From Oscillatoria sp. FACHB-1406 (GTDB lineage Bacteria; Cyanobacteriota; Cyanobacteriia; Cyanobacteriales; Spirulinaceae): DNA of 64,000 nt. The position numbers and the translations under genes were made by a program. The stretch spans positions 1 to 64,000 of the forward strand of contig NZ_JACJSM010000011.1 of assembly GCF_014698145.1 (NCBI RefSeq), written 5' to 3'. The notes under the pieces were generated by a model. It was not told the origin of the DNA and ran no database searches. It saw only the letters and a list, made by a program, of their open reading frames with translations. Every line of letters begins with the position of its first letter. The stretch's first letter is position 1. Below, one piece after another: positions 1-64,000 of the stretch.

Positions 1-63
1 GCCTGGGGAGAGTTCGACCTCTGTCAACTAGACGCAAATCTAGTTGGCAAGTTGTCTCGCTGA
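1..63 (+). pseudogene. tnpB: 3' end of a TnpB gene, cut by the window edge
   Basis: The first 63 bases read in frame as a 20-residue TnpB C-terminus beginning AWGEFDLCQLD and ending KLSR-stop. This closely matches the last residues of the complete TnpB at 59166-60341 on the other strand, so it is a second copy of the same IS family, in opposite orientation. The rest of the gene lies outside the window, so it cannot be said whether this copy is intact. It converges on the pentapeptide-repeat gene that follows. Confidence 0.85.
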
Positions 64-101
64 ATCAGGAATCCCCGTTACTTTAGTACGGGGAGTGTCA
101 A
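64..101 (+). mobile_element. Right end of TnpB-type IS (hairpin)
   Basis: Directly after the TnpB stop lies a hairpin, CCCCGT (73-78) paired with ACGGGG (88-93), followed by AGTGTCAA. The same arrangement follows the TnpB stop of the copy at 59 kb (CCCCG/CGGGG, then AGTGTCAA), and similarity between the copies ends there. This marks the right end of an IS200/IS605-type element. In this family the 3' end of tnpB with the right end commonly makes the guide (omega/re) RNA. Confidence 0.75.
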
Positions 102-102
102 C

Positions 103-1704
103 TTACTTCTCTGAGGTTAGAGTGGGAGAGAGATCCGAGCTAAAAAAATCTTGAATGAATTGAAGAGCGCTTTTGATCGGGGGCAAAACGGTATCGGAAT
201 TCTCGTTATTCTCAGGCCAATCTCCCGTGTAGTTATTATCCTGAAAATTAGAATAAGAAGAATGACTCTGACGGCGACCGAAGAAAGGATGATGGTAGAT
301 ATCGAGCGTTTTCTTATCGGAGTTCGTTAAAACGGTATGGGTATAAGCATGAAGGAAACCATCATCGGCGCTCAGAAATTTTTGCTTTTGAGCGCTCAAC
401 TCGCGTAACTGTTCGATCGTGCGATTGACGTTCGCGCTAATGAGCCGAAGTTGCTGGTGAATCGATACGCCGAGCGTTTCCAAGCTCTGCGATTGCAGCA
501 TTTCCAATAACATCAAGAGATGTTTTTTAGCACTCTCTGCATCTTTAAACGGAAAGATTGCGCAGTAAGCAACGATAAATAATTGCTCGTTATTTTCAAC
601 GCGAAACTCCAAATAAGTTCGCCGCGCGCTGACTTCAACACCCGGGGCTTGTTTCAAATCGGGGCAAACTCGGGCGATTTGCTCGTACATTTGAGCGAGA
701 ATTAAGTTCGAGGAGAGATTGTAGGGCGAATCCACCATCACTTGAATAGTAGGAAGCGTTTGGTTAAAAAACTTCTGTGCTTTTTCGGGGGTAAGGCGCA
801 AAACTTGAGTGCGATCGCCGCCCGGACTGAGATCGAGCCAGTCGCAGACTAAGCCTTCTGTTTTTAAACCATAACAGGAAACGCCGTGCAGCTTCGTTCC
901 CGTCAGGATAGCCCCGGTTAAATCTGCCCCACCCCACTCAACATCAATCAAGCGCGCTTGGGTTAAATCGGCGTGAACCAGACTGGTATTGACTAAATTA
1001 GCATGACTCAAATCTGCCCCTATCAAATTTGCCCCACTCAGTTTCGTCTGGCTTAAATCCGCCCAGCGTAAATTAGCGCCGCTTAAATCCACCCAGCGTA
1101 AATTAGCGCGATGTAGATCTGCACCGCTGAGGTTAGCGCGATTGAGATTGGCTTGAGAGAGTTCGGCATCGCGCAAGTTCGCGCCACTCAAATCGGTGCG
1201 ACTGATATCGGCACTGCTGAGGATAACCTGCTCGAGAATTGCGCCGGTCAGAATCGCATCGCGCAAATTGACTTCACTCAGGTTGCAATAGCTCAAATTT
1301 GCACCTCGCAGGGTTGCTTCGCGCAGATCGGTTCCCGTGAGATTGGCGCTGGTGAGATTCGCGCCGCTGAGTTCGGCGCGAACTAATTCGGCGCGCATAA
1401 TTAAAGCTTCGACTAATTCGGCTTTACCGAGATCGGCGCGAATGAGATTGGCAACGTTGAGGAGGGCGCGATTGAGCTTTGCGCCCGAGAGATTGGCGGC
1501 GTTGAGTCGGGCGACATTCAAGCGCGCTCGATCGAGGTTGGCGCGGCTGAGATTAGCACCACTGAGATTGGCAATATTGAGATTGGCACCGCTTAAATTA
1601 ATCTCGCTCAGTCTGACTCCTCTTAGATTTGCCTCGTTAAGATTGACTCCACGAAAGTCTCGGACTCCCGCTGCGTATTGAGTAATCAGTTCTTTAACAT
1701 TCAT
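103..1704 (-). CDS. Pentapeptide-repeat protein with C-terminal globular domain
   Basis: A 533-residue protein. Residues of about 15-285 are almost uninterrupted pentapeptide repeats of the A(N/D)Lxx type, which fold as a right-handed beta-helix. Residues of about 290-533 are a non-repetitive domain I do not recognise. There is no signal peptide, so it is probably cytosolic. The N-terminus (MNVKELITQYAAGVRDF) is of a kind seen on cyanobacterial members. The stop codon lies only two bases from the IS right end at 64-101, so the last residues may have been altered by that insertion. No biochemical function can be assigned; the repeat family includes scaffold and gyrase-mimic proteins, but nothing specific points to either. 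Confidence 0.9.
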   Translation of the reverse strand: MNVKELITQYAAGVRDFRGVNLNEANLRGVRLSEINLSGANLNIANLSGANLSRANLDRARLNVARLNAANLSGAKLNRALLNVANLIRADLGKAELVEALIMRAELVRAELSGANLTSANLTGTDLREATLRGANLSYCNLSEVNLRDAILTGAILEQVILSSADISRTDLSGANLRDAELSQANLNRANLSGADLHRANLRWVDLSGANLRWADLSQTKLSGANLIGADLSHANLVNTSLVHADLTQARLIDVEWGGADLTGAILTGTKLHGVSCYGLKTEGLVCDWLDLSPGGDRTQVLRLTPEKAQKFFNQTLPTIQVMVDSPYNLSSNLILAQMYEQIARVCPDLKQAPGVEVSARRTYLEFRVENNEQLFIVAYCAIFPFKDAESAKKHLLMLLEMLQSQSLETLGVSIHQQLRLISANVNRTIEQLRELSAQKQKFLSADDGFLHAYTHTVLTNSDKKTLDIYHHPFFGRRQSHSSYSNFQDNNYTGDWPENNENSDTVLPPIKSALQFIQDFFSSDLSPTLTSEK

Positions 1705-1915
1705 CCTGGCTTTAAGTCGCAGTTGTCGAAGGGTGGGTAGAGCGGCAAAGGTTTAGGTGGGCTGGGATTGCGCGAGAAACTCAATGTATGGTAGCAAGAA
1801 GGATGTCTTTTACGGGGCGATGGTTTATGGGCGAAGGCGATTCGCTTTGGGCGCGCCCCCAGAAAAACGGGGTTAAAGAGGCTGTTTTTGGCGCGAGAGA
1901 ATTTAGGGTAATTTC

Positions 1916-2755
1916 ATGAAAGTTGGGATTGTCGGACTGGGTTTGATTGGGGGATCGCTGGGTTTGGATTTGCGATCGCGCGGGCTGGAGGTTTTGGGGG
2001 TTTCCCGCCGCCGTTCCGTTTGCGAAATCGCGCGCGATCGCGGGGCGGTTGACGAAGCGAGCGTCGATTTGGCGCTCTTACAAAAAGCGGACGTTATTTT
2101 TATTTGTACTCCCCTGAGTGCGATCGCGCCAACCGTCCAACAACTGATCCCCTTAGTGTCATCTAATACGATTCTTACCGATGTGGGGTCGGTCAAGCAA
2201 TCGATCGCGGCGACTTGCTCGAAATTGTCGCCAAATTTTGTCGGCGGACACCCGATGGCAGGAACCGCCGAACAAGGGATAGAGGCGGCACAAGCGAACT
2301 TATTCGCCGGTGCGCCTTACGTTCTCACCCCCACGGAAACAACGCCTGCTACCGCTCTTAAAGTTGTTGAAGATTTAGTCGGTTTGCTGGACGCTCGCTT
2401 GTATATTTGTTCTCCCGCGCGGCACGATCGCGCCGTGGCTTTTATTTCTCATCTACCCTTGTTTGCCAGTGCGGGATTGATCCAAACTTGCCTACGCGAA
2501 TCGGACTCGGAAGTCTTACAACTGGCTCAAAAGCTTGCTAGTTCTGGTTTTCGGGATACCAGTCGCATTGGCGGCGGCAATCCGGAGTTGGGCGTTGCGA
2601 TCGCGCGTCACAATCGCCTCGAATTAGCGCGATCGCTCCGTCAATACCGGCAGGTACTCGATACGCTGATTGAAGAGATCGAGGGGGAAAATTGGGATGC
2701 GATCGAGCAATCTTTGCAGGAAAATCAAGGCGCGCGCCCCGATTTTTTAAATTAA
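1916..2755 (+). CDS. tyrA: Prephenate/arogenate dehydrogenase
   Basis: A 279-residue enzyme of tyrosine synthesis, oxidising arogenate or prephenate with NAD(P)+. The N-terminal Rossmann motif GLGLIGGS is at residues 7-14. The family signature GGHPMAGTAEQG follows near residue 115, and ARHDRAVAFISHLP carries the conserved active-site His region near 180. Length fits the short cyanobacterial TyrA, without fused chorismate mutase or ACT domain. Cyanobacterial homologues generally prefer arogenate and NADP; that is family knowledge, not visible here. The ATG at 1916 follows an AGGGTAA sequence. The gene stands alone and is divergent from the pentapeptide gene, with a 211-base gap between them. 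Confidence 0.95.
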   Translation: MKVGIVGLGLIGGSLGLDLRSRGLEVLGVSRRRSVCEIARDRGAVDEASVDLALLQKADVIFICTPLSAIAPTVQQLIPLVSSNTILTDVGSVKQSIAATCSKLSPNFVGGHPMAGTAEQGIEAAQANLFAGAPYVLTPTETTPATALKVVEDLVGLLDARLYICSPARHDRAVAFISHLPLFASAGLIQTCLRESDSEVLQLAQKLASSGFRDTSRIGGGNPELGVAIARHNRLELARSLRQYRQVLDTLIEEIEGENWDAIEQSLQENQGARPDFLN

Positions 2756-2852
2756 TAGAAAACTTAACGTTCTCCTAGCCCCGCGCTAGAAGATTCGAGT
2801 CGGGACGCGGCAAACAGAGTAGCGTTGCCGCGTCGCCAGAGCGAAGCCAGAG

Positions 2853-3200
2853 TCAAGAACTAACACTTTCGAGCAGTTGCCAGCGATCGCTTTCTGCGAT
2901 CGCTCGTTGAACCGACTCAAAGATTTGTCGGCAGTGGTTGTCAAGCTGGAGAGGAAGTTCTTCATTTTTAATCACTAAGCTCATGCGGACTTCCCGAGCC
3001 GTCGCTGTGGTGCGATCGACTAAAACTTCGGCTGTGACTAGCTTTGAAAAAGCAATATGTCCGGGAACTTCGCGCCCCATTAAATAATCGCCTGCATCGT
3101 AAAGAATTTCAAAATTGCAAGATTTTAGAACTTCCCGCAGGGAGGGGAAGAGGTTTTCAATTGGAACTGCTAGCGTAAATGAGCATACATAACGAGCCAT
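2853..3200 (-). CDS. Conserved hypothetical protein, 115 aa
   Basis: I chose the internal ATG at 3198-3200 (MARYVCSFTLAVPIENLF) because the 25 upstream codons (rich in D, R and Y) look like read-through of the leader. The product is small, soluble, without transmembrane segment or signal peptide, with mixed alpha/beta character: an N-terminal amphipathic stretch, a central FEILYDAGDYLMG and a C-terminal helix. I do not recognise a Pfam family with certainty. It converges on tyrA and is divergent from tmk. The codon use and lack of frame interruptions support a real gene. Confidence 0.7.
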   Translation of the reverse strand: MARYVCSFTLAVPIENLFPSLREVLKSCNFEILYDAGDYLMGREVPGHIAFSKLVTAEVLVDRTTATAREVRMSLVIKNEELPLQLDNHCRQIFESVQRAIAESDRWQLLESVSS

Positions 3201-3559
3201 ATTCTCGACCCCAGAAATCAAGTTTAGGTAGACTCTCCTATCATAATCGAAGCGTCCTGACATCCGATCTCGCAAAGATCGGCATCCAATTCTTTTTTCG
3301 CCGACCCATTTCCTTGAAGGTTAATCGAACTTCAGTAAAATTACTGGAAATTCGCAAACTTAGAGGTGGAAGGAAAAAAGCAGGAAAAGCGAGGACGGCA
3401 AGATATTATGGAGAGTTGAAGCGAGCCATCAGCCGAACTGACGGCGCAAAGAAAGCAGAAGCAAAAAAAACACTCAAAATCCTTTGCGCTCAACACCTTT
3501 CTTAGTGCGATACTCGTCATCCGGATAGTTCGGTCGATTGAAGCGAGGAAAATTTGCGC
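3201..3559. other. Intergenic region between the small protein and tmk
   Basis: 359 bases between divergent genes. It presumably holds both promoters, but I see no convincing -35/-10 pair. A plus-strand reading frame through it (3179-3505) has lysine/arginine-rich, unpatterned composition and overlaps the start of the minus-strand gene, so I do not call it. A GAGGAAA sequence at 3545-3551 is the ribosome-binding site of tmk. Confidence 0.6.
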
Positions 3560-4195
3560 ATGAATGGAAAACTCATTGTATTCGAGGGCGGCGAAGGCGC
3601 GGGGAAAACGACTCAAATCGAGAGGACGCGCGCTTGGCTTTCCCGACATCTCCCCCCACACATTCCGCTACTCGTCACGCGGGAACCGGGCGGAACGCAC
3701 CTGGGGACGAGCATTCGCAGCTTGTTACTCGATCGCGCAACAGCCTCAGAAACGCCCCACAATCGCACGGAACTGCTGCTTTACGCCGCCGATCGCGCCC
3801 AGCACGTCGAAACTTGTTTAAGACCCGCTCTGGCTGACAATACGATAATTTTATGCGATCGCTACACGGATTCGACGGTTGCGTATCAAGGGTACGGTCG
3901 CGGTCTTAACCTCGAGATGATCGAACAACTCAATCGTATCGCCACGGGAGGATTAAAGAGCGATTTAACCCTGTGGTTGGATTTAGAGGTCGAAATTGGC
4001 TTAGAACGGGCGAGACGGCGTTCTGTGCGCGATCGCATGGAAGCGGCAGAATTAACCTTTCATAAGCGGGTTCGCGCTGGGTTCGAGCAACTGGCTGGAG
4101 ACAATCCGCAGCGTATCGTTCGTATTGATGCGAGTTTGGAGGTGGAGAAGGTGAGCGCTCAAATCGAGAAAGTGCTGCGCGATCGCATTTTATAA
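3560..4195 (+). CDS. tmk: Thymidylate kinase
   Basis: Phosphorylates dTMP to dTDP with ATP. The 211-residue product has the P-loop GGEGAGKTT at about residues 10-18, the TREPGGT motif, the DRYTDSTVAYQGYGRGL signature near residue 95, and an arginine-rich LID (RARRRSVRDRME). Length is typical for bacterial TMK. I start at the ATG at 3560, nine bases after a GAGGAAA Shine-Dalgarno; an in-frame TTG six bases earlier is less likely. The downstream gap is filled with short tandem repeats, so the gene seems monocistronic. Confidence 0.95.
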   Translation: MNGKLIVFEGGEGAGKTTQIERTRAWLSRHLPPHIPLLVTREPGGTHLGTSIRSLLLDRATASETPHNRTELLLYAADRAQHVETCLRPALADNTIILCDRYTDSTVAYQGYGRGLNLEMIEQLNRIATGGLKSDLTLWLDLEVEIGLERARRRSVRDRMEAAELTFHKRVRAGFEQLAGDNPQRIVRIDASLEVEKVSAQIEKVLRDRIL

Positions 4196-4341
4196 TGAAT
4201 AATGAATAGTGAATAATGAATAATTTACAATGGACAATTAATTGATAATGTTCGGAGTCTTTTTGACCCAGACCAACCCTTCAACTTCTGACTGCCTCAA
4301 CATTATCCATTATTCATTATCTATTATTCATTATCAATTAT
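4196..4341. repeat. Heptameric short tandem repeats and dispersed repeat
   Basis: The left part repeats units such as TGAATAA; the right part repeats the complementary ATTATTC words, so the stretch can fold back on itself. Between them is CCCTTCAACTTCTGA followed by CCTCAAC. This last segment plus its AT-rich tail recurs at 36177-36247. Such short tandem repeats are common in intergenic DNA of filamentous cyanobacteria. Confidence 0.8.
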
Positions 4342-7300
4342 TTACCACGGATTCCCGACTAAGGTAAAAGCACTCCAATAGTAAGGATGAGTTAAATTGC
4401 GATCGCCCAACTGGACTAATTCAGGCGTTAGCGGAAAACTCCCTTGCGGCGTTACTAATTGTCCTTTTTCCAAGCGAACTTTTCCTTGACTCATCGCTAA
4501 CTGTACCTGCCGCAATGCTTCAGCCTTAATCGATGCCGTTTTCAACTGTTCGTAAAAACCCACCATCAAACCCAGCGTTCCTTCATCGCTGACATACCAC
4601 AGACTGCCCAGCACTGATTTTACCCCTGCTTGGGCAGCAAGCCCCGCAAATCCGAGTTCCGCGTCGCGATCGCCCAATGCCGTGCGACAGGCACTTAAGA
4701 CCAACAAATCTACCGGCGGCTGTGCTAATTTGAGTTGGCGAATTCGATCTAAACTCAAGCGCGAATCTCCCCAAAACTGGATGAAAGAATTCTCTGATTT
4801 GCCCGAATTGAACTCAGCATGAGAAGCGAGGTGAACGATACTGTAAGGCGTAGCATTGCGCGTTTCAATTAGCTTTTCTTGAGTGAAATCACTTCCTGAT
4901 AACTCTTCTCCCTTCCACACATTTTGAGTAATAAGTTGCAATTCCAAGGATGCCGCCGGGAGGGGCGGTAAATCGACAAAGGTATCAGAACCCATACCCA
5001 GCACGGGTAAATTTTTAATATCGCGGTAGCGCGTATCGACGAGCGATAGACTCGGCATCAATCCGACGCTATACTGTTCGATGATGAACTTGTTGCCATC
5101 GTGAAGCGCTGCAACGGGGAGCGATCGCAACCCAGCATCCAAAATAAAAGAAATATTCGTAATTTCCCGCAACTTTAACTGTTCCTGCACGGGTGCAATT
5201 ATCCAGTCGTACAACTGTTTTGAAGGCGCGAGATAAGCAGTTCGACGACTAACATTCGTCACAGCGCTGCGAAATCGATTGGCAACTTCCATCACTTGCG
5301 CGCGCGTCACGCCCTCGATTCGGCGGCGATAAGGAGTTCCTTTTGCCGTAACCATCATTAACTCTAATTCATCCGTATCCGGGTTTGTTCGGTTCGCATC
5401 AATGGGGACAAAAGTCACATAGAGAATAGCGGGTTTTTCTCCAGTATTATCTTCAATATCGTGTAAAATTTCCCGAACGTTATCGAGAGAACTAAAATGA
5501 ATTTCTGCGCTGCCTCCGTAGCCAACAAAATCGTTAGTAAAGCGTTCTTCGATACCCTCTAGCGTACTCGTTGTAACTTCGGGGGTTGGTTGCTTGAGTA
5601 CATCGCTACCGCCGCCACAATAAGGAGGACAAGTATCTAAGGGGAATCTAAGCGGGCTGGGGTTGGTTGGAATATCGTTATTTGGGTTTGGGGGGCGATC
5701 GGGGTTTGGGGGGCGATCGGGGTTTTGAGCGAGATTAACTTGAAGTTGTACCGATTGCGAGTTAGAGAACGGAATGCGATCGTCAGCCACGACATCAAAT
5801 AAATTAACCAATCCCGTAAAATTAGAATCGGTAGTAAAGCTTAAAACATCGCCAACTATCAACTTTTGCGACGAACCCGCCGTCAAAACGATTGAACTTC
5901 CACCGCGAAGTAACGTCAGCGTTCCCGTCCCCGTAATGTTACTAATAACGATGGAATTATTAATAAAATCATCTAAATTAGCATCCGTTACTTGCTTTTC
6001 AATATCGGCAAAAGTAATTTGAAAAGATTGACCGGGTTGTAAAGTGGTTACGGGATTGGTAAATGGTGCAATAACGGGAGGCGTATTAATCGAGGTAATC
6101 GTAATATTCGGCTGCGGCACGTCGGAACCTCCCGTCGGTTTCATGTCAAAAGAACCCGCAGCCAGAGGAGTTCCATCCGTATTAATCGCCCCTGCCAACC
6201 CATTAACGCTCGTCGCATCCCCGATAATGAAGGGATCGTTATTCGGTCCGCCATCGTGCTGAATTGTCACCGTCCCCGCAATTTTCGGTCCACCCGTTAC
6301 AATTCCTTGGGTATCAATCGTTGTCCCTGCCCCCGTTCCCCGCACTCGCCCAGTCGCAAGGACATCCACCTTACCGCCTTGCCCCGTACCCGTAGAATCA
6401 CCCTGTCCCGTTGTTGTAATGCTGGTAAATTGAATATCGCTACCGGGAGTTGGTTCCGATTTCAGGCTGACATCTCCCCCTCGTCCATCTGCCGAACCTA
6501 CACTAATATTGTTTCCGATTGCGGCTGAAGTAATCGCGCCTGCATTAATCGTGCTACCCGATGCCAAAGTAATGTCACCCCCTCGAGCGCTTACTGGCCC
6601 TAAACCGTTTGCACTAGCAGTAGAAGCGATCGCACCGACATTCATGGCGCTGCCCGATATCAGTTTAATTTCGCCGCCTGTGGCTATTGCCGTCGTTCCA
6701 GAACCGCTTAGTGAGGCTGTAGCCGTAGAAGTAATCGCGCCTGCATTAATCGTGCTACCCGATGTCAAAGTAACGTCACCCCCTTTAGCTACCGTTCCAT
6801 AACCGCTTCCTGTAGCAATGGTAGTAATCGTGCCTGTATTAATAGCGCCGCCTGCATCAATCGTGACTATACCACCCGTTGCTGTAACCGGACTCGACGC
6901 TGTGGTAGTCGCAGAAGTATTAATATCCCCGGTTGTCACGCTACCTCCAGCGTTTAAACGAATATCTGCCCCTATTACTTGAGGGTCATTACTACCAAAA
7001 CTCGTGTTAATGTTACCAATCGCGATATTATTTCCCGCAGTAATCTCAATAAAACGCCCACCCGTAGCGTCTCCTTCTAAGGCAATACTTTGTCCCGCAC
7101 CGTTAAAGTCTCGTAACGCGCTGAATGAGATGCTGGTAACCGACGTAGGGCTAAAATCTAACGAAGTATTGAGGTTGATATCGCGACTGGCTTGTAAGAT
7201 AATATCGCCTGATAAAGACAGTAATTTAGTCGCGCCGATGGTAAAGTCCGTAAAAGCATCTACATCACCCGCCAAAATTTGATTATCGTCGAGTTGAGCA

Positions 7301-8652
7301 TCATCCGCCCCTGCACCCGCAATAATATTAATATCTCTGGGGTCGAATAAAATTGTACCGAGAAGACCGTTACTCGCTCCTGCATCCGCATTTCCATTAA
7401 AGACTAATTTGTCTTTCCCGGAAATTTCAATAAAACCGCCGTTGCCTGAATTAATGCCCCCTCTGGCGCTAGCACTTCCATAAAATCCGGTCACTTCGTT
7501 CGACCAATTGATAATTCTGCCGCCGTTCCCGTTCAAACCGGCATTAGCATTTAAAACTGAATCTTGGCTGACATAAGTTCGCGCCGCATTGGGAACATTC
7601 CCCTGTCCTTGGTAATCGCCACCGATACGAATATTGCCGCCGCTGCCCTCGCTTCCCGAAGCATTTAAGTTCGCGCCGATTAGGGCTATCTTTTGTCCCA
7701 ATACGTCAATATTTCCGCCAGAGGTTCCACTCGCATTGAGGCTTCCGGAAATAACTGTCGTTCCGTTTGTCGTTGGAATCGTGCTTCCGGAACTCGCTAA
7801 CTGAACTTGGTTACTCGCGTTAAGGGTTAAGCCAGTATTTACATTTTGAGTGGCGGAACTGGTGAGGAGTTGGGGCAGTTGTAAGGCGTTGAACGGGAGA
7901 ACTTGACCGTTAAGATCGCGAGGCGGCTGAATTTCGAGACTGAGGAGGGATCCGGGTTGAGAAATTTTGACGGAACTACTACCGGGAATCGCTGCAATTG
8001 CAATATTTCCAGCATTCGCAGTTAGCGTTCCCGTATTAACAACGGTTCCGCCTAATAAACTTAAGTTTTTTCCGGCATCGACGGCTAAGTTTCCAGCATT
8101 GACAATTGCACCCGCTGAGGAGGAGTCGAACGCAAATTGATTGGGCGTACCGTTTAAAGCGAGGTAATTATTATCGCCAAACGCATTAAACCAACCGCCA
8201 TTATTGAAGCCGATTCCTGTTGCTGTTGTTGCGGTGAAATCGGCTGGGACATTCAAACTCGCTCCCGCACCAAAGATGATTCCAGCCGGATTCATTAAGT
8301 AGAGATTGGAGTTGCCGCCGCTAACTTGAATTAAGCCGTTAATCACCGATGGATCGCCGCCGGTAACGCGCGCTAAGATATTCGCGATACTCGGATTCGA
8401 GAGAAAATTGGCAACGCTATTAGCATCGAGATTAAAGGCTTGAAAGCTATGAAATAAGTTGGCTTTATCTGCCGATAGACTACCGCCGAAAATATCGATA
8501 CGGTTGCCGTTGACTAAAACCTGCGTTCCTGTAGCATCAGCAGCGGGGACAATCGTTTGGGCTAAAGCTGGAGGCGCAAAACACGCTGCCCGCACCCAAA
8601 ACCCAAGGAGTAAGCCAAACCCGTAACACCCAGAAAAAAAGGAAGATTTCAT
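4342..8652 (-). CDS. Secreted haemagglutinin-type (TPS) protein with C-terminal CHAT protease
   Basis: A 1436-residue exported protein. Residues 1-32 are a signal peptide ending ALA-Q. Residues of about 33-150 match the two-partner-secretion (filamentous haemagglutinin) N-terminal domain, including LYLMNPAGIIFG. About 150-870 is Gly/Ser/Thr/Asn-rich beta-helix repeat, with nearly duplicated units based on SGSTINAGAITS. A Pro/Asn/Asp linker (NPDRPPNPDRPPNPNN) precedes the CHAT domain at about 1080-1436. The candidate catalytic dyad is His1278 (HLASHAEF) and Cys1322 (LSACRTALG), as in caspase-like CHAT proteases. TPS passengers leave through a TpsB pore, which is not encoded here. The gene is monocistronic, flanked by repeats on both sides. 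The combination implies a surface or extracellular protease; its substrate is unknown. Confidence 0.9.
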   Translation of the reverse strand: MKSSFFSGCYGFGLLLGFWVRAACFAPPALAQTIVPAADATGTQVLVNGNRIDIFGGSLSADKANLFHSFQAFNLDANSVANFLSNPSIANILARVTGGDPSVINGLIQVSGGNSNLYLMNPAGIIFGAGASLNVPADFTATTATGIGFNNGGWFNAFGDNNYLALNGTPNQFAFDSSSAGAIVNAGNLAVDAGKNLSLLGGTVVNTGTLTANAGNIAIAAIPGSSSVKISQPGSLLSLEIQPPRDLNGQVLPFNALQLPQLLTSSATQNVNTGLTLNASNQVQLASSGSTIPTTNGTTVISGSLNASGTSGGNIDVLGQKIALIGANLNASGSEGSGGNIRIGGDYQGQGNVPNAARTYVSQDSVLNANAGLNGNGGRIINWSNEVTGFYGSASARGGINSGNGGFIEISGKDKLVFNGNADAGASNGLLGTILFDPRDINIIAGAGADDAQLDDNQILAGDVDAFTDFTIGATKLLSLSGDIILQASRDINLNTSLDFSPTSVTSISFSALRDFNGAGQSIALEGDATGGRFIEITAGNNIAIGNINTSFGSNDPQVIGADIRLNAGGSVTTGDINTSATTTASSPVTATGGIVTIDAGGAINTGTITTIATGSGYGTVAKGGDVTLTSGSTINAGAITSTATASLSGSGTTAIATGGEIKLISGSAMNVGAIASTASANGLGPVSARGGDITLASGSTINAGAITSAAIGNNISVGSADGRGGDVSLKSEPTPGSDIQFTSITTTGQGDSTGTGQGGKVDVLATGRVRGTGAGTTIDTQGIVTGGPKIAGTVTIQHDGGPNNDPFIIGDATSVNGLAGAINTDGTPLAAGSFDMKPTGGSDVPQPNITITSINTPPVIAPFTNPVTTLQPGQSFQITFADIEKQVTDANLDDFINNSIVISNITGTGTLTLLRGGSSIVLTAGSSQKLIVGDVLSFTTDSNFTGLVNLFDVVADDRIPFSNSQSVQLQVNLAQNPDRPPNPDRPPNPNNDIPTNPSPLRFPLDTCPPYCGGGSDVLKQPTPEVTTSTLEGIEERFTNDFVGYGGSAEIHFSSLDNVREILHDIEDNTGEKPAILYVTFVPIDANRTNPDTDELELMMVTAKGTPYRRRIEGVTRAQVMEVANRFRSAVTNVSRRTAYLAPSKQLYDWIIAPVQEQLKLREITNISFILDAGLRSLPVAALHDGNKFIIEQYSVGLMPSLSLVDTRYRDIKNLPVLGMGSDTFVDLPPLPAASLELQLITQNVWKGEELSGSDFTQEKLIETRNATPYSIVHLASHAEFNSGKSENSFIQFWGDSRLSLDRIRQLKLAQPPVDLLVLSACRTALGDRDAELGFAGLAAQAGVKSVLGSLWYVSDEGTLGLMVGFYEQLKTASIKAEALRQVQLAMSQGKVRLEKGQLVTPQGSFPLTPELVQLGDRNLTHPYYWSAFTLVGNPW

Positions 8653-9360
8653 ACAAAAAATCGTTAGGAACGTTTAGGAATTTTTAGCAGCGCGAGTATC
8701 TAACATCTAAGCTGTTTTCTTGGCTTTGAATTTTTTTTTGGAAGAAGAATGAATGCGAGCAAGTGTTAACATACATCTATAGCAGCGAACGGCAAGTAGG
8801 TAAGCGTGCTTTTGCGTTGGTTTTGATGAAACCGAGAACGGTTTTAGCGGAACAATTTGAGGAAGGAAACTCTTTAGGAAGAAAAAGACGCTAGCTGGCA
8901 GATGCAGTCAGGTCTATAAATATCCTTGAAAAGGCGTGAGAGGCTTTCAAGGATTTTAAATTTTTAATTCTGCCCAGCACGCTTATATTTATTTTCTATC
9001 GTAACCAGTGAAGAGTAAGATCGCCTATAGGGTTTACCCAAAAAATACATGAAAAAGAACCGCAGTTGTAATCTAGGGGCTGCGGTTCGAGTCTGAAGGA
9101 GTATTTAAGGAGTATTCAACCTAATGGCGATTGTAAAATAGATGTCGAACAAAGTAAGGCTGGTTACAGTTTTGGAAACAAGGGGCTAGGAGACTACGAT
9201 CGAGCGTTCCGATTGGCAGGGGGTTTGCTGAGTACGTTTGCCGAACGTAGGGGGTGGTAAACCCAATTTTTTTGATAATTTATATAGAATAGGAGCAAGC
9301 GGTTGACGATAGTGGCAGCGATCGCTGCATCTATACAGTATTGGGATATACCTTTTGCTT
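8653..9360. other. 708-base intergenic region with two strong hairpins
   Basis: No credible ORF is present. Two clear inverted repeats are seen: TCCTTGAAA (8923-8931) with TTTCAAGGA (8945-8953), followed by a T-rich run, and GAACCGCAG (9057-9065) with CTGCGGTTC (9080-9088). The first looks like a plus-strand intrinsic terminator, but no annotated plus-strand gene precedes it. Upstream promoters of the CHAT gene (minus strand) and the zinc-ribbon gene (plus strand) should also lie here. Confidence 0.6.
8923..8960 (+). terminator. Terminator-like hairpin without an upstream gene
   Basis: A nine-base-pair perfect stem (TCCTTGAAA/TTTCAAGGA) with a 13-base loop is followed by TTTTAAATTTTT. This is the form of a rho-independent terminator on the plus strand. 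With no coding gene upstream in that direction, it may end a small RNA, or serve as a bidirectional insulator. Confidence 0.5.
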
Positions 9361-9720
9361 ATGCCTTCTTGTCCCCAGTGCGATAACCCCGTTACCACCG
9401 ACGCGCTGCGTTGTCCTCACTGCAACGAGACGCTGAAAGCCTTCGGACATCCGGGAATTCCTTTACATCGCGCGACAAAGCAAGCTTCTTTGTGCGAGAG
9501 TTGTCTGTACGATCGAGATGATTCTTGTACGTTTCCCCAGCGTCCCGATGCGAAAACTTGTACGCTGTATCGAGATGTCTCGCAATTACAACCGGAAACC
9601 GAACGGGTAACATACCGCGTTGGAGGAATGGCCGGGTTGAAGGCGTGGTGCGACCTCAATCGGGGTTGGTTAATGGCGGGGGGACTATTGGGCGCGAGTC
9701 TTTGGCTGGCTTTACGCTAA
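9361..9720 (+). CDS. Small zinc-ribbon protein with C-terminal membrane anchor
   Basis: A 119-residue protein. Residues 1-25 contain two CPxC pairs (SCPQCDN, RCPHCNE), a treble-clef zinc ribbon. A second cysteine group follows (CESCLYDRDDSCTFPQRPDAKTC split over about residues 44-66). The last 20 residues (WLMAGGLLGASLWLAL) form one transmembrane segment, giving a tail-anchored topology with the zinc sites in the cytoplasm. I start at the ATG at 9361 rather than the TTG at 9355. The function is unknown; no partner gene is adjacent on the same strand. Confidence 0.8.
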   Translation: MPSCPQCDNPVTTDALRCPHCNETLKAFGHPGIPLHRATKQASLCESCLYDRDDSCTFPQRPDAKTCTLYRDVSQLQPETERVTYRVGGMAGLKAWCDLNRGWLMAGGLLGASLWLALR

Positions 9721-9752
9721 TCCACCTATCGAGCCACATTGCATACAAAAAG

Positions 9753-10544
9753 TCAATAGTTAAAAATTACTTGTAACACGCGCTCCAAATTGTCTAAGTC
9801 TCCGACAATGCGCCGCACGGGTTCGGGCAGAACTCGCACAAGGGTAGGAGTTGCGGAAACTTGATTCGACTCTGCTTCTTCGGGATGCTTGTAAATATCG
9901 ATCACTTTCAAGGTATAGGGATAAGGCAGTCCGGTTTCTAAAAGCTGATGGATTCGTTGCAGAGTTTTCTCGGTTGAGGCACTGCTACCGGAAACAAACA
10001 ACCGCAGCACGTAGCCGGGAGTCTCGGAATGCGCCTCATTTGCACTCACCCGACTTCGCACCGCTCCCTTCAAGCTCGAGTCGTTTTGATAATTGACGAT
10101 TAATTCGCGTTCCTCCCACAGTTGCGGAAACTCGGAGCGATAGGATTCGAGGAGGGTTGGGTCGCAGGAAGCGTCTTGCCAGGGCGCAATCTGCCAGACT
10201 AAATTTCCCGTTCCGAAGACAGCATTGAGCAGGGTTTGATGATGCTGGACGGGCGGATGGACTTCAGCAAAGATTTCAATCTCTTTCGTTTTCGGATTGA
10301 GCCAGCGGTCTAGGGTAGCGGTGTAGCCTGGAACGAGAAAGTGCGGCGGTTCGGGCAGCCCAAAAATTTCCTGGAGAGCGCTACAGAGTTGAAAATGCCA
10401 TCGACCCTGTTTTTCAGGATCGAGGCAATAGACGAGATCGCCGCCGGGGGTAAACAGGGCGATTCCTTTGAATAATTCGGGGGTGCGATCCGGTACGGAG
10501 CCGCGTAACGGTGCGCGACTCGGATCGAGGGAAGATGAATACAT
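9753..10544 (-). CDS. KaiB-domain protein
   Basis: A 263-residue protein with a KaiB-like thioredoxin-fold domain at residues 178-263 (YVLRLFVSGSS, then TLKVIDI and SATPTLVRVLPEPVRRIVGD). This matches the KaiB/SasA sensory domain that meets the KaiC clock ring. The N-terminal 175 residues (about 25-140: a well-patterned alpha/beta segment with YCLDPEKQGRWHF) are a domain I do not recognise. The start at 10544 (MYSSSLDPSR) is chosen because an upstream extension would overlap the 3' end of the PilT gene. It lies 101 bases downstream of PilT on the same strand, so co-transcription is possible. It is not KaiB itself, which is about 100 residues. Confidence 0.85.
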   Translation of the reverse strand: MYSSSLDPSRAPLRGSVPDRTPELFKGIALFTPGGDLVYCLDPEKQGRWHFQLCSALQEIFGLPEPPHFLVPGYTATLDRWLNPKTKEIEIFAEVHPPVQHHQTLLNAVFGTGNLVWQIAPWQDASCDPTLLESYRSEFPQLWEERELIVNYQNDSSLKGAVRSRVSANEAHSETPGYVLRLFVSGSSASTEKTLQRIHQLLETGLPYPYTLKVIDIYKHPEEAESNQVSATPTLVRVLPEPVRRIVGDLDNLERVLQVIFNY

Positions 10545-10645
10545 ATTGCGATCGCAAGGGCATGGTTCCTTAAGGTTAGCGCGTCTATTCTTCAGTGGCG
10601 CACGCCGCACCTGACTCGGCAACTCATACCCTTGCTCCGACCGTC

Positions 10646-11950
10646 TTAGATACGACCGCGCAGCATCATAGACATTTCGTTGGTTGTCGGCGAACATTCC
10701 AAGGCTGTTTCCTCAGTAATGCGCCCTTCTTGATAGAGATTGAACAGCGATTGGTTCATCGTAATCATACCGTCGAATTCCCCATCTCTCATCAACTCGT
10801 GCATCTCTTCGTAATTGCCTTTACGAATATACTCTTTCATCGTTTCCGTATTCACCAAGATGTCGTGGTAAGCGGCGCGCTTACCGTCGGTGGTACGACA
10901 CAACCCTTGGGCGATCACCGCAACCAACGATTCGGCAATGGCAACCCGCATGGCATCCTGTTCTTCAGCGGTGTACAACGTCAGAATCCGCTCGATGGTT
11001 TTGATGGCGCTGTTGGTGTGCAGCGTTCCCATAACCAAGTGACCCGTTTGCGCTGCTTTGAGGGCGGTGTTCACTGTGCCTTTATCCCGCATTTCCCCCA
11101 CCAGAATGATGTCGGGGTCTTCCCGCAAGGAGGCCTTAAGCGCGTTATCGAATAACAGCGTGTGTTGTCCGACTTCCCGCTGTTTAATTAACGATTTCCG
11201 GCTTTTATGCACGAATTCAACCGGATCTTCGATGGTGATAATGTTTTTGGCGTGTTCTTTATTGATGTAATCGATCATCGCGGCCAAGGTCGTCGATTTC
11301 CCGGAACCCGTCGGCCCTGTTACCAACACCATGCCTTTGTGCGCGTCGGAGATATCCCGGAAAATTGGCGGCAAACGCAATTGGTCGATGGTGAGAATTT
11401 TTAAGGGAATCAACCGCATGACGATCGCGGGGCCGGTGAGAGAATCAAATACGTTAATCCGCACCCGCGCGAATTCATACTGCGTCGCGCCGTCGTATTC
11501 TTTGGTATCTTTGAAGCGCTGAATTTCTTGGTCGGTGAGAACTTCGTGCAACCAACTGTAGAAGGTGTTTTCGTCGGTTTCGGGGTACTCGGTCACTGAG
11601 ATTTCGCCGCGATCGCGCATTCGCGGCACTTCACCCACCCCGAGGTGAATATCTGAAAAGCCTTTCTCGTGGGCTTCGTGGACAAGCTCGTTTAAAGTCG
11701 GATTTCCCGGCGAACGCTGCGGTTTGTTCGATTGCGCTGGCGCGGCTGCCGGTTGCGCGACCTGCCCTCGTGCGGGCGGCGCGCTCGGACGCGGCATCAT
11801 TGGCGGTCTTGCGGGCATGGCCTGCGTCATCTGTCGCGTTACGTCGGATGCACCTCTGGCCCCAGCGATTCCTCCTGGTGGAGGAGCAGGCGGGCGGCCC
11901 ATTGCTGGCGGAGGGGGGACGGCTGGACGCTGGGGTTGTCGTTCTGTCAT
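10646..11950 (-). CDS. pilT: Type IV pilus retraction ATPase PilT
   Basis: A 434-residue hexameric ATPase that drives pilus retraction for twitching and phototaxis. Residues 1-85 are a Pro/Ala-rich, probably disordered extension. The core begins TLNELVHEAHEKGFSDIHL. It carries Walker A GPTGSGKST near residue 218, an Asp box (IITIEDPVE), Walker B IILVGEMRD and the His box GHLVMGTLHTNSA. The extension makes it longer than the usual PilT of about 365 residues, recalling the longer PilT2-type paralogues of cyanobacteria; that assignment is tentative. There is no pilB or pilC in the window. The KaiB-domain gene follows on the same strand. Confidence 0.93.
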   Translation of the reverse strand: MTERQPQRPAVPPPPAMGRPPAPPPGGIAGARGASDVTRQMTQAMPARPPMMPRPSAPPARGQVAQPAAAPAQSNKPQRSPGNPTLNELVHEAHEKGFSDIHLGVGEVPRMRDRGEISVTEYPETDENTFYSWLHEVLTDQEIQRFKDTKEYDGATQYEFARVRINVFDSLTGPAIVMRLIPLKILTIDQLRLPPIFRDISDAHKGMVLVTGPTGSGKSTTLAAMIDYINKEHAKNIITIEDPVEFVHKSRKSLIKQREVGQHTLLFDNALKASLREDPDIILVGEMRDKGTVNTALKAAQTGHLVMGTLHTNSAIKTIERILTLYTAEEQDAMRVAIAESLVAVIAQGLCRTTDGKRAAYHDILVNTETMKEYIRKGNYEEMHELMRDGEFDGMITMNQSLFNLYQEGRITEETALECSPTTNEMSMMLRGRI

Positions 11951-12784
11951 GTTTCAACTACCGCGCTTTTTTTGAAATGGATGGATACAGACTGATTTAG
12001 GGAGGACTTACGCGAAAAAAACCCGATGGCAATGGAAAATCGTTAAGTTGGCCACAGAGCGACGAATAAACCCGGTTTTTGGTCTCGTCGTGCTATAAGT
12101 CCCGATCGAGCAAGTTGAGTTCATTCAATCATAACTAAATCCTCGATCGCGAATCCTACTTCTGCCTCCTTAACGTTCCATTTCTGAGAAATATTACCCT
12201 TATTGTTACAAAATATTAACTTCTCCATCAAGGCTATTTCAGGGGTCGCGATCGCGACTCATTTTCTCCGTACCGAGAGTTAGGAGAGGCAATACCTTGG
12301 AATGCTCGGGAAGGCTCGATCTTTGACCCGAAGCGCGATCGCGGGTAGCCCTCCGAAAAAACCCGGTTTTTGAGAACCTTATACCCATTAAAAATTAAAA
12401 AGGAAGAAACCTAGATATATTAGGGGTTTCAGCCTCAAGATGTGTCGTCCGAACTCGGAGAACTGGTATTATCGCCTGCGGTTTTCCCGGAATTGTGCCG
12501 AGCTTGTATTAACTTTAATTAAAAATCGCTCATCTAACTTGAAAAACTCCTACAATCTATAAAGATTCTCGCGTGTCTGTGAGGGAAGACATTCGCGGAA
12601 GTTAAAAATGCACAAAATGCAAAGTTTTTAAGGTTTTAAAAAGTCGATCTGTATGGAAGCGTGAGAGCATCTCGCTGACTCATCGGACTGATAGATTCAT
12701 CGAGAAATTTTTGGTGAATCGAAAGCAAGTTTTCATGAATTTTACATTATCAAAAATTCTTTAAATTGAGAGGAAAAGATCGCC
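11951..12784. other. 834-base intergenic region between pilT and a membrane protein
   Basis: No supported ORF. The stretch holds the leader of pilT on the left, several HIP1 sites, two AACCCGG(TTTTT) words, the dispersed repeat at 12381-12467, and an AT-rich leader before 12785 with GAGAGGAAAAG just upstream of the start. The pilT and 12785 genes are divergent, so both promoters lie here. Confidence 0.6.
12381..12467. repeat. Dispersed intergenic repeat, copy 1
   Basis: A sequence running from ATACCCATTAAAAATTAAAA through GAAACCTAGATATATTAGG, GGTTTCAGCCTCA and GTCGTCCGAACT recurs at 61166-61258 with only a few substitutions and a longer TTAAAAA tract. The GAAACCTA / TAGGGGTTTC words can pair as a hairpin. 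Conservation of noncoding DNA at two distant sites marks a repeat family, either a small mobile element or a structured RNA. Confidence 0.8.
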
Positions 12785-13144
12785 GTGTTAGTCCAACACA
12801 AAATCCTGGCCCCGAAATTCGCCTTACCTCCGCTCAAAAGCTTTTTATTGTGGAGCGCAACGCTAGCAGCTTTCTCGCTTGCCTTGAGCGTTCCGGTGGG
12901 ATTGCTCGTCTTAGCAATCGCGGCGTTCTCTGCCCTAACTGGGTTCTTCGGGCTGCTGAACCCAATCGCGATCGCAGCCAGTAGTTTCGTAACTTTAAAC
13001 CTTCTTTTTATTATTATCGGTGCTGCGATCGCGAGTAAAAAAGGCTTATATCCCCATCAAGTCCGATGGCTGAATTGGCTCAATCCTAAACTTCCCTTCG
13101 CTTGTCCGTTAACCTGCGAACTTGCCTCTGGCAATAAAGAGTAG
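12785..13144 (+). CDS. Small two-helix membrane protein, unknown function
   Basis: A 119-residue protein starting at GTG (12785), seven bases after GAGAGGAAAAG. Two long hydrophobic segments span about residues 20-45 (LLWSATLAAFSLALSVPVGL) and 50-85 (including IAIAASSFVTLNLLFIIIGA). A short polar tail holds WLNWLNPKLPFACPLTCEL with two cysteines. No family is recognised. It may be a thylakoid or plasma-membrane protein. It precedes the acyl-CoA-dehydrogenase-like gene on the same strand, but a 90-base gap with stop codons separates them. Confidence 0.65.
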   Translation: MLVQHKILAPKFALPPLKSFLLWSATLAAFSLALSVPVGLLVLAIAAFSALTGFFGLLNPIAIAASSFVTLNLLFIIIGAAIASKKGLYPHQVRWLNWLNPKLPFACPLTCELASGNKE

Positions 13145-13340
13145 CTCGAGCCTACCAAAAGAGAGACGCTTTTTGCTCGATCCGCCAGCATAATAGGAAT
13201 TTGGTCAGTATAGATATTATAGGGATAGCAAAATTACTACTCTACAGTTTGAACCTGCCTCTAAAACGACGAGCGCGATCGCGAATCTTGTCGCACGAGC
13301 GTCAGAGTTAGCGGAAGAATTCGCGGCAGGGGCGGCAGCA

Positions 13341-14429
13341 GTGGATTATAACGGAGCCTTTCCCGTCGTAGAATTCGATGGGATTGCTGCTGCTGGTTTG
13401 CTCGCTGCCCCTTTACGTCCTGCTCTGGGCGGCTGCGGTTTAGGAATCGACGCTCGTTTTACCCGCGAGTTATTATTAATCCTTAAAGCGATCGGACGCG
13501 GCAATCTCGCGGTCGGTCGCGTTTATGAAGGTCATGTTAATGCCTTACAATTAATTCAAACTTTCGGAACTCCCGAACAAATCGATCGCTATGCCAGAGA
13601 TGCGCGCGATCGCCACAAAATTTTTGGAGTCTGGAACGCCGAAGATAGCGAAGGTTTAAATATTGTTCCCCTCGGAGACGGACGCTATCGCCTCGCCGGT
13701 TCAAAAACCTTTTGTTCTGGGGCGGGTTACGTCGATCGTCCCTTTGCTAACGGTAAGTTGCCCGATGGTTCCTGGCAAATGTGCATCGTGCCGATGGATG
13801 AAGTGCATACTGAAAGCGATCCCTCTTGGTGGCAACCGGCGGGAATGCGTGCCACCGCTAGCTACAAAATCGATTTTACTGGAGTGGAACTCGATCGCGC
13901 CGATTTAATCGGAGAACCGGGCGATTATATGCGCCAACCCTGGCTGACAGCGGGAGTCGTTCGCTTTGCCTCAGTACAGTTAGGTGCGGCGGAAGCCTTG
14001 TTCGATCTGACGCGGGAATTTATTCGAGGGGAAAATCGTACCAGCTATCCCTTCCACCAAGAACGACTCGGACGCATGGCGATTGCTATAGAAACGGGCA
14101 ACTTATGGTTGCGCGCAGCAGCAGAATGCTTAAGCGACTACGATCCTCAGTTTGCTGGGGAACCGAACCAGGTTTGCGCTGAAGCCGACAGACTGCTGGC
14201 TTATGCAAATATGATGCGAACCACCGTCGAGCAGGTTTGTATGGATGCGATTCAACTGTGCGAGCGATCGGTTGGGACTCGCGGTTTGCTGCCCCCCAAT
14301 CCCATCGAGCGCATCGTTCGCGATTTAACCTTGTATTTGCGACAACCCGCTTACGATGCGGCTATTGCAGGGGTGGGCGCTTATGTTTTGGCGAGTGAAA
14401 CGCCCGTCGAGCGACTGTGGAAATTCTGA
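13341..14429 (+). CDS. Acyl-CoA/acyl-ACP dehydrogenase-like flavoprotein
   Basis: At least 362 residues, with the acyl-CoA dehydrogenase fold: helical N-terminal domain with LGGCGLGI, the beta-domain around FGVWNAEDSEGLNIVPL and GSKTFCSGAGYVDRP, and a C-terminal helical bundle. These proteins use FAD to desaturate acyl thioesters, though this subgroup is uncharacterised. The GTG at 13341 is the first canonical start, but family-like sequence (ANLVARASELAEEFAAGAAA) continues in frame back to about 13233, where only an ATT codon follows an AGGGATAG sequence. The true protein is therefore probably about 398 residues. Its stop overlaps the start of the PIG-L gene (TGATG), so the two are translationally coupled. 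Confidence 0.85.
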   Translation: MDYNGAFPVVEFDGIAAAGLLAAPLRPALGGCGLGIDARFTRELLLILKAIGRGNLAVGRVYEGHVNALQLIQTFGTPEQIDRYARDARDRHKIFGVWNAEDSEGLNIVPLGDGRYRLAGSKTFCSGAGYVDRPFANGKLPDGSWQMCIVPMDEVHTESDPSWWQPAGMRATASYKIDFTGVELDRADLIGEPGDYMRQPWLTAGVVRFASVQLGAAEALFDLTREFIRGENRTSYPFHQERLGRMAIAIETGNLWLRAAAECLSDYDPQFAGEPNQVCAEADRLLAYANMMRTTVEQVCMDAIQLCERSVGTRGLLPPNPIERIVRDLTLYLRQPAYDAAIAGVGAYVLASETPVERLWKF

Positions 14430-15187
14430 TGAGTGCTTATTCCTTTGTAACCGAACCGGATTTGAAGTCGTTGCAGTTGGAATCGGTAGCCGAGCCGATT
14501 TTGGTTGTTGCGCCGCATCCGGATGACGAGACGCTGGGCTGCGGCGGCGCGATCGCGCAATTGCGATCGATGGGGAAATGCGTGCGCGTGCTAGTCGTCA
14601 GCGACGGTACGATGTCGCACCCCAACTCTCGCAAGTATCCGCCCCAGAAACGGCGACAACTTCGGGAAGGGGAAACGATCGCGGCGCTGGCATTATTAGG
14701 GGTTGAAGCCGATAAGATTGCCTTCTTGCGGCTGCCGGATGGGGCAGTGCCTACCGTTGCACCGGAAACCGAAGCCACGGCGGACGCGATCGCGCGCTGT
14801 CGGGCTTATTTGAGCCAATATCCGCCCGCAACCTTATTTTTACCCTACCAGTTCGATCCGCACCCCGACCACCGCGCGACGTGGCAATTGGTGCAAGCTG
14901 CCCTGCGAGCGCTTTCTTCTACGGCGTGCTGGCTCGAATATCCAATTTGGGACTGGGATCCGCAGCAAGGACAGCCTTTTGATTTGGAGCAATATCGAGC
15001 TTGGCAGGTTGAGATTGGCGAAGGACTTGGGTTGAAAAAAGACGCGATCGCCTGCTATCGCTCGCAGCTTGGCGGTTTAATCGACGACGATCCCGATGGC
15101 TTTCAATTAACCCCAGAATTAATCGCTAGCTTTACCCAACCTCTAGAAATTTATCTCGAGCCTTACACTTCCATTCTGGATTGCTAA
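14429..15187 (+). CDS. PIG-L family (LmbE-like) N-deacetylase
   Basis: A 252-residue zinc-dependent deacetylase. The zinc-binding motif AHPDDE appears as PHPDDETLGCGG near residue 30, and the third ligand region as HPDHR (DPHPDHRATWQLV) near residue 145. Family members remove N-acetyl groups from GlcNAc-containing glycoconjugates or thiols. The ATG at 14429 shares its A with the stop of the preceding dehydrogenase gene. A methyltransferase gene follows 92 bases downstream, so the three probably form one transcription unit. The substrate is unknown. Confidence 0.9.
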   Translation: MSAYSFVTEPDLKSLQLESVAEPILVVAPHPDDETLGCGGAIAQLRSMGKCVRVLVVSDGTMSHPNSRKYPPQKRRQLREGETIAALALLGVEADKIAFLRLPDGAVPTVAPETEATADAIARCRAYLSQYPPATLFLPYQFDPHPDHRATWQLVQAALRALSSTACWLEYPIWDWDPQQGQPFDLEQYRAWQVEIGEGLGLKKDAIACYRSQLGGLIDDDPDGFQLTPELIASFTQPLEIYLEPYTSILDC

Positions 15188-15279
15188 TAAATCTACAATT
15201 ACGAATTACAAACCTTTAACTCCCTTGCTAAGTTAACCTATCGCTCCCCAATTACGAATTACGAATTACGAATTAATTT
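15188..15279. repeat. Heptameric AATTACG short tandem repeats
   Basis: The gap between the deacetylase and methyltransferase genes contains four consecutive AATTACG-type units just before the methyltransferase start, and further ATTACGAATTACAA words near its left end. This is the short-tandem-repeat class common in cyanobacteria. Confidence 0.75.
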
Positions 15280-15867
15280 ATGACCATTGAACGCTCCTTA
15301 TCTGCCGATTATTTTGACAACCTGTATAGTGCCGATCCCGATCCTTGGAAGTTTGAAACCAGCGCTTACGAAGCTCAGAAATATGAGGCGACTATCGCGG
15401 CACTAAACCGCGATCGCTACCCATCTGCCCTTGAAATTGGCTGTTCCATCGGCGTTTTAACTGAAAAGCTGGCTGCACGGTGCGATAAGCTCCTCTCGCT
15501 CGATGTCTCCAGTCTAGCCCTAGAAAAAGCGATCGATCGCTGCCAAAATTCACCGCACGTCCGCTTCCAAGTTCTCAACGTTCCTAAGCAATTCCCAGAT
15601 GAAACTTTTGACCTAATTGTTGTCTCGGAGGTTGGTTATTATTGGTGTTGGGAAGATTTAAAATTAGCGCAGGAAAAGATTTATTCTTCTTTGACTCCGA
15701 AGGGACAACTTTTACTCGTTCACTGGATTCATGACGCACCCGATTATCCTTTACGGGGCAACCATGTCCACGATTCATTTCAGGAGTTTGCCGCCGGTCG
15801 GTTGCACCAATGTACGAGCCAAAGAACCGATAATTACCGCTTGGATTTATACGAAAAGATAGAGTAA
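15280..15867 (+). CDS. NodS-like SAM-dependent methyltransferase
   Basis: A 195-residue class I methyltransferase. Motif I is LEIGCSIGVLTEKLA near residue 50, motif II VDVS-like (LLSLDVSSLAL), and motif IV TFDLIVVSEVGYYW near 108. The opening YFDNLYSADPDPWKFETSAYEAQKY is split typical NodS-type sequence; NodS N-methylates the deacetylated sugar of rhizobial Nod factors. Presence directly behind a PIG-L deacetylase fits methylation of a freed amine or a nearby hydroxyl. The substrate is inferred, not shown. It ends before a palindrome at 15909-15936. Confidence 0.88.
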   Translation: MTIERSLSADYFDNLYSADPDPWKFETSAYEAQKYEATIAALNRDRYPSALEIGCSIGVLTEKLAARCDKLLSLDVSSLALEKAIDRCQNSPHVRFQVLNVPKQFPDETFDLIVVSEVGYYWCWEDLKLAQEKIYSSLTPKGQLLLVHWIHDAPDYPLRGNHVHDSFQEFAAGRLHQCTSQRTDNYRLDLYEKIE

Positions 15868-15908
15868 TCTATTTTTGGATTCTGTTGATAAATTTTATCT
15901 CAAGAATT

Positions 15909-15936
15909 GTAGGGACGTTGTATACAACGTCCCTAC
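15909..15936. repeat. 28-bp perfect palindrome between convergent genes
   Basis: GTAGGGACGTTG and CAACGTCCCTAC flank TATA, giving a perfect 14-bp-arm inverted repeat. A near-identical copy with TACG in the centre lies at 42216-42243. Both lie just past gene ends. It may act as a bidirectional terminator; the strict conservation also fits a small repeat family. Confidence 0.8.
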
Positions 15937-15962
15937 GAGTTAGGGTCTGTAGTAGACAGTCT

Positions 15963-17198
15963 TCAATTGGGCAGTAAAAATCTCCCTATCTGCCCGTTTG
16001 CCCCATTGAGCCTGAAGTCGTTCAGCCGAAGCCGAAGATCGGCGATCGCGACTTCAATATTAACCGCCGTCCATTGCTGCTGCCACAGACCGCGAGCGTG
16101 CTGTGCTTGTTTGAGGTAATGGTAAAATGCCTGAAAAGAGCCAGATCGCGCGATCGCTCCCTTAATTTGTTCTGGCATAATTGCGAAACGCTCGGCCAAT
16201 TGAACCACCGTGCGATCGCAACAAGGTTCGCCCTTAGCCACGCGCTCCCACAACAAGCGCAACTCGCGTTTGGCGTGCAATCTGGCCTCAATGGCTTCGA
16301 CTGGCTCCACTAAAAACGCCTGTCCTCGCTCTCCCATGTTCTGCCAAACGCTTAATTGATTGGCTAAACCGAGATTCGTGCGTCCGGTTTGTCGCGCCGA
16401 AGTCGTAACGCGCATTAAAGGGCTATGGCGCAAGCGCGCCCCCGCTTTCACCAGCGCCTCGCGAAAGGCCACATCTTCAGGCGTTCGTACTAATGGCATC
16501 CCGCCCGCTCGCGCATACATCGCACAAGTGACAGCAAAATTAGCCCCAAAAAATTGATAGTGACGCGGCGCGCAGTCGAAAGGATCGGGATCGATACAAT
16601 CTTCAAGCTGCGTCATCAAGGAATGATAGCCCACCGCTCGCAAGTAGGAAGCGCGGGCGTGAGAGTCGAGCGCCGCACGTCCCGCCGCATCGACGACAAT
16701 GCGCCCGCCAATCGCATCGGCTCCGTGGGAGATTTCGCGCATAATTGCAGCAATCCACCGAGAATCGACTTGCGTATCGCCATCGGTAGAAGCAATAACG
16801 CCGCGCGGGTGAAATCGCAAGCGTCGATAGGCTTCGTCTAATAATAATTGTCGGACGCGACCGATATATGCTTCTTCAGGGGGAAGAGTTCGCTCGACAA
16901 GATGCAAGGCAAATTCCGGATGCTGGCGGGCGAAACGGCGGACGATTTCGGCGGAATCATCGGTGCAATTATTCGCAAAGACGATGACTTCATAACGCTT
17001 GTGGTTGAGCGTGCGCCCTTTAAAATCCTTTTGCTCGAACAAAGCGGCGAGGGTGGCAGGCAACGTTTCGGCTTCGTTGCGGACGGGAACAATTGCGCAC
17101 ACCTCGCAGTCTTTCAAGGGAGGAGATGCAACGAGGCGATCGCCATTCGTGAAAGTTTTTTGAGCGGTTGGAAAATTGAATAATGTTTTGACGGACAC
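15963..17198 (-). CDS. Family 2 (GT-A) glycosyltransferase
   Basis: A 411-residue inverting glycosyltransferase. The opening CAIVPVRNEAETLPATLAAL is a classic GT2 nucleotide-sugar fold start, followed by VIVFANNCTDDSAEI, and the DxD-like STDGDTQVDSRW near residue 140. Residues of about 200-270 (RHYQFFGANFAVTCAMY ... TPEDVAFREAL) hold the acceptor region and catalytic Asp. No transmembrane helix is evident, so it is soluble or peripheral. It starts at GTG (17198). It converges on the methyltransferase, so it is a separate transcription unit, but similar dehydrogenase/PIG-L/methyltransferase/glycosyltransferase sets occur together in other bacteria. Confidence 0.88.
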   Translation of the reverse strand: MSVKTLFNFPTAQKTFTNGDRLVASPPLKDCEVCAIVPVRNEAETLPATLAALFEQKDFKGRTLNHKRYEVIVFANNCTDDSAEIVRRFARQHPEFALHLVERTLPPEEAYIGRVRQLLLDEAYRRLRFHPRGVIASTDGDTQVDSRWIAAIMREISHGADAIGGRIVVDAAGRAALDSHARASYLRAVGYHSLMTQLEDCIDPDPFDCAPRHYQFFGANFAVTCAMYARAGGMPLVRTPEDVAFREALVKAGARLRHSPLMRVTTSARQTGRTNLGLANQLSVWQNMGERGQAFLVEPVEAIEARLHAKRELRLLWERVAKGEPCCDRTVVQLAERFAIMPEQIKGAIARSGSFQAFYHYLKQAQHARGLWQQQWTAVNIEVAIADLRLRLNDFRLNGANGQIGRFLLPN

Positions 17199-17431
17199 GG
17201 GAAGTGTGGAGGAGAAATAGTGAGGGATCGAGTAAAACCACCTCTAGGTTAAGAGTTAATTCGTACTAAAAAAATCGCTCCTCTGAAGGATTGCATGAAG
17301 GGAAGATCGCTTTATACTCGAGCTTCGATCGGCTTTTTCAAACAGCGTCTAAATGGGTTGGCGAATATTTGGAGCCGAGACTCCAACATTCAGATAAGAT
17401 GGATGCGGCAAAATCCAACCCTTAACTCCGC

Positions 17432-18550
17432 ATGACCACTTCCGCTCCCCTCGATCTTTGCATTACCCTCGGTACGCGACCGGAAGCGATTAAACTCGCC
17501 CCCGTCATCCAACAATTTCAAGCCCACCGCGCCTTTAGAACCCATATCGTATTGACCGGACAGCATCGGGAAATGGTCGATCGCGTCATGGAACTCTTTG
17601 ATTTGACCGCCGACCGAGATCTCGCGATCATGCAGCCGCAGCAGACTCTCACCGATATTACCTGTCGCAGCTTGCAAGGACTCGAAGGCATTTTTGAAGA
17701 AATTCAGCCCAAAATGGTCATCGTTCAGGGCGACACGACCACCGCTTTTGCTGCCACTTTAGCGGCTTTTTACCAAAAAATCCCGGTTGGTCATGTGGAA
17801 GCGGGATTGCGCACTGACGATCTTTACAATCCTTATCCCGAAGAGGTCAATCGGCGCTTGATTTCTCAATTGACTCAGTTACACTTTGCGCCGACTCCTC
17901 TAGCGGTGGAGAATTTACAGCGTTCTGGAGTCATCGGCAGCATCCATCATACTGGCAATACGGTTATTGACGCACTGCTCGAGGTCGCTCAGAAACAGCC
18001 AGAATGTAACGTTCCGGGGTTGGATTGGAGCAAATTCCGCGTCTTGCTCGCAACCGTCCATCGTCGCGAGAATTGGGGCGAACCGTTGCAAGATATCCTA
18101 ACGGGATTTTCTAAGATTTTGGAAGCATTTCCCGATACGGCACTGTTGCTGCCGATGCACCGCAATCCTACCGTGCGCGAACCGATTCAAGCCGTGCTGG
18201 GGGAACATCCCCGCGTCTTTTTGACCGAACCGCTGGATTATGGCGAGTTAGTTGGGGCGATTCAGCGCTGTTACTTGCTGCTGACCGATTCTGGGGGATT
18301 GCAGGAGGAAGCGCCGAGTTTGGGCAAACCCGTGCTAGTGTTGCGGGAAACGACGGAGCGACCGGAAGCGGTGACGGCGGGAACGGCAAAGCTAGTGGGG
18401 ACGGAGCCTGAAGCAATTGTAGGCGCGGCGGGGGAATTGTTGCGCGATCGCGCCGCTTACGAAAAGATGGCGAATGCAATTAATCCCTTTGGCGATGGCA
18501 AGGCTTCCGCACGAATTGTTGACATTGTTCGGGATTTTTTAAAGCGTTAA
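17432..18550 (+). CDS. wecB: UDP-N-acetylglucosamine 2-epimerase (non-hydrolysing)
   Basis: A 372-residue enzyme that interconverts UDP-GlcNAc and UDP-ManNAc for surface polysaccharide. The N-terminal ITLGTRPEAIKLAPV, TGQHREM, VQGDTTTAFA and HVEAGLRT motifs are all present, as are the C-terminal VHRRENWGEP and LTDSGGLQEEAPSLGKPVLV that bind the nucleotide and allosteric UDP-GlcNAc. Length is standard. It is divergent from the GT2 gene across a 233-base gap and could supply sugar to it; this is inference from position. Confidence 0.95.
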   Translation: MTTSAPLDLCITLGTRPEAIKLAPVIQQFQAHRAFRTHIVLTGQHREMVDRVMELFDLTADRDLAIMQPQQTLTDITCRSLQGLEGIFEEIQPKMVIVQGDTTTAFAATLAAFYQKIPVGHVEAGLRTDDLYNPYPEEVNRRLISQLTQLHFAPTPLAVENLQRSGVIGSIHHTGNTVIDALLEVAQKQPECNVPGLDWSKFRVLLATVHRRENWGEPLQDILTGFSKILEAFPDTALLLPMHRNPTVREPIQAVLGEHPRVFLTEPLDYGELVGAIQRCYLLLTDSGGLQEEAPSLGKPVLVLRETTERPEAVTAGTAKLVGTEPEAIVGAAGELLRDRAAYEKMANAINPFGDGKASARIVDIVRDFLKR

Positions 18551-18676
18551 ACGAAGGTAAAAATTGAGTTTTTCCCTGAGATTTTCTCGTTTATAATTGC
18601 AATCATTAGGGTGCAATGCTTGCGCTTATTTAAGGTCTCTCTCGTTAACGTTAAGAAGCGATTTTTTTTAAAAAAA

Positions 18677-18796
18677 GGGGCTTGACTTTTTGTTTCGGTT
18701 TGGGTATTATTATCTTAACAATGGAGTGGTTGAAACAAAATTTTTGTGCAACCACTCCATTATGTATATATTAGGTTGTCAAGCCCCGAAAGTCAA
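18677..18796 (+). promoter_or_regulatory. Small element: terminal inverted repeats, consensus promoter and long hairpin
   Basis: GGGGCTTGAC (18677-18686) is exactly inverted as GTCAAGCCCC (18778-18787). Within the left repeat begins a near-ideal sigma-70 promoter: TTGACT (18682-18687), a 17-base spacer and TATTAT (18705-18710). The predicted transcript starts at about 18717 and at once forms a hairpin, AATGGAGTGGTTG (18720-18732) with CAACCACTCCATT (18749-18761), extended by an ACAAAA/TTTTTGT match. AAAGTCAA (18789-18796) also complements the left end. Candidate small RNA, attenuator or miniature inverted-repeat element. Confidence 0.6.
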
Positions 18797-19359
18797 GCGC
18801 GATCGCAAAAATTTTTGGTTCCCCACTCGAGAGTAATTCCCGACAATCGTAACGCGATCGGGCTTCATTCTTGAAGAATAAAATGTTTGATTCTTTTTGT
18901 TTAAAATTAGTCGGGATGAATGTCTAGAGTTCCCGAACGAATGTATTAAGCCAGACGAAGGTACGGGAGTAGATATAGCGTTTTTCCTTTGCGTCAGGTA
19001 CAGTTCCAAAAATCAAATCGGTAGGGGCGCGGATTTCGAGGTCGCCTCGAAATTAAACGCCGCCCCGTAGGGGCGAATGGTATTCGCCCGCTGGGTGTAC
19101 CTCATTCATGTGAAAACTGTTATATCGCAATCGCATCGCTAGATTTAAAGAAGATGATTGTGTGCAACCATGATGGAGATTTATTTTTAGTAACTCTCTA
19201 ATATCCGCCGTAGTAGATTAGCCCTCTCGCACGCATTCGCCCCTTTATACGCTGTCCCGCGTTCGCCATCCCCAGTTGAGATGCGGGGTTTCTCGCGACT
19301 TAAGCTAAATTATTGGGTAGAATTTTAAGCATATCCGTTTGCCGCAGCGAATTTTTCCA
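18797..19359. other. Intergenic region upstream of metH
   Basis: No supported gene. It contains the nested palindromic repeat at 19021-19092 and a CCCCAGTTGAGATGCGGGG hairpin near 19273. I looked for a cobalamin riboswitch before metH and found no B12-box sequence. A short minus-strand frame (18779-19009) has no coding character. Confidence 0.55.
19021..19092. repeat. Nested palindromic repeat
   Basis: Three inverted repeats lie in 72 bases: ATTTCGAGG with CCTCGAAAT around TCG, GGGGCG with CGCCCC enclosing that hairpin, and GGGCGAAT with ATTCGCCC around GGT. This GTAGGGGCG-based sequence resembles dispersed palindromes seen in many cyanobacterial genomes. No other copy was found in the window. 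Confidence 0.65.
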
Positions 19360-22300
19360 ATGAATAGCCTCTTCCTCAACCGTCTCCATAGTCCAGAACG
19401 CCCCGTCCTCGTTTTTGACGGTGCAATGGGAACCTCTCTGCAATCCCAAAATTTAACCGCAGAGGACTTTGGGGGCGCGAATTATGAAGGCTGCAACGAA
19501 TACCTCGTCCATACCAAACCCGAGGCAATTACCAAGGTGCATCGCAGCTTTTTAGAAGTGGGTGCAGATGTCATCGAAACTGACACCTTTGGCGGAACTT
19601 CTATCGTTCTGGCAGAATACGATCTGGCTTCCATCGCTTACGAGCTTAACAAGAACGCAGCAGAATTAGCCAAACGGATTGCTGCGGAATATTCTACCCC
19701 AGAAAAACCCCGTTTTGTCGCCGGTTCGATCGGGCCGGGAACCAAACTTCCAACTTTAGGACATATTGGCTTCGAGACACTCAAAGATGCTTACGTCGTC
19801 CAAGCCGAAGCGTTATTCGACGGCGGGGCAGATTTGTTATTAGTTGAAACTTGCCAGGATGTGCTGCAAATTAAAGCAGCATTGAATGCGATTGAAGAAG
19901 TATTTCGCAATAAGGGACAGCGCTTGCCGTTAATGGTATCGGTGACGATGGAAGCGATGGGAACGATGCTTGTCGGAACGGAGATGGCGGCGGCTTTAAC
20001 GATTCTGGAACCCTACGCGATCGATATTTTAGGCTTAAACTGTGCCACCGGCCCCGACAAGATGAAAGAACACATCAAATACTTGTCGGAGAACTCTCCT
20101 TTTATTATTTCTTGTATCCCGAATGCCGGTTTGCCGGAAAATGTCGGCGGTAAAGCGTACTATCGCCTCACGCCGATGGAATTGCGCTTAGCTTTAATGC
20201 ACTTCATTGAAGATTTGGGCGTACAAATTATTGGCGGTTGTTGCGGAACTCGTCCGGATCACATCGAACAGCTTGCCGAACTTACCCAAGGTTTGAAACC
20301 AAAAGAACGGCATCCTCATTACGAACCTTCTGCTGCTTCGATTTACAGCCCTCAGCCCTATATCCAAGATAATTCCTTTCTCATTGTCGGCGAAAGGTTG
20401 AATGCTAGCGGCTCGAAAAAGTGTCGCGATCTCCTCAACGCGGAAGACTGGGATGGCTTGATTTCTTTGGCGAAAGCGCAGGTTAAAGAAGGCGCGCATA
20501 TTCTCGATGTCAACGTCGATTATGTCGGACGGGATGGCGTGCGCGATATGCACGAACTGGCTTCGCGCTTGGTTAACAATGTCACGCTTCCTTTAATGTT
20601 AGACTCGACGGAATGGGAGAAAATGGAAGCGGGCTTGCAGGTAGCAGGCGGAAAGTGCATTCTTAACTCCACGAACTACGAAGATGGCGAACCGCGCTTC
20701 TATCAAGTATTAGATTTAGCGAAAAAGTTTGGCGCGGGCGTAGTTGTTGGAACGATTGATGAAGAGGGGATGGCGCGCACAGCAGATAAAAAGTTTGAGA
20801 TTGCAAAACGCGCCTACGATGCTGCGATTGCCTATGGTTTGCCGCCCTACGAACTCTTTTTCGATCCTTTAGCGCTGCCAATTTCTACCGGAATTGAAGA
20901 GGATCGGGAAAATGGAAAGGCAACGATTGAAGCGATTCGTCGCATCCATGAAGAGTTGCCGGGATGTCATATTATTTTGGGTGTATCGAATATTTCTTTC
21001 GGCTTAAATCCGGCAGCAAGGCAGGTTTTAAACTCCGTTTTTCTCCACGATGCAATGGCGGTCGGAATGGATAGCGCCATTGTGAGTGCGAGTAAGATTT
21101 TACCGTTAGCAAAGATTGAGGAAGAACACCAACAAATCTGTCGCGATTTAATTTACGATCGCCGTCAGTTTGAGGGGGAAGTTTGTACTTACGATCCGCT
21201 GACGAAGCTGACGACTTTGTTTGCTGGGAAAAAGCTAAAAAAAGAAGACGCGATCGATAAAAATCTGCCGGTAGAAGAACGCCTTAAGCAGCATATCATC
21301 GATGGCGAACGCATTGGCTTAGACGAAGCTTTAACTGAAGCACTCCAAAAGCATCCACCTTTACAAATCATCAATACCTTCCTCCTCGATGGGATGAAAG
21401 TAGTTGGAGAATTATTTGGTTCCGGACAAATGCAACTTCCATTCGTCCTGCAATCCGCCCAAACCATGAAAGCGGCTGTCGCTCATTTAGAACCGTTCAT
21501 GGAAAAGGATGAAAGTAGCGGGAATGCGAAGGGAACGGTTGTCATTGCCACGGTTAAAGGCGACGTTCATGATATTGGTAAAAACTTGGTTGATATTATC
21601 CTCTCAAACAATGGTTATAAGGTTGTCAATTTAGGGATTAAACAACCAGTTGAAAACATCATTCAAGCCTACGAAGAACATCAAGCCGATTGTATTGCAA
21701 TGAGTGGCTTGCTCGTAAAATCGACGGCTTTCATGAAAGAAAACTTAGAAGTTTTTAACGATCGCGGAATTACCGTCCCCGTCATTCTCGGCGGCGCAGC
21801 CCTCACGCCCAAATTTGTGCGTGAAGACTGTCAAAATACTTACAACGGGCAAGTTATTTACGGTAAAGATGCCTTCTCTGACTTGCATTTTATGGACAAA
21901 CTCATGCCTGCCAAAAATGCACGAGAGTGGGATAATGTCAAGGGATTTTTGTCTGAAAATGTCGAATTGGACGAGCCAGCAGAAGAAGTTAATTTAGCGA
22001 CCGAGAAAGCATCGAATAACGGCAATAAACCCTTAGAAAATGGAGCGGTTCAAGAAGTCGATACGCGCCGTTCTGAAGCCGTCGCCGAAGCAATCGATCG
22101 CCCGACACCGCCTTTTTGGGGTACGCAACTGCTTCAACCCGAAGCGCTTCCCCTGGCAGAAATCTTTGAATACCTCGACTTACAAGCATTAATTGCCGGA
22201 CAGTGGCAATTCCGCAAACCCAAAGAACAATCGCGGCAAGAATACGAAGCCTTTCTCACCGAGAAAGTCTACCCCATTTTAGAGGAATGGAAAACAAAGG

Positions 22301-22932
22301 TTATTGCCGAAAACTTGCTGCAACCGCAGGTGATTTATGGTTACTTCCCTTGTGCGGCGGAAGGGAATACGTTACAAATCTATGATGCGAAGGCTGTTAT
22401 GGAAGGAAATCAGGGTTTAGATGCGATCGCATCTTTTGAATTTCCCCGGCAAAAATCCTTGCGCCGCCTCTGTATCGCCGACTTTTTCCGCACTAAAGAA
22501 GAAGCCCTTGAAGCGGGTAAATTTGACGTATTTCCCATGCAAGCCGTAACAGTAGGTGAAATTGCCACCGAGTACGCCAAACAGTTATTTGAAGCCAACG
22601 ACTACACCAACTATTTGTACTTCCACGGATTGGCAGTGCAAACCGCAGAAGCGCTTGCCGAATGGACGCACGCGCGCATCCGGCGCGAGTTAGGATTCAA
22701 AGATAAAGAACCGGATAATTTACGCGATATTTTGGCACAACGCTACCAAGGTTCTCGCTATAGTTTCGGTTATCCTGCCTGCCCGAATATGAGCGATCAA
22801 TATACGCAATTGGAGTTGTTGGACACGGGGCGAATTAATTTGTATATGGATGAAAGCGAGCAATTATATCCCGAACAATCCACCACTGCGATTATTGCCT
22901 ATCATCCCGTAGCGAAATATTTTAGTGCTTAA
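19360..22932 (+). CDS. metH: Cobalamin-dependent methionine synthase
   Basis: A 1190-residue, full-length MetH that transfers methyl from 5-methyltetrahydrofolate to homocysteine. Order of domains: homocysteine/zinc domain (about 1-325; LNCATGP and [11 protein letters not shown] carry zinc cysteines), pterin-binding domain (about 340-630; [19 protein letters not shown]), cobalamin domain (about 640-890; DVHDIGKN supplies the Co-ligand His), and the SAM reactivation domain (about 950-1190; RRELG and YGYPACPN-like sequence). I use the ATG at 19360, not the TTG 21 bases earlier. No B12 riboswitch is visible upstream. It is monocistronic. Confidence 0.97.
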
Positions 22933-23006
22933 CCAAAGGAGTTTTTGGGGGCGCGAGTACGCCCAGAAAGCGAATGTCCCAGCGCCCCTACCCAACAACC
23001 CCAACT

Positions 23007-23633
23007 TTATTTTTTCTCAATCTGATTTCTGACCCAACTCCGAAAGTTTCTTACTAACTCTAAGTAGTCGCTAGTTGTAGCTTGTTGTAAAAAAATCGCA
23101 ATCTCGGCAATGGGGATATCGGGGAAAAATTGGCTGTTTTCTGAGGGAATATAGGTACGATTCTGCAATCGTTGAATGACGAGAGAAAGCCCGTTATAAA
23201 TCCATATCTCTCCAACGCCCAAATCGGCATAGACTTGAAGGCGATTTTCAGAACTGCTAGTGACATCAATTTCGATCGCTAAATCGGGGGCGAGTTCTTC
23301 ATTAGGATCGAGTCGCTTTTTACCGCGCACGCGATCGATATTGCGGAAATAAAAACATTCATCGGGTTCCACGCCTACTGATTCGGGATGCTTAAATGTA
23401 GTCGATCCCAGCGGATATATCGACACATTAGTTTCTTCGGCAAGAGTTTCTACAAAACGCCCCATAACCTTTTTACTCAGTTCGTGTTCTGGAGAAGGAG
23501 CCATGATTTCTAGATTGCCACGATTATAGGTGAGGCGGAGGCGGCGATCGCGCAATTCTTCAAGCAGCGTTTCATAAGTCTGCCAGCTAATCCCCGACAG
23601 GTGAATGATTTCGTTCGGTGGAGCGAGCAACAT
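23007..23633 (-). CDS. Uma2 family (DUF820) putative endonuclease
   Basis: A 208-residue protein of the Uma2 family, greatly expanded in cyanobacteria, with a PD-(D/E)XK nuclease fold. Motifs seen: NRGNLEIMAPSPEHE near residue 40, PDECFYF, and the catalytic-type PDLAIEIDVTSSSEN near residue 120. The C-terminal region LGVGEIWIYNG is also typical. No biological role is established for most members. Its start lies in a gap with the psaB terminator; it converges with metH. Confidence 0.9.
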   Translation of the reverse strand: MLLAPPNEIIHLSGISWQTYETLLEELRDRRLRLTYNRGNLEIMAPSPEHELSKKVMGRFVETLAEETNVSIYPLGSTTFKHPESVGVEPDECFYFRNIDRVRGKKRLDPNEELAPDLAIEIDVTSSSENRLQVYADLGVGEIWIYNGLSLVIQRLQNRTYIPSENSQFFPDIPIAEIAIFLQQATTSDYLELVRNFRSWVRNQIEKK

Positions 23634-23773
23634 TGTAGCGATCGGTTTCCCAAAAATGGATTGATTTTATCTTATGCGAAATCTTCTAATGATTGGAGCG
23701 CGATCGCTAGGTAGCGCTTTCTCAATCGCGGCATACCACTAACTATTACAGCCAACCCCTAAATATCTCAAGC

Positions 23774-23801
23774 AAAAACCCCCCGCGCGTTGCGCGGGGG
23801 G
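23774..23801 (-). terminator. Intrinsic terminator of psaAB
   Basis: A ten-pair, nearly all-GC stem, CCCCCCGCGC (23779-23788) with GCGCGGGGGG (23792-23801), has a three-base loop. On the minus strand it is followed by TTTTT (complement of 23774-23778). It lies 30 bases beyond the psaB stop, so it should end the psaA-psaB transcript. Confidence 0.9.
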
Positions 23802-23831
23802 TTCAAATTAACGATTTAACTCGCTTTCAGA

Positions 23832-26060
23832 TTAACTAAAACGGCTAGCCGTCGAAGCAATCACGAAGGCGGCGTAAGTAAGGACATAGCCAACCGTGAA
23901 GTGAGCCAGACCGACTACACGACCTTGAACGATCGACATCGCAACCGGCTTATCCTTCCAACGAACCAAGTTCGCTAAAGGAGTGCGCTCGTGCGCCCAA
24001 ACGAGGGTTTCGATCAATTCTTGCCAGTAACCACGCCAAGAGATCAGGAACATGAAACCGGTAGCCCAGACGAGGTGTCCGAAGAGGAACATCCAAGCCC
24101 AAACCGACAGGTTATTCGTTCCGTAAGGGTTGTAACCGTTAATCAGCGAGGCGGAATAGCCCCAGAGGTAGTCGCGGAACCAGCCCATGAGATATGTTGA
24201 GTTCTCGTTGAACTGAGCGACGTTGCCCGACCAGATTGCTAAATGCTTCCAGTGCCAGTAGAAAGTTAACCAGCCCAAGGTGTTCAGCATCCAGAACATG
24301 GCGAGGTAGAAAGAGTCCCAAGCGGAGATATCGCAAGTACCGCCACGACCGGGACCGTCGCAGGGGAAGGCATAACCGAAGTCCTTTTTATCGGGCATCA
24401 GTTTAGAACCGCGAGCATCCAGCGCGCCCTTGACCAAGATCAGGGTGGTGGTGTGCAAGCCTAACGCGATCGCGTGGTGAACGAGGAAGTCTCCAGGTCC
24501 AATCGTTAAGAACAGGGAGTTCGTACCGCTGTTAATTGCATCCAACCAGCCGGGAAGCCAGACGTTGCCGTGGTTCGGCCAAGCGGTGGCTGCAATACTG
24601 TCAGGGTTCGAGAGTAAGCTGTTGAAGCCGTACAGAGCTTTTCCGTGAGCGGCTTGAATCCATTGAGCGAACACGGGTTCGATCAGGATTTGTTTTTCAG
24701 GCGTACCGAAAGCAACGACGACATCGTTGTGAACGTACAAGCTTAAGGTATGGAACCCGAGGAACAGAGACACCCAGCTTAAGTGAGAGATGAGTGCTTC
24801 TTTATGTTCGAGCATCCGAGCCAGAACGTTGTTCTTATTGGCTTCGGGGTCGTAATCGCGAACCAGGAAGATCGCACCGTGAGCAAAAGCACCAACCATC
24901 AGGAATCCAGCAATGTACTGGTGATGGGTATAAAGGGCTGCTTGCGTGGTGAAATCTTGCGCTAAGAACGCATAAGGCGGCATCGCGTACATATGCTGGG
25001 CGACCAAGGAGGTAACTACGCCCAAGCAAGCTAAGTGCCAGCCTAATTGGAAGTGAAGGGAGTTGTTATAGGTGTCATAAATTCCTTTATGACCTTCGCC
25101 CAACAGCCCGCCAAAAGGCGTTCCCGGCGGGGGATTGTGGGCTTCGTTCACTTCTTTAATGCTGTGACCGATACCGAAGTTGGTACGGTACATATGACCG
25201 GCAATAATGAAGATCACTGCGATCGCCAAGTGGTGATGCGCGATGTCCGTCAGCCACAACGACTGCGTTTCGGGGTGGAAACCGCCCAAGAACGTTAAGA
25301 TTGCGGTTCCCGCGCCTTCAGAAGTGCTGAAGACGTGACCGGCGGTATCCGGGTTCTGTGCGTACACGCCCCAGTTCCCCGTAAAGAAAGGCAGTAAGCC
25401 AGCCGGGTGAGGAGGTGTAGACAGGAAGTTATCCCAGCCAACGTGCTGTCCCCGAGATTCGGGAATCGCCACGTGAACCAAGTGACCCGTCCAAGCTAAA
25501 GAGCTAACCCCAAATAAGCCAGCCAAGTGGTGGTTCAAACGAGATTCAGCATTTTTGAACCAAGACAGACTGGGGCGGAACTTAGGCTGTAAATGCAGCC
25601 AGCCAGCAAATAAGAAGATGGCTGACAAAATCAGCAGGAACATTGCACCGCCGTGCAGTTCGTCATTGGTGCGCATCCCGATGGTGTAGAACCATTGGTA
25701 AACTCCGGAGTAGGAAATATCTACCGGATAGGAAGCGCCGCCTTGGGTGAAGGCATCAACTGCTGCTTTACCGAATTGAGGATCCCAAATTGCGTGAGCA
25801 ATCGGGCGGACATTAAGGGGGTCTTTAATCCATTGCTCGAAGTTTCCTTGCCAAGCAACGTGGAATAGCGTGCCAGAAGTCCACAGGAAGATGATTGCGA
25901 TGTGACCGAAGTGAGAAGCAAAAATCTTTTGGTAAAGATTTTCCTCCGTCATGCCATCATGGCTTTCAAAGTCATGGGCTGTGGCGATCCCGTACCAAAG
26001 ACGACGAGTGGTCGGGTCTTGGGCGAGGTCCTGGCTAAATTTTGGAAATTTAGTTGCCAT
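23832..26060 (-). CDS. psaB: Photosystem I P700 apoprotein A2
   Basis: A 742-residue, eleven-helix core subunit of photosystem I. It binds P700 chlorophyll, the A0/A1 electron-transfer chain and, with PsaA, the Fx 4Fe-4S cluster through [18 protein letters not shown]. The N-terminus [20 protein letters not shown] is canonical and the protein is full length. It acts in the thylakoid membrane. It lies 169 bases downstream of psaA on the same strand and is followed by a strong terminator, forming the standard psaAB operon. Confidence 0.98.
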
Positions 26061-26229
26061 AAGTCTTTATTAGGAAATTCTCCTCTCGGACAGATGAGAC
26101 TTATCTGCTTGCGATGTAAGTTTGGGAGGCGGCTACCGAACCGGAGTCCGGTAGCAGGTTCAGCGTCGAAAAACGGTTCCTCTTGAAGTCTGTTGACTTT
26201 CGATTTTACCGCTTTTTTCCAACGGTGGT
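26061..26229 (-). other. psaA-psaB intergenic spacer
   Basis: The spacer holds a hairpin (GCTACCG paired with CGGTAGC near 26129-26153) and, on the minus strand, a GAGAGGAG sequence about 20 bases ahead of the psaB ATG. The hairpin may mark an mRNA processing or stability site. Confidence 0.45.
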
Positions 26230-28482
26230 TTAGAACGACAGCGTTCTGGCATGGAAGAAGGCCCAAGTTGTCACAATCCCTCCCAAGAGATAGTGAGCAA
26301 CGCCAACCGCACGACCCTGAGTAATGCTCAGCGCGCGAGGTTGGATAGCAGGAGCGACTTTGAGTTTATTATGCGCCCAAACGATCGACTCGATCAGTTC
26401 TTGCCAATAGCCGCGTCCGCTGAACAGGAACATTAAGCTGAAGGCAAAGACGAAGTGACCGGCTAGGAACATAATGCCGTAAGCCGACAGGGGAGAACCG
26501 TAGGAGGTAATCACCTGAGAAGCCTGCGCCCAGAGGAAGTCGCGCAGCCAACCATTGATGGTAATCGCACTTTGAGCGAAGTTCCCCGCCGTAATATGAG
26601 AAACCGTGCCGTCGGGCGAAACCGTTCCCCAAACATCGGACTGCATTTTCCAACTAAAGTGGAACAGTACGACAGACAGGGAATTGTACATCCAGAACAG
26701 TCCCAAGAAGACATGATCCCAACCAGATACTTGGCAAGTGCCGCCGCGTCCCGGACCGTCGCAAGGGAAGCGGAAGCCGAGTTCGGATTTATCGGGAATC
26801 AAGCGCGAACTGCGGGCGAAGAGTACGCCCTTGAGAAGGATCAGAACGGTGACGTGAATGGTGAACGCATGAATGTGATGCACCAAGAAGTCAGCCGTAC
26901 CGAGGGTAATCGGCATCATCGCTACTTTACCGGCTACGGCAACAATGCCGCCGCCAAAAGCATAGCTAGCCGGCTCCAGAGCATGAGGCGCAGTGCCGCC
27001 CGGAGCAACTGCGTGGATGTTTTGCACCCACTGTGCGAACACCGGTTGCAGTTGGATGCCGGTGTCGGAGAACATATCTTGGGGACGACCGAAGGCACGC
27101 ATGGTGTCGTTGTGGACGTACAGCCCGAAGCTGTGGAAGCCCAAGAAAATGCAAACCCAGTTGAGGTGGGAAATAATGGCATCGCGGTGACGCAGCACGC
27201 GATCGAGGAGGTTATCGACGTTCTTGGCTGGGTCGTAGTCGCGAACCATGAAAATGGCTCCGTGAGCGCCCGCGCCAACAATTAAGAAGCCGCCGATCCA
27301 AACGTGGTGGGTAAAGCAAGCCAGTTGTGTTGCGTAGTCAATCGCCATGTACGGATAGGGCGGCATGGCATACATATGGTGTGCCACGATGATGCTCAAG
27401 GATCCGAGCAGGGCGAGGTTGATTGCTAACTGAGCGTGCCAAGAGGTGGTCAGAACCTCGTAGAGTCCTTTATGACCTTCGCCGGTGAAGGGACCTTTGT
27501 GGTTTTCCAGGATTTGTTTCATACTGTGACCGATACCCCAGTTGGTACGGTACATATGACCGGCGATGATGAACAGAACTGCGATCGCAAGGTGGTGGTG
27601 AGCCGAGTCCGACAGCCACAATCCTCCCGTTACGGGGTTTAAGCCGCCTTTAAAGGTCAGGAAGTCGGAGTAAGCGCCCCAGTCGAGCGTAAAGAAGGGA
27701 GCTAAGCCCTTAGCGAAGCTGGGGTATAAATCCACCATCAAGTCCTTGTTCAGGATGAACTCTTGAGGCAGCGGGATATCTCCCGGCGCTACGCCTGCGT
27801 CTAAGAGTTTGTTAACGGGCAGGGAAACGTGAATTTGGTGTCCCGCCCAACCCAAAGAGCCGCAGCCCAGCAAACCTGCCAAGTGGTGGTTCATCATCGA
27901 CTCCGCATTCTGGAACCATTCCAGTTTGGGAGCGCGCTTGTGGTAGTGGAACCAACCGGCAAACAAGCACAAGCCTGCCATCACTAAACCGCCGATCGCG
28001 GTGCAGTATAGCTGGTAGGTGTTGGTGAAACCGGATGCTCTCCACAGGTAAAACAGACCCGAGGTAATTTGGATGCCGTGGAAGCCGCCCCCCACGTCTC
28101 CGTTGAGGATGCCTTGACCGACAATAGGCCAAACGACTTGAGCGCTGGGTTTAACCCCAGTCGGGTTGGTCAGCCAAGCTTCGTAGTTGGAAAAGCGCGC
28201 ACCATGAAAGTACATTCCGCTCAACCAAACGAAGATCACTGCTAGATGCCCGAAGTGAGCGCTGAAGATTTTCCGAGAAATATCTTCGAGATCGCTGGTT
28301 TGGGTATCGAAATCGTGGGCATTGGCATGGAGGTTCCAAATCCAAGTGGTGGTTTTGGGCCCTTTGGCCAGGGTGCGATCGAAATGACCGGGTTTGCCCC
28401 ATCTTTCAAATGACGCGGGAACGGGGTCGTTATCGACCGTAACTTTGACTTTTGCCTCTCTCTCCGGAGGACTAATTGTCAT
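26230..28482 (-). CDS. psaA: Photosystem I P700 apoprotein A1
   Basis: A 750-residue photosystem I core subunit, partner of PsaB. The conserved Fx-binding loop [18 protein letters not shown] is present, and the N-terminus [20 protein letters not shown] is standard. I start at 28482, where GGGAGGAG precedes the ATG, and not at an upstream in-frame ATG that adds 19 residues absent from the family. First gene of the psaAB operon; expression is normally light-regulated from a distant upstream promoter, but I could not place one with confidence. Confidence 0.98.
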
Positions 28483-29063
28483 GAGGGTTCTCCTCCCTAG
28501 ACAACAGATGAATATTTCCCATTGGGAACAAGTTTTCAAAGCTGCAACGAGAACGAGGTTCTCGCCGCTTAGTGGGTTCTAAATTGGAAATGTGTAGGAT
28601 GTTCTTTTAGAAAATTTTATGGAACACCTTACCTTGTGGCATTTTCTCACTTTTTGAGGAGCGAGAAATTTCTTGCGCGATCGCGATTCGGATGAATCGT
28701 TCTTTAGCAAGTTTCTTAACCGTATGCCGGACGGCTGCAAATCCCAGTAGATTTGGGACTACCGTATGATGATAAAACCTGTGTCCCCCAGAATTGGGCG
28801 CAGTTAACAATATTTTATATTCGCTCGACCCTCGATCCCTGAAAGCTTTCGGGTTTAACAAACCGTTCGGAAGTCAAGCTAGAATCGCATTTCTTAACAA
28901 AGTGCAACATAACGTTAAGTTTTAGGCTAATTATGTTGACAGAAATGAAGGCATCGGATAGGCCAAGACATATACTTCTTGTTTGAGTCGATGTACGCGC
29001 TTTGGACATTCCCTGTATCCTAATTAATGAACAAGTCTTTAACGATGCGAGGAGGGGTTAGAC
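28483..29063. other. Divergent regulatory region of psaA and the lipoprotein gene
   Basis: 581 bases. It contains a near palindrome CCCTGAAAGCTTTCGGG (about 28835-28851), a direct repeat ACCGTATG (near 28718 and 28761) and an inverted AATCCCA/TGGGA pair between them. A minus-strand frame at 28607-28861 has no recognisable content, and this is the position expected for the long leader of psaA. I did not find a clear high-light HLR1 site. Confidence 0.5.
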
Positions 29064-30728
29064 GTGCTGGTTTGTAAGGAGCGACAAATTTGGATGAGAG
29101 CGCTAAGGGGCTTGGTGGCGATCGCGCTCGGATGTATCTTGCTAGTGGGATGTAGCGATCGCATCGAAACCGGACTACCTTCCTTTAAACCGGCGGGAAA
29201 CACCAAAATCAAACTCTCGGAAGTTGCGCCCTCCCTCATCCTGCAACAACTGCGGGCAGAACTCGACCGCTACCAACCTCAAGTCGCTATCCTCAGTCCC
29301 AAAGCGGGCGAAGTTCTTAACGACACCACCGCCACGGTCAAACTGCAAGTGCGAGACTTACCCGTCTTTAAAAATGCCGAACTCCAGGCAGGACCTCATC
29401 TCAGTCTCATTCTCGACAACCATCCCAGCCAAGCCCTCTATAACCCAGACGAACCCATTGTCTTTGACGACCTCGAACCGGGAACCCATACCCTGCGCGC
29501 CGTCGCCGTCAGTCCTTGGGACGAAACCTTTAAAAATGAAGGCGCGTTCGCTCAAACCACATTTCATGTTTTAACTGAAACCGGCAGTAACGCCCCCAAC
29601 CCCGCCAAACCCCTAATTACCTACAGCAGTCCTCAAGGGAGTTATGGCGCAGAACCCATCCCCATTGACTTTTATTTAAGCAACGCGCCGCTGCACGTCG
29701 TCGCCGCCGAAAATCCCGACGACGAGATTAAAGACTGGCGCATTCGCGTCACCGTCAACGGTCAAAGCTTCATCGCCGACAGTTGGCAGCCCATTTACCT
29801 CAAAGGCTTCCAACCGGGCAAAAACTGGGTGAAACTCGAACTTCTCGATGAAGAGGGGAACCTTATCGATAATGCCTTTAACAGTACCGTTCGTTCCCTT
29901 GACTATCAACCCAACGGTCAAGATTTATTAGCTCAGTTGACGCGCGGCGACTTGTCGCTGGAAGATACGCTCGGTATTGTCGATCCCAACTATATTAAGC
30001 CAGTCCCGCCGCCGGTGGTAGAGGAACTACCCCCGCCAGTAATCGAAGAAACACCCACAGTTGAGGAAGTCCCGCCGCCGGTTATCGAAGAAACGCCCGC
30101 AGTTGAGGAAGTCCCCGAAACAACTCCGGTAGAACCTGAAATCAAACCTTCGCCTATCGAAACACCAACGGTAGAAATCGTTCCGGTTCCGACTGTTATC
30201 GAACCCAAAGTTGAAGTCGTTCCCGTTCCAGAAATCGAACCTTCCCCAATTGAAACGCCAAAGGTAGAAGTTATTCCGGTTCCTACAGTTATCGAACCTA
30301 AAGTAGAAATCGTTCCGGTTCCGAAAATCGAACCTTCCCCGATTGAAACGCCGACAGTAGAAGTTCCGGTTCCTATCGTCATTGAACCCAAAGTTGAAGT
30401 CGTTCCGGTTCCGGAAGTCGAACCTTCTCCGATTGAAACCCCAACAGTAGAAGTTCCGGTTCCTATCGTTATTGAACCCAAAGTTGAAGTCGTTCCAGTT
30501 CCAGAAGTCGAACCTTCTCCGATTGAAACGCCGACAGTGGAAGTTCCGGTTCCTACCGTTATTGAACCCAAAGTAGAAATCGTTCCAGTTCCAGAAGTCG
30601 AACCTTCTGTGGTAGAAGAAGCGCCGGTTACGGAAGCGCCTGCGAAGTCTAAAACCAATCGATTTCTCGACCAGTTGAAGTCAAGGTTTAATAAATTTCA
30701 GAAATTGGTGAAGGAAGACTCAGAGTAG
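29064..30728 (+). CDS. Lipoprotein with Pro/Glu/Val-rich repeats
   Basis: A 554-residue envelope protein. Residues of about 11-30 (MRALRGLVAIALGCILLVGC) are a lipoprotein signal with lipobox LVGC. Residues 45-300 form Ig-like beta domains with SPKAGEVL and DLEPGTHTLRAV. Residues 310-520 are tandem repeats of about 30 residues (VPVPEVEPSPIETPTVE type), probably an extended wall-spanning linker. The tail is basic (RFLDQLKSRFNKFQKLVK). GTG at 29064 follows GGAGGGG; ATG at 29094 after AAGGAG is an alternative start and gives a more usual signal peptide. Its role is unknown; length and layout suggest a periplasm-spanning anchor. Confidence 0.8.
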   Translation: MLVCKERQIWMRALRGLVAIALGCILLVGCSDRIETGLPSFKPAGNTKIKLSEVAPSLILQQLRAELDRYQPQVAILSPKAGEVLNDTTATVKLQVRDLPVFKNAELQAGPHLSLILDNHPSQALYNPDEPIVFDDLEPGTHTLRAVAVSPWDETFKNEGAFAQTTFHVLTETGSNAPNPAKPLITYSSPQGSYGAEPIPIDFYLSNAPLHVVAAENPDDEIKDWRIRVTVNGQSFIADSWQPIYLKGFQPGKNWVKLELLDEEGNLIDNAFNSTVRSLDYQPNGQDLLAQLTRGDLSLEDTLGIVDPNYIKPVPPPVVEELPPPVIEETPTVEEVPPPVIEETPAVEEVPETTPVEPEIKPSPIETPTVEIVPVPTVIEPKVEVVPVPEIEPSPIETPKVEVIPVPTVIEPKVEIVPVPKIEPSPIETPTVEVPVPIVIEPKVEVVPVPEVEPSPIETPTVEVPVPIVIEPKVEVVPVPEVEPSPIETPTVEVPVPTVIEPKVEIVPVPEVEPSVVEEAPVTEAPAKSKTNRFLDQLKSRFNKFQKLVKEDSE

Positions 30729-31033
30729 GGGAGTCAGGCAATAGTTATAGCAATAGACACATCGATGAGGACAATTCGATTGGTGGAAAACCGGGCGAAG
30801 GCCATTCGTCCCTACTCAATTTTGTCCTAACTGCCTTGGCGATGGCTATACATTCTCGGTCGTGAAAATATTCGTGCCTTTGAGAAACTTTTAGAATCAG
30901 CAGAATGGGGAGTAGGTCAACGAATTGACCTACTCCCTGACCTGAAGGTACGGGGATTCTAATTACTGGTTCGTAGAAGTTCGCTTGCTACATCGAATTG
31001 CCGCTCGGCAGTAGAGGCTCTTGTCTTTTTTAA
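30729..31033. other. Intergenic region with long hairpin and IS-end-like sequence
   Basis: 305 bases between convergent genes. At 30908-30937 lies a perfect 13-pair hairpin (GGGAGTAGGTCAA / TTGACCTACTCCC, loop CGAA), which can terminate both flanking genes. It is joined to a sequence resembling the TnpB-element right end (30925-30960). Nothing else is evident. Confidence 0.65.
30925..30960 (-). mobile_element. Solo right-end-like remnant of a TnpB-type IS
   Basis: The sequence TGACC, then ACTCCC, AAGGTACGGGGATTC aligns with the reverse complement of the right ends at 64-101 and 59127-59165 (TGAC, ACTCCCC, ACGGGGATTC), with the same hairpin potential. No TnpB reading frame adjoins it. It may be a degenerate remnant of a related element. 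Confidence 0.4.
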
Positions 31034-32344
31034 CTACTCTAATTCTTCTTCGACAGAAGGAGCGTTATTAATTGAGGAAAGTGTTTGTCTTAATTTCTCT
31101 AATTCTTTATCGGCAGAATCCTGGAACTGATGGGAGGAAATCATCCCTTTTAACCTCTCCAATTCTTCTTCGACAGAAAAAGCGCTTTTAGTCGAGTCAA
31201 ACGTTTGTCTTGATTCCTCCAATGCTCCATTGGTCGAAGTTTTGGACTGCTGGGGAGAAATCATTTCTTTTAACTCCTCCAATTCTTCATCTACAGGAGG
31301 CTCGATCTGACCAGAGGAAAGCATTCGTTTCAATTTCTCCAATTCTTCATCCACAGAAGTATTGATGTCCAACTCTATCCTGGTAAATTCGGCATCCCAA
31401 TCGGCTTTAGAAAGTTTATCGAGTCCCTGCGAACGGCTCTCTAGTTGCTTGATTTTTTCTTCCATTCGCTCGAAAGCTTTCATTGCGGCACTACTTTCCT
31501 GGAACGCATTCGGTGATGCTTGACCCAGTTTAAGAGTCGTAATCTTAGCTTTCAGACTCGTTCTCATCGTTTTTGCTTCAACGATTTTATCCTCTAAAAG
31601 TGCAAGCTTTTCTTTAGCACTGTTAACTAAAGCTAATCCTCGATCGCGCGGTTCTTTCAAACTGCTGAGAATTTCAGCGTGCATCTTTTTACGCTTGAGA
31701 GCCTCCCCCGCTAAAAATTTATCTCCTTTTTGGAGAGCCAGTTTCACTCTCCCTTCCCAGCGCGTTACTTCTTCTTCTGCCTGTTCGTAGTGCGGTTTAA
31801 GGTTCTTTTGGCTAACCACCACGTTAGTAATAGCTTGACGAACTTTCCAAGCATCCATTTCCATTTCATCGATCGCGCGCTCCAAAAGATACTCGGGATC
31901 GAGACCTTGCTGAAGCAGACGATTTAAACCGACTAAACCCAATCCTACAACGGCTCCGCCTGCCGCCATTGAAGCCATTCCAACCCCGAAGGCACTCCCG
32001 CCTACCGAGACTCCAACACCGCCAACAACTGCTGAAGTTGCCGCACCGCCTGTTGCCCCGATCGCAGCAGCTTTTGCAGAAGAAGCATCATTCTCAACGA
32101 GCGATCGCAATACTTCAAAAAGGGCAGCACCGCTTAAAGCCCCAACAGCCGCTAGAGGAATTGTACCGAGACTGTAACCCGTACCCCCAGCTAAGATGCC
32201 AATTTTACCAACAGAAGCACCCGATATTACTCCTCCAGCGACTAAGGCTGCCCCTTCACTTGGATAATTGCGATCGCCATACTCACCGTCGGCGTTCAAT
32301 TCCGCTCGAGCTACGCGACTCATGCGATCGAATAATTCTCCCAT
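31034..32344 (-). CDS. PspA/Vipp1 (IM30)-type protein with membrane insertion and C-terminal repeats
   Basis: A 436-residue relative of PspA/IM30, the ESCRT-III-like membrane-remodelling family. Residues 1-17 (MGELFDRMSRVARAELN) match the amphipathic helix alpha0 of PspA. Residues 18-147 are a Gly/Ala-rich glycine-zipper region likely to enter membranes. The PspA coiled coil resumes at about 148 (DPEYLLERAIDEMEMDAWKV) and runs to about 330. Residues 331-436 hold six copies, exactly 20 residues apart, of the VDEELEKLK motif that ends Vipp1/PspA proteins (starts 331, 351, 371, 391, 411, 431). It is alone on its strand, beside lipA. The role is presumably membrane maintenance; this architecture is new to me. 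Confidence 0.75.
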   Translation of the reverse strand: MGELFDRMSRVARAELNADGEYGDRNYPSEGAALVAGGVISGASVGKIGILAGGTGYSLGTIPLAAVGALSGAALFEVLRSLVENDASSAKAAAIGATGGAATSAVVGGVGVSVGGSAFGVGMASMAAGGAVVGLGLVGLNRLLQQGLDPEYLLERAIDEMEMDAWKVRQAITNVVVSQKNLKPHYEQAEEEVTRWEGRVKLALQKGDKFLAGEALKRKKMHAEILSSLKEPRDRGLALVNSAKEKLALLEDKIVEAKTMRTSLKAKITTLKLGQASPNAFQESSAAMKAFERMEEKIKQLESRSQGLDKLSKADWDAEFTRIELDINTSVDEELEKLKRMLSSGQIEPPVDEELEELKEMISPQQSKTSTNGALEESRQTFDSTKSAFSVEEELERLKGMISSHQFQDSADKELEKLRQTLSSINNAPSVEEELE

Positions 32345-32540
32345 AGCGTTAGACTCCTAGTATTGTTGTTCGCAGTACCCAATTTTCACTGCTGTCAAGA
32401 ATCTGCTGTAGTTCCTCTCCCCAAGTCTCGTTGGCTTTCCCTGACTTCAAAAGAGCGATTAAGCGGCTTGATTGAGTTTAATATTCCCGTATAATCCTCC
32501 TGATGCTCGCCCGCAACCGCTCTACAAATCCGCCTTACCC

Positions 32541-33476
32541 ATGACGCAACTCAATTCTGAACCCCAAACGCCTCCCTCAAAACTCGCTTGGCGCGAAGAA
32601 ATTACGTCGCTACCGCCTTGGTTGCGCCGTTCTATCGGCAAGGCGAGCGAAATTTCGACCGTTCAGCAAATTATCAAGCAGCGCGGCATTCATACGATTT
32701 GTGAGGAGGGACGCTGTCCGAATCGCGGCGAATGTTACAGCAAGAAGACGGCGACGTTTTTGTTGATGGGGCCGATTTGTACCCGCGCTTGCGGCTTTTG
32801 TCAGGTGGATAAGGGCCATGCGCCGATGCCGTTGGATGCAAAAGAGGCGGAAAAAGTCGCTGAAGCGGTGCAGTTGTTGGGGTTGCGCTATGTAGTGCTA
32901 ACTTCGGTGGCGCGGGATGATTTAGCAGATGGGGGTGCGGGTGAATTTGTCAAGACCATGCGAGAAATTCGATCGCGCGTTCCTAAGATTGAAATTGAGG
33001 TGCTGACTCCGGATTTTTGGAGCGGCAGCAAGGAGAAGCAGCGAGAACGAATCGGCGCGATCGCGGCTCTCAAACCCGCCTGTTACAATCACAACATCGA
33101 GACAGTGCGGCGGTTGCAAGGCCCGGTACGTCGCGGGGCGAAATACGATCGCTCGTTGGCCGTGTTGGAATGGGTGAAACGCTGCGATGCCAACATTCCC
33201 ACGAAATCGGGTTTGATGTTAGGACACGGCGAAACCGAGGCAGAAATTGAGGAAGCGCTGCGAGACTTGCGGGCAGTAGGGTGCGATCGCGTCACCCTCG
33301 GACAATACCTGCGCCCCTCCTTAGCCCATTTGCCCGTGCAGAAATACTGGACACCCGAAGAATTCGAGCATCTAGGAGAAATCGCGCGATCGCTCGGCTT
33401 TACCGGGGTGCGATCGGGCCCTCTCGTGCGCAGTTCCTATCACGCCGGAGAACCCGATGCTAACCCCCTGCCTTAA
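32541..33476 (+). CDS. lipA: Lipoyl synthase
   Basis: A 311-residue radical-SAM enzyme inserting two sulfurs into octanoyl-lipoyl domains. The auxiliary cluster ligands are C54, C59 and C65 ([12 protein letters not shown]), and the radical-SAM motif CX3CX2C is C80, C84, C87 (CTRACGFC). The C-terminal RSSYHAGE carries the conserved RSSY serine. I start at the ATG at 32541; an upstream in-frame start adds 23 atypical residues. The last 17 bases overlap the 3' end of the convergent HATPase gene. Confidence 0.96.
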
Positions 33477-33897
33477 GCTCCGTTTCCGGTAGGCGTGTTT
33501 CGAGCTTCAAGCAATTGCGTCCATTCACCTGCAAGCGGTACTCAACGCGATCCATCAAACGATTCATAATCAGCCAACCGTAGCCGCCCTCCTGCTTTGC
33601 GTTCGGTTCCGGGGGCAAATAGGTTGAGAGGTCAAACCCATTACCGTAATCCCAAATTTCGAGCGCCAATTCTCGTTCTTTCAACTCGACGCGCAATAAA
33701 ACAGGAATCTGCGACTGCTCCTTGTGAGCGTGGCGCACCACATTCGAGTACGCTTCCACCAACGCAAGGCGTAATCGGTTAGAGTGGCGCGGCCAATCGA
33801 CAGAATCGCCGAGTTCGATTTCGAGGCAGTCTAGCAACCAGCGCTCCACAACCGCTAAAAATTTGAGATCGCTTGGGATGTTTAGTTCTGTTTTCAT
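33460..33897 (-). CDS. RsbW-like serine kinase / anti-sigma HATPase
   Basis: A 145-residue GHKL ATPase. The N-box [15 protein letters not shown] lies at about residues 44-58, G1 as WDYGNGFDL near 97, and G2 as [13 protein letters not shown] near 115. It is of the RsbW/SpoIIAB class, which phosphorylates an anti-sigma antagonist or binds sigma directly. It follows the PP2C phosphatase gene by three bases, so the pair is co-translated and likely forms a kinase/phosphatase switch. No STAS-domain antagonist is in the window. Confidence 0.9.
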
Positions 33898-33900
33898 GAA

Positions 33901-35601
33901 CTACAGAACCTCCAGAGATAACATAGTTTGGTCGTCTTCCTGAACTTGGTTGGTATACTCGCGAAAGCGAGTCAGTAAGTTATCGAGATCGAAGGTTGGA
34001 GCTTCGTGCAGAATCAACTGCCAAAGTCCCTCTTGATTCAAAAACGAACCTGCTTGTAGATGGCGCGTGTGATGGGAGGAACCCAACGCAAGCTCCTTAG
34101 CCAGCGTAGCTTCAGTGATACCATCGCTGGTTAACAAGAAAATATCACCCTGTTTGAGCGCGATTTCGCCCGCTTGACCTTTCCAAATCGGTAAAATTCC
34201 GACGGGAATTCCTCGAGCTTTGAGATAATTAGGTTCCCCTCCTGTCTCCGTGGCTTCTGCTAGCTCGATTCCGGTTTGGCTATGCCACACCATCGGATAG
34301 ATATGCCCTGCATTGACATAAGCTAGCCGTTGCGTGGTAGGCGTGTAGCGAGCGACGACCATCGTAATAAAGCAATTCGTACTGAATAAGTCTTCGCTCA
34401 TACTCTGGTTGAGATTGCGCAACACCGTTTCCGGTTCGGGAGAGGTTTCTTGCGTCAATTCTCGCCGCAGGATGGAAATCGCACTTGCCATAAATAACGC
34501 CGCCGGAACGCCTTTGCCCGAAACATCCCCCACCGCTAACCAAACATCCCCTTGAGGATGAATGTAAACCTCAAAAAAATCGCCGCCGACTTCTCGCGCC
34601 GGATAACAACTAGCCTGCACCTTGACTTCTCCGGTATCCGCCCAACTCTGACGCAACAAGTTATGTTGAATCTGGCGTGCCACTTCGAGTTCGGCTCGCA
34701 TCTTCTCGGCTTGTAGCTGAGTGCGCTGGTAGAGTTTAGCCTGGGAAATCGCTAAAGCAGCTTGTTCGGCAACCGACTCCAGCAACCGAATTTCTGCCTC
34801 CGTCCAAGGATTTTTGCTTTCCATCTGGCTGAGGTACAAGATGGCGAGCGGTTCTTGCTGTACGGTAAGCGGAAGCGCGAGTTGTACGCTATCTTGACCG
34901 TTGCTGTCTTCGGGCTGAGACTGAGTTTTACCGCTCTCGAGAACTCGCGCCATCAGCTTCTCCACTTCAGTGGAAGACTGCGGCAACTGAGGTTCGCCCT
35001 CAACGTCATAATAGAAAGCATTTGGCATCAACTGTCGGTCTTCAACCGGGCGCAGGATGCCACTGCGTGCCTCAAAATTTTCCCCTATGGTTTTGACGAT
35101 GGTTCGTAGGACATTTTCATAGTCGAGGGATTCTCTAATCGCCGTCATCACGACGTTGAGGATCTCTTCGCGCCGCAGCGCTCGACGCAGTTCGTTCGTT
35201 CGCTGTTTGAGAACTTTATAAGTCTCGGAGGCTTGTTGGACGATCGCTTTGAGGTTGTCGGGTTTCCAGGGCTTAGTAATATACTTGAATACTTTACCGG
35301 AGTTGATTGCATCTACGAGATCTTCAACATCGGTATAACCTGTCAGAAGGATACGAATTGTGTCCGGGAAGCGATCGACCGTGCGACTGAGAAACTCGGT
35401 TCCGTTCATCACCGGCATCCGTTGGTCGGAGATGATCACCGCCATTTCGCCCTCAGTATCGAGAATTTCCAAAGCTTTAATGGCGCTGTCTGCTTTAAAA
35501 ACGTTGAAATCGCGTCGAAAAGTGCGATACAGCAGATCTAAGTTGTCCGGCTCGTCGTCCACCACCATTAAATTCAACTTTTTCCCTCTTTCCGGACTCA
35601 T
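33901..35601 (-). CDS. Response regulator with REC, GAF and PP2C (RsbU-type) phosphatase domains
   Basis: A 566-residue protein. REC domain at 10-125 (VVDDEPD acidic pocket, phospho-acceptor Asp in IISDQRMPVMNG, Lys in YITKPWKP), a coiled linker, a GAF domain at about 150-295 (FEARSGILRPV ... LYLSQMESKNPWTEAEIRLL), and a SpoIIE/RsbU-type PP2C phosphatase at about 310-566 (EVGGDFFEV, VGDVSGKGVPAALFM, NAGHIYP, LLTSDGITEA). The metal-binding aspartates are kept. It should dephosphorylate a STAS anti-sigma antagonist under control of a histidine kinase. It is the first gene of a two-gene unit with the RsbW-like kinase. Confidence 0.94.
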   Translation of the reverse strand: MSPERGKKLNLMVVDDEPDNLDLLYRTFRRDFNVFKADSAIKALEILDTEGEMAVIISDQRMPVMNGTEFLSRTVDRFPDTIRILLTGYTDVEDLVDAINSGKVFKYITKPWKPDNLKAIVQQASETYKVLKQRTNELRRALRREEILNVVMTAIRESLDYENVLRTIVKTIGENFEARSGILRPVEDRQLMPNAFYYDVEGEPQLPQSSTEVEKLMARVLESGKTQSQPEDSNGQDSVQLALPLTVQQEPLAILYLSQMESKNPWTEAEIRLLESVAEQAALAISQAKLYQRTQLQAEKMRAELEVARQIQHNLLRQSWADTGEVKVQASCYPAREVGGDFFEVYIHPQGDVWLAVGDVSGKGVPAALFMASAISILRRELTQETSPEPETVLRNLNQSMSEDLFSTNCFITMVVARYTPTTQRLAYVNAGHIYPMVWHSQTGIELAEATETGGEPNYLKARGIPVGILPIWKGQAGEIALKQGDIFLLTSDGITEATLAKELALGSSHHTRHLQAGSFLNQEGLWQLILHEAPTFDLDNLLTRFREYTNQVQEDDQTMLSLEVL

Positions 35602-36267
35602 TGACTCACTCCAGTTTTATAACGACCCAGACAAAACAGAGCTAACTCTAAAGGAAAGGACGAGCATAACGTCTGCCCGCTCCGAGCGAACGCTAGAGTT
35701 AAGTGCGGAGTCAATTTTGGAGAAGGGTTTATGGTGGGTGGGAGCGTTGCCAATAAGAAGCGATTTCCCTGTTTTATGCGCCAGAAGTCCATGAGGCCTA
35801 ATATTGCGAGTTCGGGTGCAGGTGGGCGAAGTGTAGATGGGGAGATCTGTCGTTTCTCAGGCATTTGACTCGAAGCGTGCGCGCTAGCGTCAGGCAGTTG
35901 TTTCGAGTGAAAGGCTTGATATCCCTGCAAAATCATAGCATTATTTTTTCAGCTTAGGAGCAGCACTCGCACGGGTAAAAAGGAGGTTCTTTTCACAAAG
36001 AACCGATTTCTTAAAAAGCCGTGGGATAATTTTAGCCTTTCATGTCCGTAAATTTTCATTTTTCGCCAAGATCGCGACAGGGGTAGCCGATCGCTATAAC
36101 CAATTTTTTACCCCACGAGCTACAGCGAGTTCTATACTTTTCTCTGGTAAGAGATTTAAGATAAGGAACAGCCCAAGGTTAACCCTTCAACTTCTGAGTT
36201 CCTCAACGTTGTCCATTATCCATTATCCATTGTCAATTATTCACCAAAGCCCTATCTGCCGATCGCG
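35602..36267. other. Intergenic region upstream of the REC-PP2C gene
   Basis: 666 bases. A minus-strand frame at 35598-35936 ends with a TGA that overlaps the ATG of the REC-PP2C gene, which is a usual coupling geometry, but its sequence (Pro/Ser/Leu-rich, no pattern) gives no support, so I leave it uncalled. The right part holds the dispersed repeat at 36177-36247. Confidence 0.5.
36177..36247. repeat. Dispersed repeat, second copy of the 4.28-kb element
   Basis: AACCCTTCAACTTCTGA, CCTCAACGTTGTCCATTAT and the following CATTATCCATTGTCAATTAT repeat the sequence at about 4275-4341 with a few changes. It ends just before the hydrolase start, as the other copy ends just past the CHAT stop. Confidence 0.75.
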
Positions 36268-37104
36268 ATGCCTTTTCGTCAAACGCTTTCCCTTCCTCAA
36301 ACACAAATCTCCTACCTCGAATGGTCTGGCGGAAAAGTCCCTTTGATGCTCTTGCATGGTTTAGCTGACTGTGCTTTAGTTTGGCGATCGCTCGGCGAGG
36401 CGCTGGCGGACAACTATCATATCGTTGCTCCCGATTTGCGCGGACATGGAGAAAGCAGCAAACCTTTAAACGGATACACTTTCGAGGAAATTATCGGCGA
36501 CTTACAAGCTCTAATGCAACATTTAGGGTGGTCTTCTGCCCACCTCCTCGGACATTCTTGGAGCGCAAAATTATTACCACTTTGGACGACGCAATACCCG
36601 GAACAAGTTCGCAGTTTAATTCTTGTCGATCCTTTTTTTATCGGTAAAATTCCGAGCGCCTTTAAATTCACCTTCCCTCTATTGTATAAAATCTTACCTT
36701 TTCTCCAAGCAATGGGGCCTTTTAGCAGCGATGAAGAAGCCGAAATGAAGGCACAGCAATTGAAACAATATCGCGGTTGGAGTGCCTTACAGCAAGAAGC
36801 GTTTCGAGGCGGAATCGAACAAAAGCCCGATGGAACTTGGGGCAGTAAATTTACCGCAGCCGCTCGCGATGGTGCTTTTGAGGAAGTGATGCGGGTAGCG
36901 GGATTAACCGACGAGATCGCAACTCCCACGCTGTTTGTCAAACCCCAACAAGGCTTAAATCGAACTGAATGGCAATTGAAGCCTTACAAAACTTATTTAA
37001 AAAATTTAAAAATTGTTGAAGTTCCGGGCAATCATTGGGCATTCATGGTAGAAAGCAAAGCATTTAATGCCGTCGTGGAGGAGTTTTTACAGCAGCAAAA
37101 TTGA
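36268..37104 (+). CDS. Alpha/beta hydrolase
   Basis: A 278-residue alpha/beta-hydrolase fold enzyme. LLHGLADCALVW near residue 28 is the oxyanion HG motif, APDLRGHGESSKP near 55 is typical, the nucleophile is the Ser in LLGHSWSAK near residue 96 (GxSxS rather than GxSxG), and the catalytic His is in PGNHWAFMVES near 260. There is no signal peptide. The substrate cannot be told from sequence. A 132-base gap separates it from the next gene, so co-transcription is uncertain. Confidence 0.88.
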   Translation: MPFRQTLSLPQTQISYLEWSGGKVPLMLLHGLADCALVWRSLGEALADNYHIVAPDLRGHGESSKPLNGYTFEEIIGDLQALMQHLGWSSAHLLGHSWSAKLLPLWTTQYPEQVRSLILVDPFFIGKIPSAFKFTFPLLYKILPFLQAMGPFSSDEEAEMKAQQLKQYRGWSALQQEAFRGGIEQKPDGTWGSKFTAAARDGAFEEVMRVAGLTDEIATPTLFVKPQQGLNRTEWQLKPYKTYLKNLKIVEVPGNHWAFMVESKAFNAVVEEFLQQQN

Positions 37105-37236
37105 CCGATTTAGTCCAATTCCTTTGTTGAATAGGTGCTAGCTCGCGATCGCGAATAACTCCCCTATAGGCTTTACCATCCGTGGCTCAACCCGAACTTA
37201 TCCGAATCTACTATTCACGTTTGAGGAGGAAAAAAA

Positions 37237-38679
37237 TTGCCCCTAGCAACCTACGATCCCGAAAACTTTTATGACGAAATCTACCAAGCTGCCGGAGAAC
37301 CGCGTCCCTCAGCCGCAGCATTAATTAAATGGATGCGGCAACTCACACCCGAAACTTTGCAGCAGCAACAAGAAATGGCTAAAGTTGCCCTGTTTAAATT
37401 GGGCATTACGTTTAATGTTTATAGCGACAATCGGGGTGTAGAGCGCGTTTTTCCTTTTGATATCATCCCTAGAATTGTTTCGGCATCAGATTGGACAAGG
37501 TTAGAGAGCGGTCTGAAACAAAGAATTGCTGCTTTAAATGAATTTATCATCGATATTTATAACGCGCAAAAAATCTTAAAAGACGGCATAATCCCGAGGG
37601 AAATCATTGAATCGGCAACGGGCTTTCTCAAGCCATGTTTCGGGCTACAACCGCCTTCTAATGTCTGGTGTCATATCACGGGAACCGATTTAGTCCGCGA
37701 TAAAGACGGACAGTGGTATGTCCTCGAAGATAATCTGCGCGTACCTTCGGGCATATCTTACGTGCTAGAAAATCGTCGCGTGATGAAAAGTACGTTCCCG
37801 AAAATTTTCCAGACGATGGCGATTCACCCCGTTGATGATTATCCCAGCCATCTCCTCGATACTTTACTCAATCTTGCACCGCCACATCTGGCCAATCCGA
37901 CGGTTGCCGTTCTTACACCGGGAATTTACAATTCTGCCTATTTTGAACATTCTTTTCTCGCCCAACAAATGGGGGCGGATTTGGTAGAAGGACGAGATTT
38001 AGTGGTGTTTGATGGCTACTTGCAAATGCGAACGACGAAGGGACTGCGCCGAGTGGATGTGATTTATCGCCGCGTGGATGACGATTTTATCGATCCCCAG
38101 GTGTTTCGCCCCGATTCGCTATTGGGGGTTCCGGGTTTGATGGAGGTATATCGTAAGGGACGGGTAGCGCTGGCGAATGCACCGGGAACGGGGGTGGCCG
38201 ATGATAAAGTGGTGTATGCTTACGTGCCGGAGATTATTCGTTACTATTTGGGAGAGGAACCGATTATTCCTAACGTTCCGACTTATTTATGCTGGCGGGA
38301 ACAGGATCGCGAGTATGTTTTGGCGAATCTGGAAAGCTTGGTGGTGAAGGCGGCGAATGAGTCGGGCGGTTACGGAATGTTGGTGGGAAGCGATTCGACG
38401 GCGGCGCAACGCGAGGAGTTTGCGGAAAAAATTAAAGCAAACCCCCGCAATTATATCGCGCAGCCGACGCTCTGCCTGTCGCGCGTGCCGACGTTAATTG
38501 GCGATCGCATCGAAGGGCGGCACGTCGATTTACGCCCCTATATCCTGCATAAGGGAGACGAGGTTTACGTTCATCCCGGCGGATTGACGCGGGTAGCGTT
38601 GAAAAAAGGTTCTCTGGTGGTTAATTCTTCTCAAGGGGGGGGAAGTAAGGATACTTGGGTTTTAAGGGATAGTGAATAA
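37237..38679 (+). CDS. Circularly permuted ATP-grasp protein
   Basis: A 480-residue protein of the circularly permuted ATP-grasp (DUF404/DUF407) family, thought to be carboxylate-amine ligases. Recognised segments: YDEIYQAAGEPRP at the start, TGTDLVRDKDGQWYVLEDNLRVPSG near residue 150 (split across the metal/ATP site), VIYRRVDDDFIDP near 270, and VVKAANESGGYGMLVG near 375. The TTG start at 37237 follows GAGGAGG. In most genomes the partners are alpha-E and transglutaminase-like genes; here the next gene on the strand is a Rieske oxygenase. The product of the reaction is not known. Confidence 0.92.
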   Translation: MPLATYDPENFYDEIYQAAGEPRPSAAALIKWMRQLTPETLQQQQEMAKVALFKLGITFNVYSDNRGVERVFPFDIIPRIVSASDWTRLESGLKQRIAALNEFIIDIYNAQKILKDGIIPREIIESATGFLKPCFGLQPPSNVWCHITGTDLVRDKDGQWYVLEDNLRVPSGISYVLENRRVMKSTFPKIFQTMAIHPVDDYPSHLLDTLLNLAPPHLANPTVAVLTPGIYNSAYFEHSFLAQQMGADLVEGRDLVVFDGYLQMRTTKGLRRVDVIYRRVDDDFIDPQVFRPDSLLGVPGLMEVYRKGRVALANAPGTGVADDKVVYAYVPEIIRYYLGEEPIIPNVPTYLCWREQDREYVLANLESLVVKAANESGGYGMLVGSDSTAAQREEFAEKIKANPRNYIAQPTLCLSRVPTLIGDRIEGRHVDLRPYILHKGDEVYVHPGGLTRVALKKGSLVVNSSQGGGSKDTWVLRDSE

Positions 38680-38712
38680 TGAATAAGGAATAATGAATAG
38701 TGAATAGTTAAG
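38676..38712. repeat. TGAATAA short tandem repeats
   Basis: The 38-base gap between the ATP-grasp and Rieske genes is filled by imperfect TGAATAA/TGAATAG heptamers starting at the stop codon. These match the repeats at 4196 and 42056. Confidence 0.7.
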
Positions 38713-38717
38713 AAGTT

Positions 38718-39764
38718 GTGATCGATAATTCCCTGTTTTTAAGAAATATTTGGTACTACGCGCTGCCGGGAGGGACGTTGAAGCGCGGACAAATGCGTGC
38801 GAAAATGCTACTGGGCGAGCCAATTTTGTTCGGGCGCAACAATGATGGGACGGTATTCGCGATCGCGGATATTTGCCCCCATCGCGGCATTCCCTTATCC
38901 TACGGTAACTTTGATGGTGAGGAAGTCGAGTGCTGTTACCACGGTTGGCGATTCGATCGCGCCGGACGCTGTACGGAGATTCCTGCTTTGGTGGAAGGAC
39001 AAGCCATTGAGGTGAATCGCATTTGCGTTAAGTCCTACCCGACGCGGGAAGTTCAGGGGAATATCTGGATTTATATGCCTTCGGCGGAAAATCCCCAAGA
39101 ACCAGAATTTGATGTTCCCGTGTTGCCGGAATTTGGCGATCGCAGCTACCAATTCCTACAAACCATCCACTTTCCCTGCACCATCGATCACGCTGTCATC
39201 GGATTGATGGATCCCGCCCACGCAACCTTCGTTCATCGCGTCTGGTGGTGGCGATCGCGCGGCGCACTTTTTGAGAAGTCAAAAGCCTTCGATCCTTCTC
39301 CCTACGGGTTCACCATGCGCCGCCACCAACTGCTAAAAACCTCCTTTGGCTATCGACTTTTGGGAAGCGATAAACCAGAAGTGGAAATTGCCTTTCGCCT
39401 CCCCGGAATCCGCATCGAAACCGTCCATGCGGGCAAACATACGCTCTGCAATCTTACCGCCGTTACTCCTTTATCAGAAAACGAGACAGAAGTCAATAGC
39501 CTATTTTACTGGACAGTGCCGTGGTTGGGCGCGATCGCGCCGATTTTGCGCCCCTTGGTTAAAGCCTTTTTCCATCAAGATCGCGATGTCATCGTCAAAC
39601 AGCAAGAAGGATTGCGGCACAATCCCACCTTAATGTTAATTGACGATGCCGACGCACAAGCGCGGTGGTACTTCCAGCTAAAAAACGAGTATGCCAGGGC
39701 TAAGCGAGAAGGGCGATCGTTCGAGAATCCTGTAAAGTCTAAAGTGCTGCGCTGGCGGAGTTAA
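38718..39764 (+). CDS. Rieske 2Fe-2S non-haem iron oxygenase
   Basis: A 348-residue ring-hydroxylating-type oxygenase. Rieske ligands are C53 and H55 (CPHRGIPL) and C72 and H75 (CCYHGW). The mononuclear iron site is suggested by DHAVIGLMDPAHATFVH near residue 160. The C-terminal domain is the usual aromatic-oxygenase fold. Cyanobacterial relatives act on chlorophyll-type or other ring substrates, but the substrate is unknown here. GTG start at 38718 after AAGAAG. It follows the ATP-grasp gene closely and may be co-transcribed. Confidence 0.9.
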   Translation: MIDNSLFLRNIWYYALPGGTLKRGQMRAKMLLGEPILFGRNNDGTVFAIADICPHRGIPLSYGNFDGEEVECCYHGWRFDRAGRCTEIPALVEGQAIEVNRICVKSYPTREVQGNIWIYMPSAENPQEPEFDVPVLPEFGDRSYQFLQTIHFPCTIDHAVIGLMDPAHATFVHRVWWWRSRGALFEKSKAFDPSPYGFTMRRHQLLKTSFGYRLLGSDKPEVEIAFRLPGIRIETVHAGKHTLCNLTAVTPLSENETEVNSLFYWTVPWLGAIAPILRPLVKAFFHQDRDVIVKQQEGLRHNPTLMLIDDADAQARWYFQLKNEYARAKREGRSFENPVKSKVLRWRS

Positions 39765-39826
39765 ATCGCGGGATAAAAATTCTGATAACATACAGATGTA
39801 TCATCGCACCAAGGAATAGCTCGAAG

Positions 39827-40414
39827 ATGGGAAGAACGAAAGCGATCGCGCATTTTGTTGCGGTAAGCGACCTTTCTAAGCCAGCGCAGGAACAGGAAGG
39901 CATTTTAATCGAAATTGAGGCGCGCGGCGGCGATACGCCCAGCAATCGCACTAAAGCCTTAGAACAACTCGAACAAATGTGGGAAAATGGCGAAATTGAT
40001 GCCGATCTCTTCCCCGATGGTATCGGTCAAGAAAATATTTTTTTCGTTCCCCCAGGAACTCAGCAAAGCGCGCCAGAAGCGACAGCCGCCGATACTTCCG
40101 AACTGTTACCCGTCGTGCAGGGCGCTCGGGAAATCGTCGAACTGACGAAGTTGCAAATTGAGGTGCAGGAAGCCGCCGAAGAAGCCGCCCCTTATACGCC
40201 CATTATCGAAGCGGTTCTCGATCGCACTCGCCCCCTCACCGCTGAGGAAAAAGACTTAGCCAAGGAGAAAAAGTACGGCAAAGTTATCGAGCGCATCGGT
40301 TACGCGATCGCATCCCAAGCCGAATATCAAGATAATTGTACCGGCAACGGCAAACTGATTCTCAACGCGATCGCGTGGCAACTTTCCAACAAGACTGACA
40401 ACGAAGAAGAATAG
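39827..40414 (+). CDS. Hypothetical protein, 195 aa, acidic
   Basis: A soluble, acidic protein with no signal peptide or transmembrane helix. Residues 1-80 form an alpha/beta segment; 95-140 form a Glu/Ala-rich helix (LTKLQIEVQEAAEEAAPYTP); the C-terminus is acidic (TDNEEE). The clean codon structure and HIP1 sites inside it argue for a native gene. It stands 62 bases after the Rieske gene on the same strand. I do not recognise the family. Confidence 0.65.
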   Translation: MGRTKAIAHFVAVSDLSKPAQEQEGILIEIEARGGDTPSNRTKALEQLEQMWENGEIDADLFPDGIGQENIFFVPPGTQQSAPEATAADTSELLPVVQGAREIVELTKLQIEVQEAAEEAAPYTPIIEAVLDRTRPLTAEEKDLAKEKKYGKVIERIGYAIASQAEYQDNCTGNGKLILNAIAWQLSNKTDNEEE

Positions 40415-40438
40415 AACGCCCCTTAAGCCAGCGTTGGA

Positions 40439-41560
40439 CTAAGGAACGTTATTCGGAATGCCGGTAGTCGTTGGAGTCGAATTCGTATTAGTTGATGTCC
40501 CGTTAACCGGAGGAGCCGTAAAACCCGTCGAGCCGCGCTCCCGAGTATACACCGTTCCTTGGGGCGTAACCACAGAACCCGTCGTACCGCGCTCCCGAGG
40601 GCCGACAATTCCTTGGGGCGTAACAATAGAACCCGTCGTACCGCGCTCTCGGGAGTACGTCGTTCCACCGGGAGTCACTTGATAGCCGCTCGCGCCCCGT
40701 TGCTGCGGATAGTAAACTTGCGCGCCGGGAGTCGTCGTCACAAAACCGCCACTCTGCGTTACGGGGAGTTGTCCGGGGATAGTCGAAGGCATTTGACCGG
40801 GAATATAAACTCCTTGCCCCACTAAAGAAGAACTGGGGTTTTGTCCGACGGGTAGCGCTTGCCCTCGCGCGATCGGACTGACAGTCGTCGGAATTGAAAC
40901 TGCCGAACTCGCAGCAGCCGAAGTTAACGCATTCGTCGTTCCCGACTCCGCCGCCCCTTCAGGGTTGTTGAGCTTCGCGAGCGCATCTTGCAACGAACTA
41001 TTCTCGGTGGGAGTCCGCATTGCATTTGCTCCAGAAACGAGTGCTGCAAACTTAAGAGGATCGCGCGTTCCCGTGACACCACTTGTCGAACCGCCATTTA
41101 AAAAGTTTTGGATAGCAGAGGCGAAGGGATTCTTTGCTTCAATTACAGGCTTGGGCTTCGTTGAATTTCCCGCAGCGGCATTTTTAGCATCTGCTGCTGA
41201 CGCTGCTTGAGCTTGCGCATCTCCCTCTGTCGCTGTTTGCTGTCCGGAAGCTGTCCCCGCCGCTGGAGGCAAACTCAGTTGTTGCAAAAGATCGCTAATA
41301 CTTTCTGCTTGTGCTGCCTGTGACAATTGCTCGATGGACAAGTCCGCTTCCGTGACAGGACTATTAGGATCGGTATCAAGGATTTGCCCCGTGCTAGCAT
41401 TTTCTTCAATCGTTGCTTCTAGCCAATCGGGGTTTTCTAAATATCCCCATAAAGCCAGAGCAAATAAAGGGACAAGAACCGAAGGGAGCCAGACCTGTGG
41501 ACTAGCAAAAGATGGCAACTCGTTAAATTGCAGGAGCGATTTGACTTTTTTTACAATCAT
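40439..41560 (-). CDS. Single-pass membrane protein with Gly/Thr/Gln-rich repeats
   Basis: A 373-residue protein. One transmembrane helix lies at about residues 26-43 (WLPSVLVPLFALALWGYL), after a short cytosolic start. The rest is low-complexity: an Ala/Gln-rich part (90-140), a Ser/Thr/Pro part, and C-terminal repeats of about 18 residues containing RERGTTGSVVTPQG. It appears to be an anchored, disordered extracytoplasmic protein. The function is unknown. It converges on the 39827 gene with a 24-base gap. Confidence 0.7.
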   Translation of the reverse strand: MIVKKVKSLLQFNELPSFASPQVWLPSVLVPLFALALWGYLENPDWLEATIEENASTGQILDTDPNSPVTEADLSIEQLSQAAQAESISDLLQQLSLPPAAGTASGQQTATEGDAQAQAASAADAKNAAAGNSTKPKPVIEAKNPFASAIQNFLNGGSTSGVTGTRDPLKFAALVSGANAMRTPTENSSLQDALAKLNNPEGAAESGTTNALTSAAASSAVSIPTTVSPIARGQALPVGQNPSSSLVGQGVYIPGQMPSTIPGQLPVTQSGGFVTTTPGAQVYYPQQRGASGYQVTPGGTTYSRERGTTGSIVTPQGIVGPRERGTTGSVVTPQGTVYTRERGSTGFTAPPVNGTSTNTNSTPTTTGIPNNVP

Positions 41561-41703
41561 GGTAAAACTCCCTACAGAAGTTTAGATGAGGATGCCGCTA
41601 GTAAGATCGCAGTGAGGTCAGGAGACAGCAGCAAGTCTTGCCTTTCATTTTAACTCAAGCTCAAAAAGTCCGATCCAACCCCGGATTTATAATTCGCAAT
41701 TCC

Positions 41704-42051
41704 TTAAGCAACTTCTTCGAGATAGCGTTCGATATCTTCAATGGTGCGCGTTAATTCAGCTTCTGAGGTGAGGCGAATGCGTTCGTCGCGCACGGTAATC
41801 AGGACTTTAGCTGCAAAGGGACTGGGGTAAATATTGGGATTGCAAAATATTTCGAGGAAAACTTCGCCCGCGTGACGATATTCCATTGGTGCTTTTGGTT
41901 GGGGACGACTGCTACCGGGCGTTTTTGTCGATGCAATTGCTTTTAAGTTTTGCATCAGTTCGGCAATATGTTGTTTTAATTCTCGTGCCGATTCTGGAGA
42001 AAATTTAAAGGAAACAGCGCCTTGTAATAAATTTAAAGTGAGTTGAGACAT
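41704..42051 (-). CDS. Conserved small protein, 115 aa
   Basis: I use the ATG at 42051 (MSQLTLNLLQGAVSFKFSPE), because the upstream extension reads through short-tandem-repeat DNA. The product is soluble, with a central EVFLEIFCNPNIYP strand region and a C-terminal helix IEDIERYLEEVA. No function is recognised. It is followed by no gene in operon; the 41561-41703 gap holds the leader of the neighbouring membrane protein. Confidence 0.65.
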   Translation of the reverse strand: MSQLTLNLLQGAVSFKFSPESARELKQHIAELMQNLKAIASTKTPGSSRPQPKAPMEYRHAGEVFLEIFCNPNIYPSPFAAKVLITVRDERIRLTSEAELTRTIEDIERYLEEVA

Positions 42052-42215
42052 TAGAGTGAATAATGAATATTGAATAGTGAATAATGGAATTAAGCTAAGA
42101 TTTACTTGTGATACCAGATTAATATGAAGTTGCCTAAGATAAACGTCGCTCGATCGCATTGGAGCTAGCTGACCTGTTACAAGCGAGACTCTTTATCAGC
42201 TTTTCCTTAAAGACT

Positions 42216-42243
42216 GTAGGGACGTTGTACGCAACGTCCCTAC
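42216..42243. repeat. Second copy of the GTAGGGACGTTG palindrome
   Basis: GTAGGGACGTTG and CAACGTCCCTAC flank TACG. Apart from two central bases it equals the palindrome at 15909-15936. It ends eight bases from the aroF stop and probably acts as its terminator. Confidence 0.8.
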
Positions 42244-42250
42244 TTTAGGA

Positions 42251-43309
42251 TTAAACCGCAGCTAGAGCGGGTTGGGGCCAGCGTTCTACGGCATTCCCGA
42301 TAACGGCTAACTCTTTCATCAGACTGTCGAAGCGATCTGGCGTGAGCGATTGTGGGCCGTCGGAAAGGGCTTTTGCGGGGTTGGGATGAACTTCAATCAT
42401 CAAACAATCCGTTCCGGCTGCGATCGCGGCTTTGGCCATCGCCGGGACGTATTCCCAGCGGCCGGTTCCGTGGCTGGGATCGATCGCGATCGGTAAGTGC
42501 GTCAAACCGCGCAACACGGGAATCGCTGCCAAATCGAGGGTATTGCGGGCGTAGGCGCGATCGAAAGTCCGCAAACCGCGCTCGCACAAAATCACGTTGG
42601 AATTGCCTCCCGCCAAAATATACTCGGCGGCCATCAACCATTCTTCAATCGTCGAGGACATCCCGCGCTTTAAGAACACGGGTTTATCCTGCGCGCCGAC
42701 TTTTTTCAACAGCGAGAAATTCTGCATATTGCGCGCGCCGATTTGCACGATATCTGCATATTCAGAAACAATCGCTAAGTCTGCCGTATCCATGACTTCC
42801 GTCACGATTCCGAGGCCGGTTGCTTCTCGCGCTGCGGCTAACAGGTTCAACGCGCTTTCGCCGTGACCTTGGAACGCATAGGGCGAGGTACGCGGTTTGT
42901 AAGCACCGCCGCGTAAGAATTGCGCCCCGGCAGCCTTAACGCGCTTAGCCGTCTCGACGATCATTTCCTCATTTTCCACCGAACAAGGCCCCGCCATCGT
43001 CACAATCGGGTGATTTTCGCCGAACATCACCGTTCCTGCGGGGGTACTGACAGCGATTTCGCTCGGTTCGCCGTGACGAAACTCGAGACTCGCGCGCTTG
43101 TAAGGACGTTCGACGCGCAAGACTTGCTCGATCCAAGGGCTAATTTCTTGAATTTGTTCCTCGTCGCGATCGGCGGTTTCTCCAACTAAACCGATCACCA
43201 CTTTATGTTTGCCGACAATCTTTTCTGGGCTTAATCCCCAAGATTCAAACTCCGCACTGAGACGATTAATTTCGTCTTCGGGCGAACCGACTTTCATGAC
43301 TACGATCAT
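42251..43309 (-). CDS. aroF: 3-deoxy-7-phosphoheptulonate (DAHP) synthase, type I-beta
   Basis: A 352-residue first enzyme of the shikimate pathway, joining phosphoenolpyruvate and erythrose-4-phosphate. The N-terminal 85 residues are the ferredoxin-like/ACT-type regulatory extension of the AroF/AroA-beta class ([17 protein letters not shown]). Active-site motifs: AGPCSVEN near residue 105, [15 protein letters not shown] near 135, [16 protein letters not shown], and DPSHGTGR near 275. Type I-beta enzymes may be feedback regulated; nothing in the sequence tells which amino acid acts here. The symbol follows common annotation of this family. Confidence 0.93.
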
Positions 43310-43511
43310 AAATTTAGCGTTCCTTACTTAACAATTTTTTTTAGAGGAAAGAGTAACGCCGCCAGAGCGGGAATTGAACTCCCGTTCAAAATTACTGAAA
43401 TCGGCTAAGGGAACCCATTTAGAAATTTTGATTCGAGCTTCTTGAAATTGGGAGGAAATCTCCGACTCCGAGCGGTGGGGATTTGAAATTTTGAACTTCA
43501 AGAGAGCGGTG
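43310..43511. other. Spacer between PAM68 gene and aroF
   Basis: 202 bases, same-strand spacer. It contains a hairpin, CGGGA with TCCCG around the loop (about 43371-43387 on the minus strand), resembling a tRNA T-arm but lacking the remaining tRNA parts. It may be a terminator for the upstream rpsO/PAM68 unit. Confidence 0.45.
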
Positions 43512-43994
43512 CTAAGGCGATGGCTCGCCTCGCTTTTGTTTGCGCGCCGAACGCCATGCCTCCGTCATGCGTCCCCAGTTCAGCTTGAACTCCTCAAAAC
43601 CCCAGAGTCCGCCCGATCGCTCTTCATCCCAAGAGGTTGATAATACGCCGTAGCTGAGTCCTAAAACGCCCAAGCCGAATAACCCAGCGCTCGTAAAGAG
43701 GACAGCAACGGTTGGTAACTCAAACAATTCTTGTCGGACAATCCAATAAGAAATCAAAAAACTCGAGATTCCCAAAGCGGTTGGTACGCCAGAAAACAGT
43801 GCCATCCTGCGAATCATGCGCTTACTCACCGCATCGGGAATGGCTGAAAGGCTCGCTTCGGTAGAGGCGGTCTTTTTTACATCTTGGAGGGCGGCAGGTG
43901 CATCGGACGCGGCGGCAGGGGCTTGCTTTTGCTTCTTTTTGCGCTTGCTGCGGGGTTCAAAGGGTAGGGAATTGCGTTTTTCTTCGGGAGACAT
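43512..43994 (-). CDS. PAM68-like photosystem II assembly protein
   Basis: A 160-residue protein of the PAM68 family (DUF3464), which aids early photosystem II assembly in thylakoids. The basic N-terminal part contains RSKRKKKQKQAP. Two transmembrane segments span about residues 60-85 (FSGVPTALGISSFLISYW) and 95-120 (AVLFTSAGLFGLGVLGLSYG), followed by the conserved TSWDEERSG. I start at 43994, 16 bases after the rpsO stop, rather than at an upstream ATG overlapping rpsO. Gene order rpsO-PAM68 indicates an operon. Confidence 0.85.
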   Translation of the reverse strand: MSPEEKRNSLPFEPRSKRKKKQKQAPAAASDAPAALQDVKKTASTEASLSAIPDAVSKRMIRRMALFSGVPTALGISSFLISYWIVRQELFELPTVAVLFTSAGLFGLGVLGLSYGVLSTSWDEERSGGLWGFEEFKLNWGRMTEAWRSARKQKRGEPSP

Positions 43995-44010
43995 AGGCTC
44001 AAAAGCGTTA

Positions 44011-44280
44011 TTAGCCGCGAATGCCAAGACGTTTAATCAATTGCTGATAGCGATCGCTATCGGAACTTTGAATGTAGTCTAACAAGCGCTTGCGGCGACC
44101 GATTAACTTGAGCAAACCGCGCCGAGAAGCGTGATCCTTTTTGTTTGCTTGCAGGTGAGTTGTCAATTGTTCGATGCGCTTGCTCAGCATCGCAACTTGC
44201 ACGTCCGAAGAGCCGGTGTCCGTCTCGTGTACCTGATATTCGGAGATAATTTCTTGTTTGTACTCTTGAGTCAGAGGCAT
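44011..44280 (-). CDS. rpsO: 30S ribosomal protein S15
   Basis: An 89-residue primary 16S-rRNA-binding protein. [28 protein letters not shown] is split at the start of the family alignment; [19 protein letters not shown] is the canonical C-terminal helix pair. The ATG at 44280 gives the standard length; a ten-residue upstream extension is rejected. It is followed directly by the PAM68-like gene. Confidence 0.97.
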
Positions 44281-44482
44281 AGCGGGTCGGGGTATAGCTC
44301 CGTAAAACACAACAGCTTATCATTTTATCCTAGTTTTGAGGGGATAGAACGCTTGGGTCTATCGCGCTACGCAACTCGGTTAGCCGAGAATCTCTGCTCT
44401 AGGACGAGACGAGCGATGGGCGATCGCGCGGGCATAGTATGCTTGAGAGCAAAGCGATTCGGCGATCCCCGCCTTCTCAATT

Positions 44483-45916
44483 ATGAACTTTTTTGAAAAA
44501 CTCAATACCGCGATCGCGCGCAACCAAAGTTTATTATTTGTCGGACTCGATCCCAGTTTAGAAATGCTGCCGCAACGCTACCGTCGCGAGGATAAAATGG
44601 CGGCCCTCGGGGATTGGTTAGAAGAGATTATCGAGAGAACGCGCGATCGCGTCTGTGCCTATAAACCCACCCTCGGATTTTACCAAGCGCTCGGCCCCGC
44701 TGGTTTTGAGTTGTTCGATCGCATCCTCGCCGCCATCCCCCCCGATATCCCCGTCATCCTCGATGCGAAACTCAGCGATCTCAACACCGCTACCCTAATG
44801 GCTGATACGGCTTTTAATCGCTGGAATGTTGATGCCATTACGCTTAACGCCTACGCCGGACAGGATTTAGTCGCGCCCTTCCTCGTCGATCTCGATGCCG
44901 CTGTTTTTGTCCTCTGTTGCACCCATAACCCCACCGCCGCCGCCATCCAAGACTATCCTTCACCCGATGCACCTTTATACTTGCAAATCGTCCAAGAAGC
45001 GAAGGGCTGGGGAACGCCGGAACAATTAGGATTAGAGGTAGGAGCGACGGAACCCGAAGTTTTTCAAAAAATTCGCGCGATCGCACCAGAACGCCTGATT
45101 CTAGCGCGAAGTATTTGGACTGAAGGCGGCGAACTCGAACCCATCCTCAAAGCCGGTTTAGATAGTAACGGCGATGGTTTATTAATTCCCGTTCCCCTCG
45201 ATTATCTGGTCGGAGAAACCATTGGCGATGAGATTCAAACTCTTAACGAACGGATTAATACGATTCGCACTGAAGTTCAACAATCGGCGACAACGTGCGA
45301 TCTTTGGATGTCCGATGTTTGCTTTCTCAACCAGCACCCGCACCAAGATTTGATCCTACAACTCTTTGATTTAGGCTGCATTCTTTTCGGCGAGTACGTG
45401 CAAGCTTCTGGCGCGACTTTTTCTTACTACATCGACTTGCGCCAAATCATTTCTAAGCCGCAAGTCTTCAACCAAGTTCTCAATGCTTACATCGAAATTC
45501 TCCAAACTCTAGAATTCGATCGCATCGCAGGCATCCCTTACGGTTCCCTCCCTACGGCTACCGGATTATCCCTGCGCTTGCACCATCCGCTCATTTTCCC
45601 CCGCAAAGAAGTCAAAGCCCACGGTACGCGGCGGGTAATTGAAGGAACCTTTCAACCGGGCGAAAAAATTGTCGTCATTGATGATATTTTGATATCGGGA
45701 AAAAGCGTTGTTGAAGGTGCAGAAAAGATTGAATCTGGTGGTTTAATTGTTGAAGATATTGTCGTACTCATCGACCACGAAGGCGGCGTAAAAGAACGAT
45801 TGAAGGAAAAAGGCTATCGCGCCCACTCCGTCCTCGGAATTTCTGAAATTACCCGCACGCTGTACGAAGCGGGGCGGTTGAATGAGGCGCAGTATCAAAC
45901 TTTTCAAGCGCATTAA
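44483..45916 (+). CDS. pyrFE: Bifunctional orotidine-5'-phosphate decarboxylase / orotate phosphoribosyltransferase
   Basis: A 477-residue fusion catalysing the last two steps of UMP synthesis, in the order typical for cyanobacteria (PyrF then PyrE). PyrF (about 1-275): FVGLDPSLEMLP, and the catalytic DxKxxD as LDAKLSDLNTAT near residue 93. PyrE (about 285-477): the PRPP loop VVIDDILISGKSVVEG near residue 395. In eukaryotic UMP synthase the order is the reverse. The gene is monocistronic. No attenuator hairpin was seen in the leader. Confidence 0.94.
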   Translation: MNFFEKLNTAIARNQSLLFVGLDPSLEMLPQRYRREDKMAALGDWLEEIIERTRDRVCAYKPTLGFYQALGPAGFELFDRILAAIPPDIPVILDAKLSDLNTATLMADTAFNRWNVDAITLNAYAGQDLVAPFLVDLDAAVFVLCCTHNPTAAAIQDYPSPDAPLYLQIVQEAKGWGTPEQLGLEVGATEPEVFQKIRAIAPERLILARSIWTEGGELEPILKAGLDSNGDGLLIPVPLDYLVGETIGDEIQTLNERINTIRTEVQQSATTCDLWMSDVCFLNQHPHQDLILQLFDLGCILFGEYVQASGATFSYYIDLRQIISKPQVFNQVLNAYIEILQTLEFDRIAGIPYGSLPTATGLSLRLHHPLIFPRKEVKAHGTRRVIEGTFQPGEKIVVIDDILISGKSVVEGAEKIESGGLIVEDIVVLIDHEGGVKERLKEKGYRAHSVLGISEITRTLYEAGRLNEAQYQTFQAH

Positions 45917-45970
45917 TTGTTAATCAATCTAACTGTTGCGCGTACATCTACGTTTGCCCAGGACTGAGAT

Positions 45971-46264
45971 TTAAACGCGATGAAACTTGGGATACAATAT
46001 CCCTTTGACGGGCTTGCCGCCTCGCAGGTGGCGATCGATAATTGCGGGAACTTCAGAAGGGCGAACCTGCCAATACCATACTTCTTCCGGTTCGACTAAA
46101 ATCATCGGCCCGTTGCCGCATTGTCCCAGACAACCGCTGGCTTCGACTCGGACTCCTTCTATAGCTTCGCATTGAAAGGCTGCCAAAACGCGATCGCTCC
46201 CTAACTTGCGACAACTGCGATTTTGGCAAATCAGCACTCTTTTTTCACTCGAAGGCAAAGACAC
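45971..46264 (-). CDS. Thioredoxin-like [2Fe-2S] ferredoxin-domain protein
   Basis: A 97-residue protein with the thioredoxin-like 2Fe-2S fold. Ligands are C13, C18, C45 and C49 (ICQNRSCRK, GCLGQCGNGP). GPMILVEPEEVWYWQV after the cluster is typical of the cyanobacterial family. It probably carries electrons, but the partner is not known. It starts at GTG (46264) and converges with pyrFE. Confidence 0.9.
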   Translation of the reverse strand: MSLPSSEKRVLICQNRSCRKLGSDRVLAAFQCEAIEGVRVEASGCLGQCGNGPMILVEPEEVWYWQVRPSEVPAIIDRHLRGGKPVKGILYPKFHRV

Positions 46265-46399
46265 GCGGGGAATAAATCGTCAAAAAGCGCGATAAAAACG
46301 GGGCTTTTCCATACCCTTTATTATACTGAGATCGAGTCTGGGCTCGCAGCGCTATAATGGCGATCGCCGTCCCCCTCGGTAAAACCTTAAACATTGATA

Positions 46400-47470
46400 A
46401 TGATTGCATTTCAAGGTCGCTCGAACAGGTTTCAATCCTTCCTCAACAACGAAACGTTCCTTTACATTCTCAAGCGAGTTTTGCAAGCGCTCTTGACATT
46501 GTTACTCGCCTCTGCATTGAGTTTTTTGATTATTCAACTTGCCCCCGGAGACTATCTCGATAATCTCAAACAAGACCCAAAAATTTCAAAAATTCGCCTT
46601 AAAGAATTAGCGCAACAATTCGGTTTAGACAATCAACCGCAGCAAGGTTTTACTGTTGAATGGTTAAAGTGGGTGGCGCGGGGATATTGGAAATGGCTGA
46701 AGCAGGTTGTTACGCGCGGCGATTTTGGCAATAGCTTCGTTTATTCTCGTTCCGTTGCCTCCCTGCTTGCAGAACGCATTCCCAATACTTTATTACTCGC
46801 CATTTCTTCGATTATTGTAACTTGGGCGATCGCGATTCCCCTTGGCATTATCGGCGCGGTGCAGCAAAATAAAATCAGCGATCGCATCCTGCGCGTCATC
46901 AGCTACATCGGACAAGGATTTCCCAGCTTCATCACCGCACTACTCCTGCTCATCATCGCCCAAAATCTCTCCCCCCTGTTCCCTATCGGCGGGATGACGA
47001 GTATCAATCACGAAAATCTCTCGCCTCTCGGCAAACTTCTCGACTTGCTGTGGCATATGATTCTACCCACCATTGCCCTCAGCATTACCAGTTTTGCCGG
47101 ATTGCAACGCCTGATGCGCGGCGAACTTCTCGATGTTCTGCGCCAAGATTATATCCAAACCGCCCGCGCTAAAGGATTGCCAGAAAATAAAGTTATTTAT
47201 GTTCACGCTTTACGCAATGCGATTAATCCCCTCGTCACCATTTTAGGCTTTGAATTTGCTAGCTTATTAGGCGGTTCATTCATTGCCGAATTCTTCTTCA
47301 ATTGGCCCGGTTTGGGGCGCTTAATTCTCGATGCCGTAAGACGACAGGACTTATATTTAGTTATGGGCAGTTTAATGATGGGTGCAGCCATGTTAATTAT
47401 CGGAAACTTGCTCGCCGATTTACTGCTTAAAGCCGTCGATCCTCGCATTAAGCTCGAAGATTTAAAATGA
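46400..47470 (+). CDS. ABC transporter permease, DppB/OppB type
   Basis: A 356-residue inner-membrane permease of the peptide/nickel (OppBC) importer family. Six transmembrane helices are evident (first LLTLLLASALSFLIIQLAPG; last LYLVMGSLMMGAAMLIIGNLL). The cytoplasmic EAA-type loop is YIQTARAKGLPENKVIYVHALRNAINPLV split near residue 250. ATG at 46400 chosen over TTG at 46394. No binding protein, second permease or ATPase is nearby, so its partners are encoded elsewhere, as is frequent in cyanobacteria. Confidence 0.92.
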   Translation: MIAFQGRSNRFQSFLNNETFLYILKRVLQALLTLLLASALSFLIIQLAPGDYLDNLKQDPKISKIRLKELAQQFGLDNQPQQGFTVEWLKWVARGYWKWLKQVVTRGDFGNSFVYSRSVASLLAERIPNTLLLAISSIIVTWAIAIPLGIIGAVQQNKISDRILRVISYIGQGFPSFITALLLLIIAQNLSPLFPIGGMTSINHENLSPLGKLLDLLWHMILPTIALSITSFAGLQRLMRGELLDVLRQDYIQTARAKGLPENKVIYVHALRNAINPLVTILGFEFASLLGGSFIAEFFFNWPGLGRLILDAVRRQDLYLVMGSLMMGAAMLIIGNLLADLLLKAVDPRIKLEDLK

Positions 47471-47506
47471 GGCAGCGTACTTTATTCCACTATTCCCTAG
47501 CTTAAA

Positions 47507-47797
47507 ATGTTTTCTCAAACGCACTACCTCATCCGCTCCAAAAAAGACGGTCAATACTTAGTTGCGCGCCCTCGTAGCGGCAGCCCCAACGAAGCCGGAT
47601 TCATACTCTTATTTAAAGAAGATTACGATGCCCTCAGCTATCTCAATCAACACGGTGCGGATGTTGCCGAGCGCTTCGGAGTCGAATCGATCGCAGGAAC
47701 TCAATTAAAAGGTTTGCTCCAACGTTGGGGATTTGAAGGAGTGGGCTTAGTCTCAGATCCCTTAATTCCGCAGATTCAGTTTTTGACCTTAAAATAA
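47507..47797 (+). CDS. Conserved hypothetical protein, 96 aa
   Basis: A small soluble protein starting MFSQTHYLIRSKKDGQYLVA, with FILLFKEDYDALSYLNQHG and a C-terminal QIQFLTLK. No membrane segment or known motif. It begins 36 bases downstream of the permease stop on the same strand and may be co-transcribed. I recognise it only as a protein type found in cyanobacteria, without known function. Confidence 0.7.
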   Translation: MFSQTHYLIRSKKDGQYLVARPRSGSPNEAGFILLFKEDYDALSYLNQHGADVAERFGVESIAGTQLKGLLQRWGFEGVGLVSDPLIPQIQFLTLK

Positions 47798-47815
47798 AGG
47801 CTTGCGATCGATTGG

Positions 47816-49843
47816 TTAATTCCGTACTGCGGCATGAGATTGCGGCAATGTTAACTGACGCTCGCGTACTCCCTTCATACTCGCAGTTGGCTCTTCCGGC
47901 TGTAAAAATAAACTGCGCAACGCTCTGGCTGCAAACCTTTGAGCCAAACCACCCGCAATTTTTTGACCGAGTTTCTGCGTTTCTGGTTTGACTAAAAGTT
48001 CGGGAATTAAAGGCAAAAGATGCGAAACATCAAATCCCGGTGTCTCCTGCAAAATTTGCACGATATTTTGAATATGAACTATACTTTGCGTGCCGTTTTG
48101 AATGGTTGCAGGCGTTTTTTCGACCGGCATTCCCACTTGTTCGCGCAACATTGAGGTGACATTCGTAAACGCCTGTTGCCCCATCATATCGATCCCTTTA
48201 ACTAGCTCATCAGCCAGTTTTTCGCGAATAAAATCGCCCCGTTCGGAGAACAGAAACTCGATCGCCTGATGCAAGACTTTATCGATATCATAATCCTGGC
48301 TATCGCGAGCATTCCGCAGTAAATTTTCGAGACGATTCCAACGGAAGCTTCCTTCTTTAAACAGTAAATCGCGCAAAGAGGAGCGTAACTCTTCTGAGGG
48401 ATCGGTTAACAAGCGTTTCGCAACGTAAGGATAAGCCTTACTCAATACCTTAAAATTGGGATCGACTCCGATCGCGATTCCTTCCAACGTTACCAACGAG
48501 CGAATAATCAGCGCATAATAAGCGGGAACGCGAAACGGAAATTCGTACATCATCTCCGACATCTGATCGGTGATGCTCTTAAAATTTAACTCGGCAACGC
48601 TCGCACCCAAAGCATTCCCAAAAACCTTAGAAACTGCGGGAATAATCGGCGTTAAATCCGTATCCGGCGTAAGAAATTCAAGCTTGACATAATCCTCCGC
48701 TAATGCTTCAAAATCGCGATTGACTAAATGTACGACTGCTTCAATTAACCCATAGCGTTGGTAGGGTTTAATGCAACTCATCATGCCAAAATCTAAGTAA
48801 GCCAGCTTACCATCGGGCGTAGCGAGAAGGTTGCCGGGATGCGGATCTGCGTGGAAAAAACCGTGTTCGAGGAGTTGCCGCAGCGAACATTCTACCCCCA
48901 CTTCAATTAAGTGCGTCGCGCTAATTCCTTGCGCTTGAACTTCGGCAATATTGGTTAATTTAGTGCCAACAATCCATTCCATTGTGAGTACGCGCCGCGC
49001 CGTATAATCCCAGTAAATGCGAGGAATATAAATTTCGGGCAGATAGCCGTAAAGTTCTGCAAAAAGTTCGGCATTGCGCCCTTCTTTTACATAGTCCATC
49101 TCGTCGAAAATGCGTTCGGCAAATTCATCGGCAATCGCAACCAAATCGCTACGCACTCGTTTGACATTCTTTTGCACCCATCCGGCTAAACTGCGAAGGA
49201 TATAAACATCAAGACTGATATCGCCAATTAAATCTGGACGCTGCACTTTAACAGCGACGGTTTCCCCAGTTTTCAGCTTGCCTTTGTACACCTGTCCGAG
49301 GGAGGCTGCCGCAACGGGATTCGGACTCAATTCTGCATAGAAATATTCCGGCGGATAGCCGAGTTCTTCTTCAATGAAGCGATAGGCAACTTCATTGGGG
49401 AAGGGGGGAAGTTGATCTTGGAGATAAGCGAGTTCTTCGAGATAAGTCGCCGGTACGAGATCGGGACGAGTCGAGAGCGCTTGCCCGATTTTAATATAAG
49501 TCGGCCCTAATCGAGTCAAGAGTTGCCGCAGTTGAACCGCTCGCTGGCGCTGATTTTCTTCAACTTTACCGCGCGTTTTATCCCACCATAAACCCCAACA
49601 AAAGGAGAGGATTGCACCCAGCGTTTTAAAGAGTCTGCCGATAACTAAGCTGGGACGCTTGCGGTAGTAAAGCGCGATCGCGTCTGGGTCGTAATGTCCG
49701 ATTTCCGTTTCCAGGGTAGCACGATTGATATCGGTATTCGCCGCTTTTGGCGGTCTGGTAGGATACGCGGGGCTGCTGTCAACAATTTCGGCATCGACAA
49801 TGCTAGGAGCATCAACCGTTGAGGAGGGCAAGGAATCGGGCAT
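47816..49843 (-). CDS. ABC1/UbiB (AarF) family atypical kinase
   Basis: A 675-residue protein-kinase-like ATPase. KIGQALSTRPDLVP contains the family KxGQ motif; AAASLGQVYKG is the Ala-rich loop replacing the glycine loop; AVKVQRP holds the ATP-binding Lys; HADPHPGNLL and LDFGMM are the catalytic and metal loops. Members in cyanobacteria and plastids (ABC1K) regulate quinone and tocopherol metabolism at membranes. The N-terminal 50 residues are disordered and the C-terminal 200 residues are helical. Single gene, convergent with 47507. Confidence 0.93.
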   Translation of the reverse strand: MPDSLPSSTVDAPSIVDAEIVDSSPAYPTRPPKAANTDINRATLETEIGHYDPDAIALYYRKRPSLVIGRLFKTLGAILSFCWGLWWDKTRGKVEENQRQRAVQLRQLLTRLGPTYIKIGQALSTRPDLVPATYLEELAYLQDQLPPFPNEVAYRFIEEELGYPPEYFYAELSPNPVAAASLGQVYKGKLKTGETVAVKVQRPDLIGDISLDVYILRSLAGWVQKNVKRVRSDLVAIADEFAERIFDEMDYVKEGRNAELFAELYGYLPEIYIPRIYWDYTARRVLTMEWIVGTKLTNIAEVQAQGISATHLIEVGVECSLRQLLEHGFFHADPHPGNLLATPDGKLAYLDFGMMSCIKPYQRYGLIEAVVHLVNRDFEALAEDYVKLEFLTPDTDLTPIIPAVSKVFGNALGASVAELNFKSITDQMSEMMYEFPFRVPAYYALIIRSLVTLEGIAIGVDPNFKVLSKAYPYVAKRLLTDPSEELRSSLRDLLFKEGSFRWNRLENLLRNARDSQDYDIDKVLHQAIEFLFSERGDFIREKLADELVKGIDMMGQQAFTNVTSMLREQVGMPVEKTPATIQNGTQSIVHIQNIVQILQETPGFDVSHLLPLIPELLVKPETQKLGQKIAGGLAQRFAARALRSLFLQPEEPTASMKGVRERQLTLPQSHAAVRN

Positions 49844-50071
49844 AGGGCGAGGGCGCGTAAAAATTGAAAAGGTTTTAACTTATTCAGGGTGAGAATTTCT
49901 ACTCCTCCCTTCGTTAAACTATTGTAACAATCGCTGCCGATTCGTTTGCTCTATCCCCGGAGGAATTCGCGGTGAGATATGTACAATCAAAAAGTCAAAC
50001 TTACAATTCTTTCCCGGAGCGGATTTCAGCCATTCTGAAAGGGATCTATAATTTCCGTTTTGCTGTAGTCG

Positions 50072-50974
50072 ATGAATTTCGTTATGAATAATTCACGTTC
50101 TGTCCTATCCGCGCGCTCGTACCTCAGCCCGATAAATCTCTTAAGTCTAGGCATTCTTTTATTAATGAGTAGCGCTATTCCCGTTCGCGGGCAAGATTCC
50201 TCAACTTGTCCCTCGCCGGTGCTATCGCGCCTGCAACGCCATCGCGTCGTCTCTGGCGAAACCCTGGACGCGATCGCGCGACAATACAATCTTATCCCCG
50301 AAACGCTGACTCGCTTCAACCCCAATCTAGGGCGCGGTAGTCTTCCCGTCGGTCGCGAAGTTATCGTTCCGCCCATGAACGGAATGCGCGTTCAAGCACC
50401 GCGAGGTTCGACTTGGAAGGACTTAGCAGCAGCTTACGGGGTGCGGGCGGATATTTTATTCGAGCTTAACGGTTGTACCGAAAAACCTAACGTCGTCTTT
50501 ATCCCCGGGATTAACTGGTCGTCTTCGGGCGGAAGCTCGAGAGGGCGCGATTATTTGGGACTGGCGGGCTATCCCCTGGCAAATCGGGCAACCATCGGCT
50601 TTAGCTACGGTTGGCAAACCGATGCAGCAACCGAAGTGCGGCGGTTTCACAGTGGTATCGACCTTTTAGCAGAATTAGGAACCTCCGTACTTGCTGCGGA
50701 TACCGGAACGGTTGCTTTTGCCGGACAACAGGGCAATTACGGCAATTTAGTCATTATTTCTCATGCGGGTAATCTCCAAACTCGTTACGCGCATTTGGAG
50801 CAAGTAACCGTGGAAGTCGGGCAGCAAGTCCGCGCCGGTCAAACGATTGGGACAGTGGGAACGACGGGACAGCCGGATATTGCCTCGCCCCATCTCCATT
50901 TTGAAGTGCGCCAGCAATCGTCTGCGGGTTGGGTAGCGCGAGATCCGGAAGTGTATCTCAAAGAGGAATTGTAA
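50072..50974 (+). CDS. LysM and M23 (LytM) peptidase
   Basis: A 300-residue exported cell-wall hydrolase or LytM-type activator. A signal segment at 20-40 ends PVRGQ. A LysM domain at about 56-102 (HRVVSGETLDAIARQYNL) binds peptidoglycan, and a second, weaker LysM-like segment follows at 107-150. The M23 domain at about 185-300 has zinc ligands in HSGIDLL and HLHFE, plus TRYAHLEQ; all appear intact. A 70-base piece of this gene (50527-50596) is repeated at 55965-56034 beyond the accessory island. Confidence 0.93.
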   Translation: MNFVMNNSRSVLSARSYLSPINLLSLGILLLMSSAIPVRGQDSSTCPSPVLSRLQRHRVVSGETLDAIARQYNLIPETLTRFNPNLGRGSLPVGREVIVPPMNGMRVQAPRGSTWKDLAAAYGVRADILFELNGCTEKPNVVFIPGINWSSSGGSSRGRDYLGLAGYPLANRATIGFSYGWQTDAATEVRRFHSGIDLLAELGTSVLAADTGTVAFAGQQGNYGNLVIISHAGNLQTRYAHLEQVTVEVGQQVRAGQTIGTVGTTGQPDIASPHLHFEVRQQSSAGWVARDPEVYLKEEL

Positions 50975-51011
50975 AAGAGCTTGTTAATAACTTTCTATTG
51001 ACTAAGATAAT

Positions 51012-51037
51012 GGTGCGTTACGCTTCGCTAACGCACC
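51012..51037. repeat. GGTGCGTTA palindrome
   Basis: GGTGCGTTA and TAACGCACC flank CGCTTCGC, a perfect nine-pair hairpin 38 bases after the M23 stop. This GGTGCGTTACGCTTCGC sequence is a widespread cyanobacterial intergenic repeat and may serve as a terminator. It marks the end of the conserved left flank of the island. Confidence 0.75.
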
Positions 51038-51111
51038 CTACTTTTGATTCTATGCAGTTTGACATCAATTTGACGTAATCCTGTCCCATAAAGCAATTTA
51101 ATGATTAATTG

Positions 51112-51309
51112 ATGAACTCCCGATCGATGATTAATAATCGCTACGATAGAGCTTATTGGGAAAAGTTTTCAAGCACCGATTTGTCTCACTTGAGACGAGT
51201 AGAATTTAGATACAAAAGCACTATTTTTCTTGCTAAAGCCTTCTCAGAGAAGACTCAGGGTGTGAAACACGAAATATTATATGTTGTGGTGCGGAATGTG
51301 GGTTTCTAG
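51112..51309 (+). CDS. Possible small ORF, 65 aa
   Basis: A 65-codon frame from ATG at 51112 (MNSRSMINNRYDRAYWEKFS). No domain or membrane segment, no clear ribosome-binding site, and no similarity I recognise. It lies at the left edge of the accessory island, so it may be a remnant. Reported only as a possibility. Confidence 0.2.
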   Translation: MNSRSMINNRYDRAYWEKFSSTDLSHLRRVEFRYKSTIFLAKAFSEKTQGVKHEILYVVVRNVGF

Positions 51310-51342
51310 ATCGAAAGCTGAAACAGCTTCCCACTAGCCCGT

Positions 51343-51807
51343 CTAAATTTTTAGCAAAGCATCTTGAAAAAGACTTATGTTATTACATATATATTGTTTT
51401 GCATATTGAATCACACTTAAGTTCTCTTGGGCACCAGCTTTTTCTAAATCAATCCAATATGATTGGAGTTCATGTTCATCAAAAAAGGCATACTCAGTGA
51501 TATCAACTTCTTCTAAAGCTCCAGTCAATTCAAATTCTACACTTTGCCATATATCAACAACTTCTTCTAAATAACCGTCAGTATGCGAGCCTCGAGCGTC
51601 TAAACAGATAAACTCCTTATTTGCTTCACTATAGACTTTTGCTATACAATGAATGCAAACTTGCTCAACGTCTCCATGATTTATTCGAGTACCCACAGCA
51701 GCAACCAGATATAACTCAGAAAGAATCCGGCTATTCTTTAGCAACTGACACATGGCATATGCAAAATTAAAGCATTGTCCATTCATGAAGTTGTTTTTTG
51801 TTTGCAT
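51343..51807 (-). CDS. Hypothetical protein with Cys/His/Asp arrangement
   Basis: A 154-residue protein (ATG at 51807; a GTG at 51816 is possible). An N-terminal GQCFNFAYAMCQLL segment places Cys12 at the head of a helix, His53 lies in CIHCIAKV, and Asp70 in CLDARGSH. That Cys...His...Asp order is the layout of papain- or transglutaminase-like enzymes, but I cannot confirm the fold. It follows the restriction endonuclease gene by 20 bases on the same strand, so it is probably part of that operon. Alternatives are an accessory or immunity protein. Confidence 0.55.
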   Translation of the reverse strand: MQTKNNFMNGQCFNFAYAMCQLLKNSRILSELYLVAAVGTRINHGDVEQVCIHCIAKVYSEANKEFICLDARGSHTDGYLEEVVDIWQSVEFELTGALEEVDITEYAFFDEHELQSYWIDLEKAGAQENLSVIQYAKQYICNNISLFQDALLKI

Positions 51808-51827
51808 TTGAATCACAAAAAATAATC

Positions 51828-52661
51828 TTAAAAGCCAAAAGCTAGAGCATCGAGCATATATTTGCTCTTCTCATAACCAACTTCTTGGTATATCTCTAGA
51901 AGTTCTGCATAGGCAGTTTCTCCACCCACTATTTCCCAAAATTCATGCCCAATAACTACAGCGTCTTCAAAAGGGGTATATTGCTTTGCTACAGACCATT
52001 TATAATCTACTCGATTAGCTCCATATGGGTTATAAGCCATTGCATAGTAAGTTCTTGAAGGTTGCTTATTGACAGACAATAAATGAAATCTTAATAATCT
52101 TTCAAACACTTCTAAACACTGTCCTTTATTTGGCTTAGATCCTTTAATTTCAAAAAAAATATGCTCCCCTTCGTGAGATAAAATATATAAGTCTACTTTG
52201 GCTATTCTTGGAACTAAGTCAGTCAACTTCTGAGATTGGAGAACACTGTATATCATTTTTTCAAATGATGGTTTCATCTCATGAATATAAGCTGACTGTT
52301 CAAATCTTGAAACTTGATGATTAATTTCATGAATTGCAGCTAAACTAACATTATCTTTAAGTTCATAACTACGGTGTGCTTCTTTGTGATGATCGGCAGC
52401 AATTAACCTTGCGCACTCTTCATATGTTGTCCCTAAGCCACTGCTAAAGCCACGCTCAAACTCATTAATTCTTAAGAGTTCAGGTGAAAATATAGCTGCA
52501 TGAAAAGGTTTTAATTGCCCTTTTGTAGATGTTTGTGACAAGTATTGAGATGGAGGAATCCTAGGAATACCTCTATTTCTGTAACTATTGACTAGGTTGT
52601 CTATAAATACTTCCAAATATGCCTTTATTTTTGTGCGTGTTATTGATCTAATTGCCGTCAT
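51828..52661 (-). CDS. TdeIII-family type II restriction endonuclease
   Basis: A 277-residue protein resembling the TdeIII family, whose known members cut at GGNCC (family knowledge). A PD-(D/E)XK core is visible: Asp157 in IAKVDLYILSHEGEH and Glu171-x-Lys173 in IFFEIKGSKPNKGQ. The opening TRTKIKAYLEVFIDNLVNSYR and the FERLLRF helix fit. Its start lies 28 bases after the stop of the methyltransferase gene on the same strand, forming an R-M operon. The gene is AT-rich compared with the chromosome and carries no HIP1 site. It looks intact, although the partner methyltransferase is not. Confidence 0.75.
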   Translation of the reverse strand: MTAIRSITRTKIKAYLEVFIDNLVNSYRNRGIPRIPPSQYLSQTSTKGQLKPFHAAIFSPELLRINEFERGFSSGLGTTYEECARLIAADHHKEAHRSYELKDNVSLAAIHEINHQVSRFEQSAYIHEMKPSFEKMIYSVLQSQKLTDLVPRIAKVDLYILSHEGEHIFFEIKGSKPNKGQCLEVFERLLRFHLLSVNKQPSRTYYAMAYNPYGANRVDYKWSVAKQYTPFEDAVVIGHEFWEIVGGETAYAELLEIYQEVGYEKSKYMLDALAFGF

Positions 52662-52689
52662 ATGTAAATAATTTGGTTCTTTATTAATT

Positions 52690-53484
52690 CTAATTACAAA
52701 TCATGAAAAATCTTTCACGTTGTTGCAGCGGCCCAAAATTAGCAGCATTGTACAGGTTAAAGGAGATGCCATACCCAGCCTTCCTGAGCCGTTGAGTGAT
52801 AAAAAGCAAGGCACCGCCTCTTTGTTCATCCTGAGACAAGGGTGGGAAATTTTTTCCTCGCATTTCGTGAGGTCTATGCTTCAACGGAGCAGATAATAAT
52901 CCTCGAACATTTTCAATGACTGCAAATCTCGGTTTAAGCTCAGTAATTAAATCGATAAATGTCAAGAAGACATTGCCTCGTTCATCATTAAATCCTTGGC
53001 GCTTTCCCGCACTGCTAAAGGCTTGGCACGGCGGTCCGCCAACGATGACATCAATCTCATCAGTTGAACTCAGTCCTGCTTTTGCTCGAATTTCTGTGGC
53101 TGAGTAATCCCGAATATCCCCAATCAATGCCATATCTGGTCGATTGATCTCAATTGTTTTTCGAGCGGCTGCATCAATTTCACAAGCAAGTAGTATTTGG
53201 ATGCCTTCTTTTTCTAGCCCCAAGTCCAGACCCATGCAACCAGAAAAAAAGCTCAAAGCTTTTAGTTTAGGTTTGCTAAACGAGCGTCGCCCACGATCGG
53301 GGATTTTTAAGCTTATATCCTCTCCTTTGACACGGTAGCTCCGAACAGACTCTGATGCTACAATCCACCGACTACTAATCTTTTCCCCGCTGATTTCGCC
53401 ATACCGGAGTAGCTGACGTACATATTGCTCAGAGCAGTTTAAGATTTCAGAGGTTTCTTTTACAGAGAGGTATTGAGTACCCAT
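52690..53484 (-). CDS. Cytosine-5 DNA methyltransferase lacking TRD and motifs IX-X
   Basis: 264 residues from the ATG at 53484. Residues 5-50 (YLSVKETSEILNCSEQYVRQ...) form an excisionase/MerR-type helix-turn-helix. The catalytic part follows: motif I SFFSGCMGLDLG (79-89), motif IV GGPPCQAFS with Cys153, motif VI FAVIENVRG (187-195) and motif VIII QQRERFF (254-260). The frame then stops (MICN-stop). The target-recognition domain and motifs IX and X, normally 100-170 more residues, are absent. Only 28 bases remain before the endonuclease, so they are not hidden in another frame. Either a truncation or the alpha part of a split enzyme such as AquI; no beta-like gene is nearby. Confidence 0.85.
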   Translation of the reverse strand: MGTQYLSVKETSEILNCSEQYVRQLLRYGEISGEKISSRWIVASESVRSYRVKGEDISLKIPDRGRRSFSKPKLKALSFFSGCMGLDLGLEKEGIQILLACEIDAAARKTIEINRPDMALIGDIRDYSATEIRAKAGLSSTDEIDVIVGGPPCQAFSSAGKRQGFNDERGNVFLTFIDLITELKPRFAVIENVRGLLSAPLKHRPHEMRGKNFPPLSQDEQRGGALLFITQRLRKAGYGISFNLYNAANFGPLQQRERFFMICN

Positions 53485-53579
53485 ACTTTCGGGCGCGAAA
53501 CTAAAACTAAGTACCCATGCTACTGTCAAAGCAGTATGCTTGCAAGTATTGCGAACAAATGTTCTTGTCTCAGCGTTTT

Positions 53580-53639
53580 GCCTAAAGTTAGCGTCAGCCG
53601 TCGAACACTGCGTTGGTGCTGACGGTACAGTAGTTGGGC
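53580..53639 (+). other. attC-like site 1 (left of the RelA/SpoT gene)
   Basis: GCCTAAA (53580-53586) stands for R'' (consensus RYYYAAC, one mismatch), GTTGGGC (53633-53639) fits R' (GTTRRRY) exactly. Inside, CGTCAGC (53592-53598) pairs with GCTGACG (53618-53624) as L''/L', with unpaired spacers between R and L boxes and a variable loop. Total 60 bases, the classic 59-base-element size. It lies between the start of the methyltransferase gene and the RelA/SpoT gene. Confidence 0.55.
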
Positions 53640-53671
53640 TGCAAAGTAAAATATAATCTTTTAGATTTGAT

Positions 53672-54595
53672 ATGAACAGAATTGAATTTTTGCGCTTTCG
53701 CCGATCTTATGATCGAGTATTACGCCAGGTTCTATTAGACCTTGAATTTTTTATCGAAGATCTAGTTGGAATTAGTGTTTATGCGGTCACACATCGGTTA
53801 AAGACTTTTGAAAGCGCTCTTGAAAAATCAAAGAGGCTCAAGCTGAAAATTGATGAAATGCAAGACATCGCTGGCATTAGGATTGTTGTAGCAACTTCAG
53901 ATGAAGTAGAAGTTCTTGCTCGCTTTTTCTCTAGAAAGGCTGATTCAAAAGACCTCACTATCAAATCAGATAAAGTAATTGCTAAAAAAGATGGGTATCG
54001 GGCAAGGCATTTAATCTTAGAGTTCTCAGGGCATTATTCGAGGTCGATGTACCCAGCTTTTGTAGAGGTTCAAATTCTTACTCTTCTGCAAAGTACTTTC
54101 AACTATATTTCAAGAGCTTGGATATATAAAGCCGATCGTGCATTAACGGAGGAGTGGTACTCAAGTTTCCAAAAAATGTCTAGCGATTTGGCGGAAATCG
54201 ATCAAAGAATTGCTCATTTACAAAAACAAGTTGTTGAGTCTTCTGTATCTTCAGCGCCAAACGATCCTCTCACTCCTTTTTCTTACCAGCAAATCGTTAC
54301 TGAGATTTTCGGAGAGACTATTCAAATAAATGATGCAGTAGATGTTGTACAAATGTTGATTGATGTTGGGTGCGACACGAACGGGAAGTTGCAGAATTTC
54401 TTTAGGAGAGATGACATCCTAAACTTGCGTGAACAGATTACTATGATAGATTCAGAAGCTGGACAAGCTTTTGCAAAGCTTATAGTTGGTATGCCAATTA
54501 ATAGCTTTTATGTAATGTTTGGTCTTCGATTTGATTCGACCAAAGAATTGATTCAAATGTTTAATCAGGTGAAGCCGAAGGATGAAAACTCTTAA
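53672..54595 (+). CDS. RelA/SpoT-domain nucleotidyltransferase (small alarmone-synthetase-like)
   Basis: A 307-residue protein. Residues of about 30-160 are a RelA/SpoT synthetase domain: HRLKTFESALEKSKR, Asp65 in DIAGIRIVV, the G-loop KKDGYRARHLIL with Tyr109 and His113, and Glu132/Gln134 in VEVQILTLLQ. No HD hydrolase, TGS or ACT domain is present. Related stand-alone synthetases make (p)ppGpp or toxic analogues, or modify tRNA, and some are phage-defence toxins. Residues 175-307 are a helical C-terminal part I do not recognise. A TATAAT box is at 53652-53657. The gene sits between two attC-like sites as a cassette would. Confidence 0.8.
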   Translation: MNRIEFLRFRRSYDRVLRQVLLDLEFFIEDLVGISVYAVTHRLKTFESALEKSKRLKLKIDEMQDIAGIRIVVATSDEVEVLARFFSRKADSKDLTIKSDKVIAKKDGYRARHLILEFSGHYSRSMYPAFVEVQILTLLQSTFNYISRAWIYKADRALTEEWYSSFQKMSSDLAEIDQRIAHLQKQVVESSVSSAPNDPLTPFSYQQIVTEIFGETIQINDAVDVVQMLIDVGCDTNGKLQNFFRRDDILNLREQITMIDSEAGQAFAKLIVGMPINSFYVMFGLRFDSTKELIQMFNQVKPKDENS

Positions 54596-54611
54596 TAATA
54601 ATGCTAATACA

Positions 54612-54701
54612 GCCTAACAACGCCCATGTACACCGACCGCCGAGAGTTGATCGGTTGTGAAGCATAAGGTTATCTGCGGCGGGTGATGGGCAACGTTACA
54701 A
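54612..54701 (+). other. attC-like site 2 (right of the RelA/SpoT gene)
   Basis: R'' GCCTAAC (54612-54618) matches RYYYAAC exactly and its TAAC pairs with GTTA (54695-54698). An unpaired AAC/AAC spacer follows on each side. GCCCAT (54622-54627) then pairs with ATGGGC (54686-54691), CACC with GGTG, and CGCCG with CGGCG, leaving bases GTA and GAC extrahelical on the left arm only. Boxes, central spacer and extrahelical bases are the architecture of integron attC sites. R' beyond GTT is degenerate. It begins 17 bases after the RelA/SpoT stop. Confidence 0.6.
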
Positions 54702-55182
54702 GGAAAAGTGAATAAACATTGATGAAGTCACTTCGAGTTCATAATGTAACATCAATAACTTATCTTCAATTTAAAATTACCATCGCTTATTCCTGTCTTT
54801 GATTATTAGTAAACTTAGCCTAATATTGCTTCTCTCTGTCTCTTTCACAAATTCTCTTATGATTCCCACTTATCCACTCAGAAATTTTCAGTGAAGATAT
54901 TGCAACGTTGTTCTGGTTCTGCTGCTGTTCCTGAGCCTAGCTCTATGCTTGGATTGGGCATTATGGCATTGGGTGGAGCCATGCTCAAACAGCGCACCAA
55001 GCGTAAAGCTCTCCAATAGTTTGAGTAAGCTAATTTGAGTAAGCTAAGCAGTCAGATACCAACAAAGCAATGGGCAGCAGATTGTCTTCACTGCCCGTTG
55101 CTTGGTTAAATACCCTCATGATTTCCAAGTCACTGGCTTTAGATTAGTTACAATTAGATGGCAGTTGTATTCCTAAGCCCTT
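54702..55182. other. Island spacer with PEP-CTERM remnant
   Basis: 481 AT-rich bases between the attC-like site and the VapBC-like pair. Apart from the PEP-CTERM tail at 54921-55019 I see no gene. The right end holds the promoter region of the antitoxin gene, without a clear consensus. Confidence 0.55.
54921..55019 (+). pseudogene. Orphan PEP-CTERM sorting signal
   Basis: Codons 54921-55019 read as a PEP-CTERM tail: AAVPEPSSMLGLG, then the hydrophobic stretch IMALGGAML and the basic end KQRTKRKALQ-stop. This is the form recognised by exosortase in cyanobacteria. Upstream the frame runs on through unpatterned codons with no normal start or signal peptide, so the protein to which the tail belonged is missing. 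It is best read as the 3' remnant of a deleted gene. Confidence 0.75.
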
Positions 55183-55470
55183 ATGAGCCAAAGCTTGACT
55201 TTAGAACTTAGCGAACAGGTATTTGTGGCAATTCAGCGACAAGCCCAAGCGATTGGGCTTTCTCCAGCGCAGTTAGCCACTACCTTGTTAGAGCGGCAGT
55301 TCACACAAGCGTTCAAACTGCTTTTGAATGACTCCGAGCAAAATGCAGCACGGGCGAGGTTTGAGCGTCACTTCGGGGCGTTGGCACTAGGCAACTCTAC
55401 CGATTTAGATAACGAGAGCATTGATGCCGATCTAGTGAGGGAGTATGGCAGCACTCATGAGGGAGAATAA
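55183..55470 (+). CDS. Antitoxin of VapBC-like pair
   Basis: A 95-residue protein with an N-terminal SLTLELSEQVFVAIQRQAQ helix and AIGLSPAQLATTLLERQ, resembling ribbon-helix-helix-type antitoxins of cyanobacterial PIN toxins. The acidic C-terminal half (DLDNESIDADLVREYG) would wrap the toxin. It precedes the PIN gene on the same strand, and its TAA originally overlapped the toxin ATG (TAATG) before a 22-base duplication. It likely binds its own promoter. Confidence 0.75.
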   Translation: MSQSLTLELSEQVFVAIQRQAQAIGLSPAQLATTLLERQFTQAFKLLLNDSEQNAARARFERHFGALALGNSTDLDNESIDADLVREYGSTHEGE

Positions 55471-55500
55471 TGCTCCTCATGAGGGAGAATAATGCTCCTC
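55457..55500 (+). repeat. 22-bp tandem duplication at the antitoxin-toxin junction
   Basis: The unit beginning ATGAGGGAGAATAATG and ending CTCCTC occurs twice in a row (55457-55478 and 55479-55500). Each copy carries the GAGGGAG ribosome-binding site and an ATG. In the first copy the ATG at 55470 overlaps the antitoxin stop but is out of frame with the toxin; the second ATG at 55492 is in frame. Confidence 0.9.
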
Positions 55501-55893
55501 GATACCTCTGGGTTACTCTGTCTACATTTCTCTACTGAGCCGCTGCATACTCAAGCTTGCATTGAGTATCAAAAAGCGACCATGCGGTTGACTCACAATT
55601 ATGTTATTGCGGAGTATGTTGCCCTGGCTAATGCCCGACGATTTCCTCGTGCATCAGTTCTTGATTTTGTTGTCGATCTGCTAAGCAACCCGGATATTGA
55701 GGTTGTATGGGTTGATGAGTCAATCCACCGAGCCGCTGTTGAATTGCTAACCCTACGGCAAGACAAGACTTACTCACTCTGCGATGCGGTCAGTTTTGTT
55801 TTGATGCGTCAACGGGAAGTTTCTGAAGCATTGACTACCGATCGACATTTTGAGCAAGAAGGATTTGTGCGATTGTTAAAGCTAACCAGCTAA
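55492..55893 (+). CDS. PIN-domain toxin (VapC-like RNase)
   Basis: A 133-residue PIN-domain ribonuclease. Acidic Mg2+ ligands are visible at Asp4 (LLDTSGLL), Glu41 (VIAEYVALA), Asp98 (SLCDAVSFVLM) and Asp117 (TTDRHFEQEGF). All four are retained, so the toxin is probably active. VapC-type PIN toxins cleave tRNA or rRNA. It lies directly behind its antitoxin. The stop codon is the first part of a TAACAACCC sequence resembling an attC half site. Confidence 0.9.
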   Translation: MLLDTSGLLCLHFSTEPLHTQACIEYQKATMRLTHNYVIAEYVALANARRFPRASVLDFVVDLLSNPDIEVVWVDESIHRAAVELLTLRQDKTYSLCDAVSFVLMRQREVSEALTTDRHFEQEGFVRLLKLTS

Positions 55894-55964
55894 CAACCCA
55901 GCATTTTCAGCTTTTGTTGATAGGATTGACAGGAATTGTCCCCATCCAGCATCGTGAGAGGTGC

Positions 55965-56034
55965 GGGCGGAAGCTTGAGAGGGCGCGATTATTTGGGACT
56001 GACGGGCTATCCGCTTGCCAATCGGGCAACCATC
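55965..56034 (+). repeat. 70-bp fragment copied from the M23 peptidase gene
   Basis: This stretch matches 50527-50596 inside the M23 peptidase gene at 65 of 70 positions, beginning GGGCGGAAGC and ending CAACCATC. The flanks are unrelated. It has no reading context here. It is a direct repeat of the chromosomal flank on the other side of the island. Confidence 0.88.
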
Positions 56035-56130
56035 TTCAATCTTAGGTAGGAACGGTACTCAAAACTTACTTGTCATCAGGAAAATAAATGTTAAGTTAGT
56101 GCTGTCTACTGAGAACACTACAGGCTAGCA

Positions 56131-56862
56131 ATGTACGACATTGAGGTTGAGTCAAGTCGAGAGTTCTGCAATTGTGGCAGTGTAATGAAATGTGAAAGAG
56201 CTTTTTCGCATCGCTGGTACGATAACGAAGAAAACTCGTATTACACAATTCAGGTCTTTAAAATTCTGACTTGTTTGACCTGTCGTTCTGTAACAGTGCT
56301 TCTTTACACTGCGGGAGGTATTGAAGAGGAAGATGAGCAGTGGGCGGAGGCGAACCCAAACGAGCCACAGTTCCGCTATTATGGGCGGTCTGTTTTATAT
56401 GCTCCGGCAAGACAGTTACATGGTTCAATTCCTCGGTCTATTTCTGAGGTGGTTAAGCAGGCTGAAGCGGTTCTTGCAAGATCGCCACGAGCAAGCTTCA
56501 TCTTGTGCAGAGCGGTGTTAGAAGAAATTTGCAATGACTTTAAAATACCTACTGAAAGCACAAACAATAAAGGCAAAAGCTATTTCAGAAAGCTACATGA
56601 CAGGCTCTCCCAATTGTTTGAACAGGAGCAAATGTTAGAAGAATTACAAACAATCATCAATGGTATAAAGGATCTTGGTAATGAGGGCGCACATTCAGAT
56701 CATCTTGCTTTTGCAAAACAAATGAAAGCACAAGATGCAGAAAATTTACTCACTTTAGTAAATTATGTTCTTGAGAGGTTATATGTTGATAGATATCGTC
56801 AGCAAGAAGCTGCGGAAACATTGAAAGAGTTAAAGAGTAAAATACCGTTATTGGAACAGTGA
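56131..56862 (+). CDS. DUF4145 protein with N-terminal zinc ribbon
   Basis: A 243-residue protein. Residues of about 10-60 contain cysteines in CNCGSVMKC and CLTCRS, a likely zinc ribbon. Residues of about 110-225 form a DUF4145 domain (RASFILCRAVLEEICNDF ... IKDLGNEGAHSDH ... AENLLTLVNYVLERLYV), a helical HEPN-like fold found often beside restriction and other defence genes. An RxxxxH-type RNase motif is not clear, so catalytic function is uncertain. It is the last gene of the island; a TAACAACCC sequence follows ten bases after the stop. Confidence 0.82.
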   Translation: MYDIEVESSREFCNCGSVMKCERAFSHRWYDNEENSYYTIQVFKILTCLTCRSVTVLLYTAGGIEEEDEQWAEANPNEPQFRYYGRSVLYAPARQLHGSIPRSISEVVKQAEAVLARSPRASFILCRAVLEEICNDFKIPTESTNNKGKSYFRKLHDRLSQLFEQEQMLEELQTIINGIKDLGNEGAHSDHLAFAKQMKAQDAENLLTLVNYVLERLYVDRYRQQEAAETLKELKSKIPLLEQ

Positions 56863-56901
56863 ACATCGGCATAACAACCCTAGTCTCCCTTGCTCGCAAT
56901 T

Positions 56902-57354
56902 TTATTTCCTCTCCCGCGCTAATTTCCTGGCTTTAATCGCTTCTAATTGTTGCTTGATTTGCGCAATCGCGTCGGGATTGTCGCTTTGAGCGTATAATTC
57001 GCTCGCCCGCACTAAATTGACCGCTGCATCGTCATCTTGCCGCAGGTTCGCCCAACAAAGACCGCGATTATGGTAGGCTTCGGGCAGGTCTTCTAATTGT
57101 CCGATCGCTTGGGTGAAGCGATCGCGCGCTTGCTGGTAATTGCCCCGATTAAAGGCTTCGCAGCCCTTCTCAAAGCTCTCTTTCGCTTTATTTCCGGTGC
57201 GATCGGCTTCTAGCGCGGTTGCGAGGGGAACTGCTTCGGCGAACAAAACTGCCGTACTGCCGCTGCCGCGATACGCCCACAGCATAATGCCAATCCCCAA
57301 CCCCGCAACCAGGGAGACGGCTACTGCCCAAATTACAAAGCGATCGAGTTCCAT
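56902..57354 (-). CDS. Membrane-anchored TPR protein
   Basis: A 150-residue protein. A transmembrane helix at about 9-29 (AVAVSLVAGLGIGIMLWAY) is followed by two to three TPR motifs (KGCEAFNRGNYQQARDRF, PEAYHNRGLCWANLRQ). It lies 49 bases upstream of, and reading toward the window start from, the DXR gene region on the same strand; it follows dxr and may be co-transcribed with it. TPR units mediate protein contacts; the partner is unknown. Confidence 0.82.
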   Translation of the reverse strand: MELDRFVIWAVAVSLVAGLGIGIMLWAYRGSGSTAVLFAEAVPLATALEADRTGNKAKESFEKGCEAFNRGNYQQARDRFTQAIGQLEDLPEAYHNRGLCWANLRQDDDAAVNLVRASELYAQSDNPDAIAQIKQQLEAIKARKLARERK

Positions 57355-57403
57355 TCTTCCGATAATCCCCGTTTTTTATTGACAATCTTACGTCTTTATG
57401 GTA

Positions 57404-59086
57404 TCACCGAAAAAACTGGACGCGATCTTTGAGATCGTCCACGTAGCGAACCGCTTTTTGGTAGCTGTCGGTATCGCCGCTTTCGAGGAATAGGTTGATT
57501 GCCACATTGCCGTCAGAGATCGCTTGTTGGGTTTTCCCTATGCGGCTGTAAGTTTGCGCCCGGTGGTAGTAAGCGGCGGCACAGTTGGCATCTAATTGAA
57601 TCGCGCGCTCGAAATCTGCGATCGCGCCTTGATAATCATTGAGTTTTAAACGCGCTTTACCGCGTTGATAAAAAGCTTGGGGCTGACCGAGATCGCAGCG
57701 AATCGATTCAGTATAATCCGAGATTGCCCCGCGATCGTCGCCCATCATTGCCCGGACTAAACCGCGACTGAGGTAAGCCGCCCCAGAACTCGGATTTTCC
57801 TTCAATTCCTCGTTTAAAGCGCGAATTGCGCCGGGATAATCTCCCTTTTCCGCCCGTTCTATGCCGAGGGTGCGAAAGCTTTTCTCAGCTTCTGCGGCAA
57901 CTGTTACCGTTGAGGAGTTACCGAGAAGTTTATGAGCGGAAAGAACTTCTTGGCGCGCCCAGCGATCCGCCGCTAAGATATCATCAAGCGTCGGTTGTTG
58001 CACATTTTGAGCAGAAAAGCGATCGCAGGCATATTCAATACAACGCGCGATATCCAAATAGCCGATTTTTTCCTCTAAAAATAACTCCACCGCTTGTTCG
58101 TTAGCAGCGTTCAGCACGGCTGGCATCGCCCCGCCCGCGCGTCCGGCGGCGTAAGCGAGATCCATACAGGGATATTTCGCGCGATCGGGTTCCTTAAAGG
58201 TTAAATTGCCCGCTTTCACCAAATCCAGCGATTCCCAATCGGTATAAATTCGTTCCGGCCAAGAAAGCGCATAAAGTAGAGGCAAGCGCATATCCGGCCA
58301 ACCTAACTGCGCCAAAACCGAGGTATCTTCTAACTCAATTAAGGAGTGAATAATGCTTTGCGGATGCACGACGATATCGATTTTGTCGTAATCCACGCCG
58401 AACAGGAAGTGCGCCTCAATCACTTCCAATCCTTTATTCATTAACGTCGCCGAATCGATGGTAATTTTGCGTCCCATCGACCAATTCGGGTGTTTGAGGG
58501 CATCTTCTACCTTGACCCCTGCCAGCTTTTCGACGGGCAAATCGCGGAACGCCCCCCCGGAAGCGGTGAGGAGGATGCGGCGCAAACCGCCTTCGGGAAC
58601 GCCCTGCAAGCATTGAAAAATCGCGGAATGTTCCGAGTCGGCGGGGAGGAGTTTAACGCCGTGCTTTTGAACCAGGGGTAGCACGACGGGGCCGCCAGCA
58701 ATTAACGTTTCTTTATTAGCGAGGGCGATATCTTTCCCGGCTTCGATCGCGGCTAGCGTCGGTAAAAGTCCCGCACAGCCGACGATCCCCGTGACCACGC
58801 TTTGGGAATCGCCGTAACGCGCCACTTCCACCACACCTTCATCGCCCGCCAGGAGAACGGGGGGATTGGGAAACGACGCGATCGCATCCTTCAATTCAGC
58901 CAACTTACTTTCATCGCCAATCGCCGCGACTTCCGGCTGAAATTGACGAATTTGTTCGGCAAAAAGCGACACATTTTGTCGGGCTGCCAATCCGACGACT
59001 CGAAACTTATCGGGATGATGGGTAACGATATCGAGAGTTTGCGTGCCGATCGAACCAGTCGAACCGAGAATAGAGATCGCTTTCAC
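57404..59086 (-). CDS. dxr: 1-deoxy-D-xylulose-5-phosphate reductoisomerase fused to TPR repeats
   Basis: A 560-residue protein. Residues 1 to about 392 are a complete DXR, the committed step of the MEP isoprenoid pathway: NADPH motif [14 protein letters not shown] (6-19), [11 protein letters not shown] near 128, the metal site [11 protein letters not shown] near 150, SGGAFRD, the [19 protein letters not shown] region, and [12 protein letters not shown]. Residues of about 400-560 hold four TPR motifs ([18 protein letters not shown] ...). DXR normally ends near residue 390-400, so this is a fusion. A TnpB element ends only about 40 bases upstream of the start codon, on the same strand. Confidence 0.95.
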
Positions 59087-59126
59087 GGAATTTTAACCTT
59101 TGCTTTAGAATCGCCTTCCCTCCACT

Positions 59127-60420
59127 TTGACACTCCCCGCACTCTCTGTAACGGGGATTCCTGATTCAGCGAGACAACTTACTAAATAGACTTACATCTA
59201 CTTGGCAGAGGTCGAACTCTCCCCAGGCGTTAATTTGGGTATGCCCTACCCTATTTATGCCTCTAGCTAAGATATTCAATGCCGCATTGTGGTCGCGGTC
59301 TAGTACAGTGCCACAATGCCCGCAGCAATGAGTACGTTGACTCAATGTTTTAACAACTTGCTTACCGCAGTTTGAACAATTCTGACTTGTATATTGGGGA
59401 GGTACTGCAACAGTAACTTTGCCAAATACCTTACCAAAATACTCAACCCATTGCCGGAACATTGACCAACTCGCATCGTTGATAGACTTAGCTAATTTAT
59501 GATTCTTTACCATGTTCCGCACTTGCAAATCCTCGTAGGCAATCAGGTCGTTAGACCGAACTACGCACCTTGCCGTCTTAACGGCAAAGTCTTTACGCTG
59601 CCTGCTTACTTGCAAGTGCTTCTTGGCTAAGCGCTTAATTGCTTTTTTGCGGTTAGCCGATCCTTTCTTCCGCTTAGAAACCTGGCGTTGTAACTTTTTG
59701 AGTTGACGTTCCGATTTTCTAAGGTATTTAGGATTCTCGACAACTTCACCATTGCTATCGGTATAGAAATGATTGAGTCCAACATCTAGCCCGATAGTGG
59801 TTTTCGAGGGTTCAATCTCTTCTGTTCGCTCAACATCGACGCAGAACTGAGCATAGTAACCATCAGCCCGTTTTACGAGTCTGATACGCTTAATCCGCTC
59901 GATCTGGTAGAAGCTTAAATCGCGCGAACCGATTAATTTGAGCCTGCCAATCTTGAAGCCATCGGTCAAAGTTAGGGATTTCCGATCGTCGCTAAGCTTC
60001 CATCCTGAAGTTTTATATTCGACAGAGTGACCGCGCTTTTTGAATCTCGGAAAGCCCTTTTTACCGGGTACTTTCTTCTGGCAATTCTCAAAGAATCGAC
60101 TAATGGCAGACCACGCTCTTTCTGCACTGGCTTGTCTTGCTTGAGAATTTAACTTTTTAGCAAACTCAAACTCTTTTGCAAGTACAGCGCAGTATTTGTT
60201 GAGGTCGTATTTATCGCTCCCTTTTACATCCATCCATAGCCTCAAAGCCTTATTGCGGACAAACAAAGCAGTACGAATCGCCTCGTCTATGAGGTCGTAC
60301 TGCTCTGTCTTTCCTTTTAGCTGGGCTTTGAGTATTAGCATGGATTGGGTCAGTCTTATGCTGGATATTCTAGCAGAGAATGTTAGCTTAAAACTTTCGG
60401 TTTTCGCTCTCCAGGAGTGA
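59127..60420 (-). mobile_element. IS200/IS605-type element with tnpB only
   Basis: The right end lies at 59127-59165 (hairpin CCCCG 59135-59... with CGGGG 59152-59156, bounded by TTGACACT). The body is tnpB. The left end is not certain; it falls upstream of 60341, possibly near 60420. No TnpA (HUH Y1 transposase) is present, so the element depends on a TnpA elsewhere or is immobile. It matches the partial copy at the window start. Confidence 0.75.
59166..60341 (-). CDS. tnpB: RNA-guided nuclease TnpB
   Basis: A 391-residue TnpB (OrfB), the ancestor-type of Cas12. RuvC residues are intact: Asp186 (IGLDVGLNHF), Glu270 (IAYEDLQVRN) and Asp350 (LDRDHNAALNI). The zinc finger has Cys322/325 and Cys340/343 (CSNCG, CGHCG). 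The start MLILKAQLKGK at 60341 is the usual N-terminus; upstream codons look like the element's left end. All known catalytic residues are present, so it is likely functional. A guide RNA is expected from the tnpB 3' end plus right end, reading into flanking DNA toward dxr. Confidence 0.93.
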   Translation of the reverse strand: MLILKAQLKGKTEQYDLIDEAIRTALFVRNKALRLWMDVKGSDKYDLNKYCAVLAKEFEFAKKLNSQARQASAERAWSAISRFFENCQKKVPGKKGFPRFKKRGHSVEYKTSGWKLSDDRKSLTLTDGFKIGRLKLIGSRDLSFYQIERIKRIRLVKRADGYYAQFCVDVERTEEIEPSKTTIGLDVGLNHFYTDSNGEVVENPKYLRKSERQLKKLQRQVSKRKKGSANRKKAIKRLAKKHLQVSRQRKDFAVKTARCVVRSNDLIAYEDLQVRNMVKNHKLAKSINDASWSMFRQWVEYFGKVFGKVTVAVPPQYTSQNCSNCGKQVVKTLSQRTHCCGHCGTVLDRDHNAALNILARGINRVGHTQINAWGEFDLCQVDVSLFSKLSR

Positions 60421-60437
60421 CTATTAAGCGTTATTGA

Positions 60438-60455
60438 CGCGGGCAAAAGCCCGCG
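60438..60455. repeat. CGCGGGC hairpin upstream of tnpB
   Basis: CGCGGGC (60438-60444) and GCCCGCG (60449-60455) flank AAAA. It lies about 100 bases upstream of the tnpB start and could belong to the left end of the element or be an independent repeat. Confidence 0.6.
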
Positions 60456-60583
60456 CCATTTTGAGGTTCAGGGGTAACAATCCTTCTCGTTTTTCTCCAA
60501 AGGCACTGTTGAGGATCGCAGCGATTTGGCAGTCGCGTCCGCGATCTAAGAAGGAAGCCCTAAATTTTTAACGCGATCGCAAT

Positions 60584-60994
60584 TTAAGAATCCGAGCCAA
60601 GCACTTGTGTTTTCAGCTTATTGACTTCTGCTACTAACTCTTGGCGATCCGCAGCTTTAAGCAGGTAGCGGTAGACAAACCAGCCCGTATAACCCAAGCC
60701 CACTAATTCTAAGCCGGGAGCGAGGAGCGGAATATCGTTAATGGCATCGAGTAAGGCTAACGTTACCTTAACGGTAATGATGCCTGCAATAAATAATCCC
60801 AGTGTTAAGAGCGGTTGTTTGTAATCCGAGAAAAATCTCGCAATGTAATTCGGTAATTGTGACGTAAATTCGCTGACAGTTTCAGCCCATTCTTGCCAAG
60901 CCGGCTCGCTTGCAGGGTAGGCAATTTGACCTGCGGGTTCGGTTTTAATCCCCACGGGCGATTGTTCTACGGTTTTGATTTCTGGCTCTTGCAT
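60584..60994 (-). CDS. curT: CurT/CAAD-domain thylakoid protein
   Basis: A 136-residue CURT1-type protein that bends thylakoid membranes at their margins; the same fold is the CAAD domain appended to some cyanobacterial aminoacyl-tRNA synthetases. An N-terminal disordered part and amphipathic helix (FTSQLPNYIARFFSDYK) precede two transmembrane helices (about 63-85 and 92-113; LLTLGLFIAGIITVKVTLAL, LELVGLGYTGWFVYRYLL), then a C-terminal helix KLKTQVL. The motif PLLAPGLELVGLGYTGWF is typical. No synthetase is attached. Confidence 0.9.
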   Translation of the reverse strand: MQEPEIKTVEQSPVGIKTEPAGQIAYPASEPAWQEWAETVSEFTSQLPNYIARFFSDYKQPLLTLGLFIAGIITVKVTLALLDAINDIPLLAPGLELVGLGYTGWFVYRYLLKAADRQELVAEVNKLKTQVLGSDS

Positions 60995-61434
60995 GGTTTC
61001 AATCTCCTGATTGAGTCAATGATGAGATACTATTCGTCGAATCGACAACCGCACTTGGGGCGTAGACTGACTGATTGACATCTGCCCATCTTATCAGCGA
61101 CTTTCATTTTTTGACATCCTCCCCGTAGCAATCCTTTAACGATTCGTAAGGGTACTCCGATGGTCATACCCATTAAAAATTAAAAATTAAAAATTAAAAA
61201 TGAAGAAACCTAGATATATTAGGGGTTTCAGCCTCAATATCTGTCGTCCGAACTTGGAGAATTGGGATCGGCAGGGGTAGAACGCGATCGCGATATAGTG
61301 GGCTGCCGAAAATGTTGTAGCACAAAAGTGCGGAATTGAAAACTGGGGGGACGGGGAGATGGGGAGAAAAATTTGACCCCTAATTTTAAGTTTGTCAAGG
61401 TACTAAGGGCAATTTCTCCACTCGCTCGAGCGAC
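60995..61434. other. Intergenic region upstream of curT
   Basis: 440 bases, same-strand spacer. It contains the leader of curT and the dispersed repeat at 61166-61258. The remainder, with an A/G-rich stretch near 61340-61380, has no recognisable gene. Confidence 0.55.
61166..61258. repeat. Dispersed intergenic repeat, copy 2
   Basis: Matches 12381-12467 except for a few substitutions and an expanded TTAAAAA tract. It contains GAAACCTAGATATATTAGG, GGTTTCAGCCTCAA and GTCGTCCGAACT, and the same hairpin words. Confidence 0.8.
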
Positions 61435-62388
61435 TCAAGACTCGTAATCCAGGATTTTGGCATAGTCACCCAGAGCGTAACAAGCCATACGCAAACTGCG
61501 TAACGTTTCTTCTTCGACGCGGGCATCGTGAAGCGCCCTCGCTAGCGTCAAACGCTGTTCGTAGAAGGAAATGGCGCGCGCGTAGTCGCCAATCGCATCG
61601 CAAATAATCCCCAAGCTAGCGAGGGCCTGTTCTTGGGCGCGAGTATCCCCACAAAGATAAGCATTATTTAAGCGTTCTTGCCCGTAGGAGATTGCCCGCT
61701 CGTAATCGCCTTGGGTGTAACAAGCATTGCTCAAATTGCGTAAAATTTGCATTTGACTTTGACTATCCTCGAGGCGTTGCGCGATCGCCAAACGCTTTTC
61801 GTAATAATCGATCGCGCCGTCGTAATTTCCCAAAGCATAGTAGGCATTGCCTAAATTTTTAAGAATTTGGGCTTCTGTTTTCGCGTCTTTGAGGTTTTGG
61901 GCGAGTTGCAAACTTTGTTCTTGAGCCGCGATCGCCTCTGTATAATCGCCTCGAGCCTTATAAGCCAAACCCAAGTTATTGTAGGCAGCAATTTGCCCGG
62001 TAATATCCTTCTCCTGTTGCAGGAGCAATAACCCTTCTTGCTGATATTGCAGGGCTTCGTGATAATCTTTGAGGTGGCGATAGGCATTCGCGATATTACC
62101 GAGAAGTTGCCCCTCCAAACGTCTATCTTGCAGTTCTCGAGCAAGGGCTAAACTCTGACGAGTGTAAGCGATCGCTTGCGGGTAGTCCCCCGAACTGTAG
62201 GAGTTGAGTCCGAGGCAACAGAACGAGCGAGCCATTCCTAAGCGATCGTTCGCTGCTTTATAAGCGCGTAAGGCTTTTTGAAAACTCTCGTGCGCGGCAT
62301 CAAAATCTCCCTGATTCTGCTGCCGAATGCCATCATCTAGCAAGCGTCTTTGACTGCTATTCGGATATGAGGAAGCAATTTGACTCAT
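61435..62388 (-). CDS. Tetratricopeptide-repeat protein
   Basis: A 317-residue soluble protein made almost only of TPR motifs, about seven 40-residue units (GIRQQNQGDFDAAHESFQKA, CLGLNSYSSGDYPQAIAYT, NIANAYRHLKDYHEALQY, NNLGLAYKARGDYTEAIAA, ...). The 40-residue period fits the tetratricopeptide/kinesin-light-chain-like type. No enzymatic domain, signal peptide or anchor. It is likely a scaffold or regulator. It stands alone. Confidence 0.9.
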   Translation of the reverse strand: MSQIASSYPNSSQRRLLDDGIRQQNQGDFDAAHESFQKALRAYKAANDRLGMARSFCCLGLNSYSSGDYPQAIAYTRQSLALARELQDRRLEGQLLGNIANAYRHLKDYHEALQYQQEGLLLLQQEKDITGQIAAYNNLGLAYKARGDYTEAIAAQEQSLQLAQNLKDAKTEAQILKNLGNAYYALGNYDGAIDYYEKRLAIAQRLEDSQSQMQILRNLSNACYTQGDYERAISYGQERLNNAYLCGDTRAQEQALASLGIICDAIGDYARAISFYEQRLTLARALHDARVEEETLRSLRMACYALGDYAKILDYES

Positions 62389-62608
62389 GAGTCGCGAGCG
62401 GATTATCGGGTATATTCGGTGCGCTGGCTTTCGGAACGGGGGAAAATATCTTCCTTCGGCAATTGGGAGGGAAGCAAGCGAAATTCCACTTTTTAGAATC
62501 CTGCGTTCCTTGACGGATATGGGGAATTTTCGGTTCGTTCGGACTTATTATTCCCTGACTAAATTATAAAGTTTCTGTAAAGCCCTAAAAAATTCAGAAC
62601 TTTCCTAA

Positions 62609-63901
62609 TTACTCTTTATCTCTTGCTACTCTTTTTTGCTGCGATCTTAAGCGATAAGTATCGATCCCGATCGCGCCCTTAAAATTCGTTTGAGCGATAT
62701 TTGCCTGAGTCAAGTTGACTCCAGCCAAAAAAGCACCCTCTAAATTTACTTCACTGAGATTAACCGCCGTCAGGTTGGCTTCTCCTAAATTACTCGCTCT
62801 CAAGTCACAACCTGTTAAATTACTGTACAACAAGTTCGCTCTAACCAGTTGTGCCTCAATCAGATTGGCGTTTTCTAAGTTTACACCAATTGCGCTGACC
62901 CCATTAAGATTTGCGGCGCGCAAGTTAGCTTCTGAGAGTGCGGCTCCATTAAGGGTACTCTCTGTCAAGATGGCGCTGTGCAGGTAGGCAAAGGGCAGGA
63001 GCGCGCCCGTCAGATTCGCCCGGGTTAAATTCGCGATCGCAAACTTCCCATTCGTTAAATTTGCCCCGGTTAAATTCGCCCCAGTTAAATTCGCTCGATT
63101 AAAACCGCCATTTTTCACCATCGCCTCGGTTAAGTTCGCCCCGCTCAAATTCGCCGTATAAAACCCCGCTCCTTGCAGCCTCGCCCGCGTTAAATTCGCT
63201 CCTGACAGATTCGCTCCCGCAAAATTCGTATCGACTAACTTCGCTTCCGTTAAATCCGCACCGCTCAAAGTCGCACCGTCTAAATTCGCAACTTCCAACA
63301 CTGCCTCCCGGAGATTAGCGCCGCTCAAATTCGCTCCCGGCAATTTGGCTAAGTTCATCGTAGCTTGCTGCAAATTCGCTCCCGATAGCACGGCTAGGGA
63401 TAAATTTGTCTCCGCTAGCGTCGCTTGCTGTAAATTCGCCTTACTCAAATTTGTATTTCTTAAATCTGCGGCCGTTAAATCCGCACTTTCGAGACTCGCT
63501 CCTCGTAAATTGGCTCCCGACAAATTTGCGCTCTGCAATCTGGCACTATCGAGATTGGCAATAATCTTTTTATCTTCCTGTTGGCGCAACCCGAAATCGG
63601 CTCGTTGCAAGTTTGCGCGATCGAGATTTGCAAAAGTTAATTGTCCCCCCACCAACTTAGCATCGCTCAAATCTGCCCCATTCAAGTTCGCCCCACTCAA
63701 GTTCGCCCCGCTCAAATCTGCCCCATTCAAATTCGCCCCGCTCAAATTCGCCCGCCCTAGCTGCGCCTCTGTTAAATCGCACTTGGGACACTCGTTTTTC
63801 TGGAGGAGGCGTTCGACATCTTGGGGGTTAGCCGCACGAGTTGGCAGCGCGAAACTTAGCGTTGCTAGCCAGAATATTAATAAAAATAATTTGAAATTCA
63901 T
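62609..63901 (-). CDS. Exported pentapeptide-repeat protein
   Basis: A 430-residue protein. Residues 1-23 (MNFKLFLLIFWLATLSFALP) are a signal peptide cleaved near TRA-A. Then VERLLQKNECPKCDLTEAQL, a start known from cyanobacterial exported pentapeptide proteins, leads into about 75 A(N/D)LxG repeats to about residue 415, with one non-repetitive break near 105-125 (LRQQEDKKIIANLDSA). It should lie in the periplasm or thylakoid lumen as a beta-helix. The function is unknown. It is unrelated in its flanking domains to the pentapeptide gene at 103-1704. Confidence 0.92.
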   Translation of the reverse strand: MNFKLFLLIFWLATLSFALPTRAANPQDVERLLQKNECPKCDLTEAQLGRANLSGANLNGADLSGANLSGANLNGADLSDAKLVGGQLTFANLDRANLQRADFGLRQQEDKKIIANLDSARLQSANLSGANLRGASLESADLTAADLRNTNLSKANLQQATLAETNLSLAVLSGANLQQATMNLAKLPGANLSGANLREAVLEVANLDGATLSGADLTEAKLVDTNFAGANLSGANLTRARLQGAGFYTANLSGANLTEAMVKNGGFNRANLTGANLTGANLTNGKFAIANLTRANLTGALLPFAYLHSAILTESTLNGAALSEANLRAANLNGVSAIGVNLENANLIEAQLVRANLLYSNLTGCDLRASNLGEANLTAVNLSEVNLEGAFLAGVNLTQANIAQTNFKGAIGIDTYRLRSQQKRVARDKE

Positions 63902-64000
63902 AGATTAAATGCTGAATGTTGAACTCTGAAGAGCGCCCCTCTCCCTAACTCTTGACAGAGGGGAGGTTTTGCACGACCGTTAAGTTAAAGAGATTGAGGA

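Follow-up and report, generated by a model that had tools for sequence, protein, structure and literature searches.

A glycine-zipper module inserted behind alpha0 in a small cyanobacterial family of PspA/Vipp1 proteins

Results

The gene described here occupies positions 31034..32344 on the reverse strand of the window, the 64,000-nucleotide stretch of Oscillatoria sp. FACHB-1406 DNA that was analysed. Pfam and PDB matches identify its product, a Vipp1-like protein of 436 amino acids that we call zipper-PspA; both the reading frame and its coordinates had been placed correctly in a first-pass annotation. All features of the gene given below lie on the same strand. Elsewhere in the window, positions 29064-30728 specify a 554-residue protein that starts like a lipoprotein and contains a long proline/valine repeat (EPSPIETPTVEVPVP...), for which no Pfam match was found at E<=0.001. 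A known anti-phage system was considered and set aside, as PADLOC yields just weak coil matches for the zipper-PspA protein.

The core of the protein, alpha1-alpha5 (residues 140-330, 31355..31927, delimited by profiles, AF2 and Foldseek), is matched by the Pfam PspA_IM30 model (PF04012) with E=1.7e-28 and 100.2 bits, the curated cut-off being 33.9 bits, over residues 140-340 of the protein and positions 14-216 of the 220 in the model. The best PDB match is Vipp1 (6zvr, E=4.5e-36), other solved Vipp1/PspA chains also match, and NCBIfam PspA/LiaH models are hit with scores below their equivalog cut-offs. AF2 predicts helices at residues 150-205, 209-276 and 284-327, corresponding to the alpha1-alpha5 fold with its long hairpin, at pLDDT values of 80-98 for most of residues 141-270 and 50-75 for alpha5. 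When this model was used in Foldseek, Vipp1/PspA assemblies came out on top (E down to 4.5e-08). The PspA signatures DPEKLL, GDExLAREAL and AFERMEEK are kept across the zipper-PspA family. The 436-residue protein is a true member of the PspA/IM30 (ESCRT-III-like) family. Generic coiled-coil similarity, which by the first-pass annotation's own account would refute its proposal, is ruled out by Pfam, NCBIfam and PDB matches that are specific and cover the whole core, by Vipp1/PspA as the best folds, by the retained signatures and by the clean insertion point described below. The same genome also encodes a canonical Vipp1 of 254 amino acids.

An N-terminal amphipathic alpha0 is common, albeit not universal, in the PspA/IM30 superfamily. 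In the zipper-PspA protein an alpha0-like helix (residues 1-17, MGELFDRMSRVARAELN, 32294..32344) is present, yet 122 residues lie between it and alpha1, a departure from the usual layout. Against a profile that we built from ordinary cyanobacterial Vipp1/PspA, residues 3-17 align to positions 2-16 and residues 140-383 to positions 15-254. Since the flanks match positions 2-16 and from 15 onwards, the alpha0/alpha1 junction has gained about 122 residues by insertion and lost next to nothing. When residues 1-15 were joined in silico to residue 140, the score rose from 152.5 to 174.3 bits, a gain of about 22, in one continuous alignment, while controls with a shuffled alpha0 reached at most 163.9 bits. 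Two relatives (L056 and L006) show the same clean insertion at profile position 15/16, and alpha0 keeps all seven of its family-invariant columns. The first 17 residues and the C-terminal part are thus PspA-like, as had been annotated, and the Gly/Ala-rich block between them is real, its length revised from 130 to about 122 residues (18-139).

The inserted Gly/Ala-rich, glycine-zipper module (31928..32293), recognised by composition, AF2 and conservation, is predicted to be a helical hairpin repeated twice. Within 118 residues it contains 27 glycines and 24 alanines and only eight K, R, D or E. Its mean hydropathy over 19 residues peaks at a moderate 1.69, GxxxG spacing is not strongly enriched (343 of 5000 shuffles were as high), and looser glycine patterns showed no enrichment over shuffles. 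AF2 places helices at residues 28-46, 61-83, 88-106 and 123-145, with low confidence in both models, so that no fold is established. The even number of helices, four, would bring alpha0 and the coil out on the same side. Of the 52 family-invariant columns in the insert 48 are kept, and an alignment of 42 diverse copies of the module displays 10 invariant and about 15 nearly invariant positions, mostly glycine. The conserved charges are found mainly around residues 80-86 and at 142, with partial columns at 28, 30, 47, 77 and 145-146, and the remaining turn regions carry almost none. No glycine-zipper model is among the Pfam/NCBIfam matches listed for the zipper-PspA protein, the free module or its fusions. 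The small cyanobacterial glycine zipper 2TM proteins of the GlzT type (PMC7771541), to which we liken the module by description, are likewise glycine-rich predicted membrane hairpins; they have no PspA part.

These properties bear on whether the insert enters the membrane at all. A soluble Gly/Ala-rich module for oligomerisation or spacing, holding alpha0 further off the polymer, would fit the moderate hydropathy, the weak GxxxG enrichment and the low AF2 confidence. However, we consider this unlikely in view of the mostly glycine positions held invariant or nearly so across the 42 copies, and of some 120 nearly chargeless residues whose few charges fall mostly on one side of the predicted hairpins. 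The insert is probably membrane-embedded. Of the membrane-embedded ESCRT-III-like protein envisaged by the first-pass annotation, the Gly/Ala-rich insert is confirmed, and the membrane location is a reading of composition and topology.

A search of cyanobacterial proteomes for the same layout, as had been suggested earlier, was productive. With a profile comprising the module plus the junction (E <= 1e-58), the alpha0-zipper-PspA layout was detected in 15 members of an even sample of 388 Cyanobacteriia genomes, that of the window included. Further loci were recovered (L006, L007, L035, L036, L136 and L137; of the last two only L136 was read at full length), and the complete, mobilizable plasmid pNSMS104 of Nostoc sp. 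MS1 carries a zipper-PspA gene annotated simply as a PspA/IM30 family protein. Two copies (L007 and L035) are incomplete, the alpha0 stretch being absent from the reading frame. Another copy, in genome G171 (L063 / L122 7994-8563), is 189 residues long, stops early in the coil and is possibly truncated. That many genomes and a complete plasmid share the same junction rules out an artefact of one genome or a misassembled fusion: the layout is that of a conserved small family and not a one-off. In a quick, unrooted tree of the coil part, one branch (SH-aLRT 97) separates all zipper-PspA proteins from ordinary Vipp1/PspA, which is consistent with a single origin, and the group attaches among Vipp1-like sequences, nearer to the Vipp1 than to the PspA branch.

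Comparison of regions of 9-19 kb gave no conserved operon partner for the main zipper-PspA group. FrhB-type neighbours occur at 6 of the 21 loci compared, and in two of these six the locus is a zipper-WD40 gene (see below) beside a shorter PspA-like gene. The FrhB-type gene lies near zipper-PspA or zipper-WD40 genes at L035, L036, L123, L128, L130 and L131, and also at L040; Pfam confirms it as FrhB_FdhB in L128, and it is possibly of the BciB chlorophyll reductase type.

The tail of the zipper-PspA protein consists of five full 20-residue units: unit 1, the equivalent of the Vipp1 motif after alpha5 (residues 331-350, VDEELEKLKRMLSSGQIEPP, 31295..31354); unit 2 (residues 351-370, VDEELEELKEMISPQQSKTS, 31235..31294); the degenerate unit 3 (residues 371-390, TNGALEESRQTFDSTKSAFS; TNGALEESRQTF, 31175..31234); unit 4 (residues 391-410, VEEELERLKGMISSHQFQDS, 31115..31174); and unit 5 (residues 411-430, ADKELEKLRQTLSSINNAPS, 31055..31114). 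A stub, VEEELE (residues 431-436), and the TAG stop follow at 31034..31054, and beyond the stop the frame reads on as LKK. The BLOSUM62 autocorrelation of the tail is 1.34 at lag 20 and 1.68 at lag 40, where shuffles reach at most 0.62; at the DNA level identity is 0.58 at lag 60 and 0.70 at lag 120, and Tandem Repeats Finder reports a period of 120 bp. The tail is a repeat expansion. Between unit 3 and units 1, 4 and 5 dN exceeds dS, and overall the unit-to-unit dN/dS is mixed. The step of 20 residues agrees with the first-pass annotation, whereas its count of six motifs is reached only by including the stub and degenerate unit 3. Nor is the motif single in ordinary proteins, as had been supposed: all five cyanobacterial Vipp1 sequences aligned have it twice, in alpha6 and in the C-terminal helix. 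The C-terminal linker and helix, a Vipp1 trait, are present in most zipper-PspA members and multiplied in the window protein. The aligned relatives possess the usual one or two motifs, never more than two, and none where incomplete, so that the multiplied tail is not part of the family architecture; the expansion was found only in the window protein and, as far as sampled, appears private to it.

Could this be a decaying or recently acquired copy, functionless in the strain, whose repeat tail and TAG within the last motif reflect drift? The degenerate unit and the in-frame LKK after the stop would be in keeping with such a history, as would the branch of the window protein, the longest in the tree (1.06), and the lack of a zipper-PspA gene in all 12 other genomes of the taxonomic family. 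Against this, the frame is open throughout, and 95 of 107 family-invariant positions are kept, a share of 0.89 where the other members span 0.85-0.98. We therefore regard loss of function as highly improbable.

The module is not confined to zipper-PspA. It occurs in free proteins of about 130-180 residues, several of which adjoin an HNH-nuclease-like gene; this arrangement of a free double glycine-zipper protein was noted at L035 6183-6961, L036 8032-8810, L046, L047 and L049, the HNH assignment being Pfam-confirmed in L036 only. The window genome encodes it in addition in a 220-residue protein (L041). A phage origin was rejected: the free module is unmatched in phages and PHROGs hits are weak. 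As a separate observation, a PspA-like coil stands behind an unrelated N-terminal domain in the window genome (L004 1120-1809) and in a relative (L053 1415-2176); by eye this domain looks LRAT/NlpC-like, which may be compared with the fusions of PspA and NlpC/P60 reported by Ravi et al.

The module also stands N-terminally in WD40-repeat proteins about 530-640 residues long. Zipper-WD40(-DnaJ) loci include L038 2109-3860, L039, L040, L042-L045, L072, L073, L078, L080 and L082; a DnaJ domain is listed by Pfam in L038, and in the other sequences inspected it was recognised by eye at the C-terminus. Between the module and the WD40 repeats, the zipper-WD40-DnaJ proteins have a segment homologous to PspA alpha5-alpha6, which scores up to 43.9 bits against the Vipp1 profile and is recovered by hhalign with a probability of 98.4% (E=7.6e-15). 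Genes with one or two PspA-like hairpin segments lie near or directly before zipper-WD40 genes (L073 248-748, L082 693-1499, L036 6916-7902), and at L074 1174-1977 (G414) a gene for alpha0, the zipper and a shortened PspA hairpin directly precedes one. Counted by eye, zipper-PspA and zipper-WD40-J proteins co-occur in three genomes of the class sample, against about 0.9 expected, and in the sample of relatives both genomes with zipper-PspA also have zipper-WD40-J; these are too few to support a claim.

These fusions raise the possibility that zipper-PspA is an anchor or adaptor that does not polymerise any more: the module and alpha0 would present Vipp1-like helices and recruit ordinary Vipp1/PspA to a site on the membrane, in the manner of VIA1. 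The pairing of the same module with PspA alpha5-alpha6 alone in the WD40-DnaJ proteins is in line with this idea, and so is the L074 protein. As the family retains a complete alpha1-alpha5 core with conserved sequences, we hold a pure adaptor to be conceivable, though rather improbable.

Discussion

On the basis of these comparisons, we propose that zipper-PspA is a paralogue of the membrane-shaping protein Vipp1, the bacterial ESCRT-III, that has become anchored in the membrane and acts together with Vipp1/PspA polymers, a model that we judge somewhat more probable than its negation. With Vipp1/IM30 of cyanobacteria and chloroplasts it shares the PspA_IM30 core alpha1-alpha5, alpha0, an alpha6-type motif and the C-terminal helix, and it differs by the 122-residue glycine-zipper insert after alpha0 and by the multiplied tail motif; in bacterial PspA, which shares superfamily and core, both the insert and the extended C-terminal helix are missing. 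The same organisms are already known to have membrane-integral proteins that include ESCRT-like parts. Among the Vipp1 partners reported, VIA1 (Slr1603) combines winged-helix domains with three TM helices, and a PPR-family protein combines only the alpha1/2 hairpin with TM helices (PMC13051332); a full PspA core carrying an insertion behind alpha0 has been described for neither. According to Ravi et al. 2024, more than 98% of PspA homologues vary little, most being a PspA_IM30 domain alone, and the remainder are tandem copies or fusions with NlpC/P60, PspAA and other domains (PMC11237479). Although these fusions are likewise rare multidomain PspA homologues, some of them cyanobacterial, the main text describes no glycine-zipper insertion and the word glycine is absent from it. 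In a literature search that left out most subscription journals we found no published description of the alpha0-zipper-PspA architecture and no match for Vipp1 together with a glycine zipper; the family is apparently undescribed.

What would a membrane module accomplish at this point of a Vipp1-like protein? In SynPspA rods it is alpha0 that faces the membrane, keeping the rod at a distance of about 35 A (PMC13051332). In zipper-PspA the double glycine-zipper hairpin module is placed between the amphipathic alpha0 and the hairpin of alpha1 and alpha2, at the membrane-facing point of the polymer, and it may anchor one stretch of the polymer. The four Gly/Ala-rich helices, with widely conserved charges at one end of the hairpins only, would bring both alpha0 and the coil to the same side. 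Subunits of Vipp1 rings swap their alpha5 onto the tip of a neighbour's hairpin (PMC8281802), and through this alpha5-to-hairpin contact the PspA core could polymerise, either by itself or together with the genome's ordinary Vipp1. The anchored stretch would stay fixed to the membrane, possibly that of the thylakoid, and would not alternate between a soluble ring and a membrane-bound state. The tail helices may act as regulator and docking sites, regulatory or for Hsp70; in the window protein a two-motif tail has grown to five by duplications of 60 and 120 bp, and its valency would rise. We count against this anchored-Vipp1 model the features of the insert already weighed (moderate hydropathy, weak GxxxG, low AF2 confidence), as well as the longest branch and, for most members, the absence of a conserved operon.

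In chloroplasts, Hsp70 and CDJ2 have been reported to act on VIPP1 (PMC13051332). By parallel, the domain order of the zipper-WD40-J proteins suggests that they are candidate membrane-bound J-proteins docking on PspA/Vipp1 polymers. That a membrane-resident ESCRT-III branch and a zipper-J-protein bringing Hsp70 to disassemble its polymers should form a bacterial counterpart, assembled from other parts, of ESCRT-III/Vps4 is a doubtful extension that we put forward as speculation.

The known form of bacterial ESCRT-III-like polymers is a soluble ring with peripheral attachment to membranes. If our model is true, the conserved family with its membrane module incorporated where the polymer faces the membrane would represent a fixed-site branch of this superfamily, and such a version would help to ask how Vipp1 polymers select and hold membrane. 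The WD40-DnaJ proteins, which combine the module with the polymer-contacting alpha5, offer a concrete candidate for the J-protein that brings Hsp70 to cyanobacterial Vipp1/PspA.
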